Source: Synechococcus sp. M44_DOE_062
GTDB taxonomy: Bacteria > Cyanobacteriota > Cyanobacteriia > Thermostichales > Thermostichaceae
DNA: 64,000 nucleotides
Assembly: GCA_015295985.1 (NCBI GenBank)
Contig: DVDX01000004.1
Span: 62,001 to 126,000 of the forward strand
Direction of reading: 5' to 3'
The translations under genes were made by a program, and so were the position numbers. Below the pieces are notes generated by a model, which was not told the origin of the DNA, did not search any database, and worked only from the letters and a program-made list of their open reading frames with translations. This document shows positions 1 to 64,000 of this stretch, piece after piece (the stretch's first letter is position 1; every line of letters begins with the position of its first letter).

Positions 1-91
1 TCAGCTTAACGGTGTAGCCGAGATCGCGCAGAGAGTTGATCAGGATTTGGCTGTCGGTGATTTTGGTACGCAGGGTGCTAAAATGAGACAT
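1..91 (-). CDS. ycf35: Ycf35 family protein (DUF1257), N-terminal part only
   Basis: The first 30 codons are visible; the gene leaves the window at base 1. The product begins MSHFSTLRTKITD and continues with an LRDLGYTVK segment, the usual opening of the cyanobacterial and plastid Ycf35/DUF1257 family. An AGGAGA ribosome-binding site lies about 7 bases before the ATG at 89-91. It is on the same strand and directly downstream of ycf46, a pairing common in cyanobacteria. The molecular function of the family is not settled. Confidence is good in family, limited by truncation. Confidence 0.85.
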   Translation of the reverse strand, partial: MSHFSTLRTKITDSQILINSLRDLGYTVKL

Positions 92-219
92 GGTGTTTCT
101 CTCCTGTGTGTAGGGGTTGGAACATCGACACAAACAATCAATGGGCACTGTTCTTTGGGGAAGGTTTAGGCTTTGCTGTCCCTGCCTCTGCCAAGGCAGT
201 TTTGGATCCTCACCTCCTC

Positions 220-1731
220 CTAGAACTCCAGCCGCTGGTACTCGGCTACAGAGGCTGCTGCAGGCCGAGCCCGCTGCTGGGCCCATTCCCTCAACGCTAC
301 CACTTGCTCCATCATGGTGCGAGATAGCGGTTGAGTTGCTTTCGTTGCTGCCAAAATGTCCAGTTGGGTAAATTCGCGGTTCTGGGCAAACGCTTCGTAC
401 ATGGCAGCAATCAAAACTTGTTCAATCTCCGCGCCGGAGAAGCCTTCACAGGCCGCAGCCAACTGGCGCAGATCAAAGCGGCTAATGTCGCGCCGCCGCT
501 TCTTCAGGTGGATCTCGAAAATCTCCATCCGCTCGTTAATGTTGGGGAGATCCACGAAGAAAATCTCGTCAAAACGGCCCTTGCGCAAGAATTCGCCTGG
601 CAGACGATCCACACGGTTGGCCGTAGCCATGACAAAGACCGGTGAGCGCTTTTCCTGCATCCAGGTCAGGAAAGAGCCAAAGATGCGGCTAGAGGTGCCC
701 CCGTCGGAATCACTGGAGCCTGCTGACCCGGCAAAGGCTTTGTCCAGCTCGTCGATGAAAAGGATGGCAGGGGCGAGAGATTCAGCAGTCCGCAGGGCAC
801 TCCGCAGATTAGCCTCCGATTTGCCCACCATGGAGCCATCATAAACGCGGCCCATGTCCAGGCGCAGCAGGGGCAAGCCCCAGAGACGAGCCGTGGTTTT
901 GGCAATCAGCGACTTGCCACAGCCGGGTACGCCCAGGATCAGCATGCCCTTGGGCTGAGGCAGTCCATAGGCGCGGGCCCGCTCGGTAAAAGCCTCAGAA
1001 CGTTGTAGCAGCCAGCGCTTCAGCTCCTCCAGACCACCAACGGCATCAATGGTCTCATCTTCTTCGATAAACTCAAGAATGCCGTTGCGGCGAATGAGCT
1101 GCTTCTTCTCAGAGAGGATAATGTCCACTTCCGCCTCGCTGAGACGACCGTGCATCACCACAGCCTTGCGGTAGACTTTCTCTGCTTCGTCTTGTGTCAG
1201 GCCCAGGGCTGCCTTGAGCAGCTTTTCGCGGGTGTCGGGAGCCAAGGGTAGAGAGCGCGGGATCTGCTCCAGTTGGCGGTTGAGGGTGCGCTCCAATGTG
1301 GCCATATCCGGCAGGGGGAAATCCACCACCGAGATGTCTTTTTCCAGTTCGACGGGGATCACCTGCACCGGAGACATGAGAAGGATGGTTTTGTGGGATC
1401 CCTTCAGGCTGGCAATAGCATCCCGTAGCCAGCGCTTCACCTCAGTGTTGTCCAAAAAGTCGTGCAAGTCTTTGAAGACACAGATGGCGGGATCCTTTTG
1501 CTCCATCACCCATTGAATGGCAGGCTGGGGGGACTGGGTGTTGTGCTGGGTGAGGCTGCGGGGGTTGCCGTATTCGACAATGCCGTGGGTAACTGTCCAA
1601 ATGAATAGGCGTCGCTGGGGCTTGAGGGTGCGGGCAATCGCTGCCAGAGCCGCCTCTGCCCGTTCCTCCTCTGGAGTAAGCAGGTACAGCAGTGGGTATT
1701 GAGCTTGAATGAGGATGCTTAGCTCTTGCAT
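220..1731 (-). CDS. ycf46: Ycf46-type AAA ATPase
   Basis: About 503 residues. The N-terminal half is the poorly characterised Ycf46 domain (opening MQELSILIQAQYPLLYL). The C-terminal half is a classical AAA module: Walker A GVPGCGKS near residue 267, Walker B ILFIDELDKA near 322, and a second region of homology with an arginine finger in GRFDEIFF near 385. A GTG four codons upstream (1743) is an alternative start, but the ATG at 1731 matches the family N-terminus. Ycf46 proteins have been linked to inorganic-carbon or photosynthesis regulation in cyanobacteria; the exact substrate is unknown. ycf35 lies directly downstream on the same strand, so they are probably co-transcribed. Confidence 0.95.
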   Translation of the reverse strand: MQELSILIQAQYPLLYLLTPEEERAEAALAAIARTLKPQRRLFIWTVTHGIVEYGNPRSLTQHNTQSPQPAIQWVMEQKDPAICVFKDLHDFLDNTEVKRWLRDAIASLKGSHKTILLMSPVQVIPVELEKDISVVDFPLPDMATLERTLNRQLEQIPRSLPLAPDTREKLLKAALGLTQDEAEKVYRKAVVMHGRLSEAEVDIILSEKKQLIRRNGILEFIEEDETIDAVGGLEELKRWLLQRSEAFTERARAYGLPQPKGMLILGVPGCGKSLIAKTTARLWGLPLLRLDMGRVYDGSMVGKSEANLRSALRTAESLAPAILFIDELDKAFAGSAGSSDSDGGTSSRIFGSFLTWMQEKRSPVFVMATANRVDRLPGEFLRKGRFDEIFFVDLPNINERMEIFEIHLKKRRRDISRFDLRQLAAACEGFSGAEIEQVLIAAMYEAFAQNREFTQLDILAATKATQPLSRTMMEQVVALREWAQQRARPAAASVAEYQRLEF

Positions 1732-1924
1732 GGGAAACACCAACTGCAGAGGGGAAATCTAAGGAAGCCGCCAGAACGGTAGAAAAACAGGGTTTGAGTT
1801 GCCTAGTGTTAGATCGCGCTTGGGATTATGTCCTTGTTGGATGGAGTGTTGAGAGGATTCTGGAAGCTTTCTGTGTTGTTGCCTGCTCCTGTTAGCTCAA
1901 GTTTGTGAAGGGGCTTGCTTGGTT

Positions 1925-2296
1925 TTAGCAGGGCACCAAGGCATCTTGCCGCTGTTCTTCCGAGCTGGCAGCCGATCCCCAGTATTCCGGCTCCACCTCT
2001 TTGAGAATGGCTTCGGCAGCCGATAGCTGGTGTAAGGAAACCACCTCTCCGTTGCGGATAACAAATGGGTGACTGCACTCAGGGCACTGATGGACACGGT
2101 AAGTATTCCCCTGTACCCCTTCAATCACTTCTGGATGAAGCAGGTAAAAGGCAAGGGCCTTCTCCACCACTGCCGACATCGGCTCCTGCTCCACGGCAGC
2201 CCGAATCTTCAGATTCCGGTGCAGCTCAGGTGAGAGATACAGGGTCACCTTCTGCTTGGCCTCTGTGCCTTCCACTCCTTCTGGCCGCTGATTCAT
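1925..2296 (-). CDS. Ribbon-helix-helix-like small protein with a CPEC motif
   Basis: A 123-residue protein. Residues 16-50 (KVTLYLSPELHRNLKIRAA followed by a short helix) look like a ribbon-helix-helix DNA-binding fold of the CopG/Arc type. The central part has a CPECSHPFVIRNGE segment; only one CxxC pair is visible, so a zinc site is uncertain. The C-terminus is low complexity. No partner toxin lies next to it, which argues against an antitoxin. It is probably a conserved cyanobacterial transcription factor or DNA-binding protein, but its target is unknown. Confidence 0.75.
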   Translation of the reverse strand: MNQRPEGVEGTEAKQKVTLYLSPELHRNLKIRAAVEQEPMSAVVEKALAFYLLHPEVIEGVQGNTYRVHQCPECSHPFVIRNGEVVSLHQLSAAEAILKEVEPEYWGSAASSEEQRQDALVPC

Positions 2297-2475
2297 GGCT
2301 AACCGCTTGCTTTAATCGTTTGCCAAACTTGGGGCCTATCATAGCCAGTCTGCCGGCTTGACGGCAAGTTTTTAACAATCTGTAATAATTTTCCCGATGG
2401 CCCTTTGGGTTTGTGGATGTCTACGGCTGGGGGAGTAGGCTAAGTAGAAGATGAAGAGCGGAATGTGCAATCCCT

Positions 2476-2682
2476 ATGGAACGCTTGATCAACACCCTCA
2501 GCAAAAATTTCTCCAACTGGGGCCGTCGTGCCTTGGTGCAGGCCGGCGATGGTTTGGCCAGCTTGAGAGACACTGCCGTGGACAACGGCAATCTGTTGCT
2601 CTGTAAGGCTCGAATCGCGTTTGCGGATGCCAGCTTCACCACCCTGCGGGCGATTCGGTCTCGCTTTGGCGCCGGTCGCTGA
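2476..2682 (+). CDS. Small hypothetical protein (68 aa)
   Basis: An open frame between two minus-strand genes, ending 15 bases from the end of the convergent ABC gene. The product (start MERLINTLSKNFSNWGRR) is basic and alpha-helical in character, with no signal peptide or recognised domain. No strong ribosome-binding site is visible before the ATG. It overlaps no well-supported gene, which is the main reason for listing it. It could be spurious. Confidence 0.4.
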   Translation: MERLINTLSKNFSNWGRRALVQAGDGLASLRDTAVDNGNLLLCKARIAFADASFTTLRAIRSRFGAGR

Positions 2683-2697
2683 CGGCCTGGGCCCCTG

Positions 2698-4611
2698 CTA
2701 GCCGCCCAGATCTTGCAGCCGATAGAGGCTGGCATAGAGCCCGTTGCGGGCCATGAGCTCGGCATGGGATCCCTGCTCTTTGAGTTCCCCCCGCTGCAGA
2801 ACCAAGATGCGATCCACATCGCGGATGGTGGAAAGGCGGTGGGCGATGATTAGGGCGGTGCGATCCCGCAGCAGGGTGTCTAGAGCGGATTGCAGGAGCG
2901 CTTCGGTGCCCACATCCAGGCTGGCGGTGGCCTCATCCAAAACCAAGATTTTGGGATCCCGCCACATGGCCCGCACAAAGCTGATGAGCTGTTTTTGGCC
3001 GCTGGAGAGGTTGCTGCCTCGCTCCCGCACGGGGGTGGCGTAGCCTTGGGGCAAATCGCGGATGAAGTCATGCAGGTTGAGTTGGCGGGCGACCTGCTCC
3101 ACTTCCGCCAGACCCCCCTTCTCGCCGAGGGTAATGTTTTGCTGGATATCCCCGGAAAACAAAAATCCATCCTGCAGAATTACCCCCAGATGTCGGTGCA
3201 GCTCGGCTTGGGGGAGATCGCGAATATCGACACCGTCGATGCGAATGGAGCCGCGGGTTACGTCGTAAAGGCGGCAGAGCAAGCGGATGATGGAGCTTTT
3301 CCCAGCTCCCGTGGGCCCCACCAGGGCGACTTTTTCCCCGGGGCGGATGGTGAAGGTGAGGTCTTTCAGCACCCACTCCCCGGGGTTGTAGGCAAACCAG
3401 ACGTGCTCAAACTGCACCTCTCCTCTGGCATGGGGGGGCAGGTGGCGGGGCTGAGCGGGATCCCGGATGGCGACCGGCAGGCTGAGGATGGCATCGATGC
3501 GCTCGACGGCGGTGAACCCCGCCTGTAGGGCCGTAAACTTTTCCGCCAACTGCCGCAGTGGGTTGAAAAACCGTTGCGAAAAGAGGATAAAGGCGTAGAG
3601 GCTACCGAAGGTGAGGGGTTCCCTGGGCAGGGGCAGGGATCCCATCCATCCCTCTCCAACTAAGCCCCTACCGGCTGCCATCACCTGCTGCCCGCCCGCC
3701 CAGAGCAGGGCCGCCACAGCCAGCCAAGAAACCCACTCCAAAACGGCAGAAAGGGCAGCATCATAGAGGATGGTTTGATCCACTTCCTGGATATAGCGGC
3801 GGTTGATGGTTTGAAAAATCTCGCTGTTTAACCGCTCCCGCCGAAACAGTTGCACCACAGTGATGCCCAAGATGTTCTCCTGGATCCAGGAGTTCAGCTT
3901 GGAGAGTTCTTCGCGCACGCGAAAGTTGGCATCCCGAAAGCGGCGCTGCAACTCGAGGACAACAGCGCTGATGGGCAGGACAATGAGGATCAGCAGCAAG
4001 CCCAGATCCCAGCGTTGGCTGAGCATGACCACCGCAATCACCCCCAAAGTAAACAGGTCGCTGACAATGCCGACGGCACCGGTGGAAAAGACATCCCCCA
4101 AGGCTTCCACGTCGCTGGTGACGCGGGTGATCAACTTGCCCACGGGGGTGCGGTCGAAAAACTGAGCCGGCAAGGCCAGAAGGTGGGCGAAGAGATCGTC
4201 GCGGATGTCACGGGTCATCAACTGCCCCAGCTTTTGGCTGACATACCCTTCCAAGGCTTGGAAGAGCCAGCGAACCAGCACCGTTAGGATCAACAGCCCC
4301 ACATAGGGCCAAAGGTCGGCGAGGATCCCGGCCTCACCTCGTTCCAGCGCTCGGGCAATGGGGCCATCTAGAGCTCGCTGTAGGATCAGAGGCTGCACCG
4401 CATCCGCCAGGGCCAAAGGGGGCAGAAAGGCCAAGGCCGCCAATACCAGCTTGAGGTGCCGGCGGGCATAGGGCCAGAGCAGCCGCAGCAGCCGCCAATC
4501 GCTTTCTCGCCGAGGGCGGGGATCCCTACTTAAATCGGTATCGGGGGGAGAGGCGGCAAGGCTCACAGGCTTACACCCAAGAACAACAAAGACAACTTTT
4601 ATGGAGAGCAC
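2698..4611 (-). CDS. ABC transporter, fused permease-ATPase (MdlB/MsbA type)
   Basis: 637 residues: a six-helix exporter transmembrane domain (about 55-350), then one nucleotide-binding domain with Walker A GPTGAGKSS near 429, signature LSSGQKQ near 531, and Walker B ILVLDEATASLD, followed by a switch histidine in IIAHRLST. This is the layout of homodimeric or heterodimeric type-IV exporters of lipids, peptides or drugs; the substrate cannot be told from sequence. The first codon of the longest frame is GTG at 4611. A second GTG 15 codons on, or a later start before DWRLLRLLWPYARRH, is equally plausible, because the first 30 residues are not typical of the family. Confidence 0.93.
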   Translation of the reverse strand: MLSIKVVFVVLGCKPVSLAASPPDTDLSRDPRPRRESDWRLLRLLWPYARRHLKLVLAALAFLPPLALADAVQPLILQRALDGPIARALERGEAGILADLWPYVGLLILTVLVRWLFQALEGYVSQKLGQLMTRDIRDDLFAHLLALPAQFFDRTPVGKLITRVTSDVEALGDVFSTGAVGIVSDLFTLGVIAVVMLSQRWDLGLLLILIVLPISAVVLELQRRFRDANFRVREELSKLNSWIQENILGITVVQLFRRERLNSEIFQTINRRYIQEVDQTILYDAALSAVLEWVSWLAVAALLWAGGQQVMAAGRGLVGEGWMGSLPLPREPLTFGSLYAFILFSQRFFNPLRQLAEKFTALQAGFTAVERIDAILSLPVAIRDPAQPRHLPPHARGEVQFEHVWFAYNPGEWVLKDLTFTIRPGEKVALVGPTGAGKSSIIRLLCRLYDVTRGSIRIDGVDIRDLPQAELHRHLGVILQDGFLFSGDIQQNITLGEKGGLAEVEQVARQLNLHDFIRDLPQGYATPVRERGSNLSSGQKQLISFVRAMWRDPKILVLDEATASLDVGTEALLQSALDTLLRDRTALIIAHRLSTIRDVDRILVLQRGELKEQGSHAELMARNGLYASLYRLQDLGG

Positions 4612-4627
4612 TGATCTACTCTAAGCG

Positions 4628-4644
4628 CTCTCCCTCAGGGAGAG
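4628..4644. other. Short perfect hairpin upstream of the ABC exporter
   Basis: CTCTCCC-TCA-GGGAGAG, a 7-bp stem with a 3-base loop, 17 bases before the first possible start of the ABC gene. It may affect translation or be a repeat remnant. No T-run follows on either strand, so it is not a classical terminator. Confidence 0.4.
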
Positions 4645-4734
4645 GGGAGTTTGGGATCCGCAAGGGGTTCCTCGCCATTGGGAATGGCCATAGCTGCACC
4701 CCTGATGGCTCTGGGACAGACGGAAAACTGACTA

Positions 4735-4936
4735 CTTCAGGAGCGTCTGGCCGCTCGGTTCGGGCAGGCTGTAGGCAGCTTGATGAGGAGAAACCGGCAA
4801 TGTCTTACGAGCCAGCAACGAGCTGGAGCACAGGCAACTGCGCCAGGAGACCCACCAAGCTGTGGCTCAGCTCAGCGTGGATAGCCAATTTCTCGGCCAT
4901 GTGCGGGAGATTCTTCGCTTCATCAAGGAAGCTTAG
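4735..4936 (+). pseudogene. Possible gene remnant between the ABC exporter and argB
   Basis: This 320-base gap has no intact gene. Two plus-strand segments in different frames read like helical protein: QERLAARFGQAVGSL at about 4738-4782, and from about 4800 a frame containing RASNELEHRQLRQE and ending [15 protein letters not shown] with a TAG at 4934-4936. Joining them needs a frameshift near 4785-4800, and no family is recognised. The rest of the gap (4612-4735) holds only the short hairpin and GGATCC words. It could be chance. Confidence 0.25.
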
Positions 4937-5871
4937 CGGGATCCGTTGTTCAGCCCTTCCAACTGAGCGGAAAACTGAGAAGGAACAAGCTTGGTGCCCA
5001 CCCCGGCATCGGTCAAAATCTCCAGTAGCAGAGAGTGAGGGGATCCCCCATCCAGAATGTGGGCCGCCCGTACCCCTTGTGCCAAGGCGCGAATGCAACA
5101 CTGCACCTTCGGGATCATGCCGCCCTTGACGACACCCGCTTGGATCAACTGGCGAGCCGTCTCGATATCCAGCAATGTAATCAGGGAGCTGCGATCCTGA
5201 GGATCTTTGAGAATGCCAGGGGTGTCGGTGAGCAAAATCAGCTTTTCTGCCCCCAGAGCAGCCGCCAGTTCTCCCGCCACCGTATCGGCGTTGATGTTGT
5301 AGGCTTGGCCTGTCTCATCGGCAGCCACGCTGGAGATCACCGGAATCTGTCCACCTTCCAACAGGGTTTGCAGCAACTGGGGGTTGATGCTGCTCACTTC
5401 CCCAACAAAGCCAATCTCTGCCCGGCCCTGGGATCGCGCTTTGATCAAGTTGCCATCCCGCCCGCACAGCCCCACCGCCGATCCGCCGGCCAAGCTGATG
5501 AGCTGGACGATCTGCTTATTGACCTTGCCCACCAACACCATCTCCACCACTTCCATGGTGGCGGCATCGGTAACCCGCAAGCCATCCACAAACTTGAAGG
5601 GAATGTCCAGTTTTTGTAGCCAACTGTTGATCTCCGGCCCCCCCCCATGCACCAACACCGGGCGGATACCCACACAGGAGAGAAAGACAATGTCTCGGAG
5701 CACCTCGGCCCGTCGCTCTTGGTGCACCATGGCTGCGCCGCCGTATTTGATGACAATAACGCGGCCCTGGTACTGCTGAATGTAGGGTAAAGCTTCGATG
5801 AGGATCTGCGCCCGCGTAAGGGGATCACACGCCGACCCGGTCGCCTCAGAAAGGGAAGAGTTGGTTTGCAC
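4933..5871 (-). CDS. argB: Acetylglutamate kinase
   Basis: 312 residues, slightly long because of an N-terminal extension before [25 protein letters not shown]. It phosphorylates N-acetyl-L-glutamate, the second step of the acetylated arginine pathway. Family marks seen: the glycine-rich KYGGAA nucleotide loop, [11 protein letters not shown] substrate motif, [17 protein letters not shown], and [10 protein letters not shown]. In cyanobacteria this enzyme is normally the arginine-feedback point and the target of the PII protein; the C-terminal part holding the arginine site is present. No other arg gene is adjacent. Confidence 0.97.
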
Positions 5872-5930
5872 CGCTGTAAGTCCCTAGAAGTCCAGAAAAC
5901 CTGACCTAGAGTATCCCATTCTGCAGACCC

Positions 5931-6818
5931 TCAGGTATGGAACGGGATCGCCAGCAAAGGCAACAGAGCCAACCCCAACCACGCCCAACCCCGAATTGCA
6001 ACTGAAGAAGAGTCGGGCAGGGGATCGACGGGCCCTGACTCTGCCTGCTGCAGCAGGGCATCGATACGCTCTTGCAGCCGCTGCCCTGAGTCTGAACTCA
6101 CGGCCATTGCAAAGCCAACCCAGGCCGCCGCCGGTTGCTCCATCACGCCATAGCCCACCACCTGCAGCAGGGCCTCTCCCAACAGCAAGGGATCCACCCG
6201 TTGGGCCGCCCAGCGATCCGCCCGCAGCTCCCGCAGAGTGAGCAATTCCTGCCACAGGGCCTCGGTGTTGGGTAGCCAGCCGGTGAGGCGTCGCAGCCAG
6301 CCCACCCCAAACATCCACAGGGTGTCGCGGTAGTGGCGATGGGCCTCTTCGTGAGCGATTACAGCCCGCAAGTGCTCATCATCCAACTGCTCCAGCAGGC
6401 CGCGGCTGACCACCAACTGGGCATTCCACACCCCCACTTGGGCAGCAAAAGGGATCTCCAAATCCAGCACATAGGCCGGAGATCCATGCAAATCCACATG
6501 GGCTAAAGCTTGCAGATGGGCACGTTGATAGGAGCGCCAGTATTCCCAAATCCAGTGCAAGGCCACGCCGCCGGCCACGGCCAGCAACAACAGAGCACAG
6601 CCGTAGCAGAACCAGCCCCCCACTCCGGCCATTTGTCCCCACGGCCCCATCCAGGCTAAGGCCAGAGCAGTGGTCAGCAACAGCAACGGGGGCAGCAAAA
6701 AGTGGATCCAAGCCCGCTGCCAACGTCGGCCCCATCCCCCACTCCTGTCCAGGCGCACCTGGGCTCGCCACAGGCAACTGAGGCCCAAGCCCAGCAGTAA
6801 CATGCCCAAGTGGCTCAT
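5931..6818 (-). CDS. M56-family membrane metallopeptidase (BlaR1/HtpX-like)
   Basis: 295 residues. Three or four membrane helices in the first 130 residues, then a cytoplasm-proximal zinc-protease core with HEEAH near residue 155 and a downstream ELRADRWAA helix that supplies the third ligand, then a C-terminal helix. It lacks the penicillin-binding sensor domain of BlaR1, so the signal is unknown. The start ATG overlaps the stop of the upstream BlaI-type repressor by 4 bases (ATGA), showing translational coupling. By analogy with BlaR1-BlaI, the protease may inactivate the repressor; this is inference. Confidence 0.9.
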   Translation of the reverse strand: MSHLGMLLLGLGLSCLWRAQVRLDRSGGWGRRWQRAWIHFLLPPLLLLTTALALAWMGPWGQMAGVGGWFCYGCALLLLAVAGGVALHWIWEYWRSYQRAHLQALAHVDLHGSPAYVLDLEIPFAAQVGVWNAQLVVSRGLLEQLDDEHLRAVIAHEEAHRHYRDTLWMFGVGWLRRLTGWLPNTEALWQELLTLRELRADRWAAQRVDPLLLGEALLQVVGYGVMEQPAAAWVGFAMAVSSDSGQRLQERIDALLQQAESGPVDPLPDSSSVAIRGWAWLGLALLPLLAIPFHT

Positions 6819-7249
6819 CGCGGATCCCTCCTGGCTTGACGGGCTGCCCGCAGCCGTTCGGCAATCGCCTGCAACTGGGACACGCTGGCCTGATCCAGGC
6901 TATCGGCAAAGGCTGCCACCGTATCCGGATCCCCCACGGCCAAAAACTGCTGCAGGTGGGTGAAGGCCCTGAGGCTGGCCGCTTCCTGACGCGAAAGACG
7001 AGGCCGCCACAGCATGGGCAAATTCCGCCCTTGGGGATCGGTGCGGCGCTCACAGCTCACCCAGCCCTTCTGGCTCAAGCGCTGCAAAACTGTGGTCACA
7101 GAGGCATAGGCCAGCTCCCGATCCGGATCGGCCAAGATGCGCTCGTGGATTTGACGGGTGCTGGCGCTGCCCAGATCCCAGAGGATGTCCAAGATTTCCG
7201 ATTCCAGAGGGCCCAGCGACAGTTGCTTGGGGCGATGCTTCGGCAACAT
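6815..7249 (-). CDS. BlaI/MecI/CopY-family transcriptional repressor
   Basis: 144 residues. The N-terminal winged helix is clear: LGPLESEILDILWDLG, a recognition segment in ASVTTVLQRLSQKGWV, and the wing. The C-terminal half would form the dimerisation domain and the site cleaved by the partner peptidase. First gene of a two-gene operon with the M56 peptidase. A perfect 6-1-6 inverted repeat lies 27-39 bases before its start codon and is a candidate autoregulatory operator. Confidence 0.92.
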   Translation of the reverse strand: MLPKHRPKQLSLGPLESEILDILWDLGSASTRQIHERILADPDRELAYASVTTVLQRLSQKGWVSCERRTDPQGRNLPMLWRPRLSRQEAASLRAFTHLQQFLAVGDPDTVAAFADSLDQASVSQLQAIAERLRAARQARRDPR

Positions 7250-7275
7250 AAACCTTTGCCAGTGTAGGAATTTCT

Positions 7276-7288
7276 ATCTAGCCTAGAT
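7276..7288. promoter_or_regulatory. Inverted repeat upstream of the BlaI-type repressor (candidate operator)
   Basis: ATCTAG-C-CTAGAT, a perfect dyad with a single central base in the 127-base divergent gap between the repressor and miaB. BlaI-family repressors bind short dyads near their own promoters. The usual TACA/TGTA core is not present, so the assignment rests on position and symmetry only. Confidence 0.45.
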
Positions 7289-7376
7289 TAACCATTGGAG
7301 TCTCAAACCCCGCAGCCATTTTATTTTAAGGATCCGCTAAGCTCGAAGATGGTGGTTCTTTGTACTGTTTCTTCCC

Positions 7377-8696
7377 ATGGCTGCTCCCACCTACCACACC
7401 ATCACCTTCGGCTGCCAAATGAACCGCGCCGATACCGAGCGCATGGCCGCGATCCTGGAGTCCCTGGGGTATGTAGCCACCGAAGATGAGTTGCAGGCGG
7501 ACTTAGTTCTCTACAACACCTGCACCATCCGCGACAATGCCGAGCAGAAGGTCTATTCCTACCTGGGCATCCAGGCGCAGCGCAAGCGCAAAAACCCGGC
7601 TATCAAGCTGATCGTGGCTGGCTGTGTGGCCCAGCAGGAAGGGGAAAAATTGTTGCGCCGTGTCCCTGAGTTGGATCTGGTCATGGGCCCCCAGTATGTG
7701 AACCGCCTTGGGGATCTACTGGCGCAGGTGGAAGCCGGGAACCAGGTGGTGGCCACCGATCCGGTTGAGATCCCAGAGGACATCACCAAGCCCCGCCGCG
7801 AAAGCCAGGTCACTGCTTGGATCAATGTCATCTACGGTTGCAACGAGCGCTGCACCTACTGCATCGTGCCGCGGGTGCGAGGACAGGAGCAGTCTCGCCA
7901 GCCCCAGGCCATCCGCGCCGAAATCGAAGACGTAGCCAGGGCGGGCTACCGCGAGGTGACGTTGCTGGGGCAGAACATCGATGCCTACGGACGGGATCTG
8001 GATCCCAAAACCAACCTGGCCAGCCTGTTGCGCTTTGTCCATTCGGTGGCAGGCATTGAGCGGATCCGCTTTGCCACCAGCCACCCGCGCTACTTTACCG
8101 AGGAGCTGATCGCCACCTGCGCCGAGCTGCCCAAAGTCTGCGAGCACTTCCACATCCCCTTCCAGGCGGGCAGCAACGAAGTGCTCAAGCGGATGCGGCG
8201 CGGCTACACCCACGAGCGCTATCGCCAGATCATCCAGCTCATCCGCCAATACATGCCCGAAGCGGCCATCAGCGCCGATGCCATTGTCGGCTTTCCGGGA
8301 GAAACAGAAGCCCAGTTCCAAGAAACCCTGCAACTGGTGCAGGATATCGGCTTTGACCAAGTGAACACCGCTGCCTACTCCCCCCGTCCCGGCACCCCTG
8401 CTGCCGAGTGGCCCGACCAAGTGCCCGAAGAGGAAAAAAGCGACCGCCTGCAACGGCTGAACCGACTGGTGGCTGAGGTGGCCGCCGCCCGCAGTGCCCG
8501 ACTCCTAGGCCAGGTGCAAGAGGTGCTGGTGGAAGGCCCCAACCCGAAAAACCCTCGCCAGGCGATGGGGCGTACCCGCGGCAATCGCTTGGTGTTCTTC
8601 GAAGGCAATCCGGAGCAACTGAAGGGATCCCTGGTGCCGGTGCGCATTACCGCCACGCGGGCTTTTTCGCTGACCGGTGAGGCGATTGCTGTCTGA
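7377..8696 (+). CDS. miaB: tRNA-2-methylthio-N6-dimethylallyladenosine synthase
   Basis: 439 residues, usual length. It adds a methylthio group to i6A37 of tRNAs that read UNN codons, using radical SAM chemistry. N-terminal UPF0004 domain with cysteines in FGCQMN, YNTCTIR and AGCVAQQ for the auxiliary cluster; radical-SAM motif CNERCTYC near residues 156-163; C-terminal TRAM domain (about 370-437). The ATG lies in a stretch without an obvious Shine-Dalgarno sequence. Divergent from the BlaI-type repressor and followed by two tRNA genes on the opposite strand, one of them tRNA-Tyr, whose A37 is of the modified class. Confidence 0.96.
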
Positions 8697-8760
8697 GTGA
8701 GCAGGCCGTAGGCTGAGGGCTCTTCTGGCGCTGTTGGCTGAGATCATCTTCAAAGCGCTA

Positions 8761-8832
8761 AGCCCACGACGAGGATCGAACTCGTGACCTCCCCCTTACC
8801 AAGGGGGTGCTCTACCACTGAGCCACGTGGGC
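8761..8832 (-). tRNA. tRNA-Thr (anticodon GGU)
   Basis: 72 bases that fold into a full cloverleaf: 7-bp acceptor GCCCACG/CGTGGGC, D-arm GCTC...GAGC, anticodon stem CCCCC/GGGGG enclosing TTGGTAA (anticodon GGT), T-arm ACGAG-TTCGATC-CTCGT, discriminator T. CCA is not encoded. It lies 8 bases downstream of tRNA-Tyr on the same strand, so the two are probably one transcript. Confidence 0.96.
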
Positions 8833-8843
8833 AAACCTGGTGG

Positions 8844-8926
8844 TGGGCCGAGTTGGATTCGAACCAACGTAGGCGTAAGCCAGCGGATTTACAGTCCGCC
8901 CCCTTTAACCCCTCGGGCATCGACCC
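8844..8926 (-). tRNA. tRNA-Tyr (anticodon GUA)
   Basis: 83 bases, class II with a long variable arm. Acceptor GGGTCGA pairs with TCGGCCC; anticodon loop CTGTAAA gives GTA; the T-arm contains GGTTCGAATCC. The three bases after the discriminator A read CCA (8841-8843), so the 3' end appears to be encoded. First gene of the Tyr-Thr pair. Confidence 0.96.
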
Positions 8927-8943
8927 GTTGACACTGGTCTTTC

Positions 8944-8949
8944 ATCATA
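8944..8949 (-). promoter_or_regulatory. Probable -10 box for the tRNA-Tyr/Thr transcript
   Basis: TATGAT on the minus strand, 17 bases before the 5' end of tRNA-Tyr. A weak TAACTT-like -35 lies about 16-17 bases further upstream. Position fits a short tRNA leader. Confidence 0.5.
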
Positions 8950-9176
8950 GCAGAAGGTGCTGCCCAAGTTAGACCTGCTCCCCTCATCAGCCGCCTCAAC
9001 CGAGAGGCCAGAGTTGGGAAGCCATCGGATCCTCGTGCAGACAACGAGGTGGCGCTAGAGCTGGCTACAGAGGGAAGCTGCCGGAAAAAGCCGGATCGGG
9101 TCGGGGCTGGGCATTTTTCAAGACAAGCTGAACGCGGAACTTGATATCGTTGAAAACAGTCCTTCGGCCCCTGACC

Positions 9177-10556
9177 ATGATTTCTACCCTCGGCACTCCC
9201 ACTCATCCAGAGCAGACCCTTTCTCCCAACCAGTCTTTGCGTCCCTTGACCAGCCGTATCAACAGCCGGGGGCACTTGGAAATTGGGGGGTGCGATGTGG
9301 TGGATCTGGTGCGCCAGTTTGGATCCCCTCTCTACATCCTGGACGAATGGACGCTGCGCCGCGCCTGCCAGCTTTACCGCGACACCTGGGCCCGCTGCTA
9401 TGCCGGGGGATCCCGGGTTTTGTACGCCACGAAAGCCTGGAACTGCCTGGCCATTTGTGCTCTAGCCCTGCAAGAAGGGCTGGGGTTGGATGTGGCTTCC
9501 GGCGGGGAGCTATACACGGCCCTGCAGGCGGGGGCCAAAGGTGAAGATCTCTACCTGCACGGCAACGCCAAGTCTCTCGACGAGCTGAACTTGGCCCTGG
9601 AGACGGGCTGTACTTTGGTGGCAGATAGCCTGTATGAACTGCAGCAGGTGTCGGCCCTGGCCACACCCGAACGGCCAGCGCGGCTGCTCCTGCGGGTTAA
9701 CCCCGGCATCGACGTCCACACCCACGAGTACATTCGCACCGGGCAAACCGACAGCAAATTCGGCATCGGGCGATGGCAATTGCCGGAAGTGCTGGATTTT
9801 TTGGCCGCCCATCCTCAGTTGCAGTGCGTTGGCCTCCACGCCCACATCGGCTCACAGATTTTTGATCTGCAGGGCCACCGAGACCTGGCAGGGGTGTTGG
9901 CCCAGATCTGGCGGCAAGGGCTGGACAGAGGGTTGCCCCTGCAAGAGCTAAATGTGGGCGGGGGCCTAGGGATCCGCTATGTCGAATCCGACGATCCCCC
10001 ATCCATTCCAGAGTGGGTGGAAACTGTGGCGACAGCAGTGCAACAAGCCTTTGGGCAGTCCGGGATCCCTTTGCCCAAGGTGCTCTGCGAGCCTGGGCGA
10101 TCCGTGATTGGGCCGGCTGCCGTGACCGCCTACACCCTGGGAGGGCAAAAGCGGATCCCTCCCAGCGATGACCTGCCCCAGGGACGCATCTACATCACCA
10201 TTGACGGTGGTATGTCCGACAACCCGCGCCCGATCACCTACCAAGCCCGCTATACTGCTCTTCTGGCCAACCGACCAGAGGCAGAGGCCACGCAGCGGGT
10301 AACGGTGGCCGGCAAACACTGCGAGTCGGGAGATGTGCTGTTGAAGGATGTGCTTCTGCCTGCCCCTATGCCAGGAGAAGTGTTGGTGGTTTTGGCGACG
10401 GGGGCCTACAACTACAGCATGGCTTCCAACTACAATCGCTTCCCTCGGCCAGCCGCGGTGCTGGTCAACGAGGGAGAGGCCCAGTTGATTGTGCGGCGAG
10501 AAACTTATGCCGACTTAATCCGTCAAGATGTTTTGCCGGAGCGGTTGCTGCGTTGA
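9177..10556 (+). CDS. lysA: Diaminopimelate decarboxylase
   Basis: 459 residues from the ATG at 9177; the longer frame from TTG 9141 adds 12 unlikely residues. PLP-dependent alanine-racemase fold enzyme making L-lysine from meso-diaminopimelate. Seen: PLP lysine in YATKAWN (about residue 86), HGNAKS, the GLHAHIGSQ histidine loop, LNVGGGLGIRY glycine loop for the PLP phosphate, CEPGRS, and the C-terminal AGKHCESGD and GAYNYSMASNYN segments completing the dimer active site. Alone rather than in an operon. Confidence 0.96.
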   Translation: MISTLGTPTHPEQTLSPNQSLRPLTSRINSRGHLEIGGCDVVDLVRQFGSPLYILDEWTLRRACQLYRDTWARCYAGGSRVLYATKAWNCLAICALALQEGLGLDVASGGELYTALQAGAKGEDLYLHGNAKSLDELNLALETGCTLVADSLYELQQVSALATPERPARLLLRVNPGIDVHTHEYIRTGQTDSKFGIGRWQLPEVLDFLAAHPQLQCVGLHAHIGSQIFDLQGHRDLAGVLAQIWRQGLDRGLPLQELNVGGGLGIRYVESDDPPSIPEWVETVATAVQQAFGQSGIPLPKVLCEPGRSVIGPAAVTAYTLGGQKRIPPSDDLPQGRIYITIDGGMSDNPRPITYQARYTALLANRPEAEATQRVTVAGKHCESGDVLLKDVLLPAPMPGEVLVVLATGAYNYSMASNYNRFPRPAAVLVNEGEAQLIVRRETYADLIRQDVLPERLLR

Positions 10557-10777
10557 AGGGGGGTCAGTTGTCTGTATCCATCTGGGCCAACTAGAAGCAC
10601 AGCCTCTTCTGGCAGCGCCGACCACAGCCAAGGCACCTCATGCGGGAAAAACTGGAAGACAGCCAGGAGGTGAGTGGTAGGCTGGTCTGGGGGCCGCAGT
10701 CCAACAAGGGTTCTGGGGTACAGAACGGCACAGGCAGAAGGTCCGCAATGAGGGGAGCGTGAACGGGGTTTTTCGCC

Positions 10778-11701
10778 ATGCTGGCGGCCTTATGGGCTTG
10801 GCTACAGCAGTTTAATTTTCTCAGCCTCTTGGACTGGGCTCTGGCTGTCTTTTTGTTGGCTTTGGCTCTCTACTACACCCGCGAGAGTCGGGCTGGGGTG
10901 CTGGTGCGGGGATTTATAGTGCTGTTGGTGCTGTACCTGGCCACAGCGTCTCTGCCCTTGGTTCACCTGATCTTGGATCGCCTGCTCCTGGGCGCAGCCG
11001 TAGCCATGGGCGTACTCTTCCAACCGGAGTTTCGCCGGCTGCTGGAGCAACTGGCGAGAGCCATCCGCATGGAGTGGCCGAGCAACGCAGACGACGACGA
11101 GGAGGATCCCGAGGAAGATTTAGTGGAAGAACTGGTGCAAGCGGTGCGAGAACTTTCCCAAAACCGCACAGGAGCGCTGATTGTCATCGAGCCGGAGCAG
11201 CCGATTGACTCGCGGGTCTTTACCGACAAAGGGGTACCTCTGCAGGCGCGGGTGTCGCGGGAGATCTTGCAGACCATTTTCCAGACTTCAACTTTGTTGC
11301 ATGATGGGGCTGTGGTCATCCATCGGGATCGCATTCGCGCAGCGGGCGTAATCCTGCCGGTTTCGGAGCGGGCTGCTTCTCGGCAACTGGGCACACGGCA
11401 CCGCGCTGCAATGGGGATCACAGAACAGACCAATTGCTTGTGTATTGTGGTCTCAGAAGAAACGGGATGCATCTCGCTGGCGGAGGGTGGGCGCATCGAG
11501 CGGCCTCTGACCAGTGCCAAGTTACACGAGCTGCTGGTACAGCGGTTGCGCAATCCCCGCGATGCCAAAAAACGAGACGCGCCGCTGCAGGGATTTTGGG
11601 CCCACCCCTGGTTTCGCAATGGGCCGCTGCGTTGGCGGGGATCCCTTGCCAATCTGACTAAACTCTTTCGCAAACCTGAGAAAACCTTCCCCAAAGACTG
11701 A
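10778..11701 (+). CDS. cdaA: Diadenylate cyclase, CdaA type
   Basis: 307 residues. Three N-terminal membrane helices (about 10-90) precede a DisA_N domain. The two catalytic motifs are present: DGAVVIH near residue 176 and GTRHRAAMG near 206. It converts two ATP into cyclic di-AMP, a second messenger for osmotic and potassium control. The ORF ends 5 bases before uppS, so the two are probably co-transcribed, tying c-di-AMP synthesis to cell-envelope lipid-carrier synthesis. An acidic run ([11 protein letters not shown]) separates membrane and catalytic parts. Confidence 0.93.
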
Positions 11702-11706
11702 TCCCC

Positions 11707-12453
11707 ATGACCCTTTCTCCTGCCCATCTTCTGCAGTTGCCTGCCGACTTGGATCCGCAGCTATTGCCCCGCCATGTGGCAGTAGTGATGGATGGCAACG
11801 GGCGTTGGGCGCAGAAACGGGGTTTACCCCGCAATGTTGGGCATCAGCGAGGGGTGGCAGCCCTGAAGGAGCTGCTGCGCTGTTGCGATGATTGGGGGAT
11901 CCCAGCCCTTACTGCCTACGCCTTCTCCACCGAGAACTGGGGTCGTGCCCGCGAGGAAGTGGATTTCCTCATGACTTTGTTCGAGCAGGTGCTGTGGCAA
12001 GAATTGGGGGAAATGGTGCAGCAGGGGGTGCGCATCCAATTTGCCGGCCAGTTGTCGGCTCTGCCCCACTCTCTGCAGGAAACCATCGGGCATGCAGTGG
12101 AGCGCACCCAGCACAACAAGGGCATTTGCCTGACGGTGGCCCTCAACTATGGAGGAAGACAGGAGATCCTGCAGGCCTGCCGCTCCATTGCCACCTTGGT
12201 GCAGCAGGGGCTGCTGCAGCCGGATCAGATTGACGAAGCCCTCTTTTCCCAATTTCTCTACACCACCGGCCTCTCGGATCCTGACCTGCTGATCCGTACC
12301 AGCGGCGAGATGCGCATCAGCAATTTCCTGCTCTGGCAGATGGCCTACACCGAGCAGTATTTCACCCCCATCCTCTGGCCGGACTTTGACCGAGCCGCTT
12401 TTCACCAAGCCTTGCTTAGCTATCAGTCGCGGCAGCGGCGATTTGGCAGGTGA
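11707..12453 (+). CDS. uppS: Isoprenyl transferase (undecaprenyl diphosphate synthase)
   Basis: 248 residues, standard length for cis-prenyltransferases. Motifs: catalytic aspartate in VMDGNGRWA (about residue 29), [28 protein letters not shown], and the C-terminal [19 protein letters not shown] diphosphate-binding segment. It makes the C55 carrier lipid for peptidoglycan or other polyprenols by adding isopentenyl units. Just downstream of cdaA (5-base gap); convergent with the CPP1-like gene. Confidence 0.95.
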
Positions 12454-12483
12454 GAAGCCCAGCTTGGATATCCATCGCGATAG

Positions 12484-13092
12484 CTAGCGCAAAAAGCTGG
12501 TCACCAACCACATCACCGCAAACGTGATCCCTACCAACAGTGCGCCAGGAGCATCGCCACCAGTGAGGGGAAGGGCAATGCCGTAGGCCAACATCAGCCC
12601 CAGGCTCAGACCCGCCAGGGCCAAGAGAAAAGCGCGAATGAAGCGGCGCTCTTTGCGGTACAGGAAATAGATACAAGCCATCAGCCCTAAGGCCAGTTGC
12701 AGCGAGGGGTACTCATCGGGAGCCAAGATAACCCAACCCACCAGTCCACCCAGCAGCGCCGCAGGCCAGAGCGCATCGGCGGTAGAGGGGGTATCCAGCC
12801 AGCGGCTGACCCAAGGCGGATTTTGGGCAGCAGGGCGGGGCAAACTCAGCTCCGGCTCAGGATGGGCAGCCCGTTGTTCGGCGTAGCGAATGCAGTCGGG
12901 AACGGCGATTTTGCCCTCTTTGCGCAGGCGCAGGCGCTGCATCAGGATGGCATCGTAGGCTTGCTCCACCCGCTCCTGCTGCTGTTCGTCCGCGCCCAAG
13001 CTGGCCAGGAGCCTAGCCCGCGCCGATTGAATCTCTTCAAAGGAGGCTTCTTCGCTAATTCCCAACACCTGATACGGACTCATCTCAGCCAT
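12484..13092 (-). CDS. CPP1-like (DUF3353) J-domain-like membrane protein
   Basis: 202 residues. An N-terminal J-like segment (SPYQVLGISEEASFEEIQ and following, residues 5-70) lacks the HPD tripeptide of true DnaJ proteins. Four membrane helices follow (about 108-200). This is the architecture of CPP1, the chloroplast chaperone-like protein that stabilises light-dependent protochlorophyllide oxidoreductase, and of its cyanobacterial relatives. The role here is inferred from family only. Confidence 0.88.
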   Translation of the reverse strand: MAEMSPYQVLGISEEASFEEIQSARARLLASLGADEQQQERVEQAYDAILMQRLRLRKEGKIAVPDCIRYAEQRAAHPEPELSLPRPAAQNPPWVSRWLDTPSTADALWPAALLGGLVGWVILAPDEYPSLQLALGLMACIYFLYRKERRFIRAFLLALAGLSLGLMLAYGIALPLTGGDAPGALLVGITFAVMWLVTSFLR

Positions 13093-13150
13093 AGCGACCA
13101 GCCCTTTAACTCTCTATACCTTAACCCAGCCTGCCCGACCTTCGATCCGG

Positions 13151-14356
13151 CTACGCAACAGGAACTGACAACGGGGATTGAGTTGCCCTATCCTTCAGGG
13201 ATCCGGATTCGCAGATCGAGGCAATTACTGCCTGCAGACATCGGGCTACATACTCGACCGCGGCGTGGGTGGTGGCTTTGCCAAGGCTAAGGCGGATGGA
13301 TCCCAGGGCCTCGGCTTCCGAATAGCCCATGGCCAAGAGGATGCGGCTGGGGATCAGTTGGCCACTGCTACAGGCGGAGCCGGCGCTAATGGCGATCCCC
13401 TGGCGGCTCAGGGCCCTGACCAGCACATTCCCCGGGATCCCTGCGGTGCAGTAGCTGAGGTGGTGGGGCAAGCGTTGCTCCAAATCTGCAGGGCCGGTCA
13501 GCCGCAAACCAGGCACCTCCGCCAGCAACTGGGCCAAATGCCGTTGCAATTGCCGCAGGCGGGCCGTCTCTTGAGGCAGCTCTTGGGCCGCCAGAGTTGC
13601 CGCCACTCCCAAGCCGACAATTCCTGGGATCCCTTGGGTACCGGCGCGCAGCCGCCGTTCTTGCCCACCTCCCTGCAGCAGCGGTCGCAGCTCCACCCCT
13701 GGGCGCACGTACAGCGCCCCCACCCCCTGGGGCCCGTAGAGCTTGTGCCCGGAAAGGGAGAGCAGATCCACCGGCAGTTGCGTCAGATCCAACGAGATCC
13801 GCCCCACCGTCTGCACAGCATCGCTGTGGAACAGCACCCCGGCTTGGCGGCAGATCCGACCCAGCTCGGCAATGGGTTGCAGGGATCCCACCTCATTTTG
13901 GCCGTGGACGATGGAGACCAAAACGGTATTGGGCTGCAGAGCCTGGATTAAAGTCTGGGGATCCACCTGGCCAGCAGCGTTCACCGGCAGACGGGTGACC
14001 TGCCAACCTTGGGACTGCAACTGGCGGGCAGCATTTTCCACCGAGGCATGCTCAACGCTCGAGAGGATCAGGTGCTGGGGAGTGGAGTAGCACTGGGCCA
14101 CCCCAAAGAGGGCCAAGTTGTTGGATTCTGTCCCCCCCGAAGTAAACAGCAGCGCCTCCGGCTCACAGTTAAGCAGCTCGGCCACCTGTTGCCGCGCCCG
14201 CTCCATGGCCATGGCAGCCCGTTCTCCCCACCCGTGCAAGCTGGAGGGGTTGCCCCAATTTTCCTGCATTGCCATCCGCATGGCCTCAATAACTTCAGGC
14301 CGAGGGGGAGTGGTGGCGCTGTGGTCAAAGTACAGGGCGGGATCCAGAGGTAACAT
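13151..14356 (-). CDS. iscS: Cysteine desulfurase (IscS/NifS class)
   Basis: 401 residues from the ATG at 14356 (a TTG one codon earlier is also open). Class-V aminotransferase fold. Seen: YFDHSATTPPRPEV opening, TSGGTESNNLA, PLP lysine in SLSGHKLYGPQG (about residue 205), and catalytic cysteine in SAGSACSSG (about residue 327) on a longer loop, which is the group I (IscS/NifS) pattern rather than SufS. It delivers sulfur from cysteine to Fe-S clusters and thio-cofactors. No isc scaffold gene adjoins it. Confidence 0.94.
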   Translation of the reverse strand: MLPLDPALYFDHSATTPPRPEVIEAMRMAMQENWGNPSSLHGWGERAAMAMERARQQVAELLNCEPEALLFTSGGTESNNLALFGVAQCYSTPQHLILSSVEHASVENAARQLQSQGWQVTRLPVNAAGQVDPQTLIQALQPNTVLVSIVHGQNEVGSLQPIAELGRICRQAGVLFHSDAVQTVGRISLDLTQLPVDLLSLSGHKLYGPQGVGALYVRPGVELRPLLQGGGQERRLRAGTQGIPGIVGLGVAATLAAQELPQETARLRQLQRHLAQLLAEVPGLRLTGPADLEQRLPHHLSYCTAGIPGNVLVRALSRQGIAISAGSACSSGQLIPSRILLAMGYSEAEALGSIRLSLGKATTHAAVEYVARCLQAVIASICESGSLKDRATQSPLSVPVA

Positions 14357-14413
14357 CAAGGCTTCACAACCCAGGACTCAATGTCCTCATCTTAGTGCGG
14401 GGTTGTGGTCGGT

Positions 14414-16373
<1,960 letters not shown>

Positions 16374-16557
16374 GGTCAAAGATGAGTGAGGAAAAGGAGT
16401 TCTGCAAGGCCCACAGAAGGGCGAGGGGATGGAATTGCAGTAGAATACAAATCCCGGCGAGGGTAGGGCAAGGGATGGGCAGGCAATCTCAATTGATTGT
16501 AAAGATTCTGAAGATTTTTTGAATGAGAAGTGGTTCAGGGGTATTCCCAGGCAGGGC

Positions 16558-17868
16558 TCAGGTGAAAAAGGTGGTACGTTGGCGGTGCATCACCACCGAT
16601 TCCACCAAGCCGATGGCCAGAAAATTGGTGAGCAGAGCCGAGCGGCCATAGCTCAAAAAAGGCAAAGGCAAACCGGTGATGGGGGCCAGGCCGATGGTCA
16701 TGCCGATGTTGACTACTGCCTGAAACAGGATCATTGCTAGCACCCCAATGGTGATCAGGGATCCAAAATTGTCCTTGGCCCCCTGGGCAATCCAGATCAG
16801 CCGCGCACACAGGATCCAGAACAGGATCAGCACCGTCAGGGTGCCTATAAAACCCATCTCTTCCCCAATGGCGGAGAAAATGAAATCCGTGTGCTGTTCG
16901 GGGATGAAGTCCAGTTGGGTTTGGGTGCCCTGCTGGATGCCCCGTCCCCAAAGGCCACCGGCTCCGATGGCAATGCGGGATTGAATGAGATGATAGCCGG
17001 ATCCCCAGGGCTCTTGCATGGGATCGATGAAGATCTCCAGCCGCCGCCGCTGATAGGGCTTGAGAAGGTGCCAGGCTAGCTGGCCCAACTGCCCCGAGAG
17101 CAGGTTGATTACCCCGAAGGTCACTGCCCCTGTCCACTGCCAGGGGAGGCGCCAAGCGGCCAACCCCGCCATTCCCAGACACCAGAGCAGCCAAATCCAA
17201 AGCATCCAGCTCAGCTCTGGGCGAGTGTGTAAGCCGTAGAGAATGGCTCCCACCCCCGGCGACAAAAGCAAGAGGATCCAACTGCCCTTGGCCCCGGCCC
17301 AGTAGAGCATAACCAGCACAATCACCACAAACACCAGGGCAGTGCCCAGGTTGGGCTGCAGGAAAATCAAGATCCAGGGGGGAGCAACGACGGCAACAGC
17401 CACCCAAATCTGGCTGAAGTATTTGATCGGCCAGTGGTGTAGAAGAGCAGCCAGGGTGATGATGACCCCCAGCTTGGCAAACTCAGAAGGCTGCACCTGA
17501 AAGCCAGCGATGGAGAGCCAACGCTCTGCCCCTCCTCCTGCTGTGCCGAAAAAGAGCACTGCTATTAAGCCCGCTAAGGTCAAGAAGTAGGTGAACCAGT
17601 GCCGGCGCAACAGCCGCTCATATGGAATCCGGGCCACCACTCCCAAAAACACCAGGCTGATCCCGGCCATGACTAGCTGCTGTATCCAGTAGTGGCTGAT
17701 GGGCCGTTCCCAGACCGCGCTGCGAATAGCGATAATGCCAATCCCTGTCAGAGCCAGCACCGTGGCCAGCAAAATGCCATCGAAGTCCCGCCAGGGAGCC
17801 AAGATCTGCCGCAGGAGCTTTTTCCAGTTAGTCTGAGAAGACACCTTTGGGTCAGCGTTGCCCAGCAA
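16558..17868 (-). CDS. rodA: RodA-type SEDS peptidoglycan glycosyltransferase
   Basis: 436 residues with about ten membrane helices. Family marks: GGAERWLSIAGFQVQPSEFAKL, FLQPNLGTALVF, QSRIAIGAGGLWGRGIQQGTQTQLDFIPEQHTDFIF region, and GLPLPFLSYGRS near the C-terminus. SEDS proteins polymerise lipid II together with a class B penicillin-binding protein; RodA acts in elongation. The spacing of motifs fits RodA better than FtsW, and no division genes are close. A single-gene unit. Confidence 0.94.
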   Translation of the reverse strand: MLGNADPKVSSQTNWKKLLRQILAPWRDFDGILLATVLALTGIGIIAIRSAVWERPISHYWIQQLVMAGISLVFLGVVARIPYERLLRRHWFTYFLTLAGLIAVLFFGTAGGGAERWLSIAGFQVQPSEFAKLGVIITLAALLHHWPIKYFSQIWVAVAVVAPPWILIFLQPNLGTALVFVVIVLVMLYWAGAKGSWILLLLSPGVGAILYGLHTRPELSWMLWIWLLWCLGMAGLAAWRLPWQWTGAVTFGVINLLSGQLGQLAWHLLKPYQRRRLEIFIDPMQEPWGSGYHLIQSRIAIGAGGLWGRGIQQGTQTQLDFIPEQHTDFIFSAIGEEMGFIGTLTVLILFWILCARLIWIAQGAKDNFGSLITIGVLAMILFQAVVNIGMTIGLAPITGLPLPFLSYGRSALLTNFLAIGLVESVVMHRQRTTFFT

Positions 17869-17903
17869 GAGACCCTATCCTCCAAAGCAAGGCCAGCCTC
17901 AGT

Positions 17904-17939
17904 TTGACATACCCCCTGCGCTACCGACTTGTTTTCTCA
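17904..17939. repeat. Dispersed repeat with TTGACATACCCCC head
   Basis: TTGACATACCCCCT at 17904-17917 followed by ACTTGTTTTCTCA at 17927-17939. The same two blocks recur at 24655-24759 with a longer spacer. A related TGACATACTCCC is at 22917 and, inverted, at 42525-42536. These resemble terminal remnants of one insertion-element family, possibly IS200/IS605-like; no transposase is left. Confidence 0.5.
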
Positions 17940-18013
17940 TCACTCACGCTGAGTGTCGATTCCTCGTCGATCCATTTTCTGGCGTGTTCGCCTCCTCTGA
18001 TAGGGCCTCACTA

Positions 18014-18036
18014 GTGCTCCGCACCATTGTCGCGAA
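18014..18036. repeat. 23-bp dispersed element, intergenic copy
   Basis: GTGCTCCGCACC followed by ATTGTCGCGAA, a copy of the window's dispersed element, between rodA and the giant membrane-protein gene. Confidence 0.7.
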
Positions 18037-18091
18037 CAGGTCAGCCCTCCTCAAGTTGATCCCGCTCAGATTGGCTCGACTTAGGATTCTT

Positions 18092-21000
18092 TCATTCCCA
18101 GCTCTGCAGTTGCTCCAGCCAGGCGGAGATGTGGGATCCTACCTCTTCTCGACGCCGTTCAAAATTGGCTGCCGTCCACATCAGAAGCAGGCCCAACAGG
18201 ATCCCAGTGGCCCAGAACCGCAGCGCATCAGTTGTCACCAGCAGCCATCCCTGCCGCAGGATCCCTAGCCCAAAAGCCAGCGTGCCCACGAAGAGATAAG
18301 CTCTTACCCGCAAGGCCAAGCCCAGCAGACCCAAGGCTAGGCCCAGCCCTACCGGCCAAAATCCTGCCCACAGTTGCCCGTGGGTTTCCACCATCACCAC
18401 CAGCAGCCATGTGCCCAAGGAAACCAGCCGCAGCCAATGTCGCCCCTGTCGCCCGCTGGCTTCCTGTAATCCCGGCTCCACCTGAGCTACATAGATCAGG
18501 GATCCCACCAAGGGTAGGGTAGAGAGCGTTAGGGAAAACCAGTCCTGTTGCCAGCCGTAGTCCAAGAGGATCCAGTTGCTCAAAAACAAGCTGATGTAGC
18601 CCAGGCGCACCTGGAATCTCCAGACGGCCAGCAGGGCATAGTAGGTTGCCCCCAGCCACAGATTGAGGGTGTTGTTTCCTCCCGCGGTTACCAGAAATAC
18701 AGTTAGGGGCAGTACCAAGGCCGTATTCTGCCAAGGAGCTGCTGGCCAGCCCCACCGTCCCCAGGGCAAGCCCTGGTAAACCAGCCCCAGCCCACAGAGC
18801 AGGGATCCGGCCCACCGCGCTATCGATAGCTGTGGCAACCCCAGGAACACACTGCCCAGCAGAACCCCAGCCCCCTGCCAAGCACTGAGGTAACCCCAGA
18901 CCGTTGGCGCCCAACTCCGCTCTGTTGGAGATTCTGAAGTTGAGGTTCTCGCCTGTCCGGCGGCATAGGCCACCAGGCCGGATCCCGTCAGCACCCAGAG
19001 GCCCTTCCCCCAAGGGCTGAGACCGACACCCCAAAAGGCCGACGGAAGGAGTAGGCTGGCCAAGCCCCAGTTGCCAGCAGCTATTCGGTGTAACCAGGCC
19101 GCTTTCAGCCGCAGGGTCGCCACCAGCCAAAATGGACAGAGGCGGTAGCCCACTGCCAAGAGCAGTCCTAGCAAAGCTGTCAGCACCGCCGCTTCGTCCT
19201 CCCAGAATCCCCCGGTTTGCTGGCTGAGAAAGTAAGCCCAGCTCTCGTAGGCTGCCAGCGATATCCCGAAAGCTCCCAGGATCCCCTTCCGGTTGGGCTC
19301 CGGTGACTGTCGGCGCCCCACGCCCAGCAGCACGATGGATAGCCCCAAACTGCCCAGACCTGTCAGCTCGCTCCACTCGAGATGGGATCCCAGCCAGCCC
19401 AAGCCGGCATAGATCAGCGGCGCTGTCCCCCAGCAACTCAGAGCCTTGACCCGCTGCAGGAGTTGTCCCCCTGAGGACTCCGTCCCACTAGCGCGATCGG
19501 GCCGCTCAAAGAGGAGTTTCTCCGGCCCAATCCAAAAGAGGATCCCCAGGCTCAGATTGATGACGGCAAGCAGAGGGGCAACAGGACGGGATCCCTGTAC
19601 TACCCACAAGAGGCTGTTGGCCACCAACAGCTCCAAAGCCCAGATCAGCCCGTAGGACAGCCCCTCCACCACAACCCAAGAGATGGCCGACGAAGCCTCC
19701 TGCCCGCTGCCGCCAATTGAGACATCCTCCGCCCTGGAAGGAGACGGGCTTTCGCTCTCCAAGCCAGCAGGATGGACACCGCCGTCGCGATAAAAAGCGG
19801 GAGCCACTTCCACCCAAAGCCGCAAAACAATGGCCACCAGGACAGTCCCAGAGGCCAGGGCCAGAGCCACTGAGAAATCCAGGTACTCCCCACCGCCGAC
19901 GCGACCTGCTTCTGGCTGCAATGTCTGCAACGTTAGGGAAAGTAAAAGTACGATCCCCAGCAGAAAGCCAAAGCCATCCAGCACCGGTTGGTAAGCTGCC
20001 CGAAGACGGGGAGAGAGGTACGGTTCGCGATAGTGGAACGGAGTCCTTAGGCTGTAGCGACAGCCGCTCAACAGCAACAGCAGCGCCCCCAGGGCCGTCA
20101 GCCATTCTGACTCCGTTAAAGCGGGGAACAGCCGACTGATTCCCACTAGACCGAACCCCAAGCCGAAAGTCACTGTCAGCAGTGCCTCTGCCTCTGCTCC
20201 AGTCAACTGCAAGCCTGGGGTGTCGTTAGGACTCCGTCCCACTGATGCGACCGTGTTTGCGGTGTGGGGCACATTGTCGGCAGAGGGGAGAGAGGCCCAC
20301 ACCCACACCTGAGTGGCCATCAGCAGCAACCCCAAGCCCAGACCCAGAAACTCAACCCCCGGCCTTCCAAAGGTGAGTAACTGGGCCAGCAAAAGGGAGA
20401 GAACTGCCGGGAAACGCAAAGACCCGCGCTTCGGGATCCCCTGCCGCCAGGAAAGGGATCCCACCTCTCCTTGCTCTGGGATCTGCAGCCAGCGGGGCAT
20501 GAACTCCAGGGGAGGCAGGGCCAATACCTGAGCTGCCGTCAAAGCAAGAGGCACCAGCAGCCAGAGCCAGGCAAAGGATTGCTCACCCGTCGCAGACAAG
20601 TTGAGGGGCCGTTGCAGCGAAAACGCCAAGTAGCTGGATCCCACCAGCACTAGCCCTATGCCATCTGCACTTCGCTGCCACAGCTCCGCAGACACTCCCC
20701 AAAAGCGCCCTGACCCACCCAGAGCGACCCGTCCTGCCCATTGCAATAGACCCACCAGCAGCAGAACCACTCCCCAACTGGACAAGCTAGTGCTCCGCAC
20801 CGCTGGCGCGAACAAGTCGGGCAAAAGCCAGCGGATCCCGGCCAGCAGGGCCCCCACCCCGTAGGCGTGGGTCAGGAGTACCCAAAGAAAGTTGGGAGTT
20901 TCTCCTGCTCTGGACTTCTGACGCAGCCACCAGGCCAGGATCCCGGCGCTCAAAAGCAAGTGCCAAAAGCGAATGGCCGGATGGGGAAGGCTCAAAAGCA

Positions 21001-22777
21001 GCAGGGATCCCCCCAGCCCCAAAACCAAGCGCTCTGTTGGTTCCACCAGCCCGGAAAAGTCTGTCTCACCGGCTTCCGGACGGCTCCTCTGCCAGCGAGC
21101 CGCCAACCCCAGCCACAGCACCTCGTAGGGCAGCAGCACCAACCCCAGCAAGCCCCAAGGGGAATCAAGAGGCTGAAACCAGTCGGTCAATGTAGCCAAA
21201 ACTTCAGCCCGCCAGCTTGCCGGCCACACTTGCCAAAAAGCCCAGCAAGTTTCCAGGCCCAGCAAAAATAGCAACGTCAAATGCACCCTAAGGACTCCGT
21301 CCTGCTGACGCGACTGGGTGTGTCGGCGCAAGCGCCCGATTAAAGCATGGATCCCCAGCAGGCTAATGCCCAGCAACTGCCAGCCGCTGAAAGGGCTCTC
21401 CGCCAGGCCAGTGGCAGTCAGCAGCCAGCCCACCACCAACAGCACCCAGCTCCCCTCCCACCAGCGGGAGCCTTCTGCTACGACGTCCGGGGATCCCTGG
21501 GGCCATTCCGCCGCCAGCCAACCCAACAGGGCCACCGCCAACCCCAACTGCGACACTTGGACATGCCCAGACAGCAGCCCCCTCAGGATCAACAGGGATC
21601 CGGCAGCCCCAATTAGCCAGATCTTGGAGCCTCGTAATTCCAGAGACCAGCGGCTCCAGGTGTAAATCACAGTGCTGAGGATCCCCAGATACAGGATCCC
21701 CAGGACAAAAGCAGGGCGAAGCTCCTGTGGCCCCAAGCTCCAGAAGGCGTGCAAGCTGGAGAGGGCCAAAAAGTTCACCAAAGTTCCATAAAAGGCATTG
21801 TGCTCCGCACCGCTGTCGCGAAAGCCGGCACCTGAACCCAGCGAGCGCACCCGACCCTCAGCCGCCAACGGGATCCCCAGCAGCAAGCCCAGCGCCAGGA
21901 CGCGGATCCCCCAGGGGATCCCCAGCCCATCCAGCGCCCATACGTTCACTGGCACCAGCAGCAGGGCAATGGCCTCGAGAGTTTGGCCGGTTAGACGCAG
22001 CCCTTCCTGCCGCTGAGCCCACCCAGCCCCTACCCCAAAAGCCGCCGTGTAGGCCAAGAGCACCCCATACTGGGCCGTTGGGGAAAATTGCTCCCAGCGG
22101 CTGGCCGCCAGCACCCCTGAGGACACCACCACCAAAAACAGGCCCAGCAGCAACAGCCAAGCTACGCTGCTGCTACGCAACGCTAACGCGAATAGCTCGG
22201 ACAGCAAGTTCCGTGGCAAAACAGCCAGTGCCGGGGTAGCGGGGGGCAAGGACTCCGTCCGAGTAGCGCGAGCGGGTTGAGGGGCAGCTTGGGGCTCTTC
22301 TCCCCCCTCGACCGCAGGTTCCTCAACCCCAGATCCGGCCAGGCGAGCATTTCTTTCCCGCACCATCCCTGGGATCCAAATCAAATCCAGGAGCTGTCCG
22401 ATCCCCAGCAGCCCAAAGGTACACAACCAGAGCAGCCCCGTGCCCCAGCGGCGCAGATAAAAACGATGCAAGCCACAAATGCCAAGTAAACCTAAAAGCC
22501 ACAGCACGTAGGCCGAGCCAAGGCGGGCCGGGATCCCGTTGCGGGGGGAAACTGCCGCTGGTTCTCTCTCCTCTGCTTCTAGCCGATACTGCTCCACCAG
22601 CAGGCGAAAGTGCTCTGGGGTCAGTAAGCCCAGCTCCAGCCAAGCCCGCAAACCTCGCAACACCTGCTGCCGGGATCCCCGAATGGTGAGCTGCAAAAGA
22701 ACTTCGTCTGAGGAGCGCGGACGGTTAGACTGTGGCTCCTCTGCTTCTGAGGGGGAAACGCGATCCTGGGATCCCAT
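18092..22777 (-). CDS. Giant multi-pass membrane protein with an N-terminal TM2 domain (1561 aa)
   Basis: The longest gene in the window. Residues 1-85 are soluble and acidic. About 90-145 form a TM2 domain: two helices around GICGLHRFYLRRW and LIWIPGMV. A Gly/Pro-rich linker leads to roughly 1300 residues of closely spaced hydrophobic segments, which I judge to be several tens of helices, rich in Leu, Trp and Gly. The body recalls DUF2157-like proteins of cyanobacteria and Bacteroidetes, but I see no catalytic motif. At least seven copies of the 23-bp dispersed element are read through in different frames, giving inserts such as ASGTESSGG and FRDSGAEHN in loops. GGGATCCC words are also dense. 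No operon partner. Function unknown. Confidence 0.85.
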   Translation of the reverse strand: MGSQDRVSPSEAEEPQSNRPRSSDEVLLQLTIRGSRQQVLRGLRAWLELGLLTPEHFRLLVEQYRLEAEEREPAAVSPRNGIPARLGSAYVLWLLGLLGICGLHRFYLRRWGTGLLWLCTFGLLGIGQLLDLIWIPGMVRERNARLAGSGVEEPAVEGGEEPQAAPQPARATRTESLPPATPALAVLPRNLLSELFALALRSSSVAWLLLLGLFLVVVSSGVLAASRWEQFSPTAQYGVLLAYTAAFGVGAGWAQRQEGLRLTGQTLEAIALLLVPVNVWALDGLGIPWGIRVLALGLLLGIPLAAEGRVRSLGSGAGFRDSGAEHNAFYGTLVNFLALSSLHAFWSLGPQELRPAFVLGILYLGILSTVIYTWSRWSLELRGSKIWLIGAAGSLLILRGLLSGHVQVSQLGLAVALLGWLAAEWPQGSPDVVAEGSRWWEGSWVLLVVGWLLTATGLAESPFSGWQLLGISLLGIHALIGRLRRHTQSRQQDGVLRVHLTLLFLLGLETCWAFWQVWPASWRAEVLATLTDWFQPLDSPWGLLGLVLLPYEVLWLGLAARWQRSRPEAGETDFSGLVEPTERLVLGLGGSLLLLSLPHPAIRFWHLLLSAGILAWWLRQKSRAGETPNFLWVLLTHAYGVGALLAGIRWLLPDLFAPAVRSTSLSSWGVVLLLVGLLQWAGRVALGGSGRFWGVSAELWQRSADGIGLVLVGSSYLAFSLQRPLNLSATGEQSFAWLWLLVPLALTAAQVLALPPLEFMPRWLQIPEQGEVGSLSWRQGIPKRGSLRFPAVLSLLLAQLLTFGRPGVEFLGLGLGLLLMATQVWVWASLPSADNVPHTANTVASVGRSPNDTPGLQLTGAEAEALLTVTFGLGFGLVGISRLFPALTESEWLTALGALLLLLSGCRYSLRTPFHYREPYLSPRLRAAYQPVLDGFGFLLGIVLLLSLTLQTLQPEAGRVGGGEYLDFSVALALASGTVLVAIVLRLWVEVAPAFYRDGGVHPAGLESESPSPSRAEDVSIGGSGQEASSAISWVVVEGLSYGLIWALELLVANSLLWVVQGSRPVAPLLAVINLSLGILFWIGPEKLLFERPDRASGTESSGGQLLQRVKALSCWGTAPLIYAGLGWLGSHLEWSELTGLGSLGLSIVLLGVGRRQSPEPNRKGILGAFGISLAAYESWAYFLSQQTGGFWEDEAAVLTALLGLLLAVGYRLCPFWLVATLRLKAAWLHRIAAGNWGLASLLLPSAFWGVGLSPWGKGLWVLTGSGLVAYAAGQARTSTSESPTERSWAPTVWGYLSAWQGAGVLLGSVFLGLPQLSIARWAGSLLCGLGLVYQGLPWGRWGWPAAPWQNTALVLPLTVFLVTAGGNNTLNLWLGATYYALLAVWRFQVRLGYISLFLSNWILLDYGWQQDWFSLTLSTLPLVGSLIYVAQVEPGLQEASGRQGRHWLRLVSLGTWLLVVMVETHGQLWAGFWPVGLGLALGLLGLALRVRAYLFVGTLAFGLGILRQGWLLVTTDALRFWATGILLGLLLMWTAANFERRREEVGSHISAWLEQLQSWE
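19476..19497. repeat. Dispersed element inside the giant membrane-protein gene, copy 1
   Basis: GGACTCCGTCCC then ACTAGCGCGA on the plus strand; on the gene strand it encodes DRASGTES in an otherwise divergent loop. Confidence 0.75.
20229..20250. repeat. Dispersed element inside the giant membrane-protein gene, copy 2
   Basis: GGACTCCGTCCC then ACTGATGCGA; read in a different frame from copy 1, giving VASVGRSPN. Confidence 0.75.
20790..20812. repeat. Dispersed element inside the giant membrane-protein gene, copy 3
   Basis: GTGCTCCGCACC then GCTGGCGCGAA; third frame, giving FAPAVRSTS. The same sequence recurs almost exactly at 32772. Confidence 0.75.
21292..21313. repeat. Dispersed element inside the giant membrane-protein gene, copy 4
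   Basis: GGACTCCGTCCT then GCTGACGCGA; gives SRQQDGVL. Confidence 0.75.
21800..21822. repeat. Dispersed element inside the giant membrane-protein gene, copy 5
   Basis: GTGCTCCGCACC then GCTGTCGCGAA; gives FRDSGAEHN. Confidence 0.75.
22171..22192. repeat. Dispersed element inside the giant membrane-protein gene, copy 6
   Basis: TGCTACGCAACG then CTAACGCGAA, a diverged copy; gives FALALRSSS. Confidence 0.6.
22250..22271. repeat. Dispersed element inside the giant membrane-protein gene, copy 7
   Basis: GGACTCCGTCC then GAGTAGCGCGA; gives ARATRTES in the linker after the TM2 domain. Confidence 0.7.
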
Positions 22778-22916
22778 GGCCGGATTCCTCGAGCAAAAAG
22801 GCTTGGGGTCACCGCTACTCTAAGCCTTGCTCTGTTCGGTTGCCATCCGGCTCTCCAATCCTTCTCCTGCTCCGGCAGAGTGTTGGTTCTACCTACTGCT
22901 GATGCGACCAGCCCTG

Positions 22917-23097
22917 TGACATACTCCCGCACTCATGCTGATGCAAAGCGCTATGCCTACGGCACCCTGACGGGAACCGCGCCGCTAGCGCGAAAAGGAC
23001 ATTTCCTGAGCTTTGAGAACGGGATGCCCCACCGCTCTGTGTTCATCATGGCGCAGGAATCTTCGCCTCTCGTCCCGACCCTCATGCTGATATAGAG
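22917..23097. repeat. Intergenic repeat cluster, including a 107-bp long repeat
   Basis: The 343-base gap between the giant gene and the ABC gene holds no gene. It contains TGACATACTCCC (22917-22928), a GCGCTATGCCTACGGCACC block, a copy of the 23-bp element, and a 107-bp sequence (22991-23097) that recurs inverted at 42312-42418 with roughly ten mismatches. The same companion blocks occur at the second site in a different order, suggesting a composite element or nested insertions. Confidence 0.7.
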
Positions 23098-23120
23098 GGC
23101 AGGGCTGCTCGGCGGCCTAG

Positions 23121-24644
23121 CTAAACCTCAGTTGGGATCCCTGGGATCTCGCTGCTGTGAGTGCTGCGCAAGACGGGGAGCGTCATCATCTGTCCCAGGC
23201 GTGAAACGGTGAGCTCCGCCGCCGGAATGGGCTCCGAGACCTGTCCACTGCTGAACACCATCACTCGGTTGCTGTACTGCAGGATCTCGTCCAAATCTGC
23301 CGAGGCAAAAAGAATAGCCGTACCCGTTTGGGCGCGTTCCAGCAATTGCCCCCAGACCCACAGCGCCGACTCGATGTCCAACCCCCGCGTTGGGTGCTCC
23401 ATCAGCAACAAAGTCAGGGGTGTGGGCAAGAGAGCCAACTGGCTGCGCTGTTGGTTGCCCCCCGAGAGTTGCTCCACCCGACTGTAGGGGTGACCGCGAA
23501 TGCTGAAGTGTTCAATGGCCGCTTGGGCCTGTTGACGGGCCAGAGCCCAGTTGATCCAGGGATCCTGCTGCTTGAGGGCAAAATGCTCCTGCAACGTTAG
23601 GCCGGGGATCAGCCCTTCCCGCAGCCGATCCGCCGGCGAAAACCCCACCCCACAGCGCAGATAGTCGCCGTAAGGACGGCCTGTCATCTCCTGCCCCCTC
23701 AACAAGATCTGGCCCCGCCTGGGCGGCAACAACCCTGCACAGGTGAGAAGGAAAGAGCGTTGCCCACTGCCCTCCAAACCGGCCAACCCAATCACTTCCC
23801 CCGGCTGCACCGCCAGATCTGGCAAAGCCAGGGTAAACGGCTCATGCCGCACCACCAGGGAGCGCAACTCCAACAGGGGATCCGCCCTCCTTTGCGGAGA
23901 ATGGGGCCGAGCTGGGGGTGTCAACTCCCGCCCGAACATCCAATCGATCAACTGCTGTTCCAACAGGGCAAGGTCTTCACCTCCAACAGGCAGCTCCCCT
24001 ACCACCTCCCCCTGCCGCATCACCGTCACCCGATCGCAAAGGCATTCCACATCGGCCAGTTTGTGGGAGACGAAGATCACCGATTTGCCCTGCTCCGCCA
24101 GCCTTCTCAGAGCCGCGAACAAAAGATCTTTTTGCGCTGCAGAAATGCCCGTCGTCGGCTCATCCAAAATCAAGGTGTTGATCCCCAGGGAAAGCAACCG
24201 CAGCATTTCCAGTTGTTGCCGTTCCCCCACCGTCAAGCTGCCGATGGCTCCATCGGGGTTGAGGTTGAAACCAAACTCTTCACAGGCTTTCTCAAGACGT
24301 TTCCGGCTTTCTCGCAGCCCCAAACCCAAGCGCCCCCGCTGCCCGGCAATAAAGTTTTCCAGCACCGTCAGAGAAGGAAAATCCAAGGGATCCTGGTGCA
24401 ACATGCCAATGCCCAGACGAATGGCCGCTGCAGGGCTGTTGATGCGAACCGGTCGCCCATCGATCCAAATCTCCCCCTGATCGCAGCGCAGAAAGCCACT
24501 TAGGATCTTAACCAAGGTACTTTTGCCGGCCCCGTTTTCCCCAAGCAGGCCGTGGATCGTGCCCGCCTCCACCCGTAAGGACACATCGCGGTTCGCCTGT
24601 ACCGCCCCAAAACGCTTGTGGATGTGCAGCAGTTCAATCTTCAT
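23121..24644 (-). CDS. ABC importer ATPase with two nucleotide-binding domains (sugar/nucleoside type)
   Basis: 507 residues made of two ATPase domains. The first is complete: GENGAGKST, LTVGERQQLEML, LILDEPTTGIS. The second is degenerate in its Walker A (LEGSGQRS) but keeps the signature LSGGNQQRSQ and an LLLMEHPTRGLD Walker B, the pattern of RbsA and the nucleoside-uptake ATPases (YufO/NupO type). Such ATPases work with two permeases and a BmpA-like binding protein; none is adjacent, so the partners must be elsewhere. The ATG start fits the family exactly (MKIELLHIHKRFG). Confidence 0.9.
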   Translation of the reverse strand: MKIELLHIHKRFGAVQANRDVSLRVEAGTIHGLLGENGAGKSTLVKILSGFLRCDQGEIWIDGRPVRINSPAAAIRLGIGMLHQDPLDFPSLTVLENFIAGQRGRLGLGLRESRKRLEKACEEFGFNLNPDGAIGSLTVGERQQLEMLRLLSLGINTLILDEPTTGISAAQKDLLFAALRRLAEQGKSVIFVSHKLADVECLCDRVTVMRQGEVVGELPVGGEDLALLEQQLIDWMFGRELTPPARPHSPQRRADPLLELRSLVVRHEPFTLALPDLAVQPGEVIGLAGLEGSGQRSFLLTCAGLLPPRRGQILLRGQEMTGRPYGDYLRCGVGFSPADRLREGLIPGLTLQEHFALKQQDPWINWALARQQAQAAIEHFSIRGHPYSRVEQLSGGNQQRSQLALLPTPLTLLLMEHPTRGLDIESALWVWGQLLERAQTGTAILFASADLDEILQYSNRVMVFSSGQVSEPIPAAELTVSRLGQMMTLPVLRSTHSSEIPGIPTEV

Positions 24645-24654
24645 CCTGCCTATA

Positions 24655-24759
24655 TTGACATACCCCCCTACCTAAAGGCAGAGAGTTCCGGTTCCTGGTT
24701 CTGCGACAGCACTTATCGTGTTGGGTTGCCCCGCTACGACAGCGGTACTTGTTTTCTCA
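24655..24759. repeat. Dispersed repeat with TTGACATACCCCC head, second copy
   Basis: TTGACATACCCCC at 24655-24667 and ACTTGTTTTCTCA at 24747-24759, matching the pair at 17904-17939 but with about 79 bases between the blocks instead of 9. It includes a CCGCTACGACAGCGG inverted repeat. No gene in this 225-base gap. Confidence 0.5.
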
Positions 24760-24869
24760 GGCGTTTCCTCAATCCGGAAGAGTACACTTGCTGAGGTTGC
24801 AAGCGCTAGTGCTACGATAGCAGCAGCTCGCCGTTAGGCGTTGGCTGCGGACGAGTTCAGCATCGATCT

Positions 24870-25868
24870 GTGGTTCGCCCTGCCCCTCTTCTCCGCCCTT
24901 CCCCCCTGCCACCCATCTCGGATAGCAACCGCCTCAAAATCTTCTCAGGCAGTGCTAACCCAGCTCTGGCTCAAGAGGTGGCGCGTTACTTGGGCATGGA
25001 TCTGGGCCCGATGTTGCGCAAGCGCTTTGCTGACGGCGAGCTGTACATCCAAATTCAGGAGTCGATTCGGGGTGCCGATGTCTACTTGGTGCAGCCCACT
25101 TGCCGCCCCGTCAACGACCACCTGATGGAACTGCTGGTGATCATCGATGCCTGTCGCCGCGCCTCTGCCCGGCAGATCACCGCTGTCTTGCCCTACTATG
25201 GCTACGCTCGCGCTGACCGCAAAACAGCAGGCCGAGAGGCAATCACCGCCAAGCTGGTGGCCAACATGATCACCCAGGCGGGGGCTCATCGCGTGCTGGC
25301 CATGGATCTGCACTCGGCCCAGATTCAAGGCTACTTCGACATTCCCCTCGACCATGTCTACGCCCAGCCGGTATTACAGGCTTACCTCAAGGAAAAGGGC
25401 TTGCTCGACGAAGACATTGTGGTCGTCTCTCCCGATGTGGGGGGTGTAGCCCGTGCCCGTGCCTTTGCCAAAAAGCTCAAGGAAGCCCCTCTGGCGATCA
25501 TCGACAAGCGCCGCCAAGCCCACAACGATGTGGAAGTCATGAATCTGATTGGGGATGTGCGGGGGAAAACGGCCATCCTTGTGGACGACATGATCGATAC
25601 CGCAGGCACCATCTCGGAAGGGGCAAAATTGCTGCGCAAGCTGGGGGCCAAGGCGGTTTACGCCTGCGCCATCCACCCTGTTTTTTCTGAGCCGGCCATT
25701 CAACGCCTGCGGGGTGGCCTGTTTGAAGAGGTGATCGTCACCAACACCATCCCCATTCCTCCAGAGCAGCACTTTCCCGAATTGACCGTTCTCTCGGTAG
25801 CCAATGTGCTGGGGGAAGCGATCTGGCGCATTCATGAAGATAGCTCCGTCAGCAGCATGTTTCACTAA
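24870..25868 (+). CDS. prs: Ribose-phosphate pyrophosphokinase (PRPP synthetase)
   Basis: 332 residues from a GTG. Makes PRPP from ribose 5-phosphate and ATP for purine, pyrimidine, NAD, His and Trp synthesis. Seen: IFSGSANPALAQEVA, the FADGELYIQIQES flexible loop, LPYYGYARADRK, DLHSAQIQGYFDIP, and the PRPP-binding loop AILVDDMIDTAGT near residue 234. The N-terminal 18 residues before DSNRLKIFSG are not conserved in type; a later start is possible but no ATG is available. Confidence 0.95.
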   Translation: MVRPAPLLRPSPLPPISDSNRLKIFSGSANPALAQEVARYLGMDLGPMLRKRFADGELYIQIQESIRGADVYLVQPTCRPVNDHLMELLVIIDACRRASARQITAVLPYYGYARADRKTAGREAITAKLVANMITQAGAHRVLAMDLHSAQIQGYFDIPLDHVYAQPVLQAYLKEKGLLDEDIVVVSPDVGGVARARAFAKKLKEAPLAIIDKRRQAHNDVEVMNLIGDVRGKTAILVDDMIDTAGTISEGAKLLRKLGAKAVYACAIHPVFSEPAIQRLRGGLFEEVIVTNTIPIPPEQHFPELTVLSVANVLGEAIWRIHEDSSVSSMFH

Positions 25869-26024
25869 AGTTTCTCCGGAGTATCGCTAAAGTATAGTGG
25901 GTGCAGAATGGGCGCGCCTGCTGGGGATCCCTTAGCTCTTTTTCCCTGTACAGACCAACCCGACAGGCGCTCCTGATCCACCGTGATGGACTGGGTTGAG
26001 CCAGCTCCTTGACCGGGTTTTCCC

Positions 26025-29000
26025 ATGTCACCTCCCATTTCTCGCTTGCCAAGATCCGTTGTGAACGGTTTTGCTCCCCCGCAGGCTGCTCATAGGGAAG
26101 GGCCGTCCCTTCAAACTGAACCGGGTACTGAGTCTGCTTCGGCGCTGTACCCGCTGTTGCAATTGCTGGGTCAACTGCTGAAAGTACCTTTGGTCTATCT
26201 AGAACTGGCCCAGCCGGGATCCGATCCCAGCTTGCCTTCAAAAGGGATCCTCTACCGGGATCCGCAAAGGATCCCAGCCGGAGAACCTTTCAACCCCGAT
26301 GTCGGCTCTGAGCAATGGCCTTTTCATGAGTCCTTTCTCTTGCAAACTGAGCAGGGGATCCGGTTGGCCGATCTGCACCTGCTCGACTGCCACCCTCGCC
26401 AATTGAGCTCCTCTGAACGGGAACAGATTGACCTCGTTGGCCTCAGCCTAAAGCAAATCCTTCTCCAGGCTCAAGAGCATCGGCAGGCCCTTGAGCAGCT
26501 TCAATCCCAACTGCAGGACAGCCGCAGCACTGCTGCCCGCTACCAGCAGATCTTCGAGAACGCCGTCGAAGGCATTTTTCAAACCACCCTAGAGGGCAAA
26601 TACCTGGTTGCCAACCCGGCCTTGGCCCATATTTTCGGCTATGAATCCCCTGAGGATTTGATGCACAACGTCTCCGATATTGGCAGCCAAATCTATAGCG
26701 ATCCGGAGCAACGAGCCGAATTCATCCAGCGCATGCTGAGAGAAGGCCAAGTTGTGGATCTTGAACACCAAGTCTGCTGCAAAGATGGGAGATTAATTTG
26801 GATTTCTTTAAATGCCCGCACCATCTACAATGACCAGGGGGATCCCCTCTATTTTGAAGGATTTGTTACCGATATCACAGCATCCCACCAACTGAAAGAA
26901 CGACAACAACAACTGGAAGAAGCCCGCCGAGAGAGCGAACATCGTTTTCTACAACTGGCAGAGAATACGCAGCAACTGTTTTGGATCACAACACTCTACA
27001 GCAAAGAGCTGATCTACGTCAGCCCAGCCTGCGAAACCCTTTGGGGCCTTTCCGCCGAAGAGGCTTACGCCAACCCCCAAGCCTGGATGCGCCAAATCCA
27101 CCCCGACGATCGCTGGTTGTTCCCCACCATCCTCAAAGCCCAATCGGAGGGCAAATCCACCGATGTTGTCTTCCGCATTTACCGCACCGATGGCCGCCTG
27201 ATTTGGTTGCGGGAACGCACTTTTCCCATTGCCGACAAAGAGGGCAAAATCTATCGGGTGGCAGGGATCGTCGAAGACATCACCGAGTCCAAGCAACTGG
27301 AAGCCGAACGTCGTCGGATAGAGCAAGCTTGGCAACAAAGCGCCAACCATTTCCGGCAGATTTTTGAGCTGGCCCCCAATGGAATTGCCCTTGTGGACTT
27401 GCAGGGGCGGTTTATCCAGGTCAACGATGCCTTTGCCCAGATTGTCGGCTACACCCCCGAAGAATTGAAACATCGGCAGCAACTGGATATTCTCCACCCC
27501 GAAGATGTCAACCCACTGCTGGGGGCCAATGAGGCTTTGTTGGCGGGGAAGGTCTCCGTCAGCCAGCGCCAGATTCGCTACACCCATCGTTCCGGTCAGG
27601 TTGTTCATGTGCTGTTCCAAGCCACCCTTCTCACCGACGAGGAAGGACAGCCCACCCAGTTTCTCAACCAGGTGATCGACATCAGCGCCCGTGTGGAGGC
27701 AGAAATTGCCCTCAAAGAAAGTGAAGAACGCTTCCGCCAATCCTTTGAGTGGGCTCCCATCGCCAAGGCCATGACCCACCTGGATGGCACCTATTTGCAG
27801 ATTAACGCCGCTTTTACCGAAACCCTGGGCTACACCCTGGAGGATCTCAAGGGGAAAACTGTCCTTGACATCACCCATCCCGACGACATCGCCACCACCC
27901 TGGAAAACAGCAACCGCCTGCTGGCCGGCGAGGTGCATCAGTGGGAACAGGAGCAACGCTACATCCACAAGAATGGCCAAATTGTCTATGCCATTCTGCG
28001 CATCACCCTGGTGCGCACGGCCCAAGGGGATCCCAGCTACTTTCTGAGCCAGATTTTGGACATTACCGAGCGCAAGCAAGCTGAGGCAGCCCTTCGCCAA
28101 AGCGAGCTGAGTTTGCGGGGCATTTTCGAGCAGTCGGCCCTGGGCATTTCCATCGTCGATCATCAGGGCCATTACCTAAAAGTGAACCCTGCTCTGGAAG
28201 AGATCTTGGGCTACAGCGCCGCCGAACTAACCCGCATGAGCTTCTGCGACCTCACCCATCCAGAAGACATTCAGGAAGATTGGCGGCTTTTCCAAGAGGT
28301 TTTGAACGGCCAACGGGATCGCTACCACCTGGAAAAACGCTACATCCACCGCAGTGGAAGGGTGGTTTGGTGCCGCCTGGCGGTCTCTGCAGTCCGGGAT
28401 CCCGAGGGCAAAAACCTCTTCATCATCGGCATTTGCGAAGATATCACCGAAGAAAAACGGGCAGAGCTGCAGATCCAGGCTGCCCTTCAGGAAAAAGAAG
28501 TTCTGCTGCGGGAGATTCACCACCGCGTCAAAAATAACCTGCAAATCATCTCCAGCTTGCTGCGGCTCCAAGCCGACCAAATCAAAAGCCGCAAGTATGC
28601 CCGCGTTTTTAAGGATGCCGGCAGCCGTATTCAAGCCATGTCTTTGATCCACGAAGGTCTGTACCAATCCAACAATCTGGCCGCTGTGGATCTCAAGCAG
28701 TACTTGCACAATTTGATCTCCAACCTCTTTCACTCCTACGGGGTGAACCCCGAGAGCATTCGCGCCAACATCCGTGCCGAAGGGATCCGCCTCAACCTCG
28801 ACGATGCGGTTTTGTGTGGCCTGATCATCAACGAGTTGGTGACCAACAGCCTCAAGTATGCTTTCCCGAAGGGCCGCAGTGGAGAGATAGAGGTTTGTTT
28901 CAGCCAAACCCGCAAATATACTCAGTTGCGAGTCTCCGACAATGGCATTGGCTTGCCCCCGAACTTTGACTTCAAGGAAACTCAATCTCTGGGTTTACAA

Positions 29001-29099
29001 CTGGTTGCAACCCTCACCGATCAGCTACAGGGCAAGATACAATTGAGAAGCAAATCGGGTACTACTTTCATCATTACCTTTCCGAGGAGCGAGCCTTGA
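26025..29099 (+). CDS. Sensor histidine kinase with five PAS domains (HisKA_2 type)
   Basis: 1024 residues, no membrane segments, so cytoplasmic. Order: a GAF-like region (about 35-150), a coiled coil, five PAS domains (about 178-290, 307-425, 440-555, 565-685, 690-810), each followed by a PAC-like segment ending in DIT, then a HisKA_2 dimerisation domain with the phospho-histidine in EIHHRVKNNLQ (about residue 831), and an HATPase domain with NELVTNSLKYAF and DNGIGLPP. No conserved haem or flavin residues stand out. The stop overlaps the start of the response regulator gene, so the two form a coupled pair. Confidence 0.95.
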   Translation: MSPPISRLPRSVVNGFAPPQAAHREGPSLQTEPGTESASALYPLLQLLGQLLKVPLVYLELAQPGSDPSLPSKGILYRDPQRIPAGEPFNPDVGSEQWPFHESFLLQTEQGIRLADLHLLDCHPRQLSSSEREQIDLVGLSLKQILLQAQEHRQALEQLQSQLQDSRSTAARYQQIFENAVEGIFQTTLEGKYLVANPALAHIFGYESPEDLMHNVSDIGSQIYSDPEQRAEFIQRMLREGQVVDLEHQVCCKDGRLIWISLNARTIYNDQGDPLYFEGFVTDITASHQLKERQQQLEEARRESEHRFLQLAENTQQLFWITTLYSKELIYVSPACETLWGLSAEEAYANPQAWMRQIHPDDRWLFPTILKAQSEGKSTDVVFRIYRTDGRLIWLRERTFPIADKEGKIYRVAGIVEDITESKQLEAERRRIEQAWQQSANHFRQIFELAPNGIALVDLQGRFIQVNDAFAQIVGYTPEELKHRQQLDILHPEDVNPLLGANEALLAGKVSVSQRQIRYTHRSGQVVHVLFQATLLTDEEGQPTQFLNQVIDISARVEAEIALKESEERFRQSFEWAPIAKAMTHLDGTYLQINAAFTETLGYTLEDLKGKTVLDITHPDDIATTLENSNRLLAGEVHQWEQEQRYIHKNGQIVYAILRITLVRTAQGDPSYFLSQILDITERKQAEAALRQSELSLRGIFEQSALGISIVDHQGHYLKVNPALEEILGYSAAELTRMSFCDLTHPEDIQEDWRLFQEVLNGQRDRYHLEKRYIHRSGRVVWCRLAVSAVRDPEGKNLFIIGICEDITEEKRAELQIQAALQEKEVLLREIHHRVKNNLQIISSLLRLQADQIKSRKYARVFKDAGSRIQAMSLIHEGLYQSNNLAAVDLKQYLHNLISNLFHSYGVNPESIRANIRAEGIRLNLDDAVLCGLIINELVTNSLKYAFPKGRSGEIEVCFSQTRKYTQLRVSDNGIGLPPNFDFKETQSLGLQLVATLTDQLQGKIQLRSKSGTTFIITFPRSEP

Positions 29100-30106
29100 A
29101 GAGAGTTCCACCCCTTGTCAAAGGCAGTATCCTGGTCGTCGAGGACGAGAAGATCATCGCCAAGGACATTGCCAACGTTCTGAAAAAATTTGGCTACGCT
29201 GTGCCCGCCATTGCTTCTTCCGGGGAAGAGGCGATCCGCAGGCTGGAAGAGATGCCGGTGGACTTGGTCTTGATGGATATCGTCCTAAAAGGCGATATCG
29301 ATGGCATAGAAGCCGCCAAGCGGATCACCGAGCGCTTCAACATTCCGGTGGTGCATCTGACGGCCTACGCTGACGAAGACACCCTCTCCCGCGTCAAGGA
29401 GACCCGGCCCTTCGGCTACATCATCAAGCCCTTCAAAGAGCGGGAACTCTACACCACCATTGAAATTGCTCTGCACAACCACCGCCAGAGCCTTGAGAAC
29501 CGCAAGCTGGAAGAGAAAAGAATCGAGGAGCTGCGGCAAAAACTGCAGCAGTTGCAGCAGTTCACGGATGTGAAGGGCACTCTGTTCAAGAAATTCTTGC
29601 AGGATCTGAGCGAGCCCCTCTCGAACCTCAGCTTTGCCCTGGGGCTGCTCAAAGATGCCGAGTCGGAGCAGAAGCGGGAACACTACCTGCAGGTGCTGGA
29701 GGATGAATTTCGCCGTGAGCTGGAGCTGATCCACCAGACCTCTAACCTGGAAAATCTTCTGAACCTGGAAAATGTCGGTCTGTTGAGCCAGTTCAGCCTG
29801 CTACGTCCCCAGGAGCCCAGCCCTGGTCACCGGTTGGAACAGGAAGCGCTCACCCCTGCAACCACGCCCCCTCAGGAGTCGGCAGGCTCTGCCCCTGCAC
29901 CCAGCCCCACTGCCGCCACAGCGCCACGGGCACCGCTGCGCCCCCTTAACCAGACTCAGTTGGCGGAACGGTTGGGGGTGGTGGTTTCCGCCATTACCTA
30001 CTGGAAATTCAAAACTGGGTTTCCAGAGTGGAGCCGCAGCCGGGATCCCGACGGCATTTCTTGGCGCTATTCCCCCGATTCCAAGCGCTTTTCGCCCGTG
30101 CCCTAG
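29096..30106 (+). CDS. Response regulator with degenerate DHp-like middle and C-terminal HTH-like segment
   Basis: 336 residues from a TTG that overlaps the kinase stop (TTGA). Receiver domain (about 10-125) with acidic pocket VVEDE, phospho-acceptor aspartate about residue 60 in VLMDIVL, and lysine in IIKPF. A coiled coil leads to a segment (FLQDLSEPLSNLSFALGLL and following) that resembles a histidine-kinase dimerisation helix pair without the histidine. A Pro/Ala-rich linker then reaches a C-terminal piece (LNQTQLAERLGVVVSAITYW, then FPEWSRSRDPDGISWRY) of a helix-turn-helix type recurrent in cyanobacterial regulators. It is likely the phosphorylation target of the upstream PAS kinase. Confidence 0.88.
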   Translation: MKRVPPLVKGSILVVEDEKIIAKDIANVLKKFGYAVPAIASSGEEAIRRLEEMPVDLVLMDIVLKGDIDGIEAAKRITERFNIPVVHLTAYADEDTLSRVKETRPFGYIIKPFKERELYTTIEIALHNHRQSLENRKLEEKRIEELRQKLQQLQQFTDVKGTLFKKFLQDLSEPLSNLSFALGLLKDAESEQKREHYLQVLEDEFRRELELIHQTSNLENLLNLENVGLLSQFSLLRPQEPSPGHRLEQEALTPATTPPQESAGSAPAPSPTAATAPRAPLRPLNQTQLAERLGVVVSAITYWKFKTGFPEWSRSRDPDGISWRYSPDSKRFSPVP

Positions 30107-31285
30107 CTAGCGTTGCAGCACTTCCACCCGCACAGGTGCCAGCCCCGAGCGCACCATCCCCAACACCTCTGCCGCTCGCAGGGAGAGGTCGATGATCCGA
30201 CCGGGGATAAAAGGGCCGCGATCGTTGATGCGCACGACAGCCTGGCGTCCGTTTTTCAAGTTGGTCACCCGTACCTCGGTGCCAAAGGGCAGGGTGGGGT
30301 GGGCAGCCGTCATCTCATGGCGGGTTGGGTGCAGGTCATACCAAGAAGCAATGCCCTCTTGCACAGGCCCAACCACGCGGACAGGGGCGGGTTCCTGTTG
30401 AGGGGCTGTTTTCGGCTTGGAACCTGCAACGGCGGCTTTGGCAGTCAGAGCAGCCGGTTGAGGCAGGGCCGGAGCCGCTATAGGCGGGGCATCGAGCAGC
30501 AGACGGCGCAGACGATTGGCAGCCAAAACAGCCACATCCACCGGGCGCTGGTTGTCGATCAACAGCACTCCATCGTCGATGCGCAGCAATTCTTTGTTGT
30601 TGACCTGAATGGTGTAGAGAGGAACACCCAAGCCTTGTTCGGCCAATTCCAAACCTGCCCAACCTAGAGTGATGGTGGTGTCTTTCAGGGATCCCTGGGC
30701 CATTTGGTTGAGCTGGGCCACAAGGGTGCTGGCCCGCATCAGCGGTGGTTCTAGCCCAGGGTGCTCGACAAAACTGACAATGGGCAGATCCCGCACATAG
30801 ACAGTAACCACCTGTTGCCCGTCCATCTGATAGTCGTAGAGGGTGGAGATGGGCTGGTTGGTGTGCTGCTGTTGTTCGCCGATCTTGAGAATGGGTTCTT
30901 CTGCTCGACGGGGCAGGATCGCCTGGCGAGATCGGTTCAAGGGATGATCCAAGTTCAGGGTACCCAGTTTGGCAGGGGCAAGACCCTCGTGGCCGGAGAT
31001 AGGGGTTTGGGGGGTTCTCGGCAGCGTTCTGACTGGGGCTGCGGCAGCAGTGGTGGGTTGGGAAGGGGGAACGAGGTCGGTGGCCGGGGAGGGCAATTGG
31101 GAGTGAGATGACAGCTCCGCTGCTCGGGTGCTCAGGGATCCGGTTCGCGTTGAGGCTTGGGCTCGCGGGGCGAAGCTGCCCAACATGCCTGCCGGCAAGC
31201 CCAAAGCCGTGACACAGAGACAACTGACCAAGCCCATTTTGCGGGCGGGATCCAGTCCCTGTCCAAGCTGTTTCCAATTTCGCAT
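30107..31285 (-). CDS. rlpA: RlpA-like protein (double-psi beta-barrel, septal-ring/lytic transglycosylase type)
   Basis: 392 residues from the ATG at 31285, which has a GGAGAGGAG sequence 10-18 bases upstream; the longer frame from TTG 31315 is less likely. N-terminal signal or membrane segment (MGLVSCLCVTALGLPAGML), a long Pro/Ala/Thr-rich low-complexity middle, then a C-terminal RlpA domain (about 310-392) with GIASWYD, HPTLPFGTEVRVTNLKNGR, RINDRGPF and IIDLS. RlpA proteins cleave or bind denuded glycan at the division site. It abuts the response regulator gene tail to tail with no bases between. Confidence 0.88.
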   Translation of the reverse strand: MRNWKQLGQGLDPARKMGLVSCLCVTALGLPAGMLGSFAPRAQASTRTGSLSTRAAELSSHSQLPSPATDLVPPSQPTTAAAAPVRTLPRTPQTPISGHEGLAPAKLGTLNLDHPLNRSRQAILPRRAEEPILKIGEQQQHTNQPISTLYDYQMDGQQVVTVYVRDLPIVSFVEHPGLEPPLMRASTLVAQLNQMAQGSLKDTTITLGWAGLELAEQGLGVPLYTIQVNNKELLRIDDGVLLIDNQRPVDVAVLAANRLRRLLLDAPPIAAPALPQPAALTAKAAVAGSKPKTAPQQEPAPVRVVGPVQEGIASWYDLHPTRHEMTAAHPTLPFGTEVRVTNLKNGRQAVVRINDRGPFIPGRIIDLSLRAAEVLGMVRSGLAPVRVEVLQR

Positions 31286-31429
31286 GAGGCCGCGCTCCTC
31301 TCCAATCTCGTACAACTTCCAGTGCGACGGTTAAAACAGAAGTTAATGTACCATAGGTTTCTGAGTTGACCCGTCTGTACGGTCGGACACAGGAGCTCAA
31401 GTCTTGATAGCATAAGGGGTTTCGGCATT

Positions 31430-32494
31430 TTGGACTACCGCTCAGCAGGAGTTGACATCGATCTGGGCCACGCCTTTGTCAGGGGGATCCGCGAGCGCGT
31501 TGAACGGATTCAAATTCCGTCCTCAGGTTCTTCAGGAACCTTGGGCGGCATCGGCGGCTTTGCCGGTCTGTTTGAGCTGCCGACGGGGTATCAAGCGCCG
31601 GTGTTGGTGGCGGGCACCGATGGGGTGGGGACAAAGCTGGACATTGCCCAGCAGTGGGGTCAGCACCAGGGGGTGGGTGTTGACCTGGTGGCGATGTGCG
31701 TCAACGACGTGCTGACGGTGGGGGCCCGGCCGCTGTTTTTCTTGGACTACGTGGCCACCGGCAAGCTGGAGCCGGAAGCCCTGTGGCAGGTGATCGACGG
31801 CATCTTGGCGGGCTGCCAGGAGGCGGGCTGCCAACTGCTGGGGGGGGAAACGGCGGAGATGCCGGGGTTTTATCCCCCTGGGAAATACGACCTGGCCGGG
31901 TTTTGTGTCGGAATTGTGGAAAAAACGGCTATTCTGGATGGGTCGCGGGTGCAGTTGGGGGATCGGCTGTTGGCTTTGCCCAGCAGCGGCCTGCACAGCA
32001 ACGGCTACAGCCTGGTGCGGCGCATTGTGGCCGACCGGGGTTGGCGCTGGGATCACCGGCCCCCCGGCTGGGATCGGCCTTTGGCGGAAGTATTCCTCAC
32101 CCCCACCCGCATCTATGTCCAGGCGGTGCAACGGCTGCAGTCAGCCGGTGTTCCCCTCCACGGCATGGCTCACATCACCGGCGGCGGGATCCCGGAAAAT
32201 TTGCCCCGCTGTTTGGCCCCGAACCAAGCGGCACGGCTGCAGCCCCACAGTTGGCCCGTCCCACGGGAATTTCTCTGGCTCCAAGAGCAGGGCCAGGTGG
32301 AGACCTTGGAGATGTTCCGCACCTTCAACCTGGGGGTGGGCTACGTGCTGGTGATCCCCCCTGAGGCGGAAAATCAGGTGAGATCCCTGCTCCCCGAAGC
32401 CTTCCCCATTGGGGAGGTGGTGGCAGCCAATGCAGGGGAGAGCCGGGTTCTGGGGCTGGAACAGTGGGGATCCCTCACAAGCCCTGCCGACTAG
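31430..32494 (+). CDS. purM: Phosphoribosylformylglycinamidine cyclo-ligase (AIR synthase)
   Basis: 354 residues. Fifth step of purine synthesis, ATP-dependent ring closure of FGAM to AIR. Start is TTG: the family opens with (M)DYRxAGVD, exactly what follows this codon, and no ATG or GTG is available. Seen: GIGGFAGLF, GTDGVGTKL, HQGVGVDLVAMCVNDVL, LGGETAEMPGFY, SSGLHSNGYSLVR, and HITGGGIPENLPR. Divergent from rlpA across 144 bases. Confidence 0.96.
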   Translation: MDYRSAGVDIDLGHAFVRGIRERVERIQIPSSGSSGTLGGIGGFAGLFELPTGYQAPVLVAGTDGVGTKLDIAQQWGQHQGVGVDLVAMCVNDVLTVGARPLFFLDYVATGKLEPEALWQVIDGILAGCQEAGCQLLGGETAEMPGFYPPGKYDLAGFCVGIVEKTAILDGSRVQLGDRLLALPSSGLHSNGYSLVRRIVADRGWRWDHRPPGWDRPLAEVFLTPTRIYVQAVQRLQSAGVPLHGMAHITGGGIPENLPRCLAPNQAARLQPHSWPVPREFLWLQEQGQVETLEMFRTFNLGVGYVLVIPPEAENQVRSLLPEAFPIGEVVAANAGESRVLGLEQWGSLTSPAD

Positions 32495-32729
32495 CCAACC
32501 GATGGATCCCCACCAAAAGGGGGAAAGGGATCCCGGCTCCATCAACGCATCCTCGCTGCCGCTATGCTAAGTTGGCATGTGGCCTCAGCACGGTTGCCCG
32601 TGTTCTTGCCCGAGCCTGTAATCTCTTCCTAGCATTCGTTTTTCTTGGAATATGGGCAACTCAGCCTTAGCCTGCACAGACTTGGGCCGTTTGCCAACCA
32701 CCGCTGACCCTGTAGGTTAGGAGTTGCTG

Positions 32730-33764
32730 ATGACAGGTTTACCCACTGCTCGTGCAAATGCGGTTGCTAAAGTGCTCCGCACCGCTGGCGCGATCGAAGT
32801 CGAGCATTTGAGCAAAACCTACGGCAGCTTTACTGCCATCCGCGATGTTTCCTTCCAGGTGAACGCCGGCGAGATCATGGGGTTTTTGGGGCCGAATGGG
32901 GCCGGCAAGACCACATCCATGCGCATTTTGGCTGGGTATCTGCCTGCCAGCGAGGGGACGGCGCGGGTGGCTGGGTTTGATGTTCACGAAAACTCGATGG
33001 CGGTGCGGCAGCGCATCGGCTATCTGCCGGAAAACCCGCCCCTCTACCCCGACATGACGGTGGAGGCGTATCTGCACTTTGTGGCCCAGATCAAGCGGGT
33101 CAGCCCCGGCGATCGGCCCAGGCGGGTGGACGAGGTGCTCCGGCGCTGCAGCCTGGAAGAAAAGCGCCACACCCTCATCCGCAAGCTTTCCAAGGGATTT
33201 AAGCAGCGGGTGGGCATCGCCCAAGCCCTGGTTCACGACCCGCCGGTGATCATCCTGGATGAGCCCACCATTGGCTTGGATCCCAAGCAGATCATTGAGG
33301 TGCGCAACCTAATCAAGAGCCTGGCGGGCGACCATACCATTGTCCTCTCCACCCACATCCTGCCAGAGGTGAGCATGACCTGCGACCGAGTGGTGATCAT
33401 CAACCGCGGCCAGGTGGCTGCCATCGGCACACCTGCTGAACTGACAGCCCAGCTTCAGGATCGGCAGCAGGCGCGGCTGTTGGTGGGGGCAACGGAGGAA
33501 ACGGCCATCCGGGCAGCCCTGCAGCCTTTGCCCCAAGTGGAGGTGGTGAGCGTACAACCCTTGGCGGCGGATTCTCCTCGCTGGCAGGTGCAGCTCAAGA
33601 GCAGCGCTGCCATGGACGGCTGGATCCCAGAGGCGGCCAAAGCGCTGGTGCAGGCGGGGATCGACCTCTACGAGATAGGCCGTTCTCAGGCTTCTTTGGA
33701 AGAGATTTTCCTGCAGCTCACCACCCAAGAGGGATCCGAGGGCCCACTGGAGGAAGCGGCATGA
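32730..33764 (+). CDS. ABC-2 type transporter ATPase (GldA-like)
   Basis: 344 residues from the ATG at 32730, which has TAGGAG 7 bases upstream; a TTG two codons earlier is open. Walker A GPNGAGKTT near residue 54, signature LSKGFKQRVG, Walker B VIILDEPTIGLD near 172, H-loop STHILPEV. A C-terminal regulatory domain (about 240-330) is typical of GldA/NatA-like ATPases. The first 21 residues include VLRTAGAI, encoded by a copy of the dispersed element, so the native N-terminus may have been altered. The stop overlaps the permease start by 4 bases. Confidence 0.92.
   Translation: MTGLPTARANAVAKVLRTAGAIEVEHLSKTYGSFTAIRDVSFQVNAGEIMGFLGPNGAGKTTSMRILAGYLPASEGTARVAGFDVHENSMAVRQRIGYLPENPPLYPDMTVEAYLHFVAQIKRVSPGDRPRRVDEVLRRCSLEEKRHTLIRKLSKGFKQRVGIAQALVHDPPVIILDEPTIGLDPKQIIEVRNLIKSLAGDHTIVLSTHILPEVSMTCDRVVIINRGQVAAIGTPAELTAQLQDRQQARLLVGATEETAIRAALQPLPQVEVVSVQPLAADSPRWQVQLKSSAAMDGWIPEAAKALVQAGIDLYEIGRSQASLEEIFLQLTTQEGSEGPLEEAA
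32772..32793. repeat. Dispersed element in the N-terminus of the GldA-like gene
   Basis: GTGCTCCGCACC then GCTGGCGCGA, in frame, encoding VLRTAGAI just before the ABC domain begins. Confidence 0.75.
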
Positions 33765-34546
33765 ACGGAGCAATTGCCATTTTTCGTAAGGAATTGCGCG
33801 GCTACTTTACCTCGCCCATCGCCTATGTGGTGGCCGCGGTGTTTTGGGGACTGGCGGGGTTTTTCTTCTTTAATATCCTGGTGCGGGTGATCAATTTCTC
33901 CCAGCAGGTGGATCTGTTTGCCCAGTTTGGCCAGGAGAACCCCTTTGACGCCGCCACCATCCTGTCACAGCAGTTTCTCAATCTCTTGGGCACCCTCTCC
34001 CTTTTCTTGTTGCCCATCTTCACCATGAGTTCCTATGCCGAGGAGCGGCGGCGGGGCACTATGGAGCTGCTGGCCACCTCCCCCATCACCAACTTGGGGG
34101 TGGCGGTGGGCAAATGGCTGGCGGTGTGGGTGTTTTTCATCACGCTGCTGCTGCCGCCGTTGGTTTACCACGTGCTGGTGCTGAGCAGCGCCAACCCGGC
34201 AGTGGACTACCGCCTGACCTTGATGGGCTATGTGGGCCTAACCCTGCTGGCGGGCAGTGTCATGGCCTTGGGGTTGTTTATCTCGTCTCTAACAGACAGC
34301 ACACTCATCGCGGCGGTGGCCACCTTTGGCTTGATCCTGCTGCTCTGGGTGATTGACGCAGCAGCCGGTCAGGAGGAGAACTGGGTTGCCGCGACGCTGC
34401 GACATGTGTCTTTGCTACAGCAATACAGCAACTGGGTGCAAGGGATCCTCAGCAGCAGCAGCCTCATTCTTTTCTTGAGCATCATCGTCTTGGGGCTGTT
34501 TGCCACGGTGCAATCGGTGGAAAGCCTGCGCTGGCAACAGAGCTAG
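33761..34546 (+). CDS. ABC-2 type permease (GldF-like)
   Basis: 261 residues, six predicted helices. The opening IAIFRKELRGYFTSPIAYVV and the internal SSYAEERRRGTMELLATSPI (the EERRxGT helix of ABC-2 permeases) identify it. Starts within the stop of the ATPase gene (ATGA), so the two are translationally coupled. GldF partners GldA and GldG in Flavobacterium gliding; in cyanobacteria the same set is common and its role is unproven. Confidence 0.92.
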   Translation: MNGAIAIFRKELRGYFTSPIAYVVAAVFWGLAGFFFFNILVRVINFSQQVDLFAQFGQENPFDAATILSQQFLNLLGTLSLFLLPIFTMSSYAEERRRGTMELLATSPITNLGVAVGKWLAVWVFFITLLLPPLVYHVLVLSSANPAVDYRLTLMGYVGLTLLAGSVMALGLFISSLTDSTLIAAVATFGLILLLWVIDAAAGQEENWVAATLRHVSLLQQYSNWVQGILSSSSLILFLSIIVLGLFATVQSVESLRWQQS

Positions 34547-34566
34547 AGTCAGACGGGAGGAGTGCG

Positions 34567-36141
34567 GTGTTGAAGGACTGGCGCGCGTTAAAGGACTGGA
34601 CAGGGATCCTGGGCATTGGTGTCATCGCCATTGGCCTGGTGGTGGGATCCACCTTCACCGGTTGGACGGCTGTGCCCCTGAGCATGCTGGCAACGGGCCT
34701 GGCCCTGCTGGTGGCTTGGGGCATCACCCACCGGCAGGAGGTGGGGGTCTTCCTCGGTTTGCGTTCCACCCAGACCAACGCCAACATTCTGGTGGCGGTG
34801 GCGGCGATGGCCGTCATTTTGGTGCTGGTGAATGTGGTGGCGGTGCGCTACGACCTGCGGCTGGATCTCACCGAGGAGGGCCTGTTTACCCTGTCACCCC
34901 AAACCCGGCAATTGGTGCAGGGATTGGCGCAGCCGGTCAAAGTTTGGGTGGTCACCACTGCGCCGGATCCCAACCTGCGGGAGCAGCTAGAGCGCTATCG
35001 CCGCCTCAACCCCAACCGCTTCCAGTTTGAGTTTGTGGATCCCAATCGGGATCCCCTGACCATTCAGCGGCTGCAGGTGACGCAAAACAACACCCTGGTG
35101 GTGGAGGCCGGAGAAAGCCGGCAGCAACTGCCTCAGCCCCCTGCTCCTGACCTGGAGAGCAGACTAACCCCCGTCCTGTCCAAAGTGGTTAACCGAGGGG
35201 AGCTGGTGGCCTACTTCGTGCAAGGGCATGGGGAAGTGGGGCTGCAAGCCAGGGAAGGCACTCCAACGCTGGCTCAGGCAGCGGCAGCCCTGGGCCAGGA
35301 AGGCTATCGGGTCGAGCCCCTCAACTTGGTGCAATCGGAGATCCCAGAGGATGCGGATGTCTTGGTGCTGGCGGGGCCGCAGCGGGCTTTGTTCCCCGGC
35401 GAGGTGGAGAAGCTGCAGGATTATCTAGCAGAAGGAGGACGGCTGCTGTTGTTGATTGGGCCACGGGCGGATGCTGGCCTGGATCCCTTGCTGGAAGAGT
35501 GGGGTGTGGTCTTGGGGGATGACATCATCCTGGAGACGAGCAGCATCAGCCAGCTTCTGGGGACAGGGCCAGCCGTAGCTTTGGTTACTGACTACGGGGA
35601 TCACCCCATCACCGCCCCCTTGGCTGCCCAGCGGCTGATGACTCTCTTTCCCTTGGCTCGTTCGGTGGAAACCCAAGCTCGAGAAGGGATCCAAGCCACG
35701 CCCCTGCTGCGCACCGGCCCACAAAGCTGGGGGGAGACCAGTCCTGAGCTGCAAAGTGGCCCCCTGCAGTTCGATCCGGAGCAGGACAAGCCCGGCCCCC
35801 TTACCCTGGGTGTTGCTTTAAGCCGCCGTTTGGACAGCGACCAGACCGAATCAGACCAGGACTCGGGATCCCCGCAGGAGGCCCGCCTGGTGGTGATTGG
35901 CAATGTCAACTTCGCCCTCAACGGCAACTTGCGGCAGCAGGGCAACCGGGATCTCTTCTTGAACACCCTCAACTGGCTGACCGAACAAACGGAGCAGATC
36001 TCCATTCGCCCCAAATCCATCACGGATCGCCGTCTCACCCTAACCGGTCAAAACTTCCGCTGGTTGGTGCTGGGATCGACGGTGCTTTTGCCCTTGGCGG
36101 CCCTGGGATCCGGAGCTGCCCTGTGGTGGCAAAGACGGTAG
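34567..36141 (+). CDS. GldG-like ABC auxiliary protein
   Basis: 524 residues from a GTG. Three N-terminal membrane helices (about 12-30, 34-52, 75-96), a large soluble domain with RLDLTEEGLFTLSPQTRQL and GHGEVGL typical of the GldG/ABC_transp_aux family, and a C-terminal membrane helix (about 497-517) ending in WWQRR. Such proteins form the extracytoplasmic part of a GldAFG-type complex. Starts 20 bases after the permease stop; part of a four-gene operon with the DUF4340 gene. Confidence 0.9.
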   Translation: MLKDWRALKDWTGILGIGVIAIGLVVGSTFTGWTAVPLSMLATGLALLVAWGITHRQEVGVFLGLRSTQTNANILVAVAAMAVILVLVNVVAVRYDLRLDLTEEGLFTLSPQTRQLVQGLAQPVKVWVVTTAPDPNLREQLERYRRLNPNRFQFEFVDPNRDPLTIQRLQVTQNNTLVVEAGESRQQLPQPPAPDLESRLTPVLSKVVNRGELVAYFVQGHGEVGLQAREGTPTLAQAAAALGQEGYRVEPLNLVQSEIPEDADVLVLAGPQRALFPGEVEKLQDYLAEGGRLLLLIGPRADAGLDPLLEEWGVVLGDDIILETSSISQLLGTGPAVALVTDYGDHPITAPLAAQRLMTLFPLARSVETQAREGIQATPLLRTGPQSWGETSPELQSGPLQFDPEQDKPGPLTLGVALSRRLDSDQTESDQDSGSPQEARLVVIGNVNFALNGNLRQQGNRDLFLNTLNWLTEQTEQISIRPKSITDRRLTLTGQNFRWLVLGSTVLLPLAALGSGAALWWQRR

Positions 36142-36159
36142 AGCTGGAGGAAAGCAGGC

Positions 36160-37620
36160 ATGTTCAAGCGAACCACCTGGATTCTCTTGGGCCTGGCGGT
36201 GGCCTGTCTGCTGGGCTACTTCCTCTTGGATAACATCCAGCAACTGCGCCAGGAGCAACAGGCGGAGCGGGCGCGGCTGTTCCACTTTGCCACCGACACC
36301 ATTGCCCGCATTGAAATCCGCCAACAGAAAGAGGGGGAACCGGAAGAAATCCTTTTGGAGCGCATTCCGGAAGAAGAGGGATCCCACTGGCGGATCATCA
36401 GTCCCATCCAGTCGGCGGCGCTGGACTTCCCCATTGAGCAGTTGCTCAACACCTTCTCCCGCCTCACCCCCCAAATCACGCTGGAGGGGGCCACCGACCT
36501 AGCCGCTTTTGGCTTGGATCAGCCACGACACCAAATTGCCCTTTTCCCCAAAGAGGGGGATCCCTACCGCCTGGCCATCGGCAACGACAACTTCGATGGC
36601 TCCGGCTTCTACGCCCAACCGGAAGGCAAAGAGGTGGTACTCTTGCCCAGCGTCCAGAAGGGATCCCTGTTGCCTTCTCTCTTGGCTTTGCGAGACAAGA
36701 CTTTGCTTCGGTTTGATACTGCCGAGGTGAAGGCCCTCCAAGTACAGTTGGCAGGGGCGGATCCAGAAGTCTTTCGCCTGGAGCGGCAAGACGTTCGCGC
36801 CAGCGGTGCGGAGCACTTTACTTGGCAGATTGTTGAGCCCAGAGAACTGCCTGCCGATGAGATCAACGTCAACCGCCTGCTCAATACTCTGGCCCGCCTG
36901 CAGGCTGTAGAGTTCTCCGCCGAGACGCAGACGGAGCTAGCCCCCTATGGCTTGGAGCAACCTTCCGCCCGGCTGACGATAGAGCTCGGCAATGGCAAAA
37001 CTCTCACAGTTGCCCTTGGCTCCGAAAAAGATGGCCAGGTGTACGTCATCACCTCAGAACACCCAGCAGTGGCCACCTTGCTCACCTCCACCGCTGACAT
37101 TCTCCGCTCCGACTTGGAAGAGCTGCGGGATCACCGCATTGCCCGCCTCAACGCCAACCAAGTGGGCCAAGTCACCTTGGAATCCCAGGGGGAAAAGGTC
37201 ACCCTCATCCCTCGGTCTCCAGAGAAGGGATCCTTGGAGCTGCGCTGGGAAAACCCGCAGCAACCGGGCCAGCCTGCGGATCTCGGCTCTCTATTCTCCA
37301 GCCTCAATGCTGCCCGCGCCAAAGAGTTTGTGGAACAGGCCAACGCGGAAGCCCAAAGGGTGTTGTCTGAGCCTGACCTACGCCTGACCTTTGAGCCCAA
37401 GCCTGACGCCGAGCAAGATCCCTTGGTTCTGACCTTGGCCGCCTCTGGCTTGCGGGCCTACGTGCAAAGCAGCCGCCAACCGGACATTGCTGTGATCGAG
37501 CTGAGCACCTTCAACAGCCTGGAAACCGAAGTAAATCGCCTCTTGGAAGGCCAGCCAGAGAGTAAAGACTCCGCCCCGCTCACGCAACCGGCTCCCACCC
37601 CCTCGCCCCAGAGTCCCTAG
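36160..37620 (+). CDS. DUF4340 protein of the GldAFG-like operon
   Basis: 486 residues: one N-terminal anchor helix (about 7-24) and a long extracytoplasmic region of repeated beta-rich units. Two similar segments (ATDLAAFGLDQPRHQIAL and TELAPYGLEQPSARLTIEL) show the internal duplication usual in DUF4340 proteins. It is 18 bases after the GldG-like gene and completes the operon. A dispersed element at 36794-36816 adds RASGAEHF. Function unknown; likely a partner or substrate-binding piece of the ABC complex. Confidence 0.87.
   Translation: MFKRTTWILLGLAVACLLGYFLLDNIQQLRQEQQAERARLFHFATDTIARIEIRQQKEGEPEEILLERIPEEEGSHWRIISPIQSAALDFPIEQLLNTFSRLTPQITLEGATDLAAFGLDQPRHQIALFPKEGDPYRLAIGNDNFDGSGFYAQPEGKEVVLLPSVQKGSLLPSLLALRDKTLLRFDTAEVKALQVQLAGADPEVFRLERQDVRASGAEHFTWQIVEPRELPADEINVNRLLNTLARLQAVEFSAETQTELAPYGLEQPSARLTIELGNGKTLTVALGSEKDGQVYVITSEHPAVATLLTSTADILRSDLEELRDHRIARLNANQVGQVTLESQGEKVTLIPRSPEKGSLELRWENPQQPGQPADLGSLFSSLNAARAKEFVEQANAEAQRVLSEPDLRLTFEPKPDAEQDPLVLTLAASGLRAYVQSSRQPDIAVIELSTFNSLETEVNRLLEGQPESKDSAPLTQPAPTPSPQSP
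36794..36816. repeat. Dispersed element inside the DUF4340 gene
   Basis: TTCGCGCCAGCG then GTGCGGAGCAC, in frame, giving VRASGAEH. Opposite orientation to the copy in the GldA-like gene of the same operon. Confidence 0.75.
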
Positions 37621-37624
37621 AGCC

Positions 37625-38158
37625 TTAGCTGGCAGAGGTAGCCGTCTTCTCCTCTGGGGTTTGGGCTGCTTTTTTCAGGGCTTCCCCTTGTATCGTCAAC
37701 ACCGAGCAGGGGGCATGGTGCAGCACGTAGTTGCTAACGCTGCCCAGAAACAGCTCGCTCAGGCCGGAGTGGCCGCGGCGGCCCACCACCACCAAGTCTG
37801 CATCCCAAGAGCGGGCCAGGTCGCAGATGACTCGACCGGGGCTGCCGTAGTTGAGGCTGTACTCGGCGCGGATCCCGTGCTCAGCCGCTTTCTCCACCAG
37901 CGAGCGCAGATAGTCTATCTGGTTTTGCTCGAAGATGGCACATTGCTCCCGATAAGACTGCCACAGCTCGGCGCTGATGGCGGAGCTGTAATCCACCCCC
38001 AGAATCATCGGTGGTTCTGGGGCACCCGGCTCTTCCTGGGACAAAACATGGAGAATCATCATGCTGGCCTGCATGGCCTTGGCTACTTGGACGGCCTTTT
38101 GAAACACTCCCTGACTTAGCTCCGACCGATCCAATGCCACCAAAATCCTGCTGAACAT
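37625..38158 (-). CDS. Universal stress protein (UspA family)
   Basis: 177 residues from the ATG at 38158 (MFSRILVALDRSELSQ); the longer frame from 38194 adds 12 residues with no family match. Single Usp domain. The nucleotide-binding signature G-2x-G-9x-G-S is present as VVVGRRGHSGLSELFLGSVS, so ATP binding is expected. A long insert about residues 50-90 is common in cyanobacterial members. Convergent with the DUF4340 gene, 4 bases apart. Specific role unknown. Confidence 0.9.
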   Translation of the reverse strand: MFSRILVALDRSELSQGVFQKAVQVAKAMQASMMILHVLSQEEPGAPEPPMILGVDYSSAISAELWQSYREQCAIFEQNQIDYLRSLVEKAAEHGIRAEYSLNYGSPGRVICDLARSWDADLVVVGRRGHSGLSELFLGSVSNYVLHHAPCSVLTIQGEALKKAAQTPEEKTATSAS

Positions 38159-38194
38159 ATCGGCTTCCTCCAGAGGGCTAACAGCGGGGCACAA

Positions 38195-38586
38195 GATAGA
38201 AGCAGCCTAACTTCGGGGTTGACTAAGAAAACTGGGTTGCAAGCTCCGCCCTACCGCTACGCACTTCGCCTTGGCGGGCCGTAGGCCTCAGCAAGCTAGA
38301 AGGGCAGCTTTAGGCTGTCGCCTGCGGCGGCGCGGAGCGCTTTGGTGCTCATTAACTCCGCTTGGGAAAGAATCTTTGCCCCTTAGGGCAGAGAGAATGT
38401 CAATAACTCACTTGACTTAAAGTTCCTCTCTTCTTTGCCCCTACCTACTTCGTATTCGTATTGTATTTGTTTTGTATTGTGGAAGATTTGGGCAAGAAAA
38501 CCCCCGAACATCCCGTTCGCGTCAGCGTTGCGGAGCAACAACGAACCATCAGATTGGCAACGAAAGTTTAGAGATCTTGACACAGA
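38195..38586. repeat. Intergenic repeat region downstream of the M14 peptidase gene
   Basis: No gene seen in 392 bases. It holds GC-rich repeat debris at about 38235-38350 (CCGCTACGCACTTCGCC, GGCGGCGCGGAGCGC) and a full dispersed element at 38516-38538 (TTCGCGTCAGCG then TTGCGGAGCAA). Between about 38355 and 38500 the sequence is AT-rich. A 66-codon minus-strand frame here runs through the element and is not supported. Confidence 0.6.
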
Positions 38587-39291
38587 TTAGAAGGCATCGC
38601 CTTGGGCCGCCCACTCCAACACGGCCTGCAGCGCTTCCGCTTGCTCTTGCCAGATCTGATCGAGGGGGGTGCCCCGCAGGATTTCCAGCGTTAGGGTTGG
38701 GATCCGCCGTTCCTGCCCCGCCCAAGTGCCCAGAGAACCGGGGGTGGGATAGCCGATGTCGGCGGTAATGGGCAAGCTGTTGCGAGTGGCCATCACCTGG
38801 GCTGGCTTAAGGGCAGGGCCGTTGTAGTTCACGCAGGGGTGCGCCTGACAAGAGTGGGCAGAAAGGATAAATTGGGGCCGAATCTGGGCCAAACTCGTCA
38901 ACAACGCTTGGGTCTCGGGCTCAGAGCCTGGGGCTGCTCCGGGCGGATAGCGAGCTTCCAAAGAGGTCGGGATCCAGTCTTGGGTGGGCAGATTGCGGTT
39001 CAGATCCACACCGTTGGCGTTGAGCCGTTGCCCCAAGGCACAGCCATCTGGGTTCAGGCGTGGGATCGCCCACAGGGTTGCTTTCCCGGCTAGGGATCCC
39101 CATTTCCCCGAAGCCACATAGCGCTCGATGAGGGCATAGCCCTCCACCTCATCCCCATGTACCCCGCCTATCAGCAGCAAGGAGCGGATCCCCTGAGTAA
39201 GTCGCCAAAGGTGGATAGGACGCCCCTGCACCGAGTAGCCGATGACCTGCAGGGATCCCAAGGGTTGATCGGCAGGGAGTTGCTGAGACAT
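38587..39291 (-). CDS. M14-type zinc carboxypeptidase / murein-peptide amidase-like
   Basis: 234 residues from the ATG at 39291. Carboxypeptidase fold of the MpaA/DUF2817 kind: zinc ligands H and E in GGVHGDEVEG (about residues 42-45), substrate motif RLNPDG and NANGVDLNRN, third ligand histidine in SAHSC (about 143), and a candidate catalytic glutamate in LTLEI (about 200). MpaA-type enzymes cleave diaminopimelate from murein peptides in the cytoplasm; there is no signal peptide here. Followed on the same strand after ssb, with 27 bases between. Confidence 0.85.
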   Translation of the reverse strand: MSQQLPADQPLGSLQVIGYSVQGRPIHLWRLTQGIRSLLLIGGVHGDEVEGYALIERYVASGKWGSLAGKATLWAIPRLNPDGCALGQRLNANGVDLNRNLPTQDWIPTSLEARYPPGAAPGSEPETQALLTSLAQIRPQFILSAHSCQAHPCVNYNGPALKPAQVMATRNSLPITADIGYPTPGSLGTWAGQERRIPTLTLEILRGTPLDQIWQEQAEALQAVLEWAAQGDAF

Positions 39292-39318
39292 GGGGGATCC
39301 CGGCAAATCTCGCAACCG

Positions 39319-39717
39319 CTAGAACGGGATATCATCCGGCTCCGGTGGGGAAACCACATCCCCTTCAGGGGATGCCACAGTTGCCGGTTCACCCATCCCC
39401 GTCAGGGAGAGAACGCGAGCGGATCCCAGTTGATGGACACGGCGAGCAGTGATCTCGGCTAGCTTTTCCTTGCGCCCATCTCGCTCCACCACATTCATGT
39501 GCAGTTGGCCTTCCACTGTAATCTGGTCGCCCACATGGCAGGTGTCCACCACCCTTTTGGCCAGTTCTCCAAAAGAGGAAACACGCACCCGATAGGGGGG
39601 CTCATCTGGGCGCAGGCTGGGAAAGCCAATCACCAAGGATGTAACAGCCAAGTTATCAGGGGTGTAGCGCAGCTCCGGCTCAGAGAGAACCTCACCCATC
39701 AACACAATCGAGTTCAT
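39319..39717 (-). CDS. ssb: Single-stranded DNA-binding protein
   Basis: 132 residues. OB fold (about 1-105) with the opening MNSIVLMGEVLSEPELRYT and a short acidic tail ending PDDIPF, the tip that recruits partner repair proteins in bacterial SSBs. Shorter than the 160-180 residues of most SSBs, with almost no disordered linker. It follows rpsF on the same strand with 74 bases between, echoing the common rpsF-ssb order; rpsR is not here. Confidence 0.9.
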   Translation of the reverse strand: MNSIVLMGEVLSEPELRYTPDNLAVTSLVIGFPSLRPDEPPYRVRVSSFGELAKRVVDTCHVGDQITVEGQLHMNVVERDGRKEKLAEITARRVHQLGSARVLSLTGMGEPATVASPEGDVVSPPEPDDIPF

Positions 39718-39791
39718 AACAGAGCCATCCGGGGATCAAGGGGCAGCTCAGCACACTTCCATCATGCTCGCAGGCCGGGGTGCCGTCAAAC

Positions 39792-40082
39792 CTAGCCAAC
39801 GCGGAGAGTCATGTGGCGCAGCACACTCTCGTTGATGCGCAGGTTTTTCTCCCAGGCAGCCACAGCACTGGGTTCCGCTTCGTAGTTGAACTGGATGTAC
39901 AGACCCTCCTTAAACTTTTTCATCTCAAACCCGGCGAAGCGGCGCTTGCCCTTGTTGGTAATCTCCATGTGGGTCACTCCGTTCTCTCGCAGGATCGCCT
40001 CCTGACTGCTGAGCAGTTGTTCGAGGGGTTCATCTGACATATCAGGACGCACAATCAGCATCGTTTCGTAAGCGCGGGGCAT
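39792..40082 (-). CDS. rpsF: 30S ribosomal protein S6
   Basis: 96 residues, normal length. [18 protein letters not shown] opening and [18 protein letters not shown] identify S6, which binds S18 on the 16S central domain. A GGAG sequence lies 9 bases before the ATG. Divergent from acpP over 224 bases. Confidence 0.96.
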
Positions 40083-40306
40083 GGAAGGGAGTTCTCCTTA
40101 AGAATTCAGTTGTAGAGATGCAGTTGACCATGGTAACTTTTCTTTCCCGTGACCGAAAAGGCTGCGGCTCAATCTCTACACCCCCATCTTCTGGCCACAG
40201 CAGCCAATGCAGGAGAGGATCCATTGTCCGATACAATAGGGATTGCTTCATTGGCCGCCGGTTGGCCCGGCCAAGACACGCTGAATCGAGAGTTGGGATT
40301 CCAAGC

Positions 40307-40552
40307 ATGAGCGCAGACGAAGTTTACAGCCGTGTTCGCAAGATCGTGTCCGATCAACTGGGCGTGGAAGACGACAAAGTGACCCCGGAAGCCAATTTCC
40401 AGAACGACCTGGGGGCCGATAGCCTCGATACGGTAGAGCTGGTCATGGCTTTTGAAGAGGAATTCGACCTGGAGATCCCCGATGAAGATGCAGAAGGGAT
40501 CGCCACCGTGCAAGACGCTGTTAACTACATCCTCTCGAAGAAAGCTGCCTAG
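40307..40552 (+). CDS. acpP: Acyl carrier protein
   Basis: 81 residues from the ATG at 40307; the longer frame upstream is not ACP-like. The 4'-phosphopantetheine serine is in [16 protein letters not shown]. Carries growing acyl chains in type II fatty-acid synthesis. A TACAAT -10-like box lies at 40232-40237. fabF starts 45 bases downstream, so the two are likely one operon. Confidence 0.97.
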
Positions 40553-40597
40553 TCTGCCCCCAGTTCTGACCCCACACCCTCGGGCTAACACCGAACG

Positions 40598-41878
40598 ATG
40601 GCTACCCCAGATCCCGCCACTGCTCTCAGAGCAACCCGCCGCGTTGTAATTACGGGGCTGGGTGCGGTCACCCCTATCGGCAACTCTCCTGCCGAGTTTT
40701 GGCAGAGCTTGCTGGCAGGGCGCTCCGGCATTGGGCCGATTACCCACTTCGATGCCTCCCGCCACGATTGCCGTATTGCTGGAGAGGTGAAGGGATTTGA
40801 TCCCCTCGACTATTTGGATCGCAAGGATGTCAAGCGCACCGACCGCTTTGTGCATCTGGCGATGGCGGCCACCCGGCAAGCCTTAGAGGACGCCGACTTT
40901 CACATCACCGATCTCAACGCCGAGCAAGTGGGGGTGATCTTGGGGACCGGCATCGGCGGCATCCGCGTCTTGGAAGAGCAGCAGACCATCTATCTGCAGA
41001 AAGGGCCGGATCGCTGTAGCCCCTTCATGGTGCCCATGATGATTGCCAACATGGCTGCGGGTCACCTGGCCATTCATTTTGGCGCCAAAGGCCCCAATTC
41101 CTGCACAGTTACGGCCTGTGCCTCTGGCTCCAATGCCATTGGCGATGCCTTTCGGCTCATCCAGAGGGGAGAGGTGCAAGTGGCGATCACGGGTGGCACG
41201 GAAGCGGCAGTTACCCCTTTGTCCATGGCGGGGTTTAGTGCCATGAAGGCCCTTTCCACCCGCAACGACGCTCCGGAGCAAGCCTGTAGGCCCTTCGACC
41301 GGGATCGGGACGGCTTTGTCATGGGGGAAGGAGCCGGGATCCTGCTGCTGGAAGCCTTGGAGCATGCCCGCGCCCGTGGGGCAAAAATTTATGCCGAGAT
41401 GGTTGGCTATGGCCTCACCTGCGATGCCCACCACATGACCAACCCTGCCCCTGGTGGTGAGGGAGCAGCTCGGGCGATGCGGCTGGCCCTCAAAGATGCC
41501 GGGCTCCAACCTGGCGAGGTGCAACACATCAACGCCCATGCCACCAGCACCCCTGTAGGGGATATTGCCGAGGTACAGGCCATCAAGTCAGTCTTTGGCG
41601 AGCATGCTCCCCGTTTGGCCATCAGTGCCACCAAATCCATGACCGGCCACCTGTTGGGGGGAGCGGGTGGCATTGCCACGGTGGCCACCGCTTTAGCCAT
41701 CCACCACGGCTGGGTTCCTCCCACCCTCAACTTGGACAACCCTGATCCCGAGTGCGAGGGGCTGGATTTTGTGCCCCACAAGGGGCGGCAGATGTCCGTT
41801 GAGGCCGCTTTGGTCAATGCCTTTGGATTTGGTGGGCACAACGTCACGCTGGCTTTGCGCCGCTACTCTCCCGATTGA
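40598..41878 (+). CDS. fabF: 3-oxoacyl-[acyl-carrier-protein] synthase II
   Basis: 426 residues. Elongating condensing enzyme using malonyl-ACP. Cys-His-His triad: cysteine about residue 174 in VTACASGSNAIGDA, histidines in INAHATSTPVGD and KSMTGHLLGGAGG. ITGLGAVTPIGN opening is classical. Directly after acpP. Confidence 0.97.
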   Translation: MATPDPATALRATRRVVITGLGAVTPIGNSPAEFWQSLLAGRSGIGPITHFDASRHDCRIAGEVKGFDPLDYLDRKDVKRTDRFVHLAMAATRQALEDADFHITDLNAEQVGVILGTGIGGIRVLEEQQTIYLQKGPDRCSPFMVPMMIANMAAGHLAIHFGAKGPNSCTVTACASGSNAIGDAFRLIQRGEVQVAITGGTEAAVTPLSMAGFSAMKALSTRNDAPEQACRPFDRDRDGFVMGEGAGILLLEALEHARARGAKIYAEMVGYGLTCDAHHMTNPAPGGEGAARAMRLALKDAGLQPGEVQHINAHATSTPVGDIAEVQAIKSVFGEHAPRLAISATKSMTGHLLGGAGGIATVATALAIHHGWVPPTLNLDNPDPECEGLDFVPHKGRQMSVEAALVNAFGFGGHNVTLALRRYSPD

Positions 41879-41890
41879 AGGGCTCGGCCT

Positions 41891-42160
41891 ATGTCTTCTC
41901 CCGAAAGTTCGTCGCCCTCAGTTCGTCAACAAGCCTTGGCCGCTTTGACGGCGGAGCTGGCGCAGCAAGGCCACCCACCCGAATATGCCCAGCACATGGC
42001 GGCAGCGGTTATTTTTCAAGCGGACTTGGATCTGTGTGCAGCCCAATTGGCGCGGGTGCTCAGTTGGCTGAAGCAAAACCATCCTGAACTCTATCCAGAG
42101 GCGGTGCAATTGGTGGACGCCACCCGCGAAGAGTTCGAGCGTCGCGTTCAAAATGGATAG
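41891..42160 (+). CDS. Small conserved hypothetical protein (89 aa)
   Basis: Begins 12 bases after fabF, so probably in its operon. Entirely helical in appearance, with a conserved-looking HPPEYAQHMAAAVIF segment and a charged C-terminus (DATREEFERRVQNG). No signal peptide, membrane segment or known domain. Function unknown; position suggests no more than co-expression with fatty-acid genes. Confidence 0.7.
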   Translation: MSSPESSSPSVRQQALAALTAELAQQGHPPEYAQHMAAAVIFQADLDLCAAQLARVLSWLKQNHPELYPEAVQLVDATREEFERRVQNG

Positions 42161-42557
42161 ACAAGCCCCCTGCTGCGATCTGAGCAGGGATCCAGCAGTT
42201 GGGTTAGGTTATTAGCTAGACTGCCGGAAAGCCCCGCCCTCTTTATTGCTACGCAACGCGACGCGACTGCTTTAGCGGCGCAGTTCCCGTCAGGGTGCCG
42301 TAGGCATAGCGCTCTACATCAGCATGAGGGCCGGGATGAAAGGCGGAGACTCTTGCACTATGATAAGCACAGAGCGGTGGGACATCCCGTTCTTAAAGCT
42401 CAGGAAATGTCCTTTTCGCCTTGGCGGCGCGGAGCGCTAACAGAAGTCACTGTTCGCGTCAGCGGGACGGAGTCCTTGAAGCCCGCACTATAGAAGCCCG
42501 CACTATATGCATCAGCATGAGTGCGGGAGTATGTCACCAGAGGGTGATGTCGCCCAT
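42161..42557. repeat. Intergenic repeat cluster, second copy of the 107-bp repeat
   Basis: No gene in 397 bases. Contents: a CTACGCAACGCGACGCGACTGC block, GGTGCCGTAGGCATAGCGC, the inverted copy of the 107-bp repeat (42312-42418), GGCGGCGCGGAGCGC, a dispersed element at 42453-42475 (TTCGCGTCAGCG then GGACGGAGTCC), and GGGAGTATGTCA at 42525-42536. Same ingredients as 22917-23097. Confidence 0.7.
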
Positions 42558-43388
42558 ATGGGGCTGCAAGGGGTGATCTTAAGCTGGAGTGGAGTGGTGG
42601 CCGATGACGAGAGCCTGCACCTACAGGCCATCAACCAACTGCTGGTGGAAGAGAACCTGCGCCCCTGGAACCTGGGCTGGCCCAAGTCTGGATCCCCTGG
42701 GCAGCGGGAGCTTTACCGGCTGCAATACCTGGGCCGACCGGATCGAGAGCGCCTGCCGGCTCTGTGGGGGGATCAGGGGCGGGTGCTTAGTCCCAAACAA
42801 CGGGAAGAGCTGCTGAAACGCAAGGCCCTATACTACCAGCAAGCTTTACAGGGGCAAAGGGAATTGCCTCTCATTCCCGGTTTGGCGGAAACTTTGGAGA
42901 CGCTGGAGCGGCTGCAACTGAAGGTTGGCCTGCTGTGCGGCCAATCGGCAGCCGAGGTGACTGCTTTTCTGGAGCGTTTCCAGACATGTGGCCTGGCCCT
43001 GAGGCGGTTGACCGATGGGGTCTCCTACCGAGTGACGGGGGATGATGCAGATCCAATAGACCCCATGTTTTCCCCAGGACACTGGCACCGCTTGCTTTTG
43101 CAGCAGATGGAATTGCCTGCCCAGGCATGTTTGAGCATTGAGGCCACCTACCCCGGCATTCAGGCAGCCCGTTCGGCAGGGATCCCAGTGCTGGCTCTGG
43201 CCACCTTCTTCCCTCTGCACATGCTGCAGCGGCGGGCCAATTGGGCGGTGGACGGCCACCATCAGGTGGAATGGGAGCGCATCCAGAATTGGTTTGCCAG
43301 CGGGCAAGACCGTCCTTCGACCCCAGTTGAAGCAGAAGCAGAGGCCGGTTCCTGCAAGAGATGCCAGGGAGAGCAGCCCCAGCCCTAG
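42558..43388 (+). CDS. HAD-fold protein lacking catalytic aspartates (pseudoenzyme)
   Basis: 276 residues from the ATG at 42558; the longer frame to 42507 is encoded by repeat DNA and is unlikely. It aligns by eye to the beta-phosphoglucomutase/CbbY branch: LQGVILSWSGVVADDESLHLQA, cap domain, PGLAETLETLERLQLKVGLL, and IQAARSAGIPVLAL. Motif I should be DxDG but reads SWSG, so both the nucleophile and the acid-base aspartate are gone. The motif III and IV lysine and aspartate are also replaced (SPGHWHR, SIEATYPG). It is therefore probably a binding or regulatory protein. Overlaps queA by 4 bases at the 3' ends. Confidence 0.8.
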   Translation: MGLQGVILSWSGVVADDESLHLQAINQLLVEENLRPWNLGWPKSGSPGQRELYRLQYLGRPDRERLPALWGDQGRVLSPKQREELLKRKALYYQQALQGQRELPLIPGLAETLETLERLQLKVGLLCGQSAAEVTAFLERFQTCGLALRRLTDGVSYRVTGDDADPIDPMFSPGHWHRLLLQQMELPAQACLSIEATYPGIQAARSAGIPVLALATFFPLHMLQRRANWAVDGHHQVEWERIQNWFASGQDRPSTPVEAEAEAGSCKRCQGEQPQP

Positions 43389-44560
43389 GGTAGGATCAGC
43401 ATGCCATCCCCAAAGGAGTAGAAGCGATATCCCTGCTCGATGGCCTCTCGGTAGAGAGCCAGCAGCCTTTGCCGCCCAATCAGCGCAGCCACCAGCATCA
43501 TCAAGCTGGAGCGGGGCAGATGAAAATTGGTGACCAGTCCCTGAACCACCCGCCAGGAGTAGCCGGGGTAGATGAAGAGATCGCTTTTCCCCTGCCAAGG
43601 CTGCAAGGTGCCAGAGGCTGCCGCAGTTTCCAAAGAGCGCACCACGGTCGTTCCCACTGTGATTACCCGCCCCCCACGGACTTGGGCTTCTTGGATGGCT
43701 GCCACCGTTTCTGCCGATACCTTAAGCCACTCGCTGTGGAGACGATGTTCGGTCACCCGCTCCGCCGCCACAGGTCGGAAGGTACCCAGGCCGATGTTCA
43801 GGGTGATGTAGGCGATTTGGATCCCTTTTTGGGCCAGCCGTTCCAGCAGCTCCTGGGTAAAATGCAGCCCTGCCGTGGGAGCAGCCACCGATCCGGGGTG
43901 TTTGGCCCAGAGGGTTTGGTAGTCTTGAGGGCGAACCTGTCCTGAATCTGGGGATCCGGAAGCCTTGATGTAGGGGGGAAGCGGGATCCGGCCCACCTGC
44001 TCCAGGATTTCCTCAAAAGGCTGCGTCCCTTCCCACTCAAACTGCACAACTCGCCCGCCGGTTTCGGGATCCCAATCCAGGACAGTGGCCCTCAGCCCAG
44101 AGGGGGATCCCTCCTTGCTCCAAAAACCAATCCGATCCCCCACCTTCACCCGTTTGCCCGGCCTGACCAAAACCCGCCAGCTCCACGCCTGATCCGGCAA
44201 AGGTTGGGCAGCGGCAGGGATCCCTTCCAGGCAAGGCTCCAGCAGCAACACTTCGACCCGTGCCCCAGAGGGTTCCTTAGCCCCGAACAGGCGAGCCGGG
44301 ATCACCTTGGTATCGTTGAGAACCAACAGATCCCCCTCCCGTAGGTAGTCAGGCAGATGGTAGAAGCGGCGATGCTCATGCCTATCCGGGTACACCACCA
44401 GCATCCGCGCCTGATCCCTGGGCTCTACCGGCGTTTGTGCAATCCGATCCGGAGGGAGGGTGTAATCGTAGGAAGCTGTGAGCAGATCGGGATTGGGCTC
44501 CCCATTGCCCAAAGGCTCGGCCTCACTGGGGAAAGCAGCAGGCGAAGAAGAGTCAGGCAT
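43385..44560 (-). CDS. queA: S-adenosylmethionine:tRNA ribosyltransferase-isomerase
   Basis: 391 residues, long by about 30 at the N-terminus; the conserved part begins SYDYTLPPDRIAQTP. Transfers and isomerises the ribose of SAM onto 7-aminomethyl-7-deazaguanine at position 34 of tRNA to give epoxyqueuosine. Seen: LVLNDTKVIPARL, AAPTAGLHFT, YITLNIGLGTFRPV, HSEWLKV, NFHLPRSSLMMLVAALIG. Single gene, convergent with the HAD-fold gene. Confidence 0.95.
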   Translation of the reverse strand: MPDSSSPAAFPSEAEPLGNGEPNPDLLTASYDYTLPPDRIAQTPVEPRDQARMLVVYPDRHEHRRFYHLPDYLREGDLLVLNDTKVIPARLFGAKEPSGARVEVLLLEPCLEGIPAAAQPLPDQAWSWRVLVRPGKRVKVGDRIGFWSKEGSPSGLRATVLDWDPETGGRVVQFEWEGTQPFEEILEQVGRIPLPPYIKASGSPDSGQVRPQDYQTLWAKHPGSVAAPTAGLHFTQELLERLAQKGIQIAYITLNIGLGTFRPVAAERVTEHRLHSEWLKVSAETVAAIQEAQVRGGRVITVGTTVVRSLETAAASGTLQPWQGKSDLFIYPGYSWRVVQGLVTNFHLPRSSLMMLVAALIGRQRLLALYREAIEQGYRFYSFGDGMLILP

Positions 44561-44703
44561 AGAGATGAATCAAGATGGGATCCCCACGCAGATCCAGCAT
44601 AGCCAACCGGATCCCGCCAACCCTCTCCCTTTTGGAGGAAGAGAGACGGGTGACGTCTTCTCCCCAATGAATTGAGGAAGATGACTGGCACTCCCCCGTT
44701 TCG

Positions 44704-45285
44704 CTAAACCCTAGCCACCACCACCTGCTGCGGCTGATCCTGATACTTGCCGGCGCGGTCGGCGTAGGTTACTTGACAGGGATCCCCTTCCAGAAACAGA
44801 AGCTGTACCACCCCTTCGTTGGCGTATACCCGGCAGTCAGCGCTGGAGGCATTGGAAAACTCCAGGGTGAGATAGCCCCGCCATCCCGCTTCAGCCGGCG
44901 TCAGGTTGGCAATCAGACCCACCCTGGCATAAGAAGATTTGCCAATGCAGATCACGGTAATGTTATCCGGGACTTGCAGCCGTTCCAAGGACACCCCCAA
45001 CCCATAGGAGTGAGCCGGGATGATAAAGTAATCCCCCATTTCGTCGTGGTGCAGCTCCACTGCCTCCAGATTCTTGGGGTTAAACCGCTTGGGATCCACC
45101 ACCGTGCCGGGCACATGGCGAAAGATCTTGAACTCCACCGGCGACAGGCGGATGTCGTAGCCATAGGAGGACAGCCCGTAACTCAAAACGGGCCGAGACT
45201 CCACAGCGCGCACCAGCTCAGGACAGAAGGGCTCAATCATCCCTCGCCGCGCTTGCTCACAGATCCAGCGGTCGTTTTTCAACAT
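44704..45285 (-). CDS. dcd: dCTP deaminase
   Basis: 193 residues from the ATG at 45285 (MLKNDRWI), the usual family start. The longer frame to 45378 begins inside a dispersed element and adds 31 unlikely residues. Trimeric dUTPase-fold enzyme converting dCTP to dUTP. Seen: SYGLSSYGYDIRLS, VDPKRFNPK, PAHSYGLGVSLERLQ, GKSSYARVGL, and catalytic glutamate in PAEAGWRGYLTLEF. The C-terminal QPQQVVVARV is usual. No strong Shine-Dalgarno sequence. Confidence 0.94.
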   Translation of the reverse strand: MLKNDRWICEQARRGMIEPFCPELVRAVESRPVLSYGLSSYGYDIRLSPVEFKIFRHVPGTVVDPKRFNPKNLEAVELHHDEMGDYFIIPAHSYGLGVSLERLQVPDNITVICIGKSSYARVGLIANLTPAEAGWRGYLTLEFSNASSADCRVYANEGVVQLLFLEGDPCQVTYADRAGKYQDQPQQVVVARV

Positions 45286-45351
45286 GGCTGCAGCCGGCTT
45301 TTTGGGGAGTGAGGGCACGTCTCTAGCGGTGGACAAGCTCCAGTCTTGTTG

Positions 45352-45454
45352 GGACTCCGTCCCCCTGACGCGACCCATGTTGCCTAGGTCTTAAGGACTC
45401 CGTCCCGCTGGCGCGAACGGAGCGGAAACTGTTTGCGCTAGCGGTGCGGAGCAA
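45352..45454. repeat. Three dispersed elements in tandem upstream of dcd
   Basis: Copies at 45352-45373 (GGACTCCGTCCCC then CTGACGCGA), 45395-45416 (same orientation) and 45432-45454 (opposite orientation, TTTGCGCTAGCG then GTGCGGAGCAA). The last overlaps the 3' end of the BtuR-like gene. Confidence 0.75.
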
Positions 45455-46172
45455 CATGGGCTGCTGTAGGCATAGCACCTGTGCCGCTGACTTGAGGGGG
45501 ATCCAGATAACAGGCAACATTCGCATCGGCAGTGCGGAGCCCTGGGCCCGGGGTTCCACGTAGGCGCAACTGGGTGATTAGATCCGCCCGCTCCAGAAAC
45601 GAATCCGGCATCTCCGGCCCGGTGATCACCATGTCCATGGAGATGGGGCGTTGATCGATTAAGCTCAGCACTTCAGCTTCCGGGATCAGGCCCAACTTCA
45701 CGGCCAAGCTCAGCTCATCCAACACCACCAAGTCATAGCGGCCACTCCTGACAGCCTCCTGGGTGAATTGCCACAGCTCATCCAATGCCATCCGCTCCTC
45801 AGGCTCTAGGTGAGGTGTATCGATGCAGCGGTGCAGGCGACAACGAACCCACTCCAAGGATCTGCCCAGGGAGAGACGATTTTCTGGCCCCTGATTGATC
45901 CCACCCTTGAGAAACTGCACAATCAGCACCCGCGTTCCCTGGCCAGCCAAGCGCAGCGCCTGAGCCATGACAGGCGTAAACATGCCCCGGCTGGGGTGGG
46001 TATAAAGCTGCAGGGATCCCTGGGGAACCAACTGGGCGGAGAGGGCTCCATCCCGCTGAGGGAAACGGTCGCCGGCAGCAGAGCTGGCTTGAGCAGTAGG
46101 CTGTTTGACGCGGGCCACAGGAACGGCATCCTTGGGGGAGGGCATAGGATTTGGGGAGGCAGTGCAAACCAC
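45438..46172 (-). CDS. BtuR/CobO-fold protein without a canonical P-loop
   Basis: 244 residues. Resembles cob(I)alamin adenosyltransferases of the BtuR class in VLIVQFLKGGINQGPENRL, DLVVLDELSLAVKLGLI and VITGPEMPDSFLERADLITQL. The Walker A, normally GxGKGKT, is replaced by YTHPSRGMFTPVMAQALR, with no GKT. Either the nucleotide is bound differently or activity is lost; relatives of this kind occur in cyanobacteria as P-loop NTPase-family proteins. The last 25-30 residues (RTADANVACYL... onward) are encoded by dispersed elements, so the native C-terminus was probably changed. Confidence 0.75.
   Translation of the reverse strand: MVCTASPNPMPSPKDAVPVARVKQPTAQASSAAGDRFPQRDGALSAQLVPQGSLQLYTHPSRGMFTPVMAQALRLAGQGTRVLIVQFLKGGINQGPENRLSLGRSLEWVRCRLHRCIDTPHLEPEERMALDELWQFTQEAVRSGRYDLVVLDELSLAVKLGLIPEAEVLSLIDQRPISMDMVITGPEMPDSFLERADLITQLRLRGTPGPGLRTADANVACYLDPPQVSGTGAMPTAAHVAPHR
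45520..45542. repeat. Dispersed element in the 3' part of the BtuR-like gene
   Basis: TTCGCATCGGCA then GTGCGGAGCCC; read in frame as LRTADANV near the C-terminus. Confidence 0.65.
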
Positions 46173-47188
46173 GTTCTGATCTCACGAGCAGGGCAGGGGA
46201 TGAGGCCCTAGGTTACGGGGCCTACAAGTGGTGGAGAGTGTCAGCTATGGATCCCATGAAACACCACCTGTGCGTATCCGTCAACGAGTCGGTTCTGCTT
46301 CTAGCCGGCATACAAATCATCCCAAATAGAGTAATAGAAAATACAATCCTTGCCCATTCTAGCTTTTTGGCATAAGAGGCAATACCTGAGAAGAAAAGCT
46401 TTGACAGAGGATCTTAATAAAATTTCAGGCCCAGCACAAAAGCTTGTGTGCAGGGCTACCTTACTTGAGTATAGAGGTGCTCTACAAAAATTCGAGAAAA
46501 AGACAATTTCTTCCAAATAAGGTTGACTCTCACAAACAGGAATGCCAGCACCGGCAGCCTATCCACCAAGAGGAGCGAGACTTAGCCCACCCCAGAAGCC
46601 TTGCCCGGCAGAAGATCCACTCGGTCGGGAGTTGAATAGACCCACACATTGCCGAACATTCGCAGTGGAAAGAATTGCGACCACAACTCCAAGGACTTAA
46701 TTTCTAGCCTCGAAAGTGACGAAATGCAAATTCATCAATTATCTTCTTCAAAAAATGATTTATTGACAATACTTTTTGAGAACCGGCATCTGATTCAGCG
46801 AGAAACATAAGGGATTGTGTACCTTTTAGATTCTGAGGCCGTTTTCTTCGAGAGATTGACTCTTTAATTATTTTCTTACCGATCTCGGAGCCGATATTTC
46901 CATTTAATTTAACCTCTATTTCTACTCTGAGAAATAAGCATTGGGCATTCAGTTTAGATCCCATTTAAGATTGACCTGCACAAGCTCCGGAGCTTTGGGT
47001 GCCGAGATTGCCGGGATCTAGAGCCGAGTCTTTTCCTTCTTGAGAAGTCTTCTCCTAGCAAGGTAGATCCAATCCTGGAGAGTACCTGACCTCTCATCCC
47101 ATCAGCCAGGAAGTCCGGGGATCCCACCCTCGATCCCTGGATCAAAAAGACGCTTCCTGCCAGTACGAAAGGTTGCCTTTATTCTCTG
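46173..47188. other. Gene-poor, AT-rich kilobase
   Basis: Between the BtuR-like gene and the phosphodiester glycosidase gene. From about 46300 to 46970 the base composition is clearly more AT-rich than the surroundings and GGATCC words nearly vanish, as expected for recently acquired DNA. Apart from the weak 86-codon frame listed separately, no supported gene is seen; other short frames (46301-46516, 46444-46635, 46954-47145) have no ribosome-binding site or family match. Confidence 0.6.
46704..46964 (-). CDS. Possible small or truncated gene in AT-rich DNA (86 aa)
   Basis: The frame reads like protein (for example FLRVEIEVKLNGNIGSEIG and a helical KKIIDEFAF end) and its codon choice is AT-rich, unlike the neighbours. 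No family recognised. It may be the remains of an imported gene. Confidence 0.3.
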   Translation of the reverse strand: MGSKLNAQCLFLRVEIEVKLNGNIGSEIGKKIIKESISRRKRPQNLKGTQSLMFLAESDAGSQKVLSINHFLKKIIDEFAFRHFRG

Positions 47189-48400
47189 CTACCGACTTGG
47201 ACTTGGGAAAAATCCCAAGCCGTTGTGAACTCGGGGTGTACGCCGCCGGGAGGGACTGGGATCCGTCTCGCTGTTGGGTGGGCTGGCTTCTGGGTGTTGG
47301 TGTTCCAAATTGACAGCTTCTCCCCCCAGCACCAAGGTGGAAGCGTTGCCCCCATCCAAGTTCAGGGCATGGCGACAGCCCAATTGCTGCATCAACTGTG
47401 CCATCTCCAGCAGGGTGAGCCCTTGGTTTTCCTGGGCATTGCCGGCAGTCACCAGCAGCAAATGTCCGCTGTCCAGTTGGCCGATGGCACTGCGGGCGGC
47501 TCGCTGCCTGCGAAAGAGGGGTTGAAATCCCTCCAATCGGGCATCCAAAACCACCTGTCCATCCAGGAGCAAGAGTGGCCCTGCCCCTAGGATGTGGGGA
47601 TAGGCTTCCAGCTCGGGCGGATCCAAGCGCAGATGAAGGCTGAGGCGATCCCCGGAAACCAGCTTGCGGGCTTCTAGGGCACCTTCTAGCCCCCGCGCTG
47701 CCAATACATACCCCTCCCTGGGAATCTGTACCGTTAAACTGCCGGCCAGGCCGGCCATCAGAATCTCTTGCACCCGATCTTCCCACACCATCACGAGCAT
47801 TTCGTCGTCGGTTTGGGTGGTGTAGGTGGATCCCCAGTCAGGGGTAAACTGGGAGACCCCGGGTAAGACATAGCCCGTGTTGATGCCCACCACCGGCAGC
47901 CGATCCCCAATCTCATTGCGCAGCTCTGCTTGCATCCGCAAACGGGCAAAGCGCACGGATCCCCCTTCTTGCCCTGCCGTCCCGTCCGACCAGGCGATGA
48001 CCCCACGACCCAAAATGGGGCTGGAGATCCAACGGCCATCCCGACGAATCGCCCCCAGCGGCTGACGGGTGTTGCGGTTGAAAAAACCGCCGTTGATGGC
48101 GGCTACTGCCCCCTGCTCAGAACCAAAGGAAGACAGCTCCCCCAGACCCACCAGCCCCGCAGGTGCAGCCCAGATGGGCCGCAGTTGGCCCGCTGCGAGA
48201 GAAATGACCACGATGGAAACGGGGATCCGATTGTTTCCAACCCAAACCTCCTTCTGGTACAAAGGGATCCCTTGCACCACCCGCACCGGCTGCCTACCAA
48301 GGGTTACCTGAGCTTGAGCAGCCACGCTGGGCAAAAAGAGAGCAACAGCGCAGGCTAACCCACAGCCCATGACCTGGGCGCTTAGCCTTGTTTTGGACAT
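47189..48400 (-). CDS. Secreted phosphodiester glycosidase-family protein (NAGPA/DUF2233)
   Basis: 403 residues with a signal peptide (about 1-30, ending AAQAQ). Family marks: AAINGGFFNRNTRQPLGA, VGINTGYVLPG, GAGPLLLLDGQVVLDA, RSAIGQLDSGHLLLV and the C-terminal NLDGGNASTLVLGG. The domain is that of the human uncovering enzyme NAGPA and bacterial exopolysaccharide-associated homologues; it is expected to act on sugar-phosphate or sugar-lipid links in the periplasm or wall. The last 40 residues are low-complexity. Confidence 0.88.
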   Translation of the reverse strand: MSKTRLSAQVMGCGLACAVALFLPSVAAQAQVTLGRQPVRVVQGIPLYQKEVWVGNNRIPVSIVVISLAAGQLRPIWAAPAGLVGLGELSSFGSEQGAVAAINGGFFNRNTRQPLGAIRRDGRWISSPILGRGVIAWSDGTAGQEGGSVRFARLRMQAELRNEIGDRLPVVGINTGYVLPGVSQFTPDWGSTYTTQTDDEMLVMVWEDRVQEILMAGLAGSLTVQIPREGYVLAARGLEGALEARKLVSGDRLSLHLRLDPPELEAYPHILGAGPLLLLDGQVVLDARLEGFQPLFRRQRAARSAIGQLDSGHLLLVTAGNAQENQGLTLLEMAQLMQQLGCRHALNLDGGNASTLVLGGEAVNLEHQHPEASPPNSETDPSPSRRRTPRVHNGLGFFPSPSR

Positions 48401-48443
48401 GTCTTCACGTCTTTAGGGCTTCACCATTGCCATTGGGAGATGA

Positions 48444-48539
48444 CTATCCCCCTGCGGCGAAAGTTGCCATCAGAATGAGCGACAACAGGATCCCGGGAAA
48501 GAGCAGCGTCACCAAGATCAGCAGTTCGGATAGGGTCAT
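48444..48539 (-). CDS. Possible 31-residue membrane peptide
   Basis: ATG at 48537-48539 to TAG at 48444-48446. The product opens MTLSELLILVTLLFPG and continues as one hydrophobic helix to FAAGG. It resembles the small single-helix subunits common in cyanobacterial thylakoid complexes but matches none I can name. The Shine-Dalgarno sequence is weak. It is the only coding candidate in the 335-base gap before the dehydrogenase. Confidence 0.35.
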   Translation of the reverse strand: MTLSELLILVTLLFPGILLSLILMATFAAGG

Positions 48540-48735
48540 CGGAGAATGCTACCTACTAAAGATTGAGCCAACACAACAGCCCTAACTTCCACCCTAGCCA
48601 TCCCAGAAAAGTGACCCAGGCTCCCTTTGGGATCCCTTAAGACTTGACAACCAGTTTCTGAGGCTGCTTGGGCAGGCCATCTCTCGCTCTGCCGGCAGTA
48701 TCCTGGCAAGGGGAAAGCCTCATCCAACGGTTCCT

Positions 48736-49662
48736 ATGGGCATCCAAGGCAAACGCATTGCCGTCGAACCCGGCCATCTTCGCCCCTGGCTCAGAGAGGC
48801 TGTTTTGGCAGGGGGTGGCGAAATTGTGCCCCTGGCAGAAGCAGAAGCCTTGGTCTGGGCCGATGCCTTTGATGTGCCCAGCCTAAGGCATTGTCTGGCG
48901 GAAGGGAAAGGGATCCGCTGGGTGCAGTTGCCCTGGGCGGGGGTAGAGCCTTTTGTCCGGGCAGGGGTTTTGGATCCTGCCTATGTGTGGACGTGTGGCA
49001 AGGGAGTCTATGCTCAACCAGTGGCAGAACATGCCTTGGCCTTGACCTTGGCTGGCTTGCGCGACTTGAAGATCCGTGCCTTAGCCCAAACGTGGCAGGA
49101 AGGCTCTGGTACCAGTCTCTGGGGCAGCCGTGTGGTCATTTTCGGGGCTGGGGGCATTGCTCAAGAGTTGATCAAGCTGTTGCAGCCTTTTCAATGCTCC
49201 ATTGACGTGGTGCGTCGCAAGGCGGATCCTTTGCCGGGTACCACACGGGTGGTGACGCTCGCGGAACGGCAAACGGTGTTGGCGGGGGCAGATGTGATGA
49301 TCCTGGCTTTGGCCCTCACACCGGAAACCGAGGGGATCATCGCCCAGGCTGAGTTGGAGCAGATGGGATCCCAGTGTTGGTTGGTGAATGTGGCGCGAGG
49401 AAAACACATCGTGACCTCCGACTTGGTGGCCGCTCTGCAACAGAGGATCATTCGCGGGGCCGCCTTGGATGTCACGGATCCTGAGCCCCTGCCGGATGGG
49501 CACCCCCTTTGGAGCTTGCCCAATTGCCTGATTACCCCCCATGCCGCTGTTACCGACGCCATGATCCTTCCTGCTTTATCCAAGCGGGTACGGGAAAATG
49601 TGCGGCGCTTTCGGGCCGGGGATCCCTTGCTGGGAGTGGTGGATCCGGTTTTGGGGTACTGA
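48736..49662 (+). CDS. D-isomer-specific 2-hydroxyacid dehydrogenase
   Basis: 308 residues. NAD-binding motif VVIFGAGGIAQEL near residue 137, catalytic arginine in LVNVARGKHIVTSD (about 218) and histidine in LITPHAAVTDA (about 268); the acidic partner lies in DVTDPEPLP. A short catalytic domain and no regulatory domain make it a GhrA/phosphoglycerate-dehydrogenase-like reductase of glyoxylate, hydroxypyruvate or a similar 2-keto acid. Substrate not determinable. Confidence 0.9.
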   Translation: MGIQGKRIAVEPGHLRPWLREAVLAGGGEIVPLAEAEALVWADAFDVPSLRHCLAEGKGIRWVQLPWAGVEPFVRAGVLDPAYVWTCGKGVYAQPVAEHALALTLAGLRDLKIRALAQTWQEGSGTSLWGSRVVIFGAGGIAQELIKLLQPFQCSIDVVRRKADPLPGTTRVVTLAERQTVLAGADVMILALALTPETEGIIAQAELEQMGSQCWLVNVARGKHIVTSDLVAALQQRIIRGAALDVTDPEPLPDGHPLWSLPNCLITPHAAVTDAMILPALSKRVRENVRRFRAGDPLLGVVDPVLGY

Positions 49663-49716
49663 GGCCCCCAGCCGCTCTCTTGGGGAACCTGGGATCAGAA
49701 CATTTGACGCCAAACC

Positions 49717-50799
49717 CTACTGCGGAGCCATCTCCCGCACGCGGGCAGCAATGGCCTCTGCCATCTCCTGAGTGCCGACAGGATCCCCGGTAGCCAGGTC
49801 GTAGGTGACCTGCTTGCCCTCAGCGATCACCGCCTGCACCGCCGCCTCCACCCTTGCAGCAGCCTCCCGCTCGCCCAGGTAGCGCAGCATCATCGCCCCA
49901 GAGAGGATCAGAGCGCAGGGGTTGACTTTGTTTTGGCCGGCATATTTGGGAGCAGAGCCGTGAATGGCCTCAAAAACGGCAATCCCGTCGCCGATGTTGG
50001 CCCCCGGCGCCACCCCCAGCCCACCAATCATCCCCGCGCATAAGTCGGAAATGATGTCCCCATAGAGGTTGGTGAGCACCAGCACATCGTAGAGCTGCGG
50101 CTTTTGCATCAGTTGCATGCACATGTTGTCCACGATGCGATCTTCAAACTCGATGTCGGGGTACTCCTGGGCCACCTCCCGCGCCACCTGCAAAAACAAG
50201 CCATCGGTGAACTTCATGATGTTGGCTTTGTGAACGGCAGTCACCTTCTTGCGCCCATTCTGGCGGGCGTACTCAAAGGCAAATTTGACAATGCGGCGGC
50301 TGCCAAAGTCGGAAATGGGCTTGATGCCAATGGCGGATCCCTCGCGGATGGGTTTGCCGGAAAGGCGCATCATTTCCTCCCGCGCCTGGATGGCTTCCGG
50401 CGTGCCCCGTTCAAACTCGATCCCGGCATAGAGATCTTCAGTATTTTCCCGCACCACCACTAGGTCAATGTTTTGAAAAGGGCTTTTGACGCCGAGCATG
50501 GATTTGGCCGGGCGCAGATTGGCGTAGAGATCCAGCTCCTTGCGAATGGCTACGTTGACCGAACGAAAGCCAGTACCTACGGGAGTGCCAATCGGCCCTT
50601 TGATCGCCACTTTGGTTTCCCGAATGGACTCCAACACCTGGGGGGGCAAGGGGGTGCCGTATTTTTCAATCACCTCCACCCCTGCTTCTACCGGGATCCA
50701 TTCCAACCCAACCCCGGTAGCCTCCAAGACCGTGGTCATCGCCTCGGCTACTTCCGGGCCAATGCCATCCCCAGGGATCAAAGTCACACGATAGGCCAC
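49717..50799 (-). CDS. NAD-type isocitrate / 3-isopropylmalate dehydrogenase family protein
   Basis: 360 residues from the GTG at 50799, chosen because GAGGAGA stands 7 bases before it and the family starts (M)[16 protein letters not shown]; the longer frame to 50976 has no match. Decarboxylating beta-hydroxyacid dehydrogenase. The specificity loop reads [17 protein letters not shown], the pattern of isocitrate rather than isopropylmalate dehydrogenases. Also [22 protein letters not shown] and [13 protein letters not shown]. Most cyanobacteria rely on an NADP-IDH (icd), so cofactor and substrate deserve testing. Confidence 0.9.
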
Positions 50800-50978
50800 A
50801 GATGCTTCTCCTCGCAGTGTCAACGACAGCCCAAAAACTCCGCCTTGCCAGCGTGAGGGGATCCCTTTCCCAAACAGGTTAGACAACCAGGGATCCCTTG
50901 AGCTTAAACGACTATAGAACAGGTTGAGACTGAAAATGCTGCGTCTGCTGCCTTGAAAAGGATGAGCTGGGGACAAGA

Positions 50979-53900
50979 TCAGGAACTCAGCGGCAGAGGG
51001 ACTCGCAGCTCCACAACCGTGCCACTGCCAAGGCGGCGACTACGCCAGGCAATACTTGCCCCGATCAACTCAGCTCGGTAGCGCATGTTGAGCAACCCGT
51101 GGCCACGGCCAGACGGCTGGGCGGGATCCACCCCACTATAGGACTCCGGCATACCACAGCCATCGTCGATGATCTTCAGCTCCAAGTGGGTGTAGGGAGC
51201 CTGAGGGTTGGTAGAGGAACCGGCGTCCTGTTGGGTCTTGGTCTGAATGATGAGATCGATGCGCCGTGCCCCTGCGTGTTTGACGATGTTGTTCAGGGCC
51301 TCCTGCACAATGCGGAAAATGTTGCTCTGGCAGGTGGGGCTGAGACGGGAGAGCAGGTCATCAGCTTGGTTGTCGAAACGGGTGAGGAGAGGATGAGGGG
51401 AACGTTGGGCGGCCCGTTCCAGGAGACTGCGCAGAGCCGGGCCAAGGTTGAAGGCCCGCATGGCCGTCGGCTGTAAATCTTCCACGATCCCGCGCAATTC
51501 GGCCATGGTCTCTCGTAGTTGGGCGCTCATGGCCCGCAACTGAGCCTGTCCGGCTGGGCCAATGGTCGGGTCGCCAGAGAGCTCTTGGATCTGGCGAGAC
51601 AAAGCTCCCAGATCTGCCAAGGTTTGGTCGTGCAAATCAGCGGCCAGCCGACGACTTTCCGCCTCTCGCCCCTCGGTTAGGCCCCGCAAAGCTGCTGCCG
51701 TCGCCTCCTGACGGCGCACCTGCTCGTAGAAAGAGGCCCGCTGCAAGGCTACTGCCGCAATGTCCGCCAGCGCGTTCACCAAGTCTGCATCTCTGGGGGA
51801 AAATCCGGCGGCTTCTGAGGCAATATTGGCGGTTTTGCTTCCCCGAACTGCCGGGTCAAGCGGCGGCATGAAGGCGCAGAGCACTCCAGCCACCTGGCGA
51901 GCATCGGTAACTATCGGCACACCCAACAGGGAGCGGATGCCCTTTTGCAGCAGATGGTGGCGGGTGTGGGTAGACAATGGAAAGGTGTTGACATCTGGAA
52001 TCAGCAGCGTATTCAGGTGGCTATAGCAATTGGCCCAAATGAGCTGGCTTAGCTCAGGGGGCAGTGTCTCTCCCTTCTGGGAAGGGCTCCCCGCCTGACG
52101 GCAATACTCTTGGATGATGGCCAGAGGTTCTGCAGGAGCGCTGGCGAGGGGTTGCTGCCCCAAAGAACTCCGTCCTGCCTCTGGTGGGGTTGTTGCTATG
52201 CCTACGGCAGAGGAACCGCAAGGCTGTCGCGACGAGGCCACGAACAGCTCATGGCCACTGCGGGGTGCCACAAAACTGCACCGCTCAACCTGCAAAGCCT
52301 CTGCCATGCCCTCGAGGGCAATCTGCACCACCTCCTGGGGATTGTAGGTGCCGCTAAGGCGCTGGGCAATCTGGCGCAGAAGGCTTTCCCGCTGGGCAGA
52401 GCTGCGGGTTTGCTCGTAAAGCCGCGCTTGCTTGAGGGCGATCCCCGCCTGCTCCGCCACGGCTTCCGCCAACTCCAGATCCTCTGGCTGCCAAGGACGA
52501 GGAAGCAGGGAATCGCTGCCAGGGTAGCGGATCAGGGCAATGCCGCCCAACAGTTCCTGGGGCCTGTCCGGATGGTCAGAAGCAAATAGGGGCACCAACA
52601 ACAGCCCACTCCCCTGGTTCTGAGGCTGCAGGTCGGCCCAGGACTGAACCGTTTGCGGCTCCGGCACCACCACAGGCCCCCTCAAGGTGGCGAGCAAACT
52701 GGCCCCCAAGCGCAACTTGGCTCGAATTGTCTCCGGCAAGTCTGGGGGGATCCCAGGCTCAACCCAAGGACGCTCTGGGGATCCCACCAATGGATCCCTC
52801 GTCGGCAACAGGATGTCCAGCAAAGACTCCGTCCCGCCCACGCGAACAGCAGGGGAGAGCTGCGGCGCATAAAGACCAACAGGGTGGAGTAGCTCCTGCT
52901 CCGGCTGCCAGAGAGCCAAGATACACACATCCGCCTGAAAAGCTGCCCCGATCTGCTGGGTGATTGCGTGGAAGAGGGTGGTGGGCTCCAGGCTGGAGCG
53001 AATCGCCGCCGTGATCGAGTGCAACAGAGCCAGCCGTTCCGTCTGCTGATGGGCATGCTCGAACAGGCTGGAACGGGTGAGGGCAATGGCTAGTTGATAG
53101 GCCACCGAGCGCAACAGGTCAATCTCCTCCGGCTGCCAGAGGTGGGGTGTAGTTACGTACACTCCCAATAACCCAATCATCTCACCTGGCTCCGCAGCCA
53201 AGCCGAGCCGTCCCCCATTCCTGCCGCCAACCTCTGAAAGCCCCACTCCTGCCGAGCCCACCGACTGCACTGGGATCAGCACCGCCGAGCAAGCCTGCAG
53301 CGCCTGGAAAGCGGCCAGCCCCTCTGGCGGCAAAAGATCTTGTTCGCCCAAGCGGGATGGAGTCCCTTCCAGCGGCAGAGGCAGAACCATTTGCACCACC
53401 TGCCCCTCCTGCAACCGCTTGCACAGAGAGCCAAACTCCCGAATTGAGTAAACCTGGCCCAGCGAGGGTGTCAGCCCCGCGCTCAGGGCTTCATGGGTCA
53501 CTTGAACCGTCTGTCGATCCGGGTTGAGGCTGTAAAAACAGCAGCGGCTCAGCCCTTTCACTCCCCTGGATAGAAAGGCGTGCTGTAGCTCCTGCAGGGC
53601 AGTGCTGACAATTTGATCCCACTGCAAAAAGCGATGAACAGTACCAGTGATCCGGTTGAGCAACGCTTCCCGCACCGCTTGTCGCCAACTGCGCTCCAGC
53701 AGTTTGGCATTGATGATGGCGCTGGCGGTGTAGGAACAGAGGAACTTCACCACTTCCAGAAAGCTGGCTTCCAGAGGTGTCCGGCTCAGCAGAGCCAAAG
53801 CCCCTAGCCGCTCCTCCCCCCGGTTAATCGGGTAGGCAACAAAGCCTCGCAAGCCATTGGCCTTCACCCACTCCGGGGCGGGCATCCAGGCTTCTTGGGC

Positions 53901-54242
53901 GGGAGTGTTGCTCAAAAGCGGCAGCCCCTCCTGGGCCACCCGTCCCAAAGGGCTGTCGTCAGGGTAGATCCGCTGAATTTGGTCGTGAGCAGGGCTGAGC
54001 AGGCCAGCGTGGGCCACCGACTGAAAACATCCTTCCTGCGGGTCGAAAACCCAAAGGCGAGCTGAGGCTGCGCCCAGACGATTCACCATCTGCTGTACCA
54101 AGGTCTGGGCCAACTTGAGCACACCCTGCTCCAACTCCCCCGTCTCTACAGAGTCCGAAGAGGAGGGGGAAGACAACTGAGAAGAGAGCAGCACCAGTTC
54201 TTGGACAATTTGGTTTGCAGCCTGTAGCTGGCCTAACAGCAT
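50979..54242 (-). CDS. Multi-GAF sensor histidine kinase (NarL-partner, HisKA_3 type)
   Basis: 1087 residues, cytoplasmic. About four GAF domains (roughly 30-190, 200-395, 410-605, 640-840) followed by a HisKA_3 domain with the histidine near residue 870 in [17 protein letters not shown], and an HATPase domain ending [16 protein letters not shown]. No bilin-type Cys-His signature is obvious in the GAFs. No response regulator is adjacent, so it is an orphan kinase. Two repeat-derived insertions are read in frame: VRVGGTES near 52824-52846 and a longer [13 protein letters not shown] piece near 52160-52240. Confidence 0.92.
52824..52846. repeat. Dispersed element inside the GAF kinase gene
   Basis: AGACTCCGTCCC then GCCCACGCGAA; on the gene strand it gives AVRVGGTES within the third GAF domain. 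Confidence 0.75.
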
Positions 54243-54321
54243 AGGATCTCGATCTTGGCAGCGGTGCAGAGCACTTTCAACAGAGGCAACCGAAGGTACA
54301 ACAGTAGGGGACGAACTTCCA

Positions 54322-55761
54322 TCACCAGGAAACCAACTTCCGCACAGCCTCTAACCGCCCCAAGGCCCAGCCCCGCCGCTGGAGAAGCGCAAAAGATTCC
54401 AGCAAATCCGGCCCCTGGAGATCCCCTGTCAGAGCGGCCCGCAAACTCTTCATCAGCAGGCCCTTTTTCATGTTCTGGGCTTTGGCCACCTGATCCACCA
54501 GCGGTTTTAAGCTGTCCACCGAAACCTGAGGCAGCTCGGCAGCAGCCAACGTGGCGGCCATAGCAGCCATAGCCTCTGCCACCCCGGGCAGGCGCAACTG
54601 TTCCAGGGCTGCCAACGTGTAGCTGAGGGGCTCTTGAAACAAAAAGCGGCTAAGCGGAGGAGCCTCTGCCAGGCGGTCAATGCCATCGGCAATCAGGCGG
54701 GCCACATCTTCCAACCAGGTGGGATCCGGCACCCCGGAAAGGTCAAACCCTGCCGCCTGCCAAAAGGGGGTGAGCCGCTCCACCAGTTCTGGCGGGGAAA
54801 GCCGCTTAATGTACTGACTGTTGATCCAGTTGAGCTTGTCCCAGTCGAAGCGGGCAGCCGCACGGTTAACCCGGTCAAAGTCGAACAGCGCAGCCGCCTT
54901 TTCCAAAGAGAAAAGCTCTTCCCCATCCGGAGGCGACCAACTGAGCAAAGCCAAATAGTTTTTGAGAGCTTCCGGCAAAAAGCCCAGTTGCTGGAACTCC
55001 GCCACCGAAGTTGCTCCGTCCCGTTTGGAGAGCTTTTTCCCCTCCGGGTTCAGGATGAGCGGAGAATGGGCAAACTGGGGAGGTTCGTGGCCAAGAGCGC
55101 GGTAGAGCAAAATCTGCTTGGGGGTATTGCCGATGTGATCTTCGCCGCGAATCACGTGGGTGATGCCCATGTCGATATCATCCACCACCACCGCCAAGTT
55201 GTAGAGGGGGTAGCCATCTGCCCGGGCAATGACCATGTCTCCTCCCAAGTCCTGGGTGTTCCAGGTAATGGGGCCGCGGATGAGATCCACCCAAGACACC
55301 TCTAGGGGCTCCTCGATTTTGAAGCGGATCACCGGCTGCCGCCCCTCGGCTTCATAGGCCTGTCGCTGGGCTTCGGTGAGAAAGCGGTGGCGGTTGTCGT
55401 AGCGGGGGGCTTTGCCGGCAGCCTTCTGGGCAGCGCGCATCTCCTCCAGCTCTGCCTCGCTGACATAGCAGCGGTAAGCTAGCCCTTGATCCAGAAGCTG
55501 CTGCACCACCGCTTGATAGCGCTTGATGCGCTTGGATTGGTAAATCGGCCCCTCATCCCAGTCCAAGCCCAACCAGGCCAGGCCCGCCAAAATGTTGCGG
55601 GTGTAGCGGGGCAAGGAGCGGTCGCGGTCGGTGTCCTCGATGCGCAAAATGAACTGACCACCATGGCGACGGGCATACAGCCAGTTGAACACTGCCGTTC
55701 GGGCGGTGCCGATGTGCAGATTTCCAGTTGGACTGGGGGCAATGCGAACACAAACACTCAC
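54322..55761 (-). CDS. gltX: Glutamyl-tRNA synthetase
   Basis: 479 residues. Class I synthetase with the HIGH-like PSPTGNLHIGTARTA and KMSKS-like KLSKRDGATS (about residue 245). Charges tRNA-Glu for translation and for tetrapyrrole synthesis by the C5 route, which links it functionally to chlH further on. The opening MSVCVRIAPSPTG is the family start. Confidence 0.97.
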   Translation of the reverse strand: MSVCVRIAPSPTGNLHIGTARTAVFNWLYARRHGGQFILRIEDTDRDRSLPRYTRNILAGLAWLGLDWDEGPIYQSKRIKRYQAVVQQLLDQGLAYRCYVSEAELEEMRAAQKAAGKAPRYDNRHRFLTEAQRQAYEAEGRQPVIRFKIEEPLEVSWVDLIRGPITWNTQDLGGDMVIARADGYPLYNLAVVVDDIDMGITHVIRGEDHIGNTPKQILLYRALGHEPPQFAHSPLILNPEGKKLSKRDGATSVAEFQQLGFLPEALKNYLALLSWSPPDGEELFSLEKAAALFDFDRVNRAAARFDWDKLNWINSQYIKRLSPPELVERLTPFWQAAGFDLSGVPDPTWLEDVARLIADGIDRLAEAPPLSRFLFQEPLSYTLAALEQLRLPGVAEAMAAMAATLAAAELPQVSVDSLKPLVDQVAKAQNMKKGLLMKSLRAALTGDLQGPDLLESFALLQRRGWALGRLEAVRKLVSW

Positions 55762-55995
55762 AGGCTCAAGGATCCCAAGCAGAGCATCCCGATCCTAGTC
55801 GGCGGCGAGATCCTTTGTCATGTTGGCGTTCTATTGGGTTGCAGGCAGTTGCCAATTGAGACATTTCGAGTAGAATCCGCCTTAGCTGCCGGTCAAAAGG
55901 TAGGCTTCATGGGGATCGAGGTTGATTGGCAACGTTCAAACCCCGCTTTTTTCCGGTGTTGAGGAAAAGCTGTAGCGCAGGAGGAACCACAGCAC

Positions 55996-56346
55996 ATGCG
56001 TCTAACTTTGGCCATTCTTCTGGGTTGTCTGTCCGCTGGGATCCCGACTGGATCCGCCTTGGCCCAAATTGCCTACCCTTCCTATCCGGTAGGAGATGCC
56101 CTGGACAGGATCCTGTTGGATACAGGCAGGAATGTGGATCCGGTCATTTTCCCTGAAGAAGTGGTGCGCTCCCAGGCCCGGCAAACCACCGCCTTCTTCA
56201 CGACCCTGCTGAACCAGCGCACCAACATCCCACCCCTGCGCTCGCTGGACTTGCCCAGCCCCTATCAGGCTTCGGTTCGTACCCAGGCTGGGTATTACCG
56301 CGTGACCCAGACAGAGCCTGTTTTGGATTTTGAAATCTTGCGCTAG
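55996..56346 (+). CDS. Small secreted hypothetical protein (116 aa)
   Basis: Signal peptide about residues 1-23 (MRLTLAILLGCLSAGIPTGS, cut near ALA-QIA). Strong AGGAGG 10 bases before the ATG. The mature part is polar with no cysteine and no recognised domain (for example GDALDRILLDTGRNVDPVIF). Conserved-looking but unknown. It is the last chromosomal gene before the integron boundary at about 56413. Confidence 0.7.
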   Translation: MRLTLAILLGCLSAGIPTGSALAQIAYPSYPVGDALDRILLDTGRNVDPVIFPEEVVRSQARQTTAFFTTLLNQRTNIPPLRSLDLPSPYQASVRTQAGYYRVTQTEPVLDFEILR

Positions 56347-56412
56347 GCAAGGCAAGTATCCAGGGCCTATTCCAGCACCGGTCTGCTGCTGTCACAGCTT
56401 CCTTGACCCTGG

Positions 56413-56539
56413 CACTAACGTCTAAGCTCAGCGGCGCGCCAGAGCCACCAGCACGACTCTCAGCCTATACAACGACTCACGGCCATGCAGTATAAACTTT
56501 GCCCGGCGTAGGAGCGTCCGCTGCAGCGCCTTGTTCGCC
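56413..56539 (-). other. attC site of the restriction-modification cassette
   Basis: 127 bases. Outer arms on the minus strand: GGCGAAC (R'') at 56533-56539 and GTTAGTG (R') at 56413-56419. Next to them AAGGCGCTGCAGCGGACGC and GGCGCGCCGCTGAGCTTAG form a stem. CTCAGCGG pairs with its complement except for one unpaired base, the extrahelical base typical of attC. Length is inside the known 57-141 range. Confidence 0.8.
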
Positions 56540-56554
56540 GTCCCCGCGTTCGTG

Positions 56555-56964
56555 TTATTCTGCGGACAAGAACTCCGTTAATGCCTGCTTTAATTCTTCG
56601 CGATTCTTAATTTGGCATTCCCACACGACCAATACTTTCCAGTCCATATCTTCTAGTTTCTTGCGGTTACTATTATCACGTTCAACATTCCTATCTAATT
56701 TTTTATTCCAATAATCGATATTGCTTGTTGGTCGCTCCGCAGCTTTACAACTGTCATGTTGATGCCAAAAACAGCCATGCACAAAGATAATCCTCCTGTG
56801 GCGAGGGAGAACAATATCAGGCTTACCAGGAAGGTTCGATGCAGTCTATATCTATAGCCCATGCTGTGGATTAAAGATCGTACTATAAGTTCAGGAGAAG
56901 TATCTTCCCCATGAACTTTAGACATTACTTTGCTTCTTTGCTCTTTATTGAAGACGTCTGGCAT
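56555..56964 (-). pseudogene. vsr: Vsr-type T:G mismatch nickase, frameshifted
   Basis: Two overlapping frames together give a whole Vsr protein. The first (from ATG 56964) reads MPDVFNKEQRSKVMSKVHG and RSLIHSMGYRYRLHRTF. The second continues PGKPDIVLPRHRRIIFVHGCFWHQH and ends WKVLVVWECQIKN, with the family's HGCFWH zinc and active-site motif. The switch is at about 56829-56836, where one missing base explains it. Vsr repairs T:G mismatches left by deamination of methylcytosine and is normally encoded beside its C5 methyltransferase, as here (27 bases apart). Confidence 0.85.
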
Positions 56965-56991
56965 CGTTTACTATGGATACTTAAGGGTTGT

Positions 56992-58149
56992 TTATGCTTC
57001 TATCATTTCTAGCTTTGAAACTGATAGTGCGAGCCGCCGAAGTAAATGTTGCTCTAACCAGGCCACAACTGGAACTACTACTGCATCTCCCATAACATGG
57101 TAGCCGTCGTTGTAACCAGCGGGAAGCTGGTATTGCTCAGGTAATCCCATCAACCGTGCGGCCTCTCTAACAGAAAGTAGTCTTGATTGTACTACATCAC
57201 CTTTGACTACCATAATAATCTGCCTACTCGATCCCCCGACAGGTGTTCTAAGGCATCCGCTTATCCCATCGAAGCGAACTTCAGCGCGCTGTTTCTTAAT
57301 TCCTTCTTCAACACGAATGCGTTTATAAATAGTCCCAATCTCAAGACTCCCCATTTCTTGAGCCCGTCGAACTTTTGCCAAATTTATACCCGACATGAGA
57401 GATAAAATATAATCCGTTTCCTCTTTTGTATGCCACTTTACACCTTGTGGATCTTCATCGAGAAAGTCACGTAGAGTACTGGTTCGTGAAGGAGGTGCAG
57501 GCAGCTTCCACCAAATCCAAGAATCTTGGATCAGGCGTGGTAATTGTTCGTATGCATTTATTACCGATTTAGGACGCCAAATATTGTTGTTTATGGGGTT
57601 GTCAATCAAATCATCCGGGATATATTGGTCTGACTTTACAGCTATAATAAATAGTCTTGGTCGGGATTGCGGGACGAAATGCATAGCGTCGATAATTAAT
57701 GCACCAAATCGATAGCCTGAGGCCATTAGGACGTTAAGGAGTTCCTGGAAGTCTCTGCCTTTACTCGAAGTGAGCAAGCCGACCACATTCTCAAGGACAA
57801 TGATTGGCAATCCTCGACCCTCTTTTTCAAGAGCAGTTACAAGAAGCCAAAAAGGCCAGAACGTTCCGCTACGTTCTGCACTCAGGCCACGGCCATTACC
57901 TGCTAGAGACAAATCCTGACATGGGAAGGATGCCCATGCTAATACTGCACTTCCCGGAATGTCATTGGTAGTTACGTCATGAATGTCTGTAACTAATAGC
58001 TCATGAGCTGGTGGAAAATTGGCACGATAAACGTCTGCCTTCTTCTTAGAAATATCGTTGGCAAAGAGACAAGTCCAATCTGTGCCTAAGCCAATGCGAG
58101 CGAGGCCGCCTCCTGCGAAGAACTCACAGAATGTTAGGCTGCTCGACAT
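56992..58149 (-). CDS. DNA (cytosine-5) methyltransferase, type II
   Basis: 385 residues from the ATG at 58149 (MSSSLTFCEFFAGGG); a longer frame to 58191 is open but less likely. Ordered C5 motifs: I FFAGGGLARIGLG, IV with catalytic cysteine ASFPCQDLSLAGNGRGL, VI VLENVVGLL, VIII QSRPRLFIIAV, a target-recognition region (about 200-320), IX VREAARLMGLPEQY, X VMGDAVVVPV. All catalytic motifs are intact and the frame is undamaged, in contrast to both neighbours. Specificity cannot be read from sequence. Confidence 0.95.
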   Translation of the reverse strand: MSSSLTFCEFFAGGGLARIGLGTDWTCLFANDISKKKADVYRANFPPAHELLVTDIHDVTTNDIPGSAVLAWASFPCQDLSLAGNGRGLSAERSGTFWPFWLLVTALEKEGRGLPIIVLENVVGLLTSSKGRDFQELLNVLMASGYRFGALIIDAMHFVPQSRPRLFIIAVKSDQYIPDDLIDNPINNNIWRPKSVINAYEQLPRLIQDSWIWWKLPAPPSRTSTLRDFLDEDPQGVKWHTKEETDYILSLMSGINLAKVRRAQEMGSLEIGTIYKRIRVEEGIKKQRAEVRFDGISGCLRTPVGGSSRQIIMVVKGDVVQSRLLSVREAARLMGLPEQYQLPAGYNDGYHVMGDAVVVPVVAWLEQHLLRRLALSVSKLEMIEA

Positions 58150-58275
58150 AGCTACCTCTACTTTATCAAGAGACGAGTCTGTAGTTAACAAGCATAGTGC
58201 ATCTCGCTAACTTTTGCAACATGCGTTCTAGAAAGCTCTCGATAGGCACTGCATAGTTAGGCTACTCATTTTTGG

Positions 58276-58962
58276 CTATTCTGAAATTTTACCGGTCTCT
58301 TCGCCTGGTAGCTCTAACGGAATAGTACCGCCGAACTCTGTGAGACGCTCACGTGCTAGAGACTCAAGTCGCCTAGCTTGTATAACTAGCGTTCTACGAA
58401 GCCCAAGTGAAACATTACGTTCGCTGATAACTTGTGCCAAACGGGCAATGGTGTTAGCTCGCCGAGCAATTCTGATATCAGGATGCTGGCAAGAGTAGAA
58501 AATTCCATCAGGTATAATTCTGGTGCGGTACGATCGGGGTAATTCGATTTCCTCAGTTGCCGGAATATCCTTTTCGTTAAGCACCGCACCCAATTTTGAA
58601 GCACGAATTACTTGCTGGAAAACCGTATATTCTGCTGCATTCAAATAAGAACGGAAAGCAGCTTGTTCCGCCTGGGTTGGCTTGCCAAACCTGAGCGGCC
58701 AGACTTCTATGTATGCAACCTCGAAGGAATCGAGTACATTCATCGCGACTGCATCAGTCCGTTGATTTGTCATGTGTCGGCCAATTCGTGCTCACAAGCC
58801 TTCTTCTGTTTGGCCGACATAAATTGGCTCTTCATCATAGTCATAAAAGGCATACACACCCAATGCTTGTCCAATTGGACGACCATTTTCGTCTTTCACG
58901 TTCAAAAACTCACGAATTGCTTGATTGATGGCAGCAACATCTTCCGGAATTCCGCGCCTCAT
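58276..58962 (-). pseudogene. GIY-YIG nuclease (likely restriction endonuclease) with internal stop
   Basis: Reading from ATG 58962, 56 codons give GVYAFYDYDEEPIYVGQTEEGL, the GIY-YIG core, then TGA at 58792-58794. The same frame goes on with ARIGRHMTNQRTD (the arginine helix of the GIY-YIG fold) for another 171 codons to a TAG at 58276. One base change would restore a protein of about 228 residues, close to GIY-YIG restriction enzymes such as those of the Eco29kI group. Position beside a C5 methyltransferase and Vsr supports a restriction role; this is inference. Confidence 0.8.
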
Positions 58963-59056
58963 ATAACCTGTTGCCCCTTTCCGAAATGACTATAACTGAT
59001 ATACGGATGCGAGCATAGCATAGTGTTTGACACAGGGCAAGGTTATGAAGAAGGAC

Positions 59057-59142
59057 GGCGAACGGCTGAGATGAGCCGCTGCAGATAACCTCTAATTCTC
59101 GCAGATAACCTCTCGGCGGTCGGCTCCATCGATTTGTTATGC
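59057..59142 (-). other. attC site of the toxin-antitoxin cassette
   Basis: 86 bases. On the minus strand: R'' GCATAAC (59136-59142), then AAATCG and GATGGAGCCGACCGCC, a loop, GCGGCTCATCTCAGC and R' GTTCGCC (59057-59063). GATGAGCCG (59070-59078) pairs with CGGCTC-C-ATC (59121-59130) over 9 bp with one extrahelical base. The loop has a 13-base direct repeat, GCAGATAACCTCT at 59081 and 59101. R' departs from the GTTRRRY consensus but keeps GTT. Confidence 0.82.
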
Positions 59143-59157
59143 TGCGATCAGCTATTC

Positions 59158-59460
59158 CTACGACAATCGACTTCGCCATTTCTTCGGGTCTTGAGAACAG
59201 TGGAAAACGGCATAAACAACAACTGTTGTATCTGAATGCTCATAGAAGACCACGTAGGGAAAGTGCCGAATGACAGCTCTTCGATAACTTTGGTAAACCA
59301 CCTGATACATCTCTGGGTTGCGTCGGATGAATTGAATACAAGCATCAACGCAGCGAAGAAACTCTTCGCCTAAACCAAACTCCTGCTCTTCATACCACGT
59401 ATAAGCCTAAGCTACATCTTGTTCCGCCTCTGGCAGAATGATCAGGCTTCTAAGCACCAT
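59158..59460 (-). pseudogene. ParE/RelE-type toxin with early stop
   Basis: From ATG 59460: MVLRSLIILPEAEQDVA, then TAG at 59407-59409, then the same frame continues AYTWYEEQEFGLGEEFL and ends FHCSQDPKKWRSRLS at 59158. Relatives have a glutamate or other residue at the stop position (for example DIAEAYxWYE), so a GAG to TAG change fits. The full frame would be 100 residues. Overlaps the antitoxin stop by 11 bases, the usual coupling. Confidence 0.82.
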
Positions 59461-59677
59461 ACCGCCCGCTACGAATTCGTTCCTTCGCTGCTTCCCACGA
59501 ACTCCCTGAGTCAGGATTCTGCAAATAAGCAGCTTTTCTCTGAGCAAGTTCTTCTTTTTGCCAGTCAAGCACAGGAATTTGCTCTGGAGTCTGGGCAATA
59601 CTGTCCCATAAATCTTCCAGTAGTTGCAATTTTTCCGAGAGGGTTAACTCAAAAACTTGAGTGAACTCTGTGTTCAT
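59450..59677 (-). CDS. Antitoxin, addiction-module component family
   Basis: 75 residues from the ATG at 59677, which has GAGGTC 5-10 bases upstream; a longer frame to 59704 exists. Opens MNTEFTQVFELTLSEKLQLLEDLWDSIA, the TIGR02574/PF09720 antitoxin pattern, and ends with a Trp-containing segment that would wrap the ParE-like toxin. Intact although its toxin is broken. Confidence 0.85.
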   Translation of the reverse strand: MNTEFTQVFELTLSEKLQLLEDLWDSIAQTPEQIPVLDWQKEELAQRKAAYLQNPDSGSSWEAAKERIRSGRYGA

Positions 59678-59717
59678 GCTGACCTCACCATACTGATTAG
59701 GCATTCTGCTTCAAGTC

Positions 59718-59734
59718 TATCACTGGCAGTGATA
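59718..59734. promoter_or_regulatory. 17-bp palindrome upstream of the antitoxin (candidate autoregulatory operator)
   Basis: TATCACTG-G-CAGTGATA, a perfect 8-bp dyad around one base, 41 bases before the antitoxin start. Toxin-antitoxin complexes usually bind such dyads over their own promoter. Confidence 0.5.
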
Positions 59735-59884
59735 AGGCTACTCGTTTGCTAGCTATGCCTATTTGGGGCTATTGGATCTGTCGCAGCTAAACAAACTTGG
59801 TAGCTGTTGTTGACATCTTAGAATAGGTAGTGTGAGTGCAGATCATCTTCCGGTCACGCCCCCACCGAGGACTAAGCAGCATAA

Positions 59885-60023
59885 CATATGCTTGTGAAGC
59901 CAAATGACTGATAATCACCTAAGAAGCAGACTTTTCCATCACTTAGCGCTATACTACCCTAATTTGTCTGTATAGCCAACATTTTGAGCGATAATTACCT
60001 CTGAAGGGTTTTTATCTGTCTGA
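59885..60023 (-). other. attI region of the integron
   Basis: The 139 bases between the first cassette junction (GTTATGC on the minus strand, 59879-59885) and the intI start. attI sites have little conserved sequence beyond the GTT core and integrase-binding boxes, which I cannot define by eye; placement rests on the junction and on intI. Confidence 0.6.
59951..59979 (-). promoter_or_regulatory. Candidate Pc promoter driving the cassettes
   Basis: TTGGCT (plus-strand AGCCAA, 59974-59979) and TAGTAT (plus-strand ATACTA, 59951-59956) with exactly 17 bases between, pointing towards the cassettes from within the attI region, where integron Pc promoters sit. Confidence 0.5.
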
Positions 60024-60108
60024 ATGAGCATTAACACACCCATACCTAGACCCAGAAAGCTCCTGGAGCAAGTCAGTGATGCCCTCCGGGTCAAGCACTA
60101 CTCCTACC

Positions 60109-60138
60109 AAACCGAGAAATCTTAAACCGAGAAATCTT
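60109..60138 (+). repeat. 15-bp tandem duplication in intI (creates a stop)
   Basis: AAACCGAGAAATCTT occurs twice in a row. The junction reads TCT-TAA-ACC in the gene frame. Confidence 0.95.
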
Positions 60139-60716
60139 ATCTTCTCTGGATCCGTCGCTTTATCTTGTTTCACAACAAGCGACACCCCAAGGAGATGGGT
60201 GGCGAAGAAATCAACGCCTTCCTCACTCATCTGGCGGTGGAGGGTAAGGTCGCCGCTTCCACCCAAAACCAGGCTCTCAGTGCGCTGTTGTTCCTTTACC
60301 GAGAAGTGCTGCATCTGGAGCTAGACTTTGACCTAGACGCCGTGCGAGCCAAACGGTCACGCTATTTGCCTACGGTCTTAACCCCTGAGGAGGTCAAAGC
60401 CATCATTGTGCATCTATCCGGGATCCATCGCTTGGTGGTGCAGGTGCTGTATGGCAGTGGCTTGCGATTGGCGGAAGCCCAGCAGCTCCGGGTCAAAGAT
60501 GTGGATTTTAACCAACGGCAACTGGCGGTTCGCAATAGTAAAGGGATGGAGAGCCGGTTAACGATGCTGCCAGAAACCCTAGTGGAACCTTTGCAAGAAC
60601 ACTTGCTCTGGGTAAAGCGACAACATCAGCAGGACTTGGAACAAGGATATGGCTCAGTCTATCTGCCGTTTGCTTTGGAGCGAAAGTATCCCAATGCGGA
60701 GCGGGAGTGGAGCTGG

Positions 60717-60730
60717 CAATATGCAATATG
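60717..60730 (+). repeat. 7-bp tandem duplication in intI (frameshift)
   Basis: CAATATG twice in a row, between the codons for WSW and the QYVFP motif. Confidence 0.95.
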
Positions 60731-61042
60731 TCTTTCCGGCAGAAAGGTTATCTCAGGACCCTCGCACTGGCATCACCCGCCGCCATCATTTGCATGAGTC
60801 TGGATTACAACGGGCGATTAAACAAGCTGTCCAAAAAACCGGGATCCCCAAGCGGGTCAGTTGCCACACCTTCCGCCATAGTTTTGCCACTCATCTCCTG
60901 CAAAACGGCTACGACATCCGCACCGTCCAAGAATTGTTGGGCCACAAAGATGTCAAAACCACCATGATTTACACCCATGTGCTGAATAAAGGCGGGCGTG
61001 GGGTGAGAAGTCCATTGAATCCCTAGATAAAGAATGCCTTCT

Positions 61043-61063
61043 GGGGAAGGGATCCTCTTCCCC
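61043..61063. terminator. Hairpin downstream of the intI pseudogene
   Basis: GGGGAAG, 7-base loop, CTTCCCC, 17 bases after the intI stop. No T-run follows, so its role in termination is uncertain. Confidence 0.3.
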
Positions 61064-61173
61064 CTCATAGTATCTCAGCAATTATTGCGAATTGTTACAG
61101 CCTTGCCGCCATGCTCCCAGCAGGGATCCGTTTCTCTGGTAGAACGGGAAACAGACAATAGGGGATCCTGCCT

Positions 61174-61196
61174 ATCGCGTCAGCGGGACGGAATCC
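61174..61196. repeat. Dispersed element upstream of chlH
   Basis: ATCGCGTCAGCG then GGACGGAATCC, 49 bases before the chlH start codon. The rest of the 218-base gap contains GGATCC words and no gene. Confidence 0.7.
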
Positions 61197-61244
61197 TTTC
61201 CCCAATTCATTCATCTTTTGCATTGCACGACGGAGAGCGACCGC

Positions 61245-64000
61245 ATGTTTACTCTGGTTAAGCCCATCACCCGCCACGTTACCCCTGCCGAGGTGGGGGA
61301 TCGCCGCTTGATGAAGGTGGTGTATGTGGTGTTGGAGCCGCAATATCAGAGTGCTCTGACGGCGGCTGTGCAGCGCATCAATGCCCACAACTCCAAGCTG
61401 GCGGTGGAGCTGGCTGGCTATCTGGTGGAGGAGCTGCGGGATCCGGCAGGCTACGATGCCTTCAAGCGGGATCTGGAAACGGCCAATGTCTTTATCGGAT
61501 CCCTAATTTTTATTGAAGACATTGCCCAGAAGGTGGTGCAGGCGGTACAGCCCCTGCGGGAGCGGCTGGATGCGGTGGTGGTCTTCCCTTCCATGCCGGA
61601 AGTGATGCGCCTGAACAAGATGGGATCCTTTTCCATGGCGCAGCTAGGCCAGTCCAAGAGTGCCATTGCCCAGTTCATGCGCAAGCGCCAGCAGGGATCC
61701 AACTTCCAAGAGGGGATGTTGAAGCTGCTGCAGACCCTGCCCAAGGTGCTGAAGTATCTGCCCTTCGACAAGGCGCAGGATGCCCGCAACTTCATGCTCA
61801 GTTTTCAGTACTGGCTGGGGGGATCCCGCGAGAACTTGGAGAACTTCTTGCTGATGTTGGCGGATCGCTACCTGCCGGGGATGCGGGATCAGGTGCAGTT
61901 TGCCGAGCCGGTCACCTATTTGGAGATGGGCATTTGGCACCCCCTGGCGCCGCAGATGTTTGCCAGCCTGTCGGAGTATCTGGACTGGTACAACGCCCGT
62001 GAGGATTTGCCGGCGGAAGTGAAGGATCCCTTGGCCCCCTGTGTGGGGTTGGTGCTGCAGCGCACCCACTTGGTGACGGGGGATGATGCCCACTATGTGG
62101 CCATGGTGCAAGAGCTGGAGTCGCGCGGGGCGCGGGTGGTGCCAGTGTTTGCCGGGGGGCTGGACTTCTCCAAGCCGGTGAACGAGTTTTTCTGGAATGC
62201 CCAAAAGACCACCCCGGTTGTGGATGTGGTGGTGTCGCTGACGGGATTTGCCCTGGTGGGGGGGCCGGCGCGGCAGGATCACCCCAAAGCGGTGGAAGCG
62301 CTGCAACGGCTGAATCGCCCCTACATGGTGGCGCTGCCCTTGGTGTTTCAATCGACGGAAGAATGGGCCAGCAGCGATCTGGGCCTACACCCAGTGCAGG
62401 TGGCTTTGCAGATCGCCATTCCCGAGCTGGACGGGGCCATCGATCCCATCATCCTCTCAGGGCGGGATGCGGCTACCGGAAAAGCCCATGCGATGCAGGA
62501 TCGGATTGAGTTGATCGCGGCGCGGGCGATTAAGTGGGCCAACCTGCGACGTAAGCCTAATCTGGAGAAGAAGATCGCCATCACCGTTTTCAGCTTCCCG
62601 CCGGACAAGGGGAATGTGGGGACGGCAGCCTACTTGGATGTGTTTGCCTCCGTTCACCGGGTGATGCAGGCCCTGGCCAACAACGGCTATGACCTCGGCC
62701 CTGTTCGCGACGGCGGGGCGGAGTCCTTGCTGCCCAAAACCCCACAGGAGCTGATGGAGGCCATCCTGCACGATGCCCAGGCCCAATATGCCAGCCCAGA
62801 GCTGAACGTGGCTGCCAAACTGTCGGTGCGGGAATACGAGGCCCTGACGCCTTATGTGAAAGCCATCGAGCAATACTGGGGGCCGGCACCGGGGCACCTG
62901 AACACGGATGGGCAAAATCTGTTGATCTACGGCAAGCACTTCGGCAACCTCTTCATCGGGGTGCAGCCCACCTTTGGGTATGAAGGGGATCCCATGCGGC
63001 TGCTCTTCTCCAAATCGGCCAGCCCTCACCACGGCTTTGCCGCCTACTACACCTACCTGGAGAAAGTGTGGGGGGCGGATGCGGTGTTGCACTTTGGCAC
63101 CCATGGATCCCTGGAGTTTATGCCGGGCAAGCAGATCGGCATGTCGGGGGAGTGCTACCCGGATAATTTGATCGGCTCTTTGCCCAACTTGTACTACTAC
63201 GCGGCCAACAACCCCAGCGAAGCCACCATTGCCAAGCGACGCGGTTATGCCTGCACCATCAGCTACCTGACGCCGCCGGCGGAAAACGCGGGCCTCTACA
63301 AAGGGCTGCAGGAGCTGCGGGAGCTGATCGGCTCTTACCAAAGCCTGCGGGAAGGAGGGCGCGGCATTCAAATTGTCAACACCATCTGCGACAAGGCGCG
63401 GCTGGTCAACCTCGACAAAGACGTGGAGCTGCCGCAGGGGGATGCTGCTCAGTTGAGCCTGGAGGAGCGGGACACGGTGGTGGGTAAGCTCTACGCCAAG
63501 CTCATGGAGATCGAGTCGCGGCTGCTGCCCTGTGGTCTGCACGTGATCGGGGTGCCCCCCACCGCCGAAGAGGCGATTGCCACCTTGGTGAGCATTGCCA
63601 GCGTTGATCGCCCGGAAGAAGGGATCCTGGGCTTGCCGCGCATCCTTGCCCAAAGCCTGGGCCGGGACATTGACGAGATCTACCGCAACCGAGATCGAGG
63701 GCACCTGGCGGATACGGAGCTGCTGGATCGCATCAACAAGGCTTGTCAAAAGGCAGTGGCAGCCCTGGTGCAGGAGCAGACCGATGCCCAGGGGCGGGTC
63801 TCCAGGGTGGCCAAGCTCAACTTCTTCAACATGGGTCGGCAAGCGCCGTGGCTAATGGCCCTGAAGGAGGCGGGCTACCCACAGGTGGATCCGGATCTTT
63901 TGAAGCCTTTGTTTGAGTTCCTGGAAGAGTGCCTGAAGCAAATTACCGCTGACCAAGAGCTGGGATCCCTGCTGAGGGCCTTGGAAGGTGAGTACATTTC
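61245..64000 (+). CDS. chlH: Magnesium chelatase subunit H, 5' part
   Basis: 918 codons open to the window end; the family has about 1300-1400 residues. ATG at 61245 with GGAGAG 8-13 bases upstream. ChlH binds protoporphyrin IX and, with ChlI and ChlD, inserts Mg2+ at the branch point to chlorophyll. Seen: the opening [87 protein letters not shown], and [20 protein letters not shown] dispersed element at 62704-62726 adds PVRDGGAES within the region that in relatives is short. Confidence 0.97.
62704..62726. repeat. Dispersed element inside chlH
   Basis: TTCGCGACGGCG then GGGCGGAGTCC, in frame, encoding VRDGGAES in an essential chlorophyll-synthesis gene, so the insert must be tolerated. Confidence 0.8.

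Follow-up and report, generated by a model that had tools for sequence, protein, structure and literature searches.

A toxin-antitoxin cassette and a restriction-modification cassette in a small, apparently decaying chromosomal integron of Synechococcus sp. M44_DOE_062

The locus described here lies in a window of 64,000 nucleotides (the whole stretch of DNA that was analysed; all coordinates refer to it). The window comes from a draft genome of 2.93 Mb in 90 contigs, with an estimated completeness of 100% and contamination of 0.06%. The closest relative with a complete genome is G004, a single contig of 3,046,682 bases. Judged from its sequence, the region is a small chromosomal integron consisting of a broken integrase gene, an attI site and two cassettes. 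The integrase gene (intI) is on the plus strand, while all cassette genes are on the minus strand and both cassettes read away from attI. Cassette 1 (59063-59884, minus strand) carries a toxin-antitoxin pair, starts with TTATGC beside attI and ends in an attC site. Cassette 2 (56419-59062, minus strand) carries restriction, modification and Vsr genes, starts with TTCGCCGTCC and also ends in an attC site. Integron cassettes require that the cassette start be the inverse of the cassette's own R'' box. The R'' box GCATAAC in the attC of cassette 1 (59057-59142, minus strand; core GTTCGCC, an additional unpaired base in the L-boxes) is the inverse of the cassette 1 start, and the R'' region GGACGGCGAAC in the attC of cassette 2 (56413-56539, minus strand; R'' GGCGAAC, core GTTAGTG) is the inverse of the cassette 2 start. 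Many other cyanobacterial genomes contain stretches that match the cassette 1 attC at identities of up to 92%. The folding energies of both attC sites were not better than those of shuffled sequences, and promoter and terminator scans of both cassettes did no better than shuffles. The gene frames of both cassettes do not appear to be chance open reading frames, because they gave near end-to-end family matches and showed synteny with relatives.

The antitoxin gene of cassette 1 (59450-59704, minus strand) was open over 84 aa and matched PF09720 (2.8e-17) and TIGR02574 (6.6e-17). The overlapping ParE-type toxin gene (59158-59457, minus strand) is a pseudogene with the nonsense codon TAG at 59407-59409, which is the 17th codon of the toxin frame; with X in place of this stop, the frame matched PF05016 with E=4.8e-11. 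Both families expected of a type II toxin-antitoxin system were present in overlapping genes, and a functional toxin was not found. An intact homologous pair is present in the genome G440, with an antitoxin 91% and a toxin 89% identical to the copies in the window. The stop in the toxin and the open antitoxin frame (59704-59450) had both been reported in a preliminary description of this DNA, and both were confirmed.

From its gene content, cassette 2 would be a type II restriction-modification system that has a Vsr repair gene of its own. The restriction nuclease gene (58276-58962, minus strand) is a GIY-YIG type II pseudogene interrupted at residue 57 by a TGA at 58792-58794. This stop, described earlier, was verified as in frame on the minus strand within the GIY-YIG frame 58962-58276. 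Read with X at the stop, the frame matched PF01541 at 2e-4, just below the cut-off, and its identity to intact GIY-YIG nucleases that adjoin C5-methyltransferases on plasmids and at genome loci was 44-64%. The nuclease relatives comprised 80 genome loci and 9 plasmid loci, with a C5-methyltransferase adjacent in nearly all and Vsr present in about two thirds. Among solved structures, no PDB chain matched the nuclease, either as a single sequence (phmmer) or as a profile (hmmsearch). Membership of the Eco29kI family was rejected, as no sequence similarity to R.Eco29kI or any PDB chain was seen. Homology to nucleases linked to C5-methyltransferases was found, and the intact nuclease of a type II system was not. 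An in-frame ATG lies shortly past the stop, so that the nuclease might conceivably work as two pieces, one of 56 aa with the GIY/YIG motifs and one of 165 aa restarted at 58773. This is scarcely credible: the relatives are single chains, the break falls inside a compact catalytic domain, and ribosome-binding evidence is absent.

The C5-cytosine methyltransferase gene (56992-58191, minus strand) was open over 399 aa and matched PF00145 (5.6e-46) and TIGR00675 (5.2e-44). Its longest frame starts from TTG, and an internal ATG at 58140 is the likelier start. The PCQ, ENV and QxRxR motifs, the FxGxG region and the C-terminal motifs all aligned with intact relatives, so the earlier report of an open gene with every motif held for both the frame and the alignment. 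Searches of the genome found no other PF00145 enzyme and none of PF01555. The surviving enzyme may continue to methylate a particular cytosine, as had been proposed. A PF01555 match in the genome G001 was an apparently truncated methyltransferase. Methyltransferases 43-57% identical to the window enzyme occur in dozens of viral contigs (L333-L376), and the family is therefore also phage-borne.

The third gene of the cassette, the very-short-patch repair endonuclease gene vsr (56555-56964, minus strand), is a pseudogene with a frameshift near 56830. Its N-terminal half (56695-56964) matched PF03852 with E=3.7e-13 and the rest lies in another frame (56555-56782), so that the domain is present but not in a single open frame. 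Vsr protects against a side effect of m5C. Two of the three genes of the restriction cassette are broken, and one of these, vsr, is protective. The GC3 of the nuclease and methyltransferase genes was 0.38 versus 0.715 in gltX, and this low GC3 suggests a foreign origin, not ameliorated, and a late or recent arrival.

Beside the cassettes, the integrase pseudogene (60024-61026, plus strand) matched TIGR02249 in two pieces, at 1e-72 and 2.4e-51; one piece of 277 bits was above the cut-off and contained one TAA. This in-frame TAA arose from a tandem duplication of 15 bp (60109-60138). A frameshift near 60735 places the C-terminal part in a different frame from the N-terminal part. The attI region (59885-60023, no strand assigned) was delimited by the sister genomes, whose homology to the window breaks off at the core site (59876-59885): the homology of G004 and G006 starts at 59876/59881 (the GTTATGC core) and runs on into intI. 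The core GCATAAC/GTTATGC can be read directly in the sequence at attI. The features of an integron were present, namely an integrase gene (as a pseudogene), an attI with cassettes at the core site and attC sites with matching ends. A functional integrase and cassette mobility were not found, and the locus would be a relic and not an active integron; it is probably immobile because the integrase has both the stop made by the duplication and the frameshift. Literature searches found no paper that names an integron in hot-spring Synechococcus.

Relatives differed in what they hold at the same flank. G004 shares the right-hand flank (window 60861-64000) with attI, an unrelated first cassette and an intI that has lost some 785 bp internally, while G002 has a C-terminal intI fragment there. 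No intI homology was found at that flank in G001, G003 and G005. These comparisons suggest that members of the genus share the integron and that it is decaying among them. Integrase remnants listed at this flank were those of the window (60024-61026), L070 (9321-9941), L071 and L072. An open integron-type integrase lies elsewhere in G003, in a region (G003:C1:1914992-1946542) that also has one C5 and two N4/N6-type methyltransferase genes, no more than about 30 kb from it. The left flank of the window integron (gltX and a short ORF) sits elsewhere in G004, and homology ends at 56392. The left end of the array (56392-56419) coincides with a rearrangement, and in G004 some 0.8 Mb separates the left flank from the integron flank.

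Altogether the integron carries five lesions in about 4.5 kb (two nonsense codons, two frameshifts and one 15-bp duplication). They damage four of the six integron genes (toxin, nuclease, vsr and intI) and leave the antitoxin and methyltransferase open. Since the sequence is a draft in 90 contigs and the frames are otherwise well conserved, the lesions could be sequencing or assembly errors in genes that are really all intact. We consider this very unlikely, as the lesions are five in number and of differing kinds within a short region, the genome has the high completeness and low contamination given above, and the integrase has also been degraded, independently, in sister genomes.

The preliminary description had read the locus as one-sided, with the harmful halves broken and the protective halves intact. 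Both stops and both open partners bear this out, but the damage to vsr and the count of damaged genes do not. One-sidedness is a selective reading of the locus, because four of six genes are damaged, including vsr and intI. We measured selection on the toxin and antitoxin by pairwise Nei-Gojobori dN/dS with bootstrap against G440, the closest intact relative. The dN/dS was 0.064 (CI 0.014-0.17) for the antitoxin and 0.042 (CI 0.014-0.094) for the toxin, and the omega of the integrase against G006 was 0.045 (0.015-0.084). The toxin was thus unrelaxed, and its stop is therefore probably recent. No relative of the methyltransferase exceeded about 57% identity over its length, and synonymous sites were saturated for both nuclease and methyltransferase, so these two were compared by the erosion of conserved sites, a conserved site being a position kept in at least 90% of relatives. 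Violations in the window were 3/79 for the nuclease, 3/74 for the methyltransferase and 1/21 for Vsr. The nuclease and methyltransferase counts did not differ (Fisher p=1), and all three lay inside the spread of the intact relatives. These tests gauge long-term constraint and are blind to selection acting solely after the lesions.

These results showed no excess constraint on the antitoxin over the toxin, nor on the methyltransferase over the nuclease. Because the omegas are low and alike and the conserved sites of the nuclease and methyltransferase are equally eroded, the lesions are likely to be recent and to follow a period of equal constraint: purifying selection seems to have acted on all halves alike until recently, whether now broken or not. 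Equal selection on both halves, which had been named in advance as the outcome that would speak against one-sided decay, was found within the power of the data; as the lesions are recent, the halves would be equally constrained and not equally relaxed. The sparing of the two open genes is not surprising under random lesions. The probability that the antitoxin and methyltransferase are both spared was 0.16 for two random lesions over the four paired genes and 0.09 for five random lesions over all six genes.

It had been suggested that selection tolerated or favoured the loss of the toxin and nuclease while protection was retained or not yet lost. Tolerated loss agrees with the data, but favoured loss or retained protection was unsupported, and nothing indicated that the antitoxin and methyltransferase are better kept than their broken partners. 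In its strong form, this reading holds that selection favoured the loss of the toxin and nuclease while the antitoxin was actively kept for anti-addiction and the methyltransferase for an orphan epigenetic or protective role. The open frames (84 codons for the antitoxin, 399 for the methyltransferase with all its motifs) and the absence of a second PF00145 enzyme from those found in the genome are in its favour, and the idea that orphan antitoxins act in anti-addiction has been described (PMC7354431). We nevertheless regard it as unlikely, given the equal constraint on both members of each pair, the loss of the Vsr that would guard against the m5C side effect, and the fair chance that random lesions would spare both genes.

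The probable explanation, in our view, is that this small integron, now immobile, has recently been decaying as a whole, survivorship setting the order of loss. A small integron would have taken up two selfish or defence cassettes. Once the integrase was lost or no longer important, the cassettes would not have been exchanged and inactivating mutations would have piled up in place. By established reasoning for such systems, the loss of a methyltransferase or antitoxin is harmful while its partner is active. A lineage whose methyltransferase went before its nuclease, or whose antitoxin went before its toxin, would damage itself, and survivors would be those that lose the toxin and nuclease first, an order for which this locus offers a single combination of lesions. 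The methyltransferase and antitoxin have probably just not been hit yet. Among related restriction-modification loci, the nuclease is damaged with the methyltransferase open in L141, L172 and L092 as well as in the window, and the reverse occurs in L164 (methyltransferase frameshifted, nuclease open) and L148 (methyltransferase incomplete); these are mostly metagenome bins in which errors are likely, and they are too few to show an order of loss. The nucleases of L141, L172 and L092 carry a stop or frameshift. Stops flagged in L110 (nuclease) and L100 (methyltransferase) were discounted, as they lie outside the conserved core.

As an indirect test for methylation by the host, we compared the frequency of palindromic motifs between about 0.96 Mb of this genome and 1.2 Mb of G004, of which 357 kb could be aligned with an identity of 92%. 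The observed/expected ratio of CAGCTG was 0.069 here versus 0.333 in G004, the most extreme of 468 palindromic motifs against G004 (z -11.4; the next was -4.8 among the motifs listed). The whole genome has 112 CAGCTG sites in 2.93 Mb (38 per Mb), while five congeners have 337-1729 sites (116-618 per Mb) and G006 has 715 per Mb, so that the density of the site per Mb is 3-16 times lower here than among the congeners. Only 2 of 61 G004 sites were conserved here. Central C-to-T versus A-to-G differences were 22:13 at CAGCTG and 94:152 at other xAGCTy (odds 2.7, p 0.009), differences between the two genomes that are not polarised in direction. CGGCCG and ACGCGT were also strongly avoided in this genome and in G004.

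The site count, the contrast with G004, the low site conservation and the C-to-T excess would fit a restriction system long active at CAGCTG, whose surviving Vsr-less methyltransferase still drives the loss of the site by deamination. Around relatives with a nuclease about 60% identical or more, CAGCTG was the lowest of 64 hexamers. However, the hexamer was likewise scarce near more distant relatives and in the controls from cyanobacteria, which makes this neighbourhood signal weak. G001 and G004 are partly depleted of CAGCTG without having the system, and the pressure on the site would therefore be older. With the changes unpolarised and the foreign GC3 suggesting recent arrival, we think this reading unlikely. 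A link between the rarity of CAGCTG and the surviving methyltransferase is a weak hypothesis, taken here as a lead. It would be a long shot that this orphan C5-methyltransferase, the sole one found in the genome, acts at CAGCTG and, being Vsr-less, leaves a growing C to T footprint recording when restriction was active.

General decay of the integron, which we favour, bears on how such loci are read, as a decaying integron may look like purposeful retention of antidotes when just two gene pairs are inspected. The locus also shows that several members of one cyanobacterial genus have integron relics at a shared chromosomal flank, where the first cassette of a sister species is a different one. 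A genome with a single known C5-methyltransferase also offers a setting in which to measure methylation and m5C mutation after the loss of Vsr.

The gene families at the locus are ordinary, and the setting is interesting but known. Sedentary integrons such as the Vibrio superintegron likewise have a TIGR02249 IntI, an attI, attC-bounded cassettes facing away and a toxin-antitoxin cassette (PMC11023631). In contrast, the window integron has just two cassettes and a cyanobacterial host, and its integrase and most of its cassette genes are broken. Inactivation of intI is common across integrons, affecting 43-46% of intI (PMC3108266), and in Vibrio toxin-antitoxin cassettes penalise cassette excision while integrase inactivation rescues strains with an overactive integron (PMC11023631). 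The type II systems of R.Eco29kI and R.Hpy188I share the GIY-YIG catalytic domain and a nuclease gene beside a methyltransferase gene, but the window nuclease belongs to a separate GIY-YIG lineage tied to C5-methyltransferases and often to Vsr. The same three neighbouring genes, with nucleases 50-64% identical, occur at L099, L113 and on a Mesorhizobium mediterraneum plasmid (L066). There the genes are intact, their order varies (nuclease, methyltransferase, Vsr in L099 as in the window), and they are not in a cyanobacterial integron. Pairs of a TIGR02574/PF09720 antitoxin and a ParE-type toxin have the same order and overlap as the pair in cassette 1, the closest being the intact pair of G440 at 89-91% identity, from which the window pair differs by the nonsense codon in its toxin.
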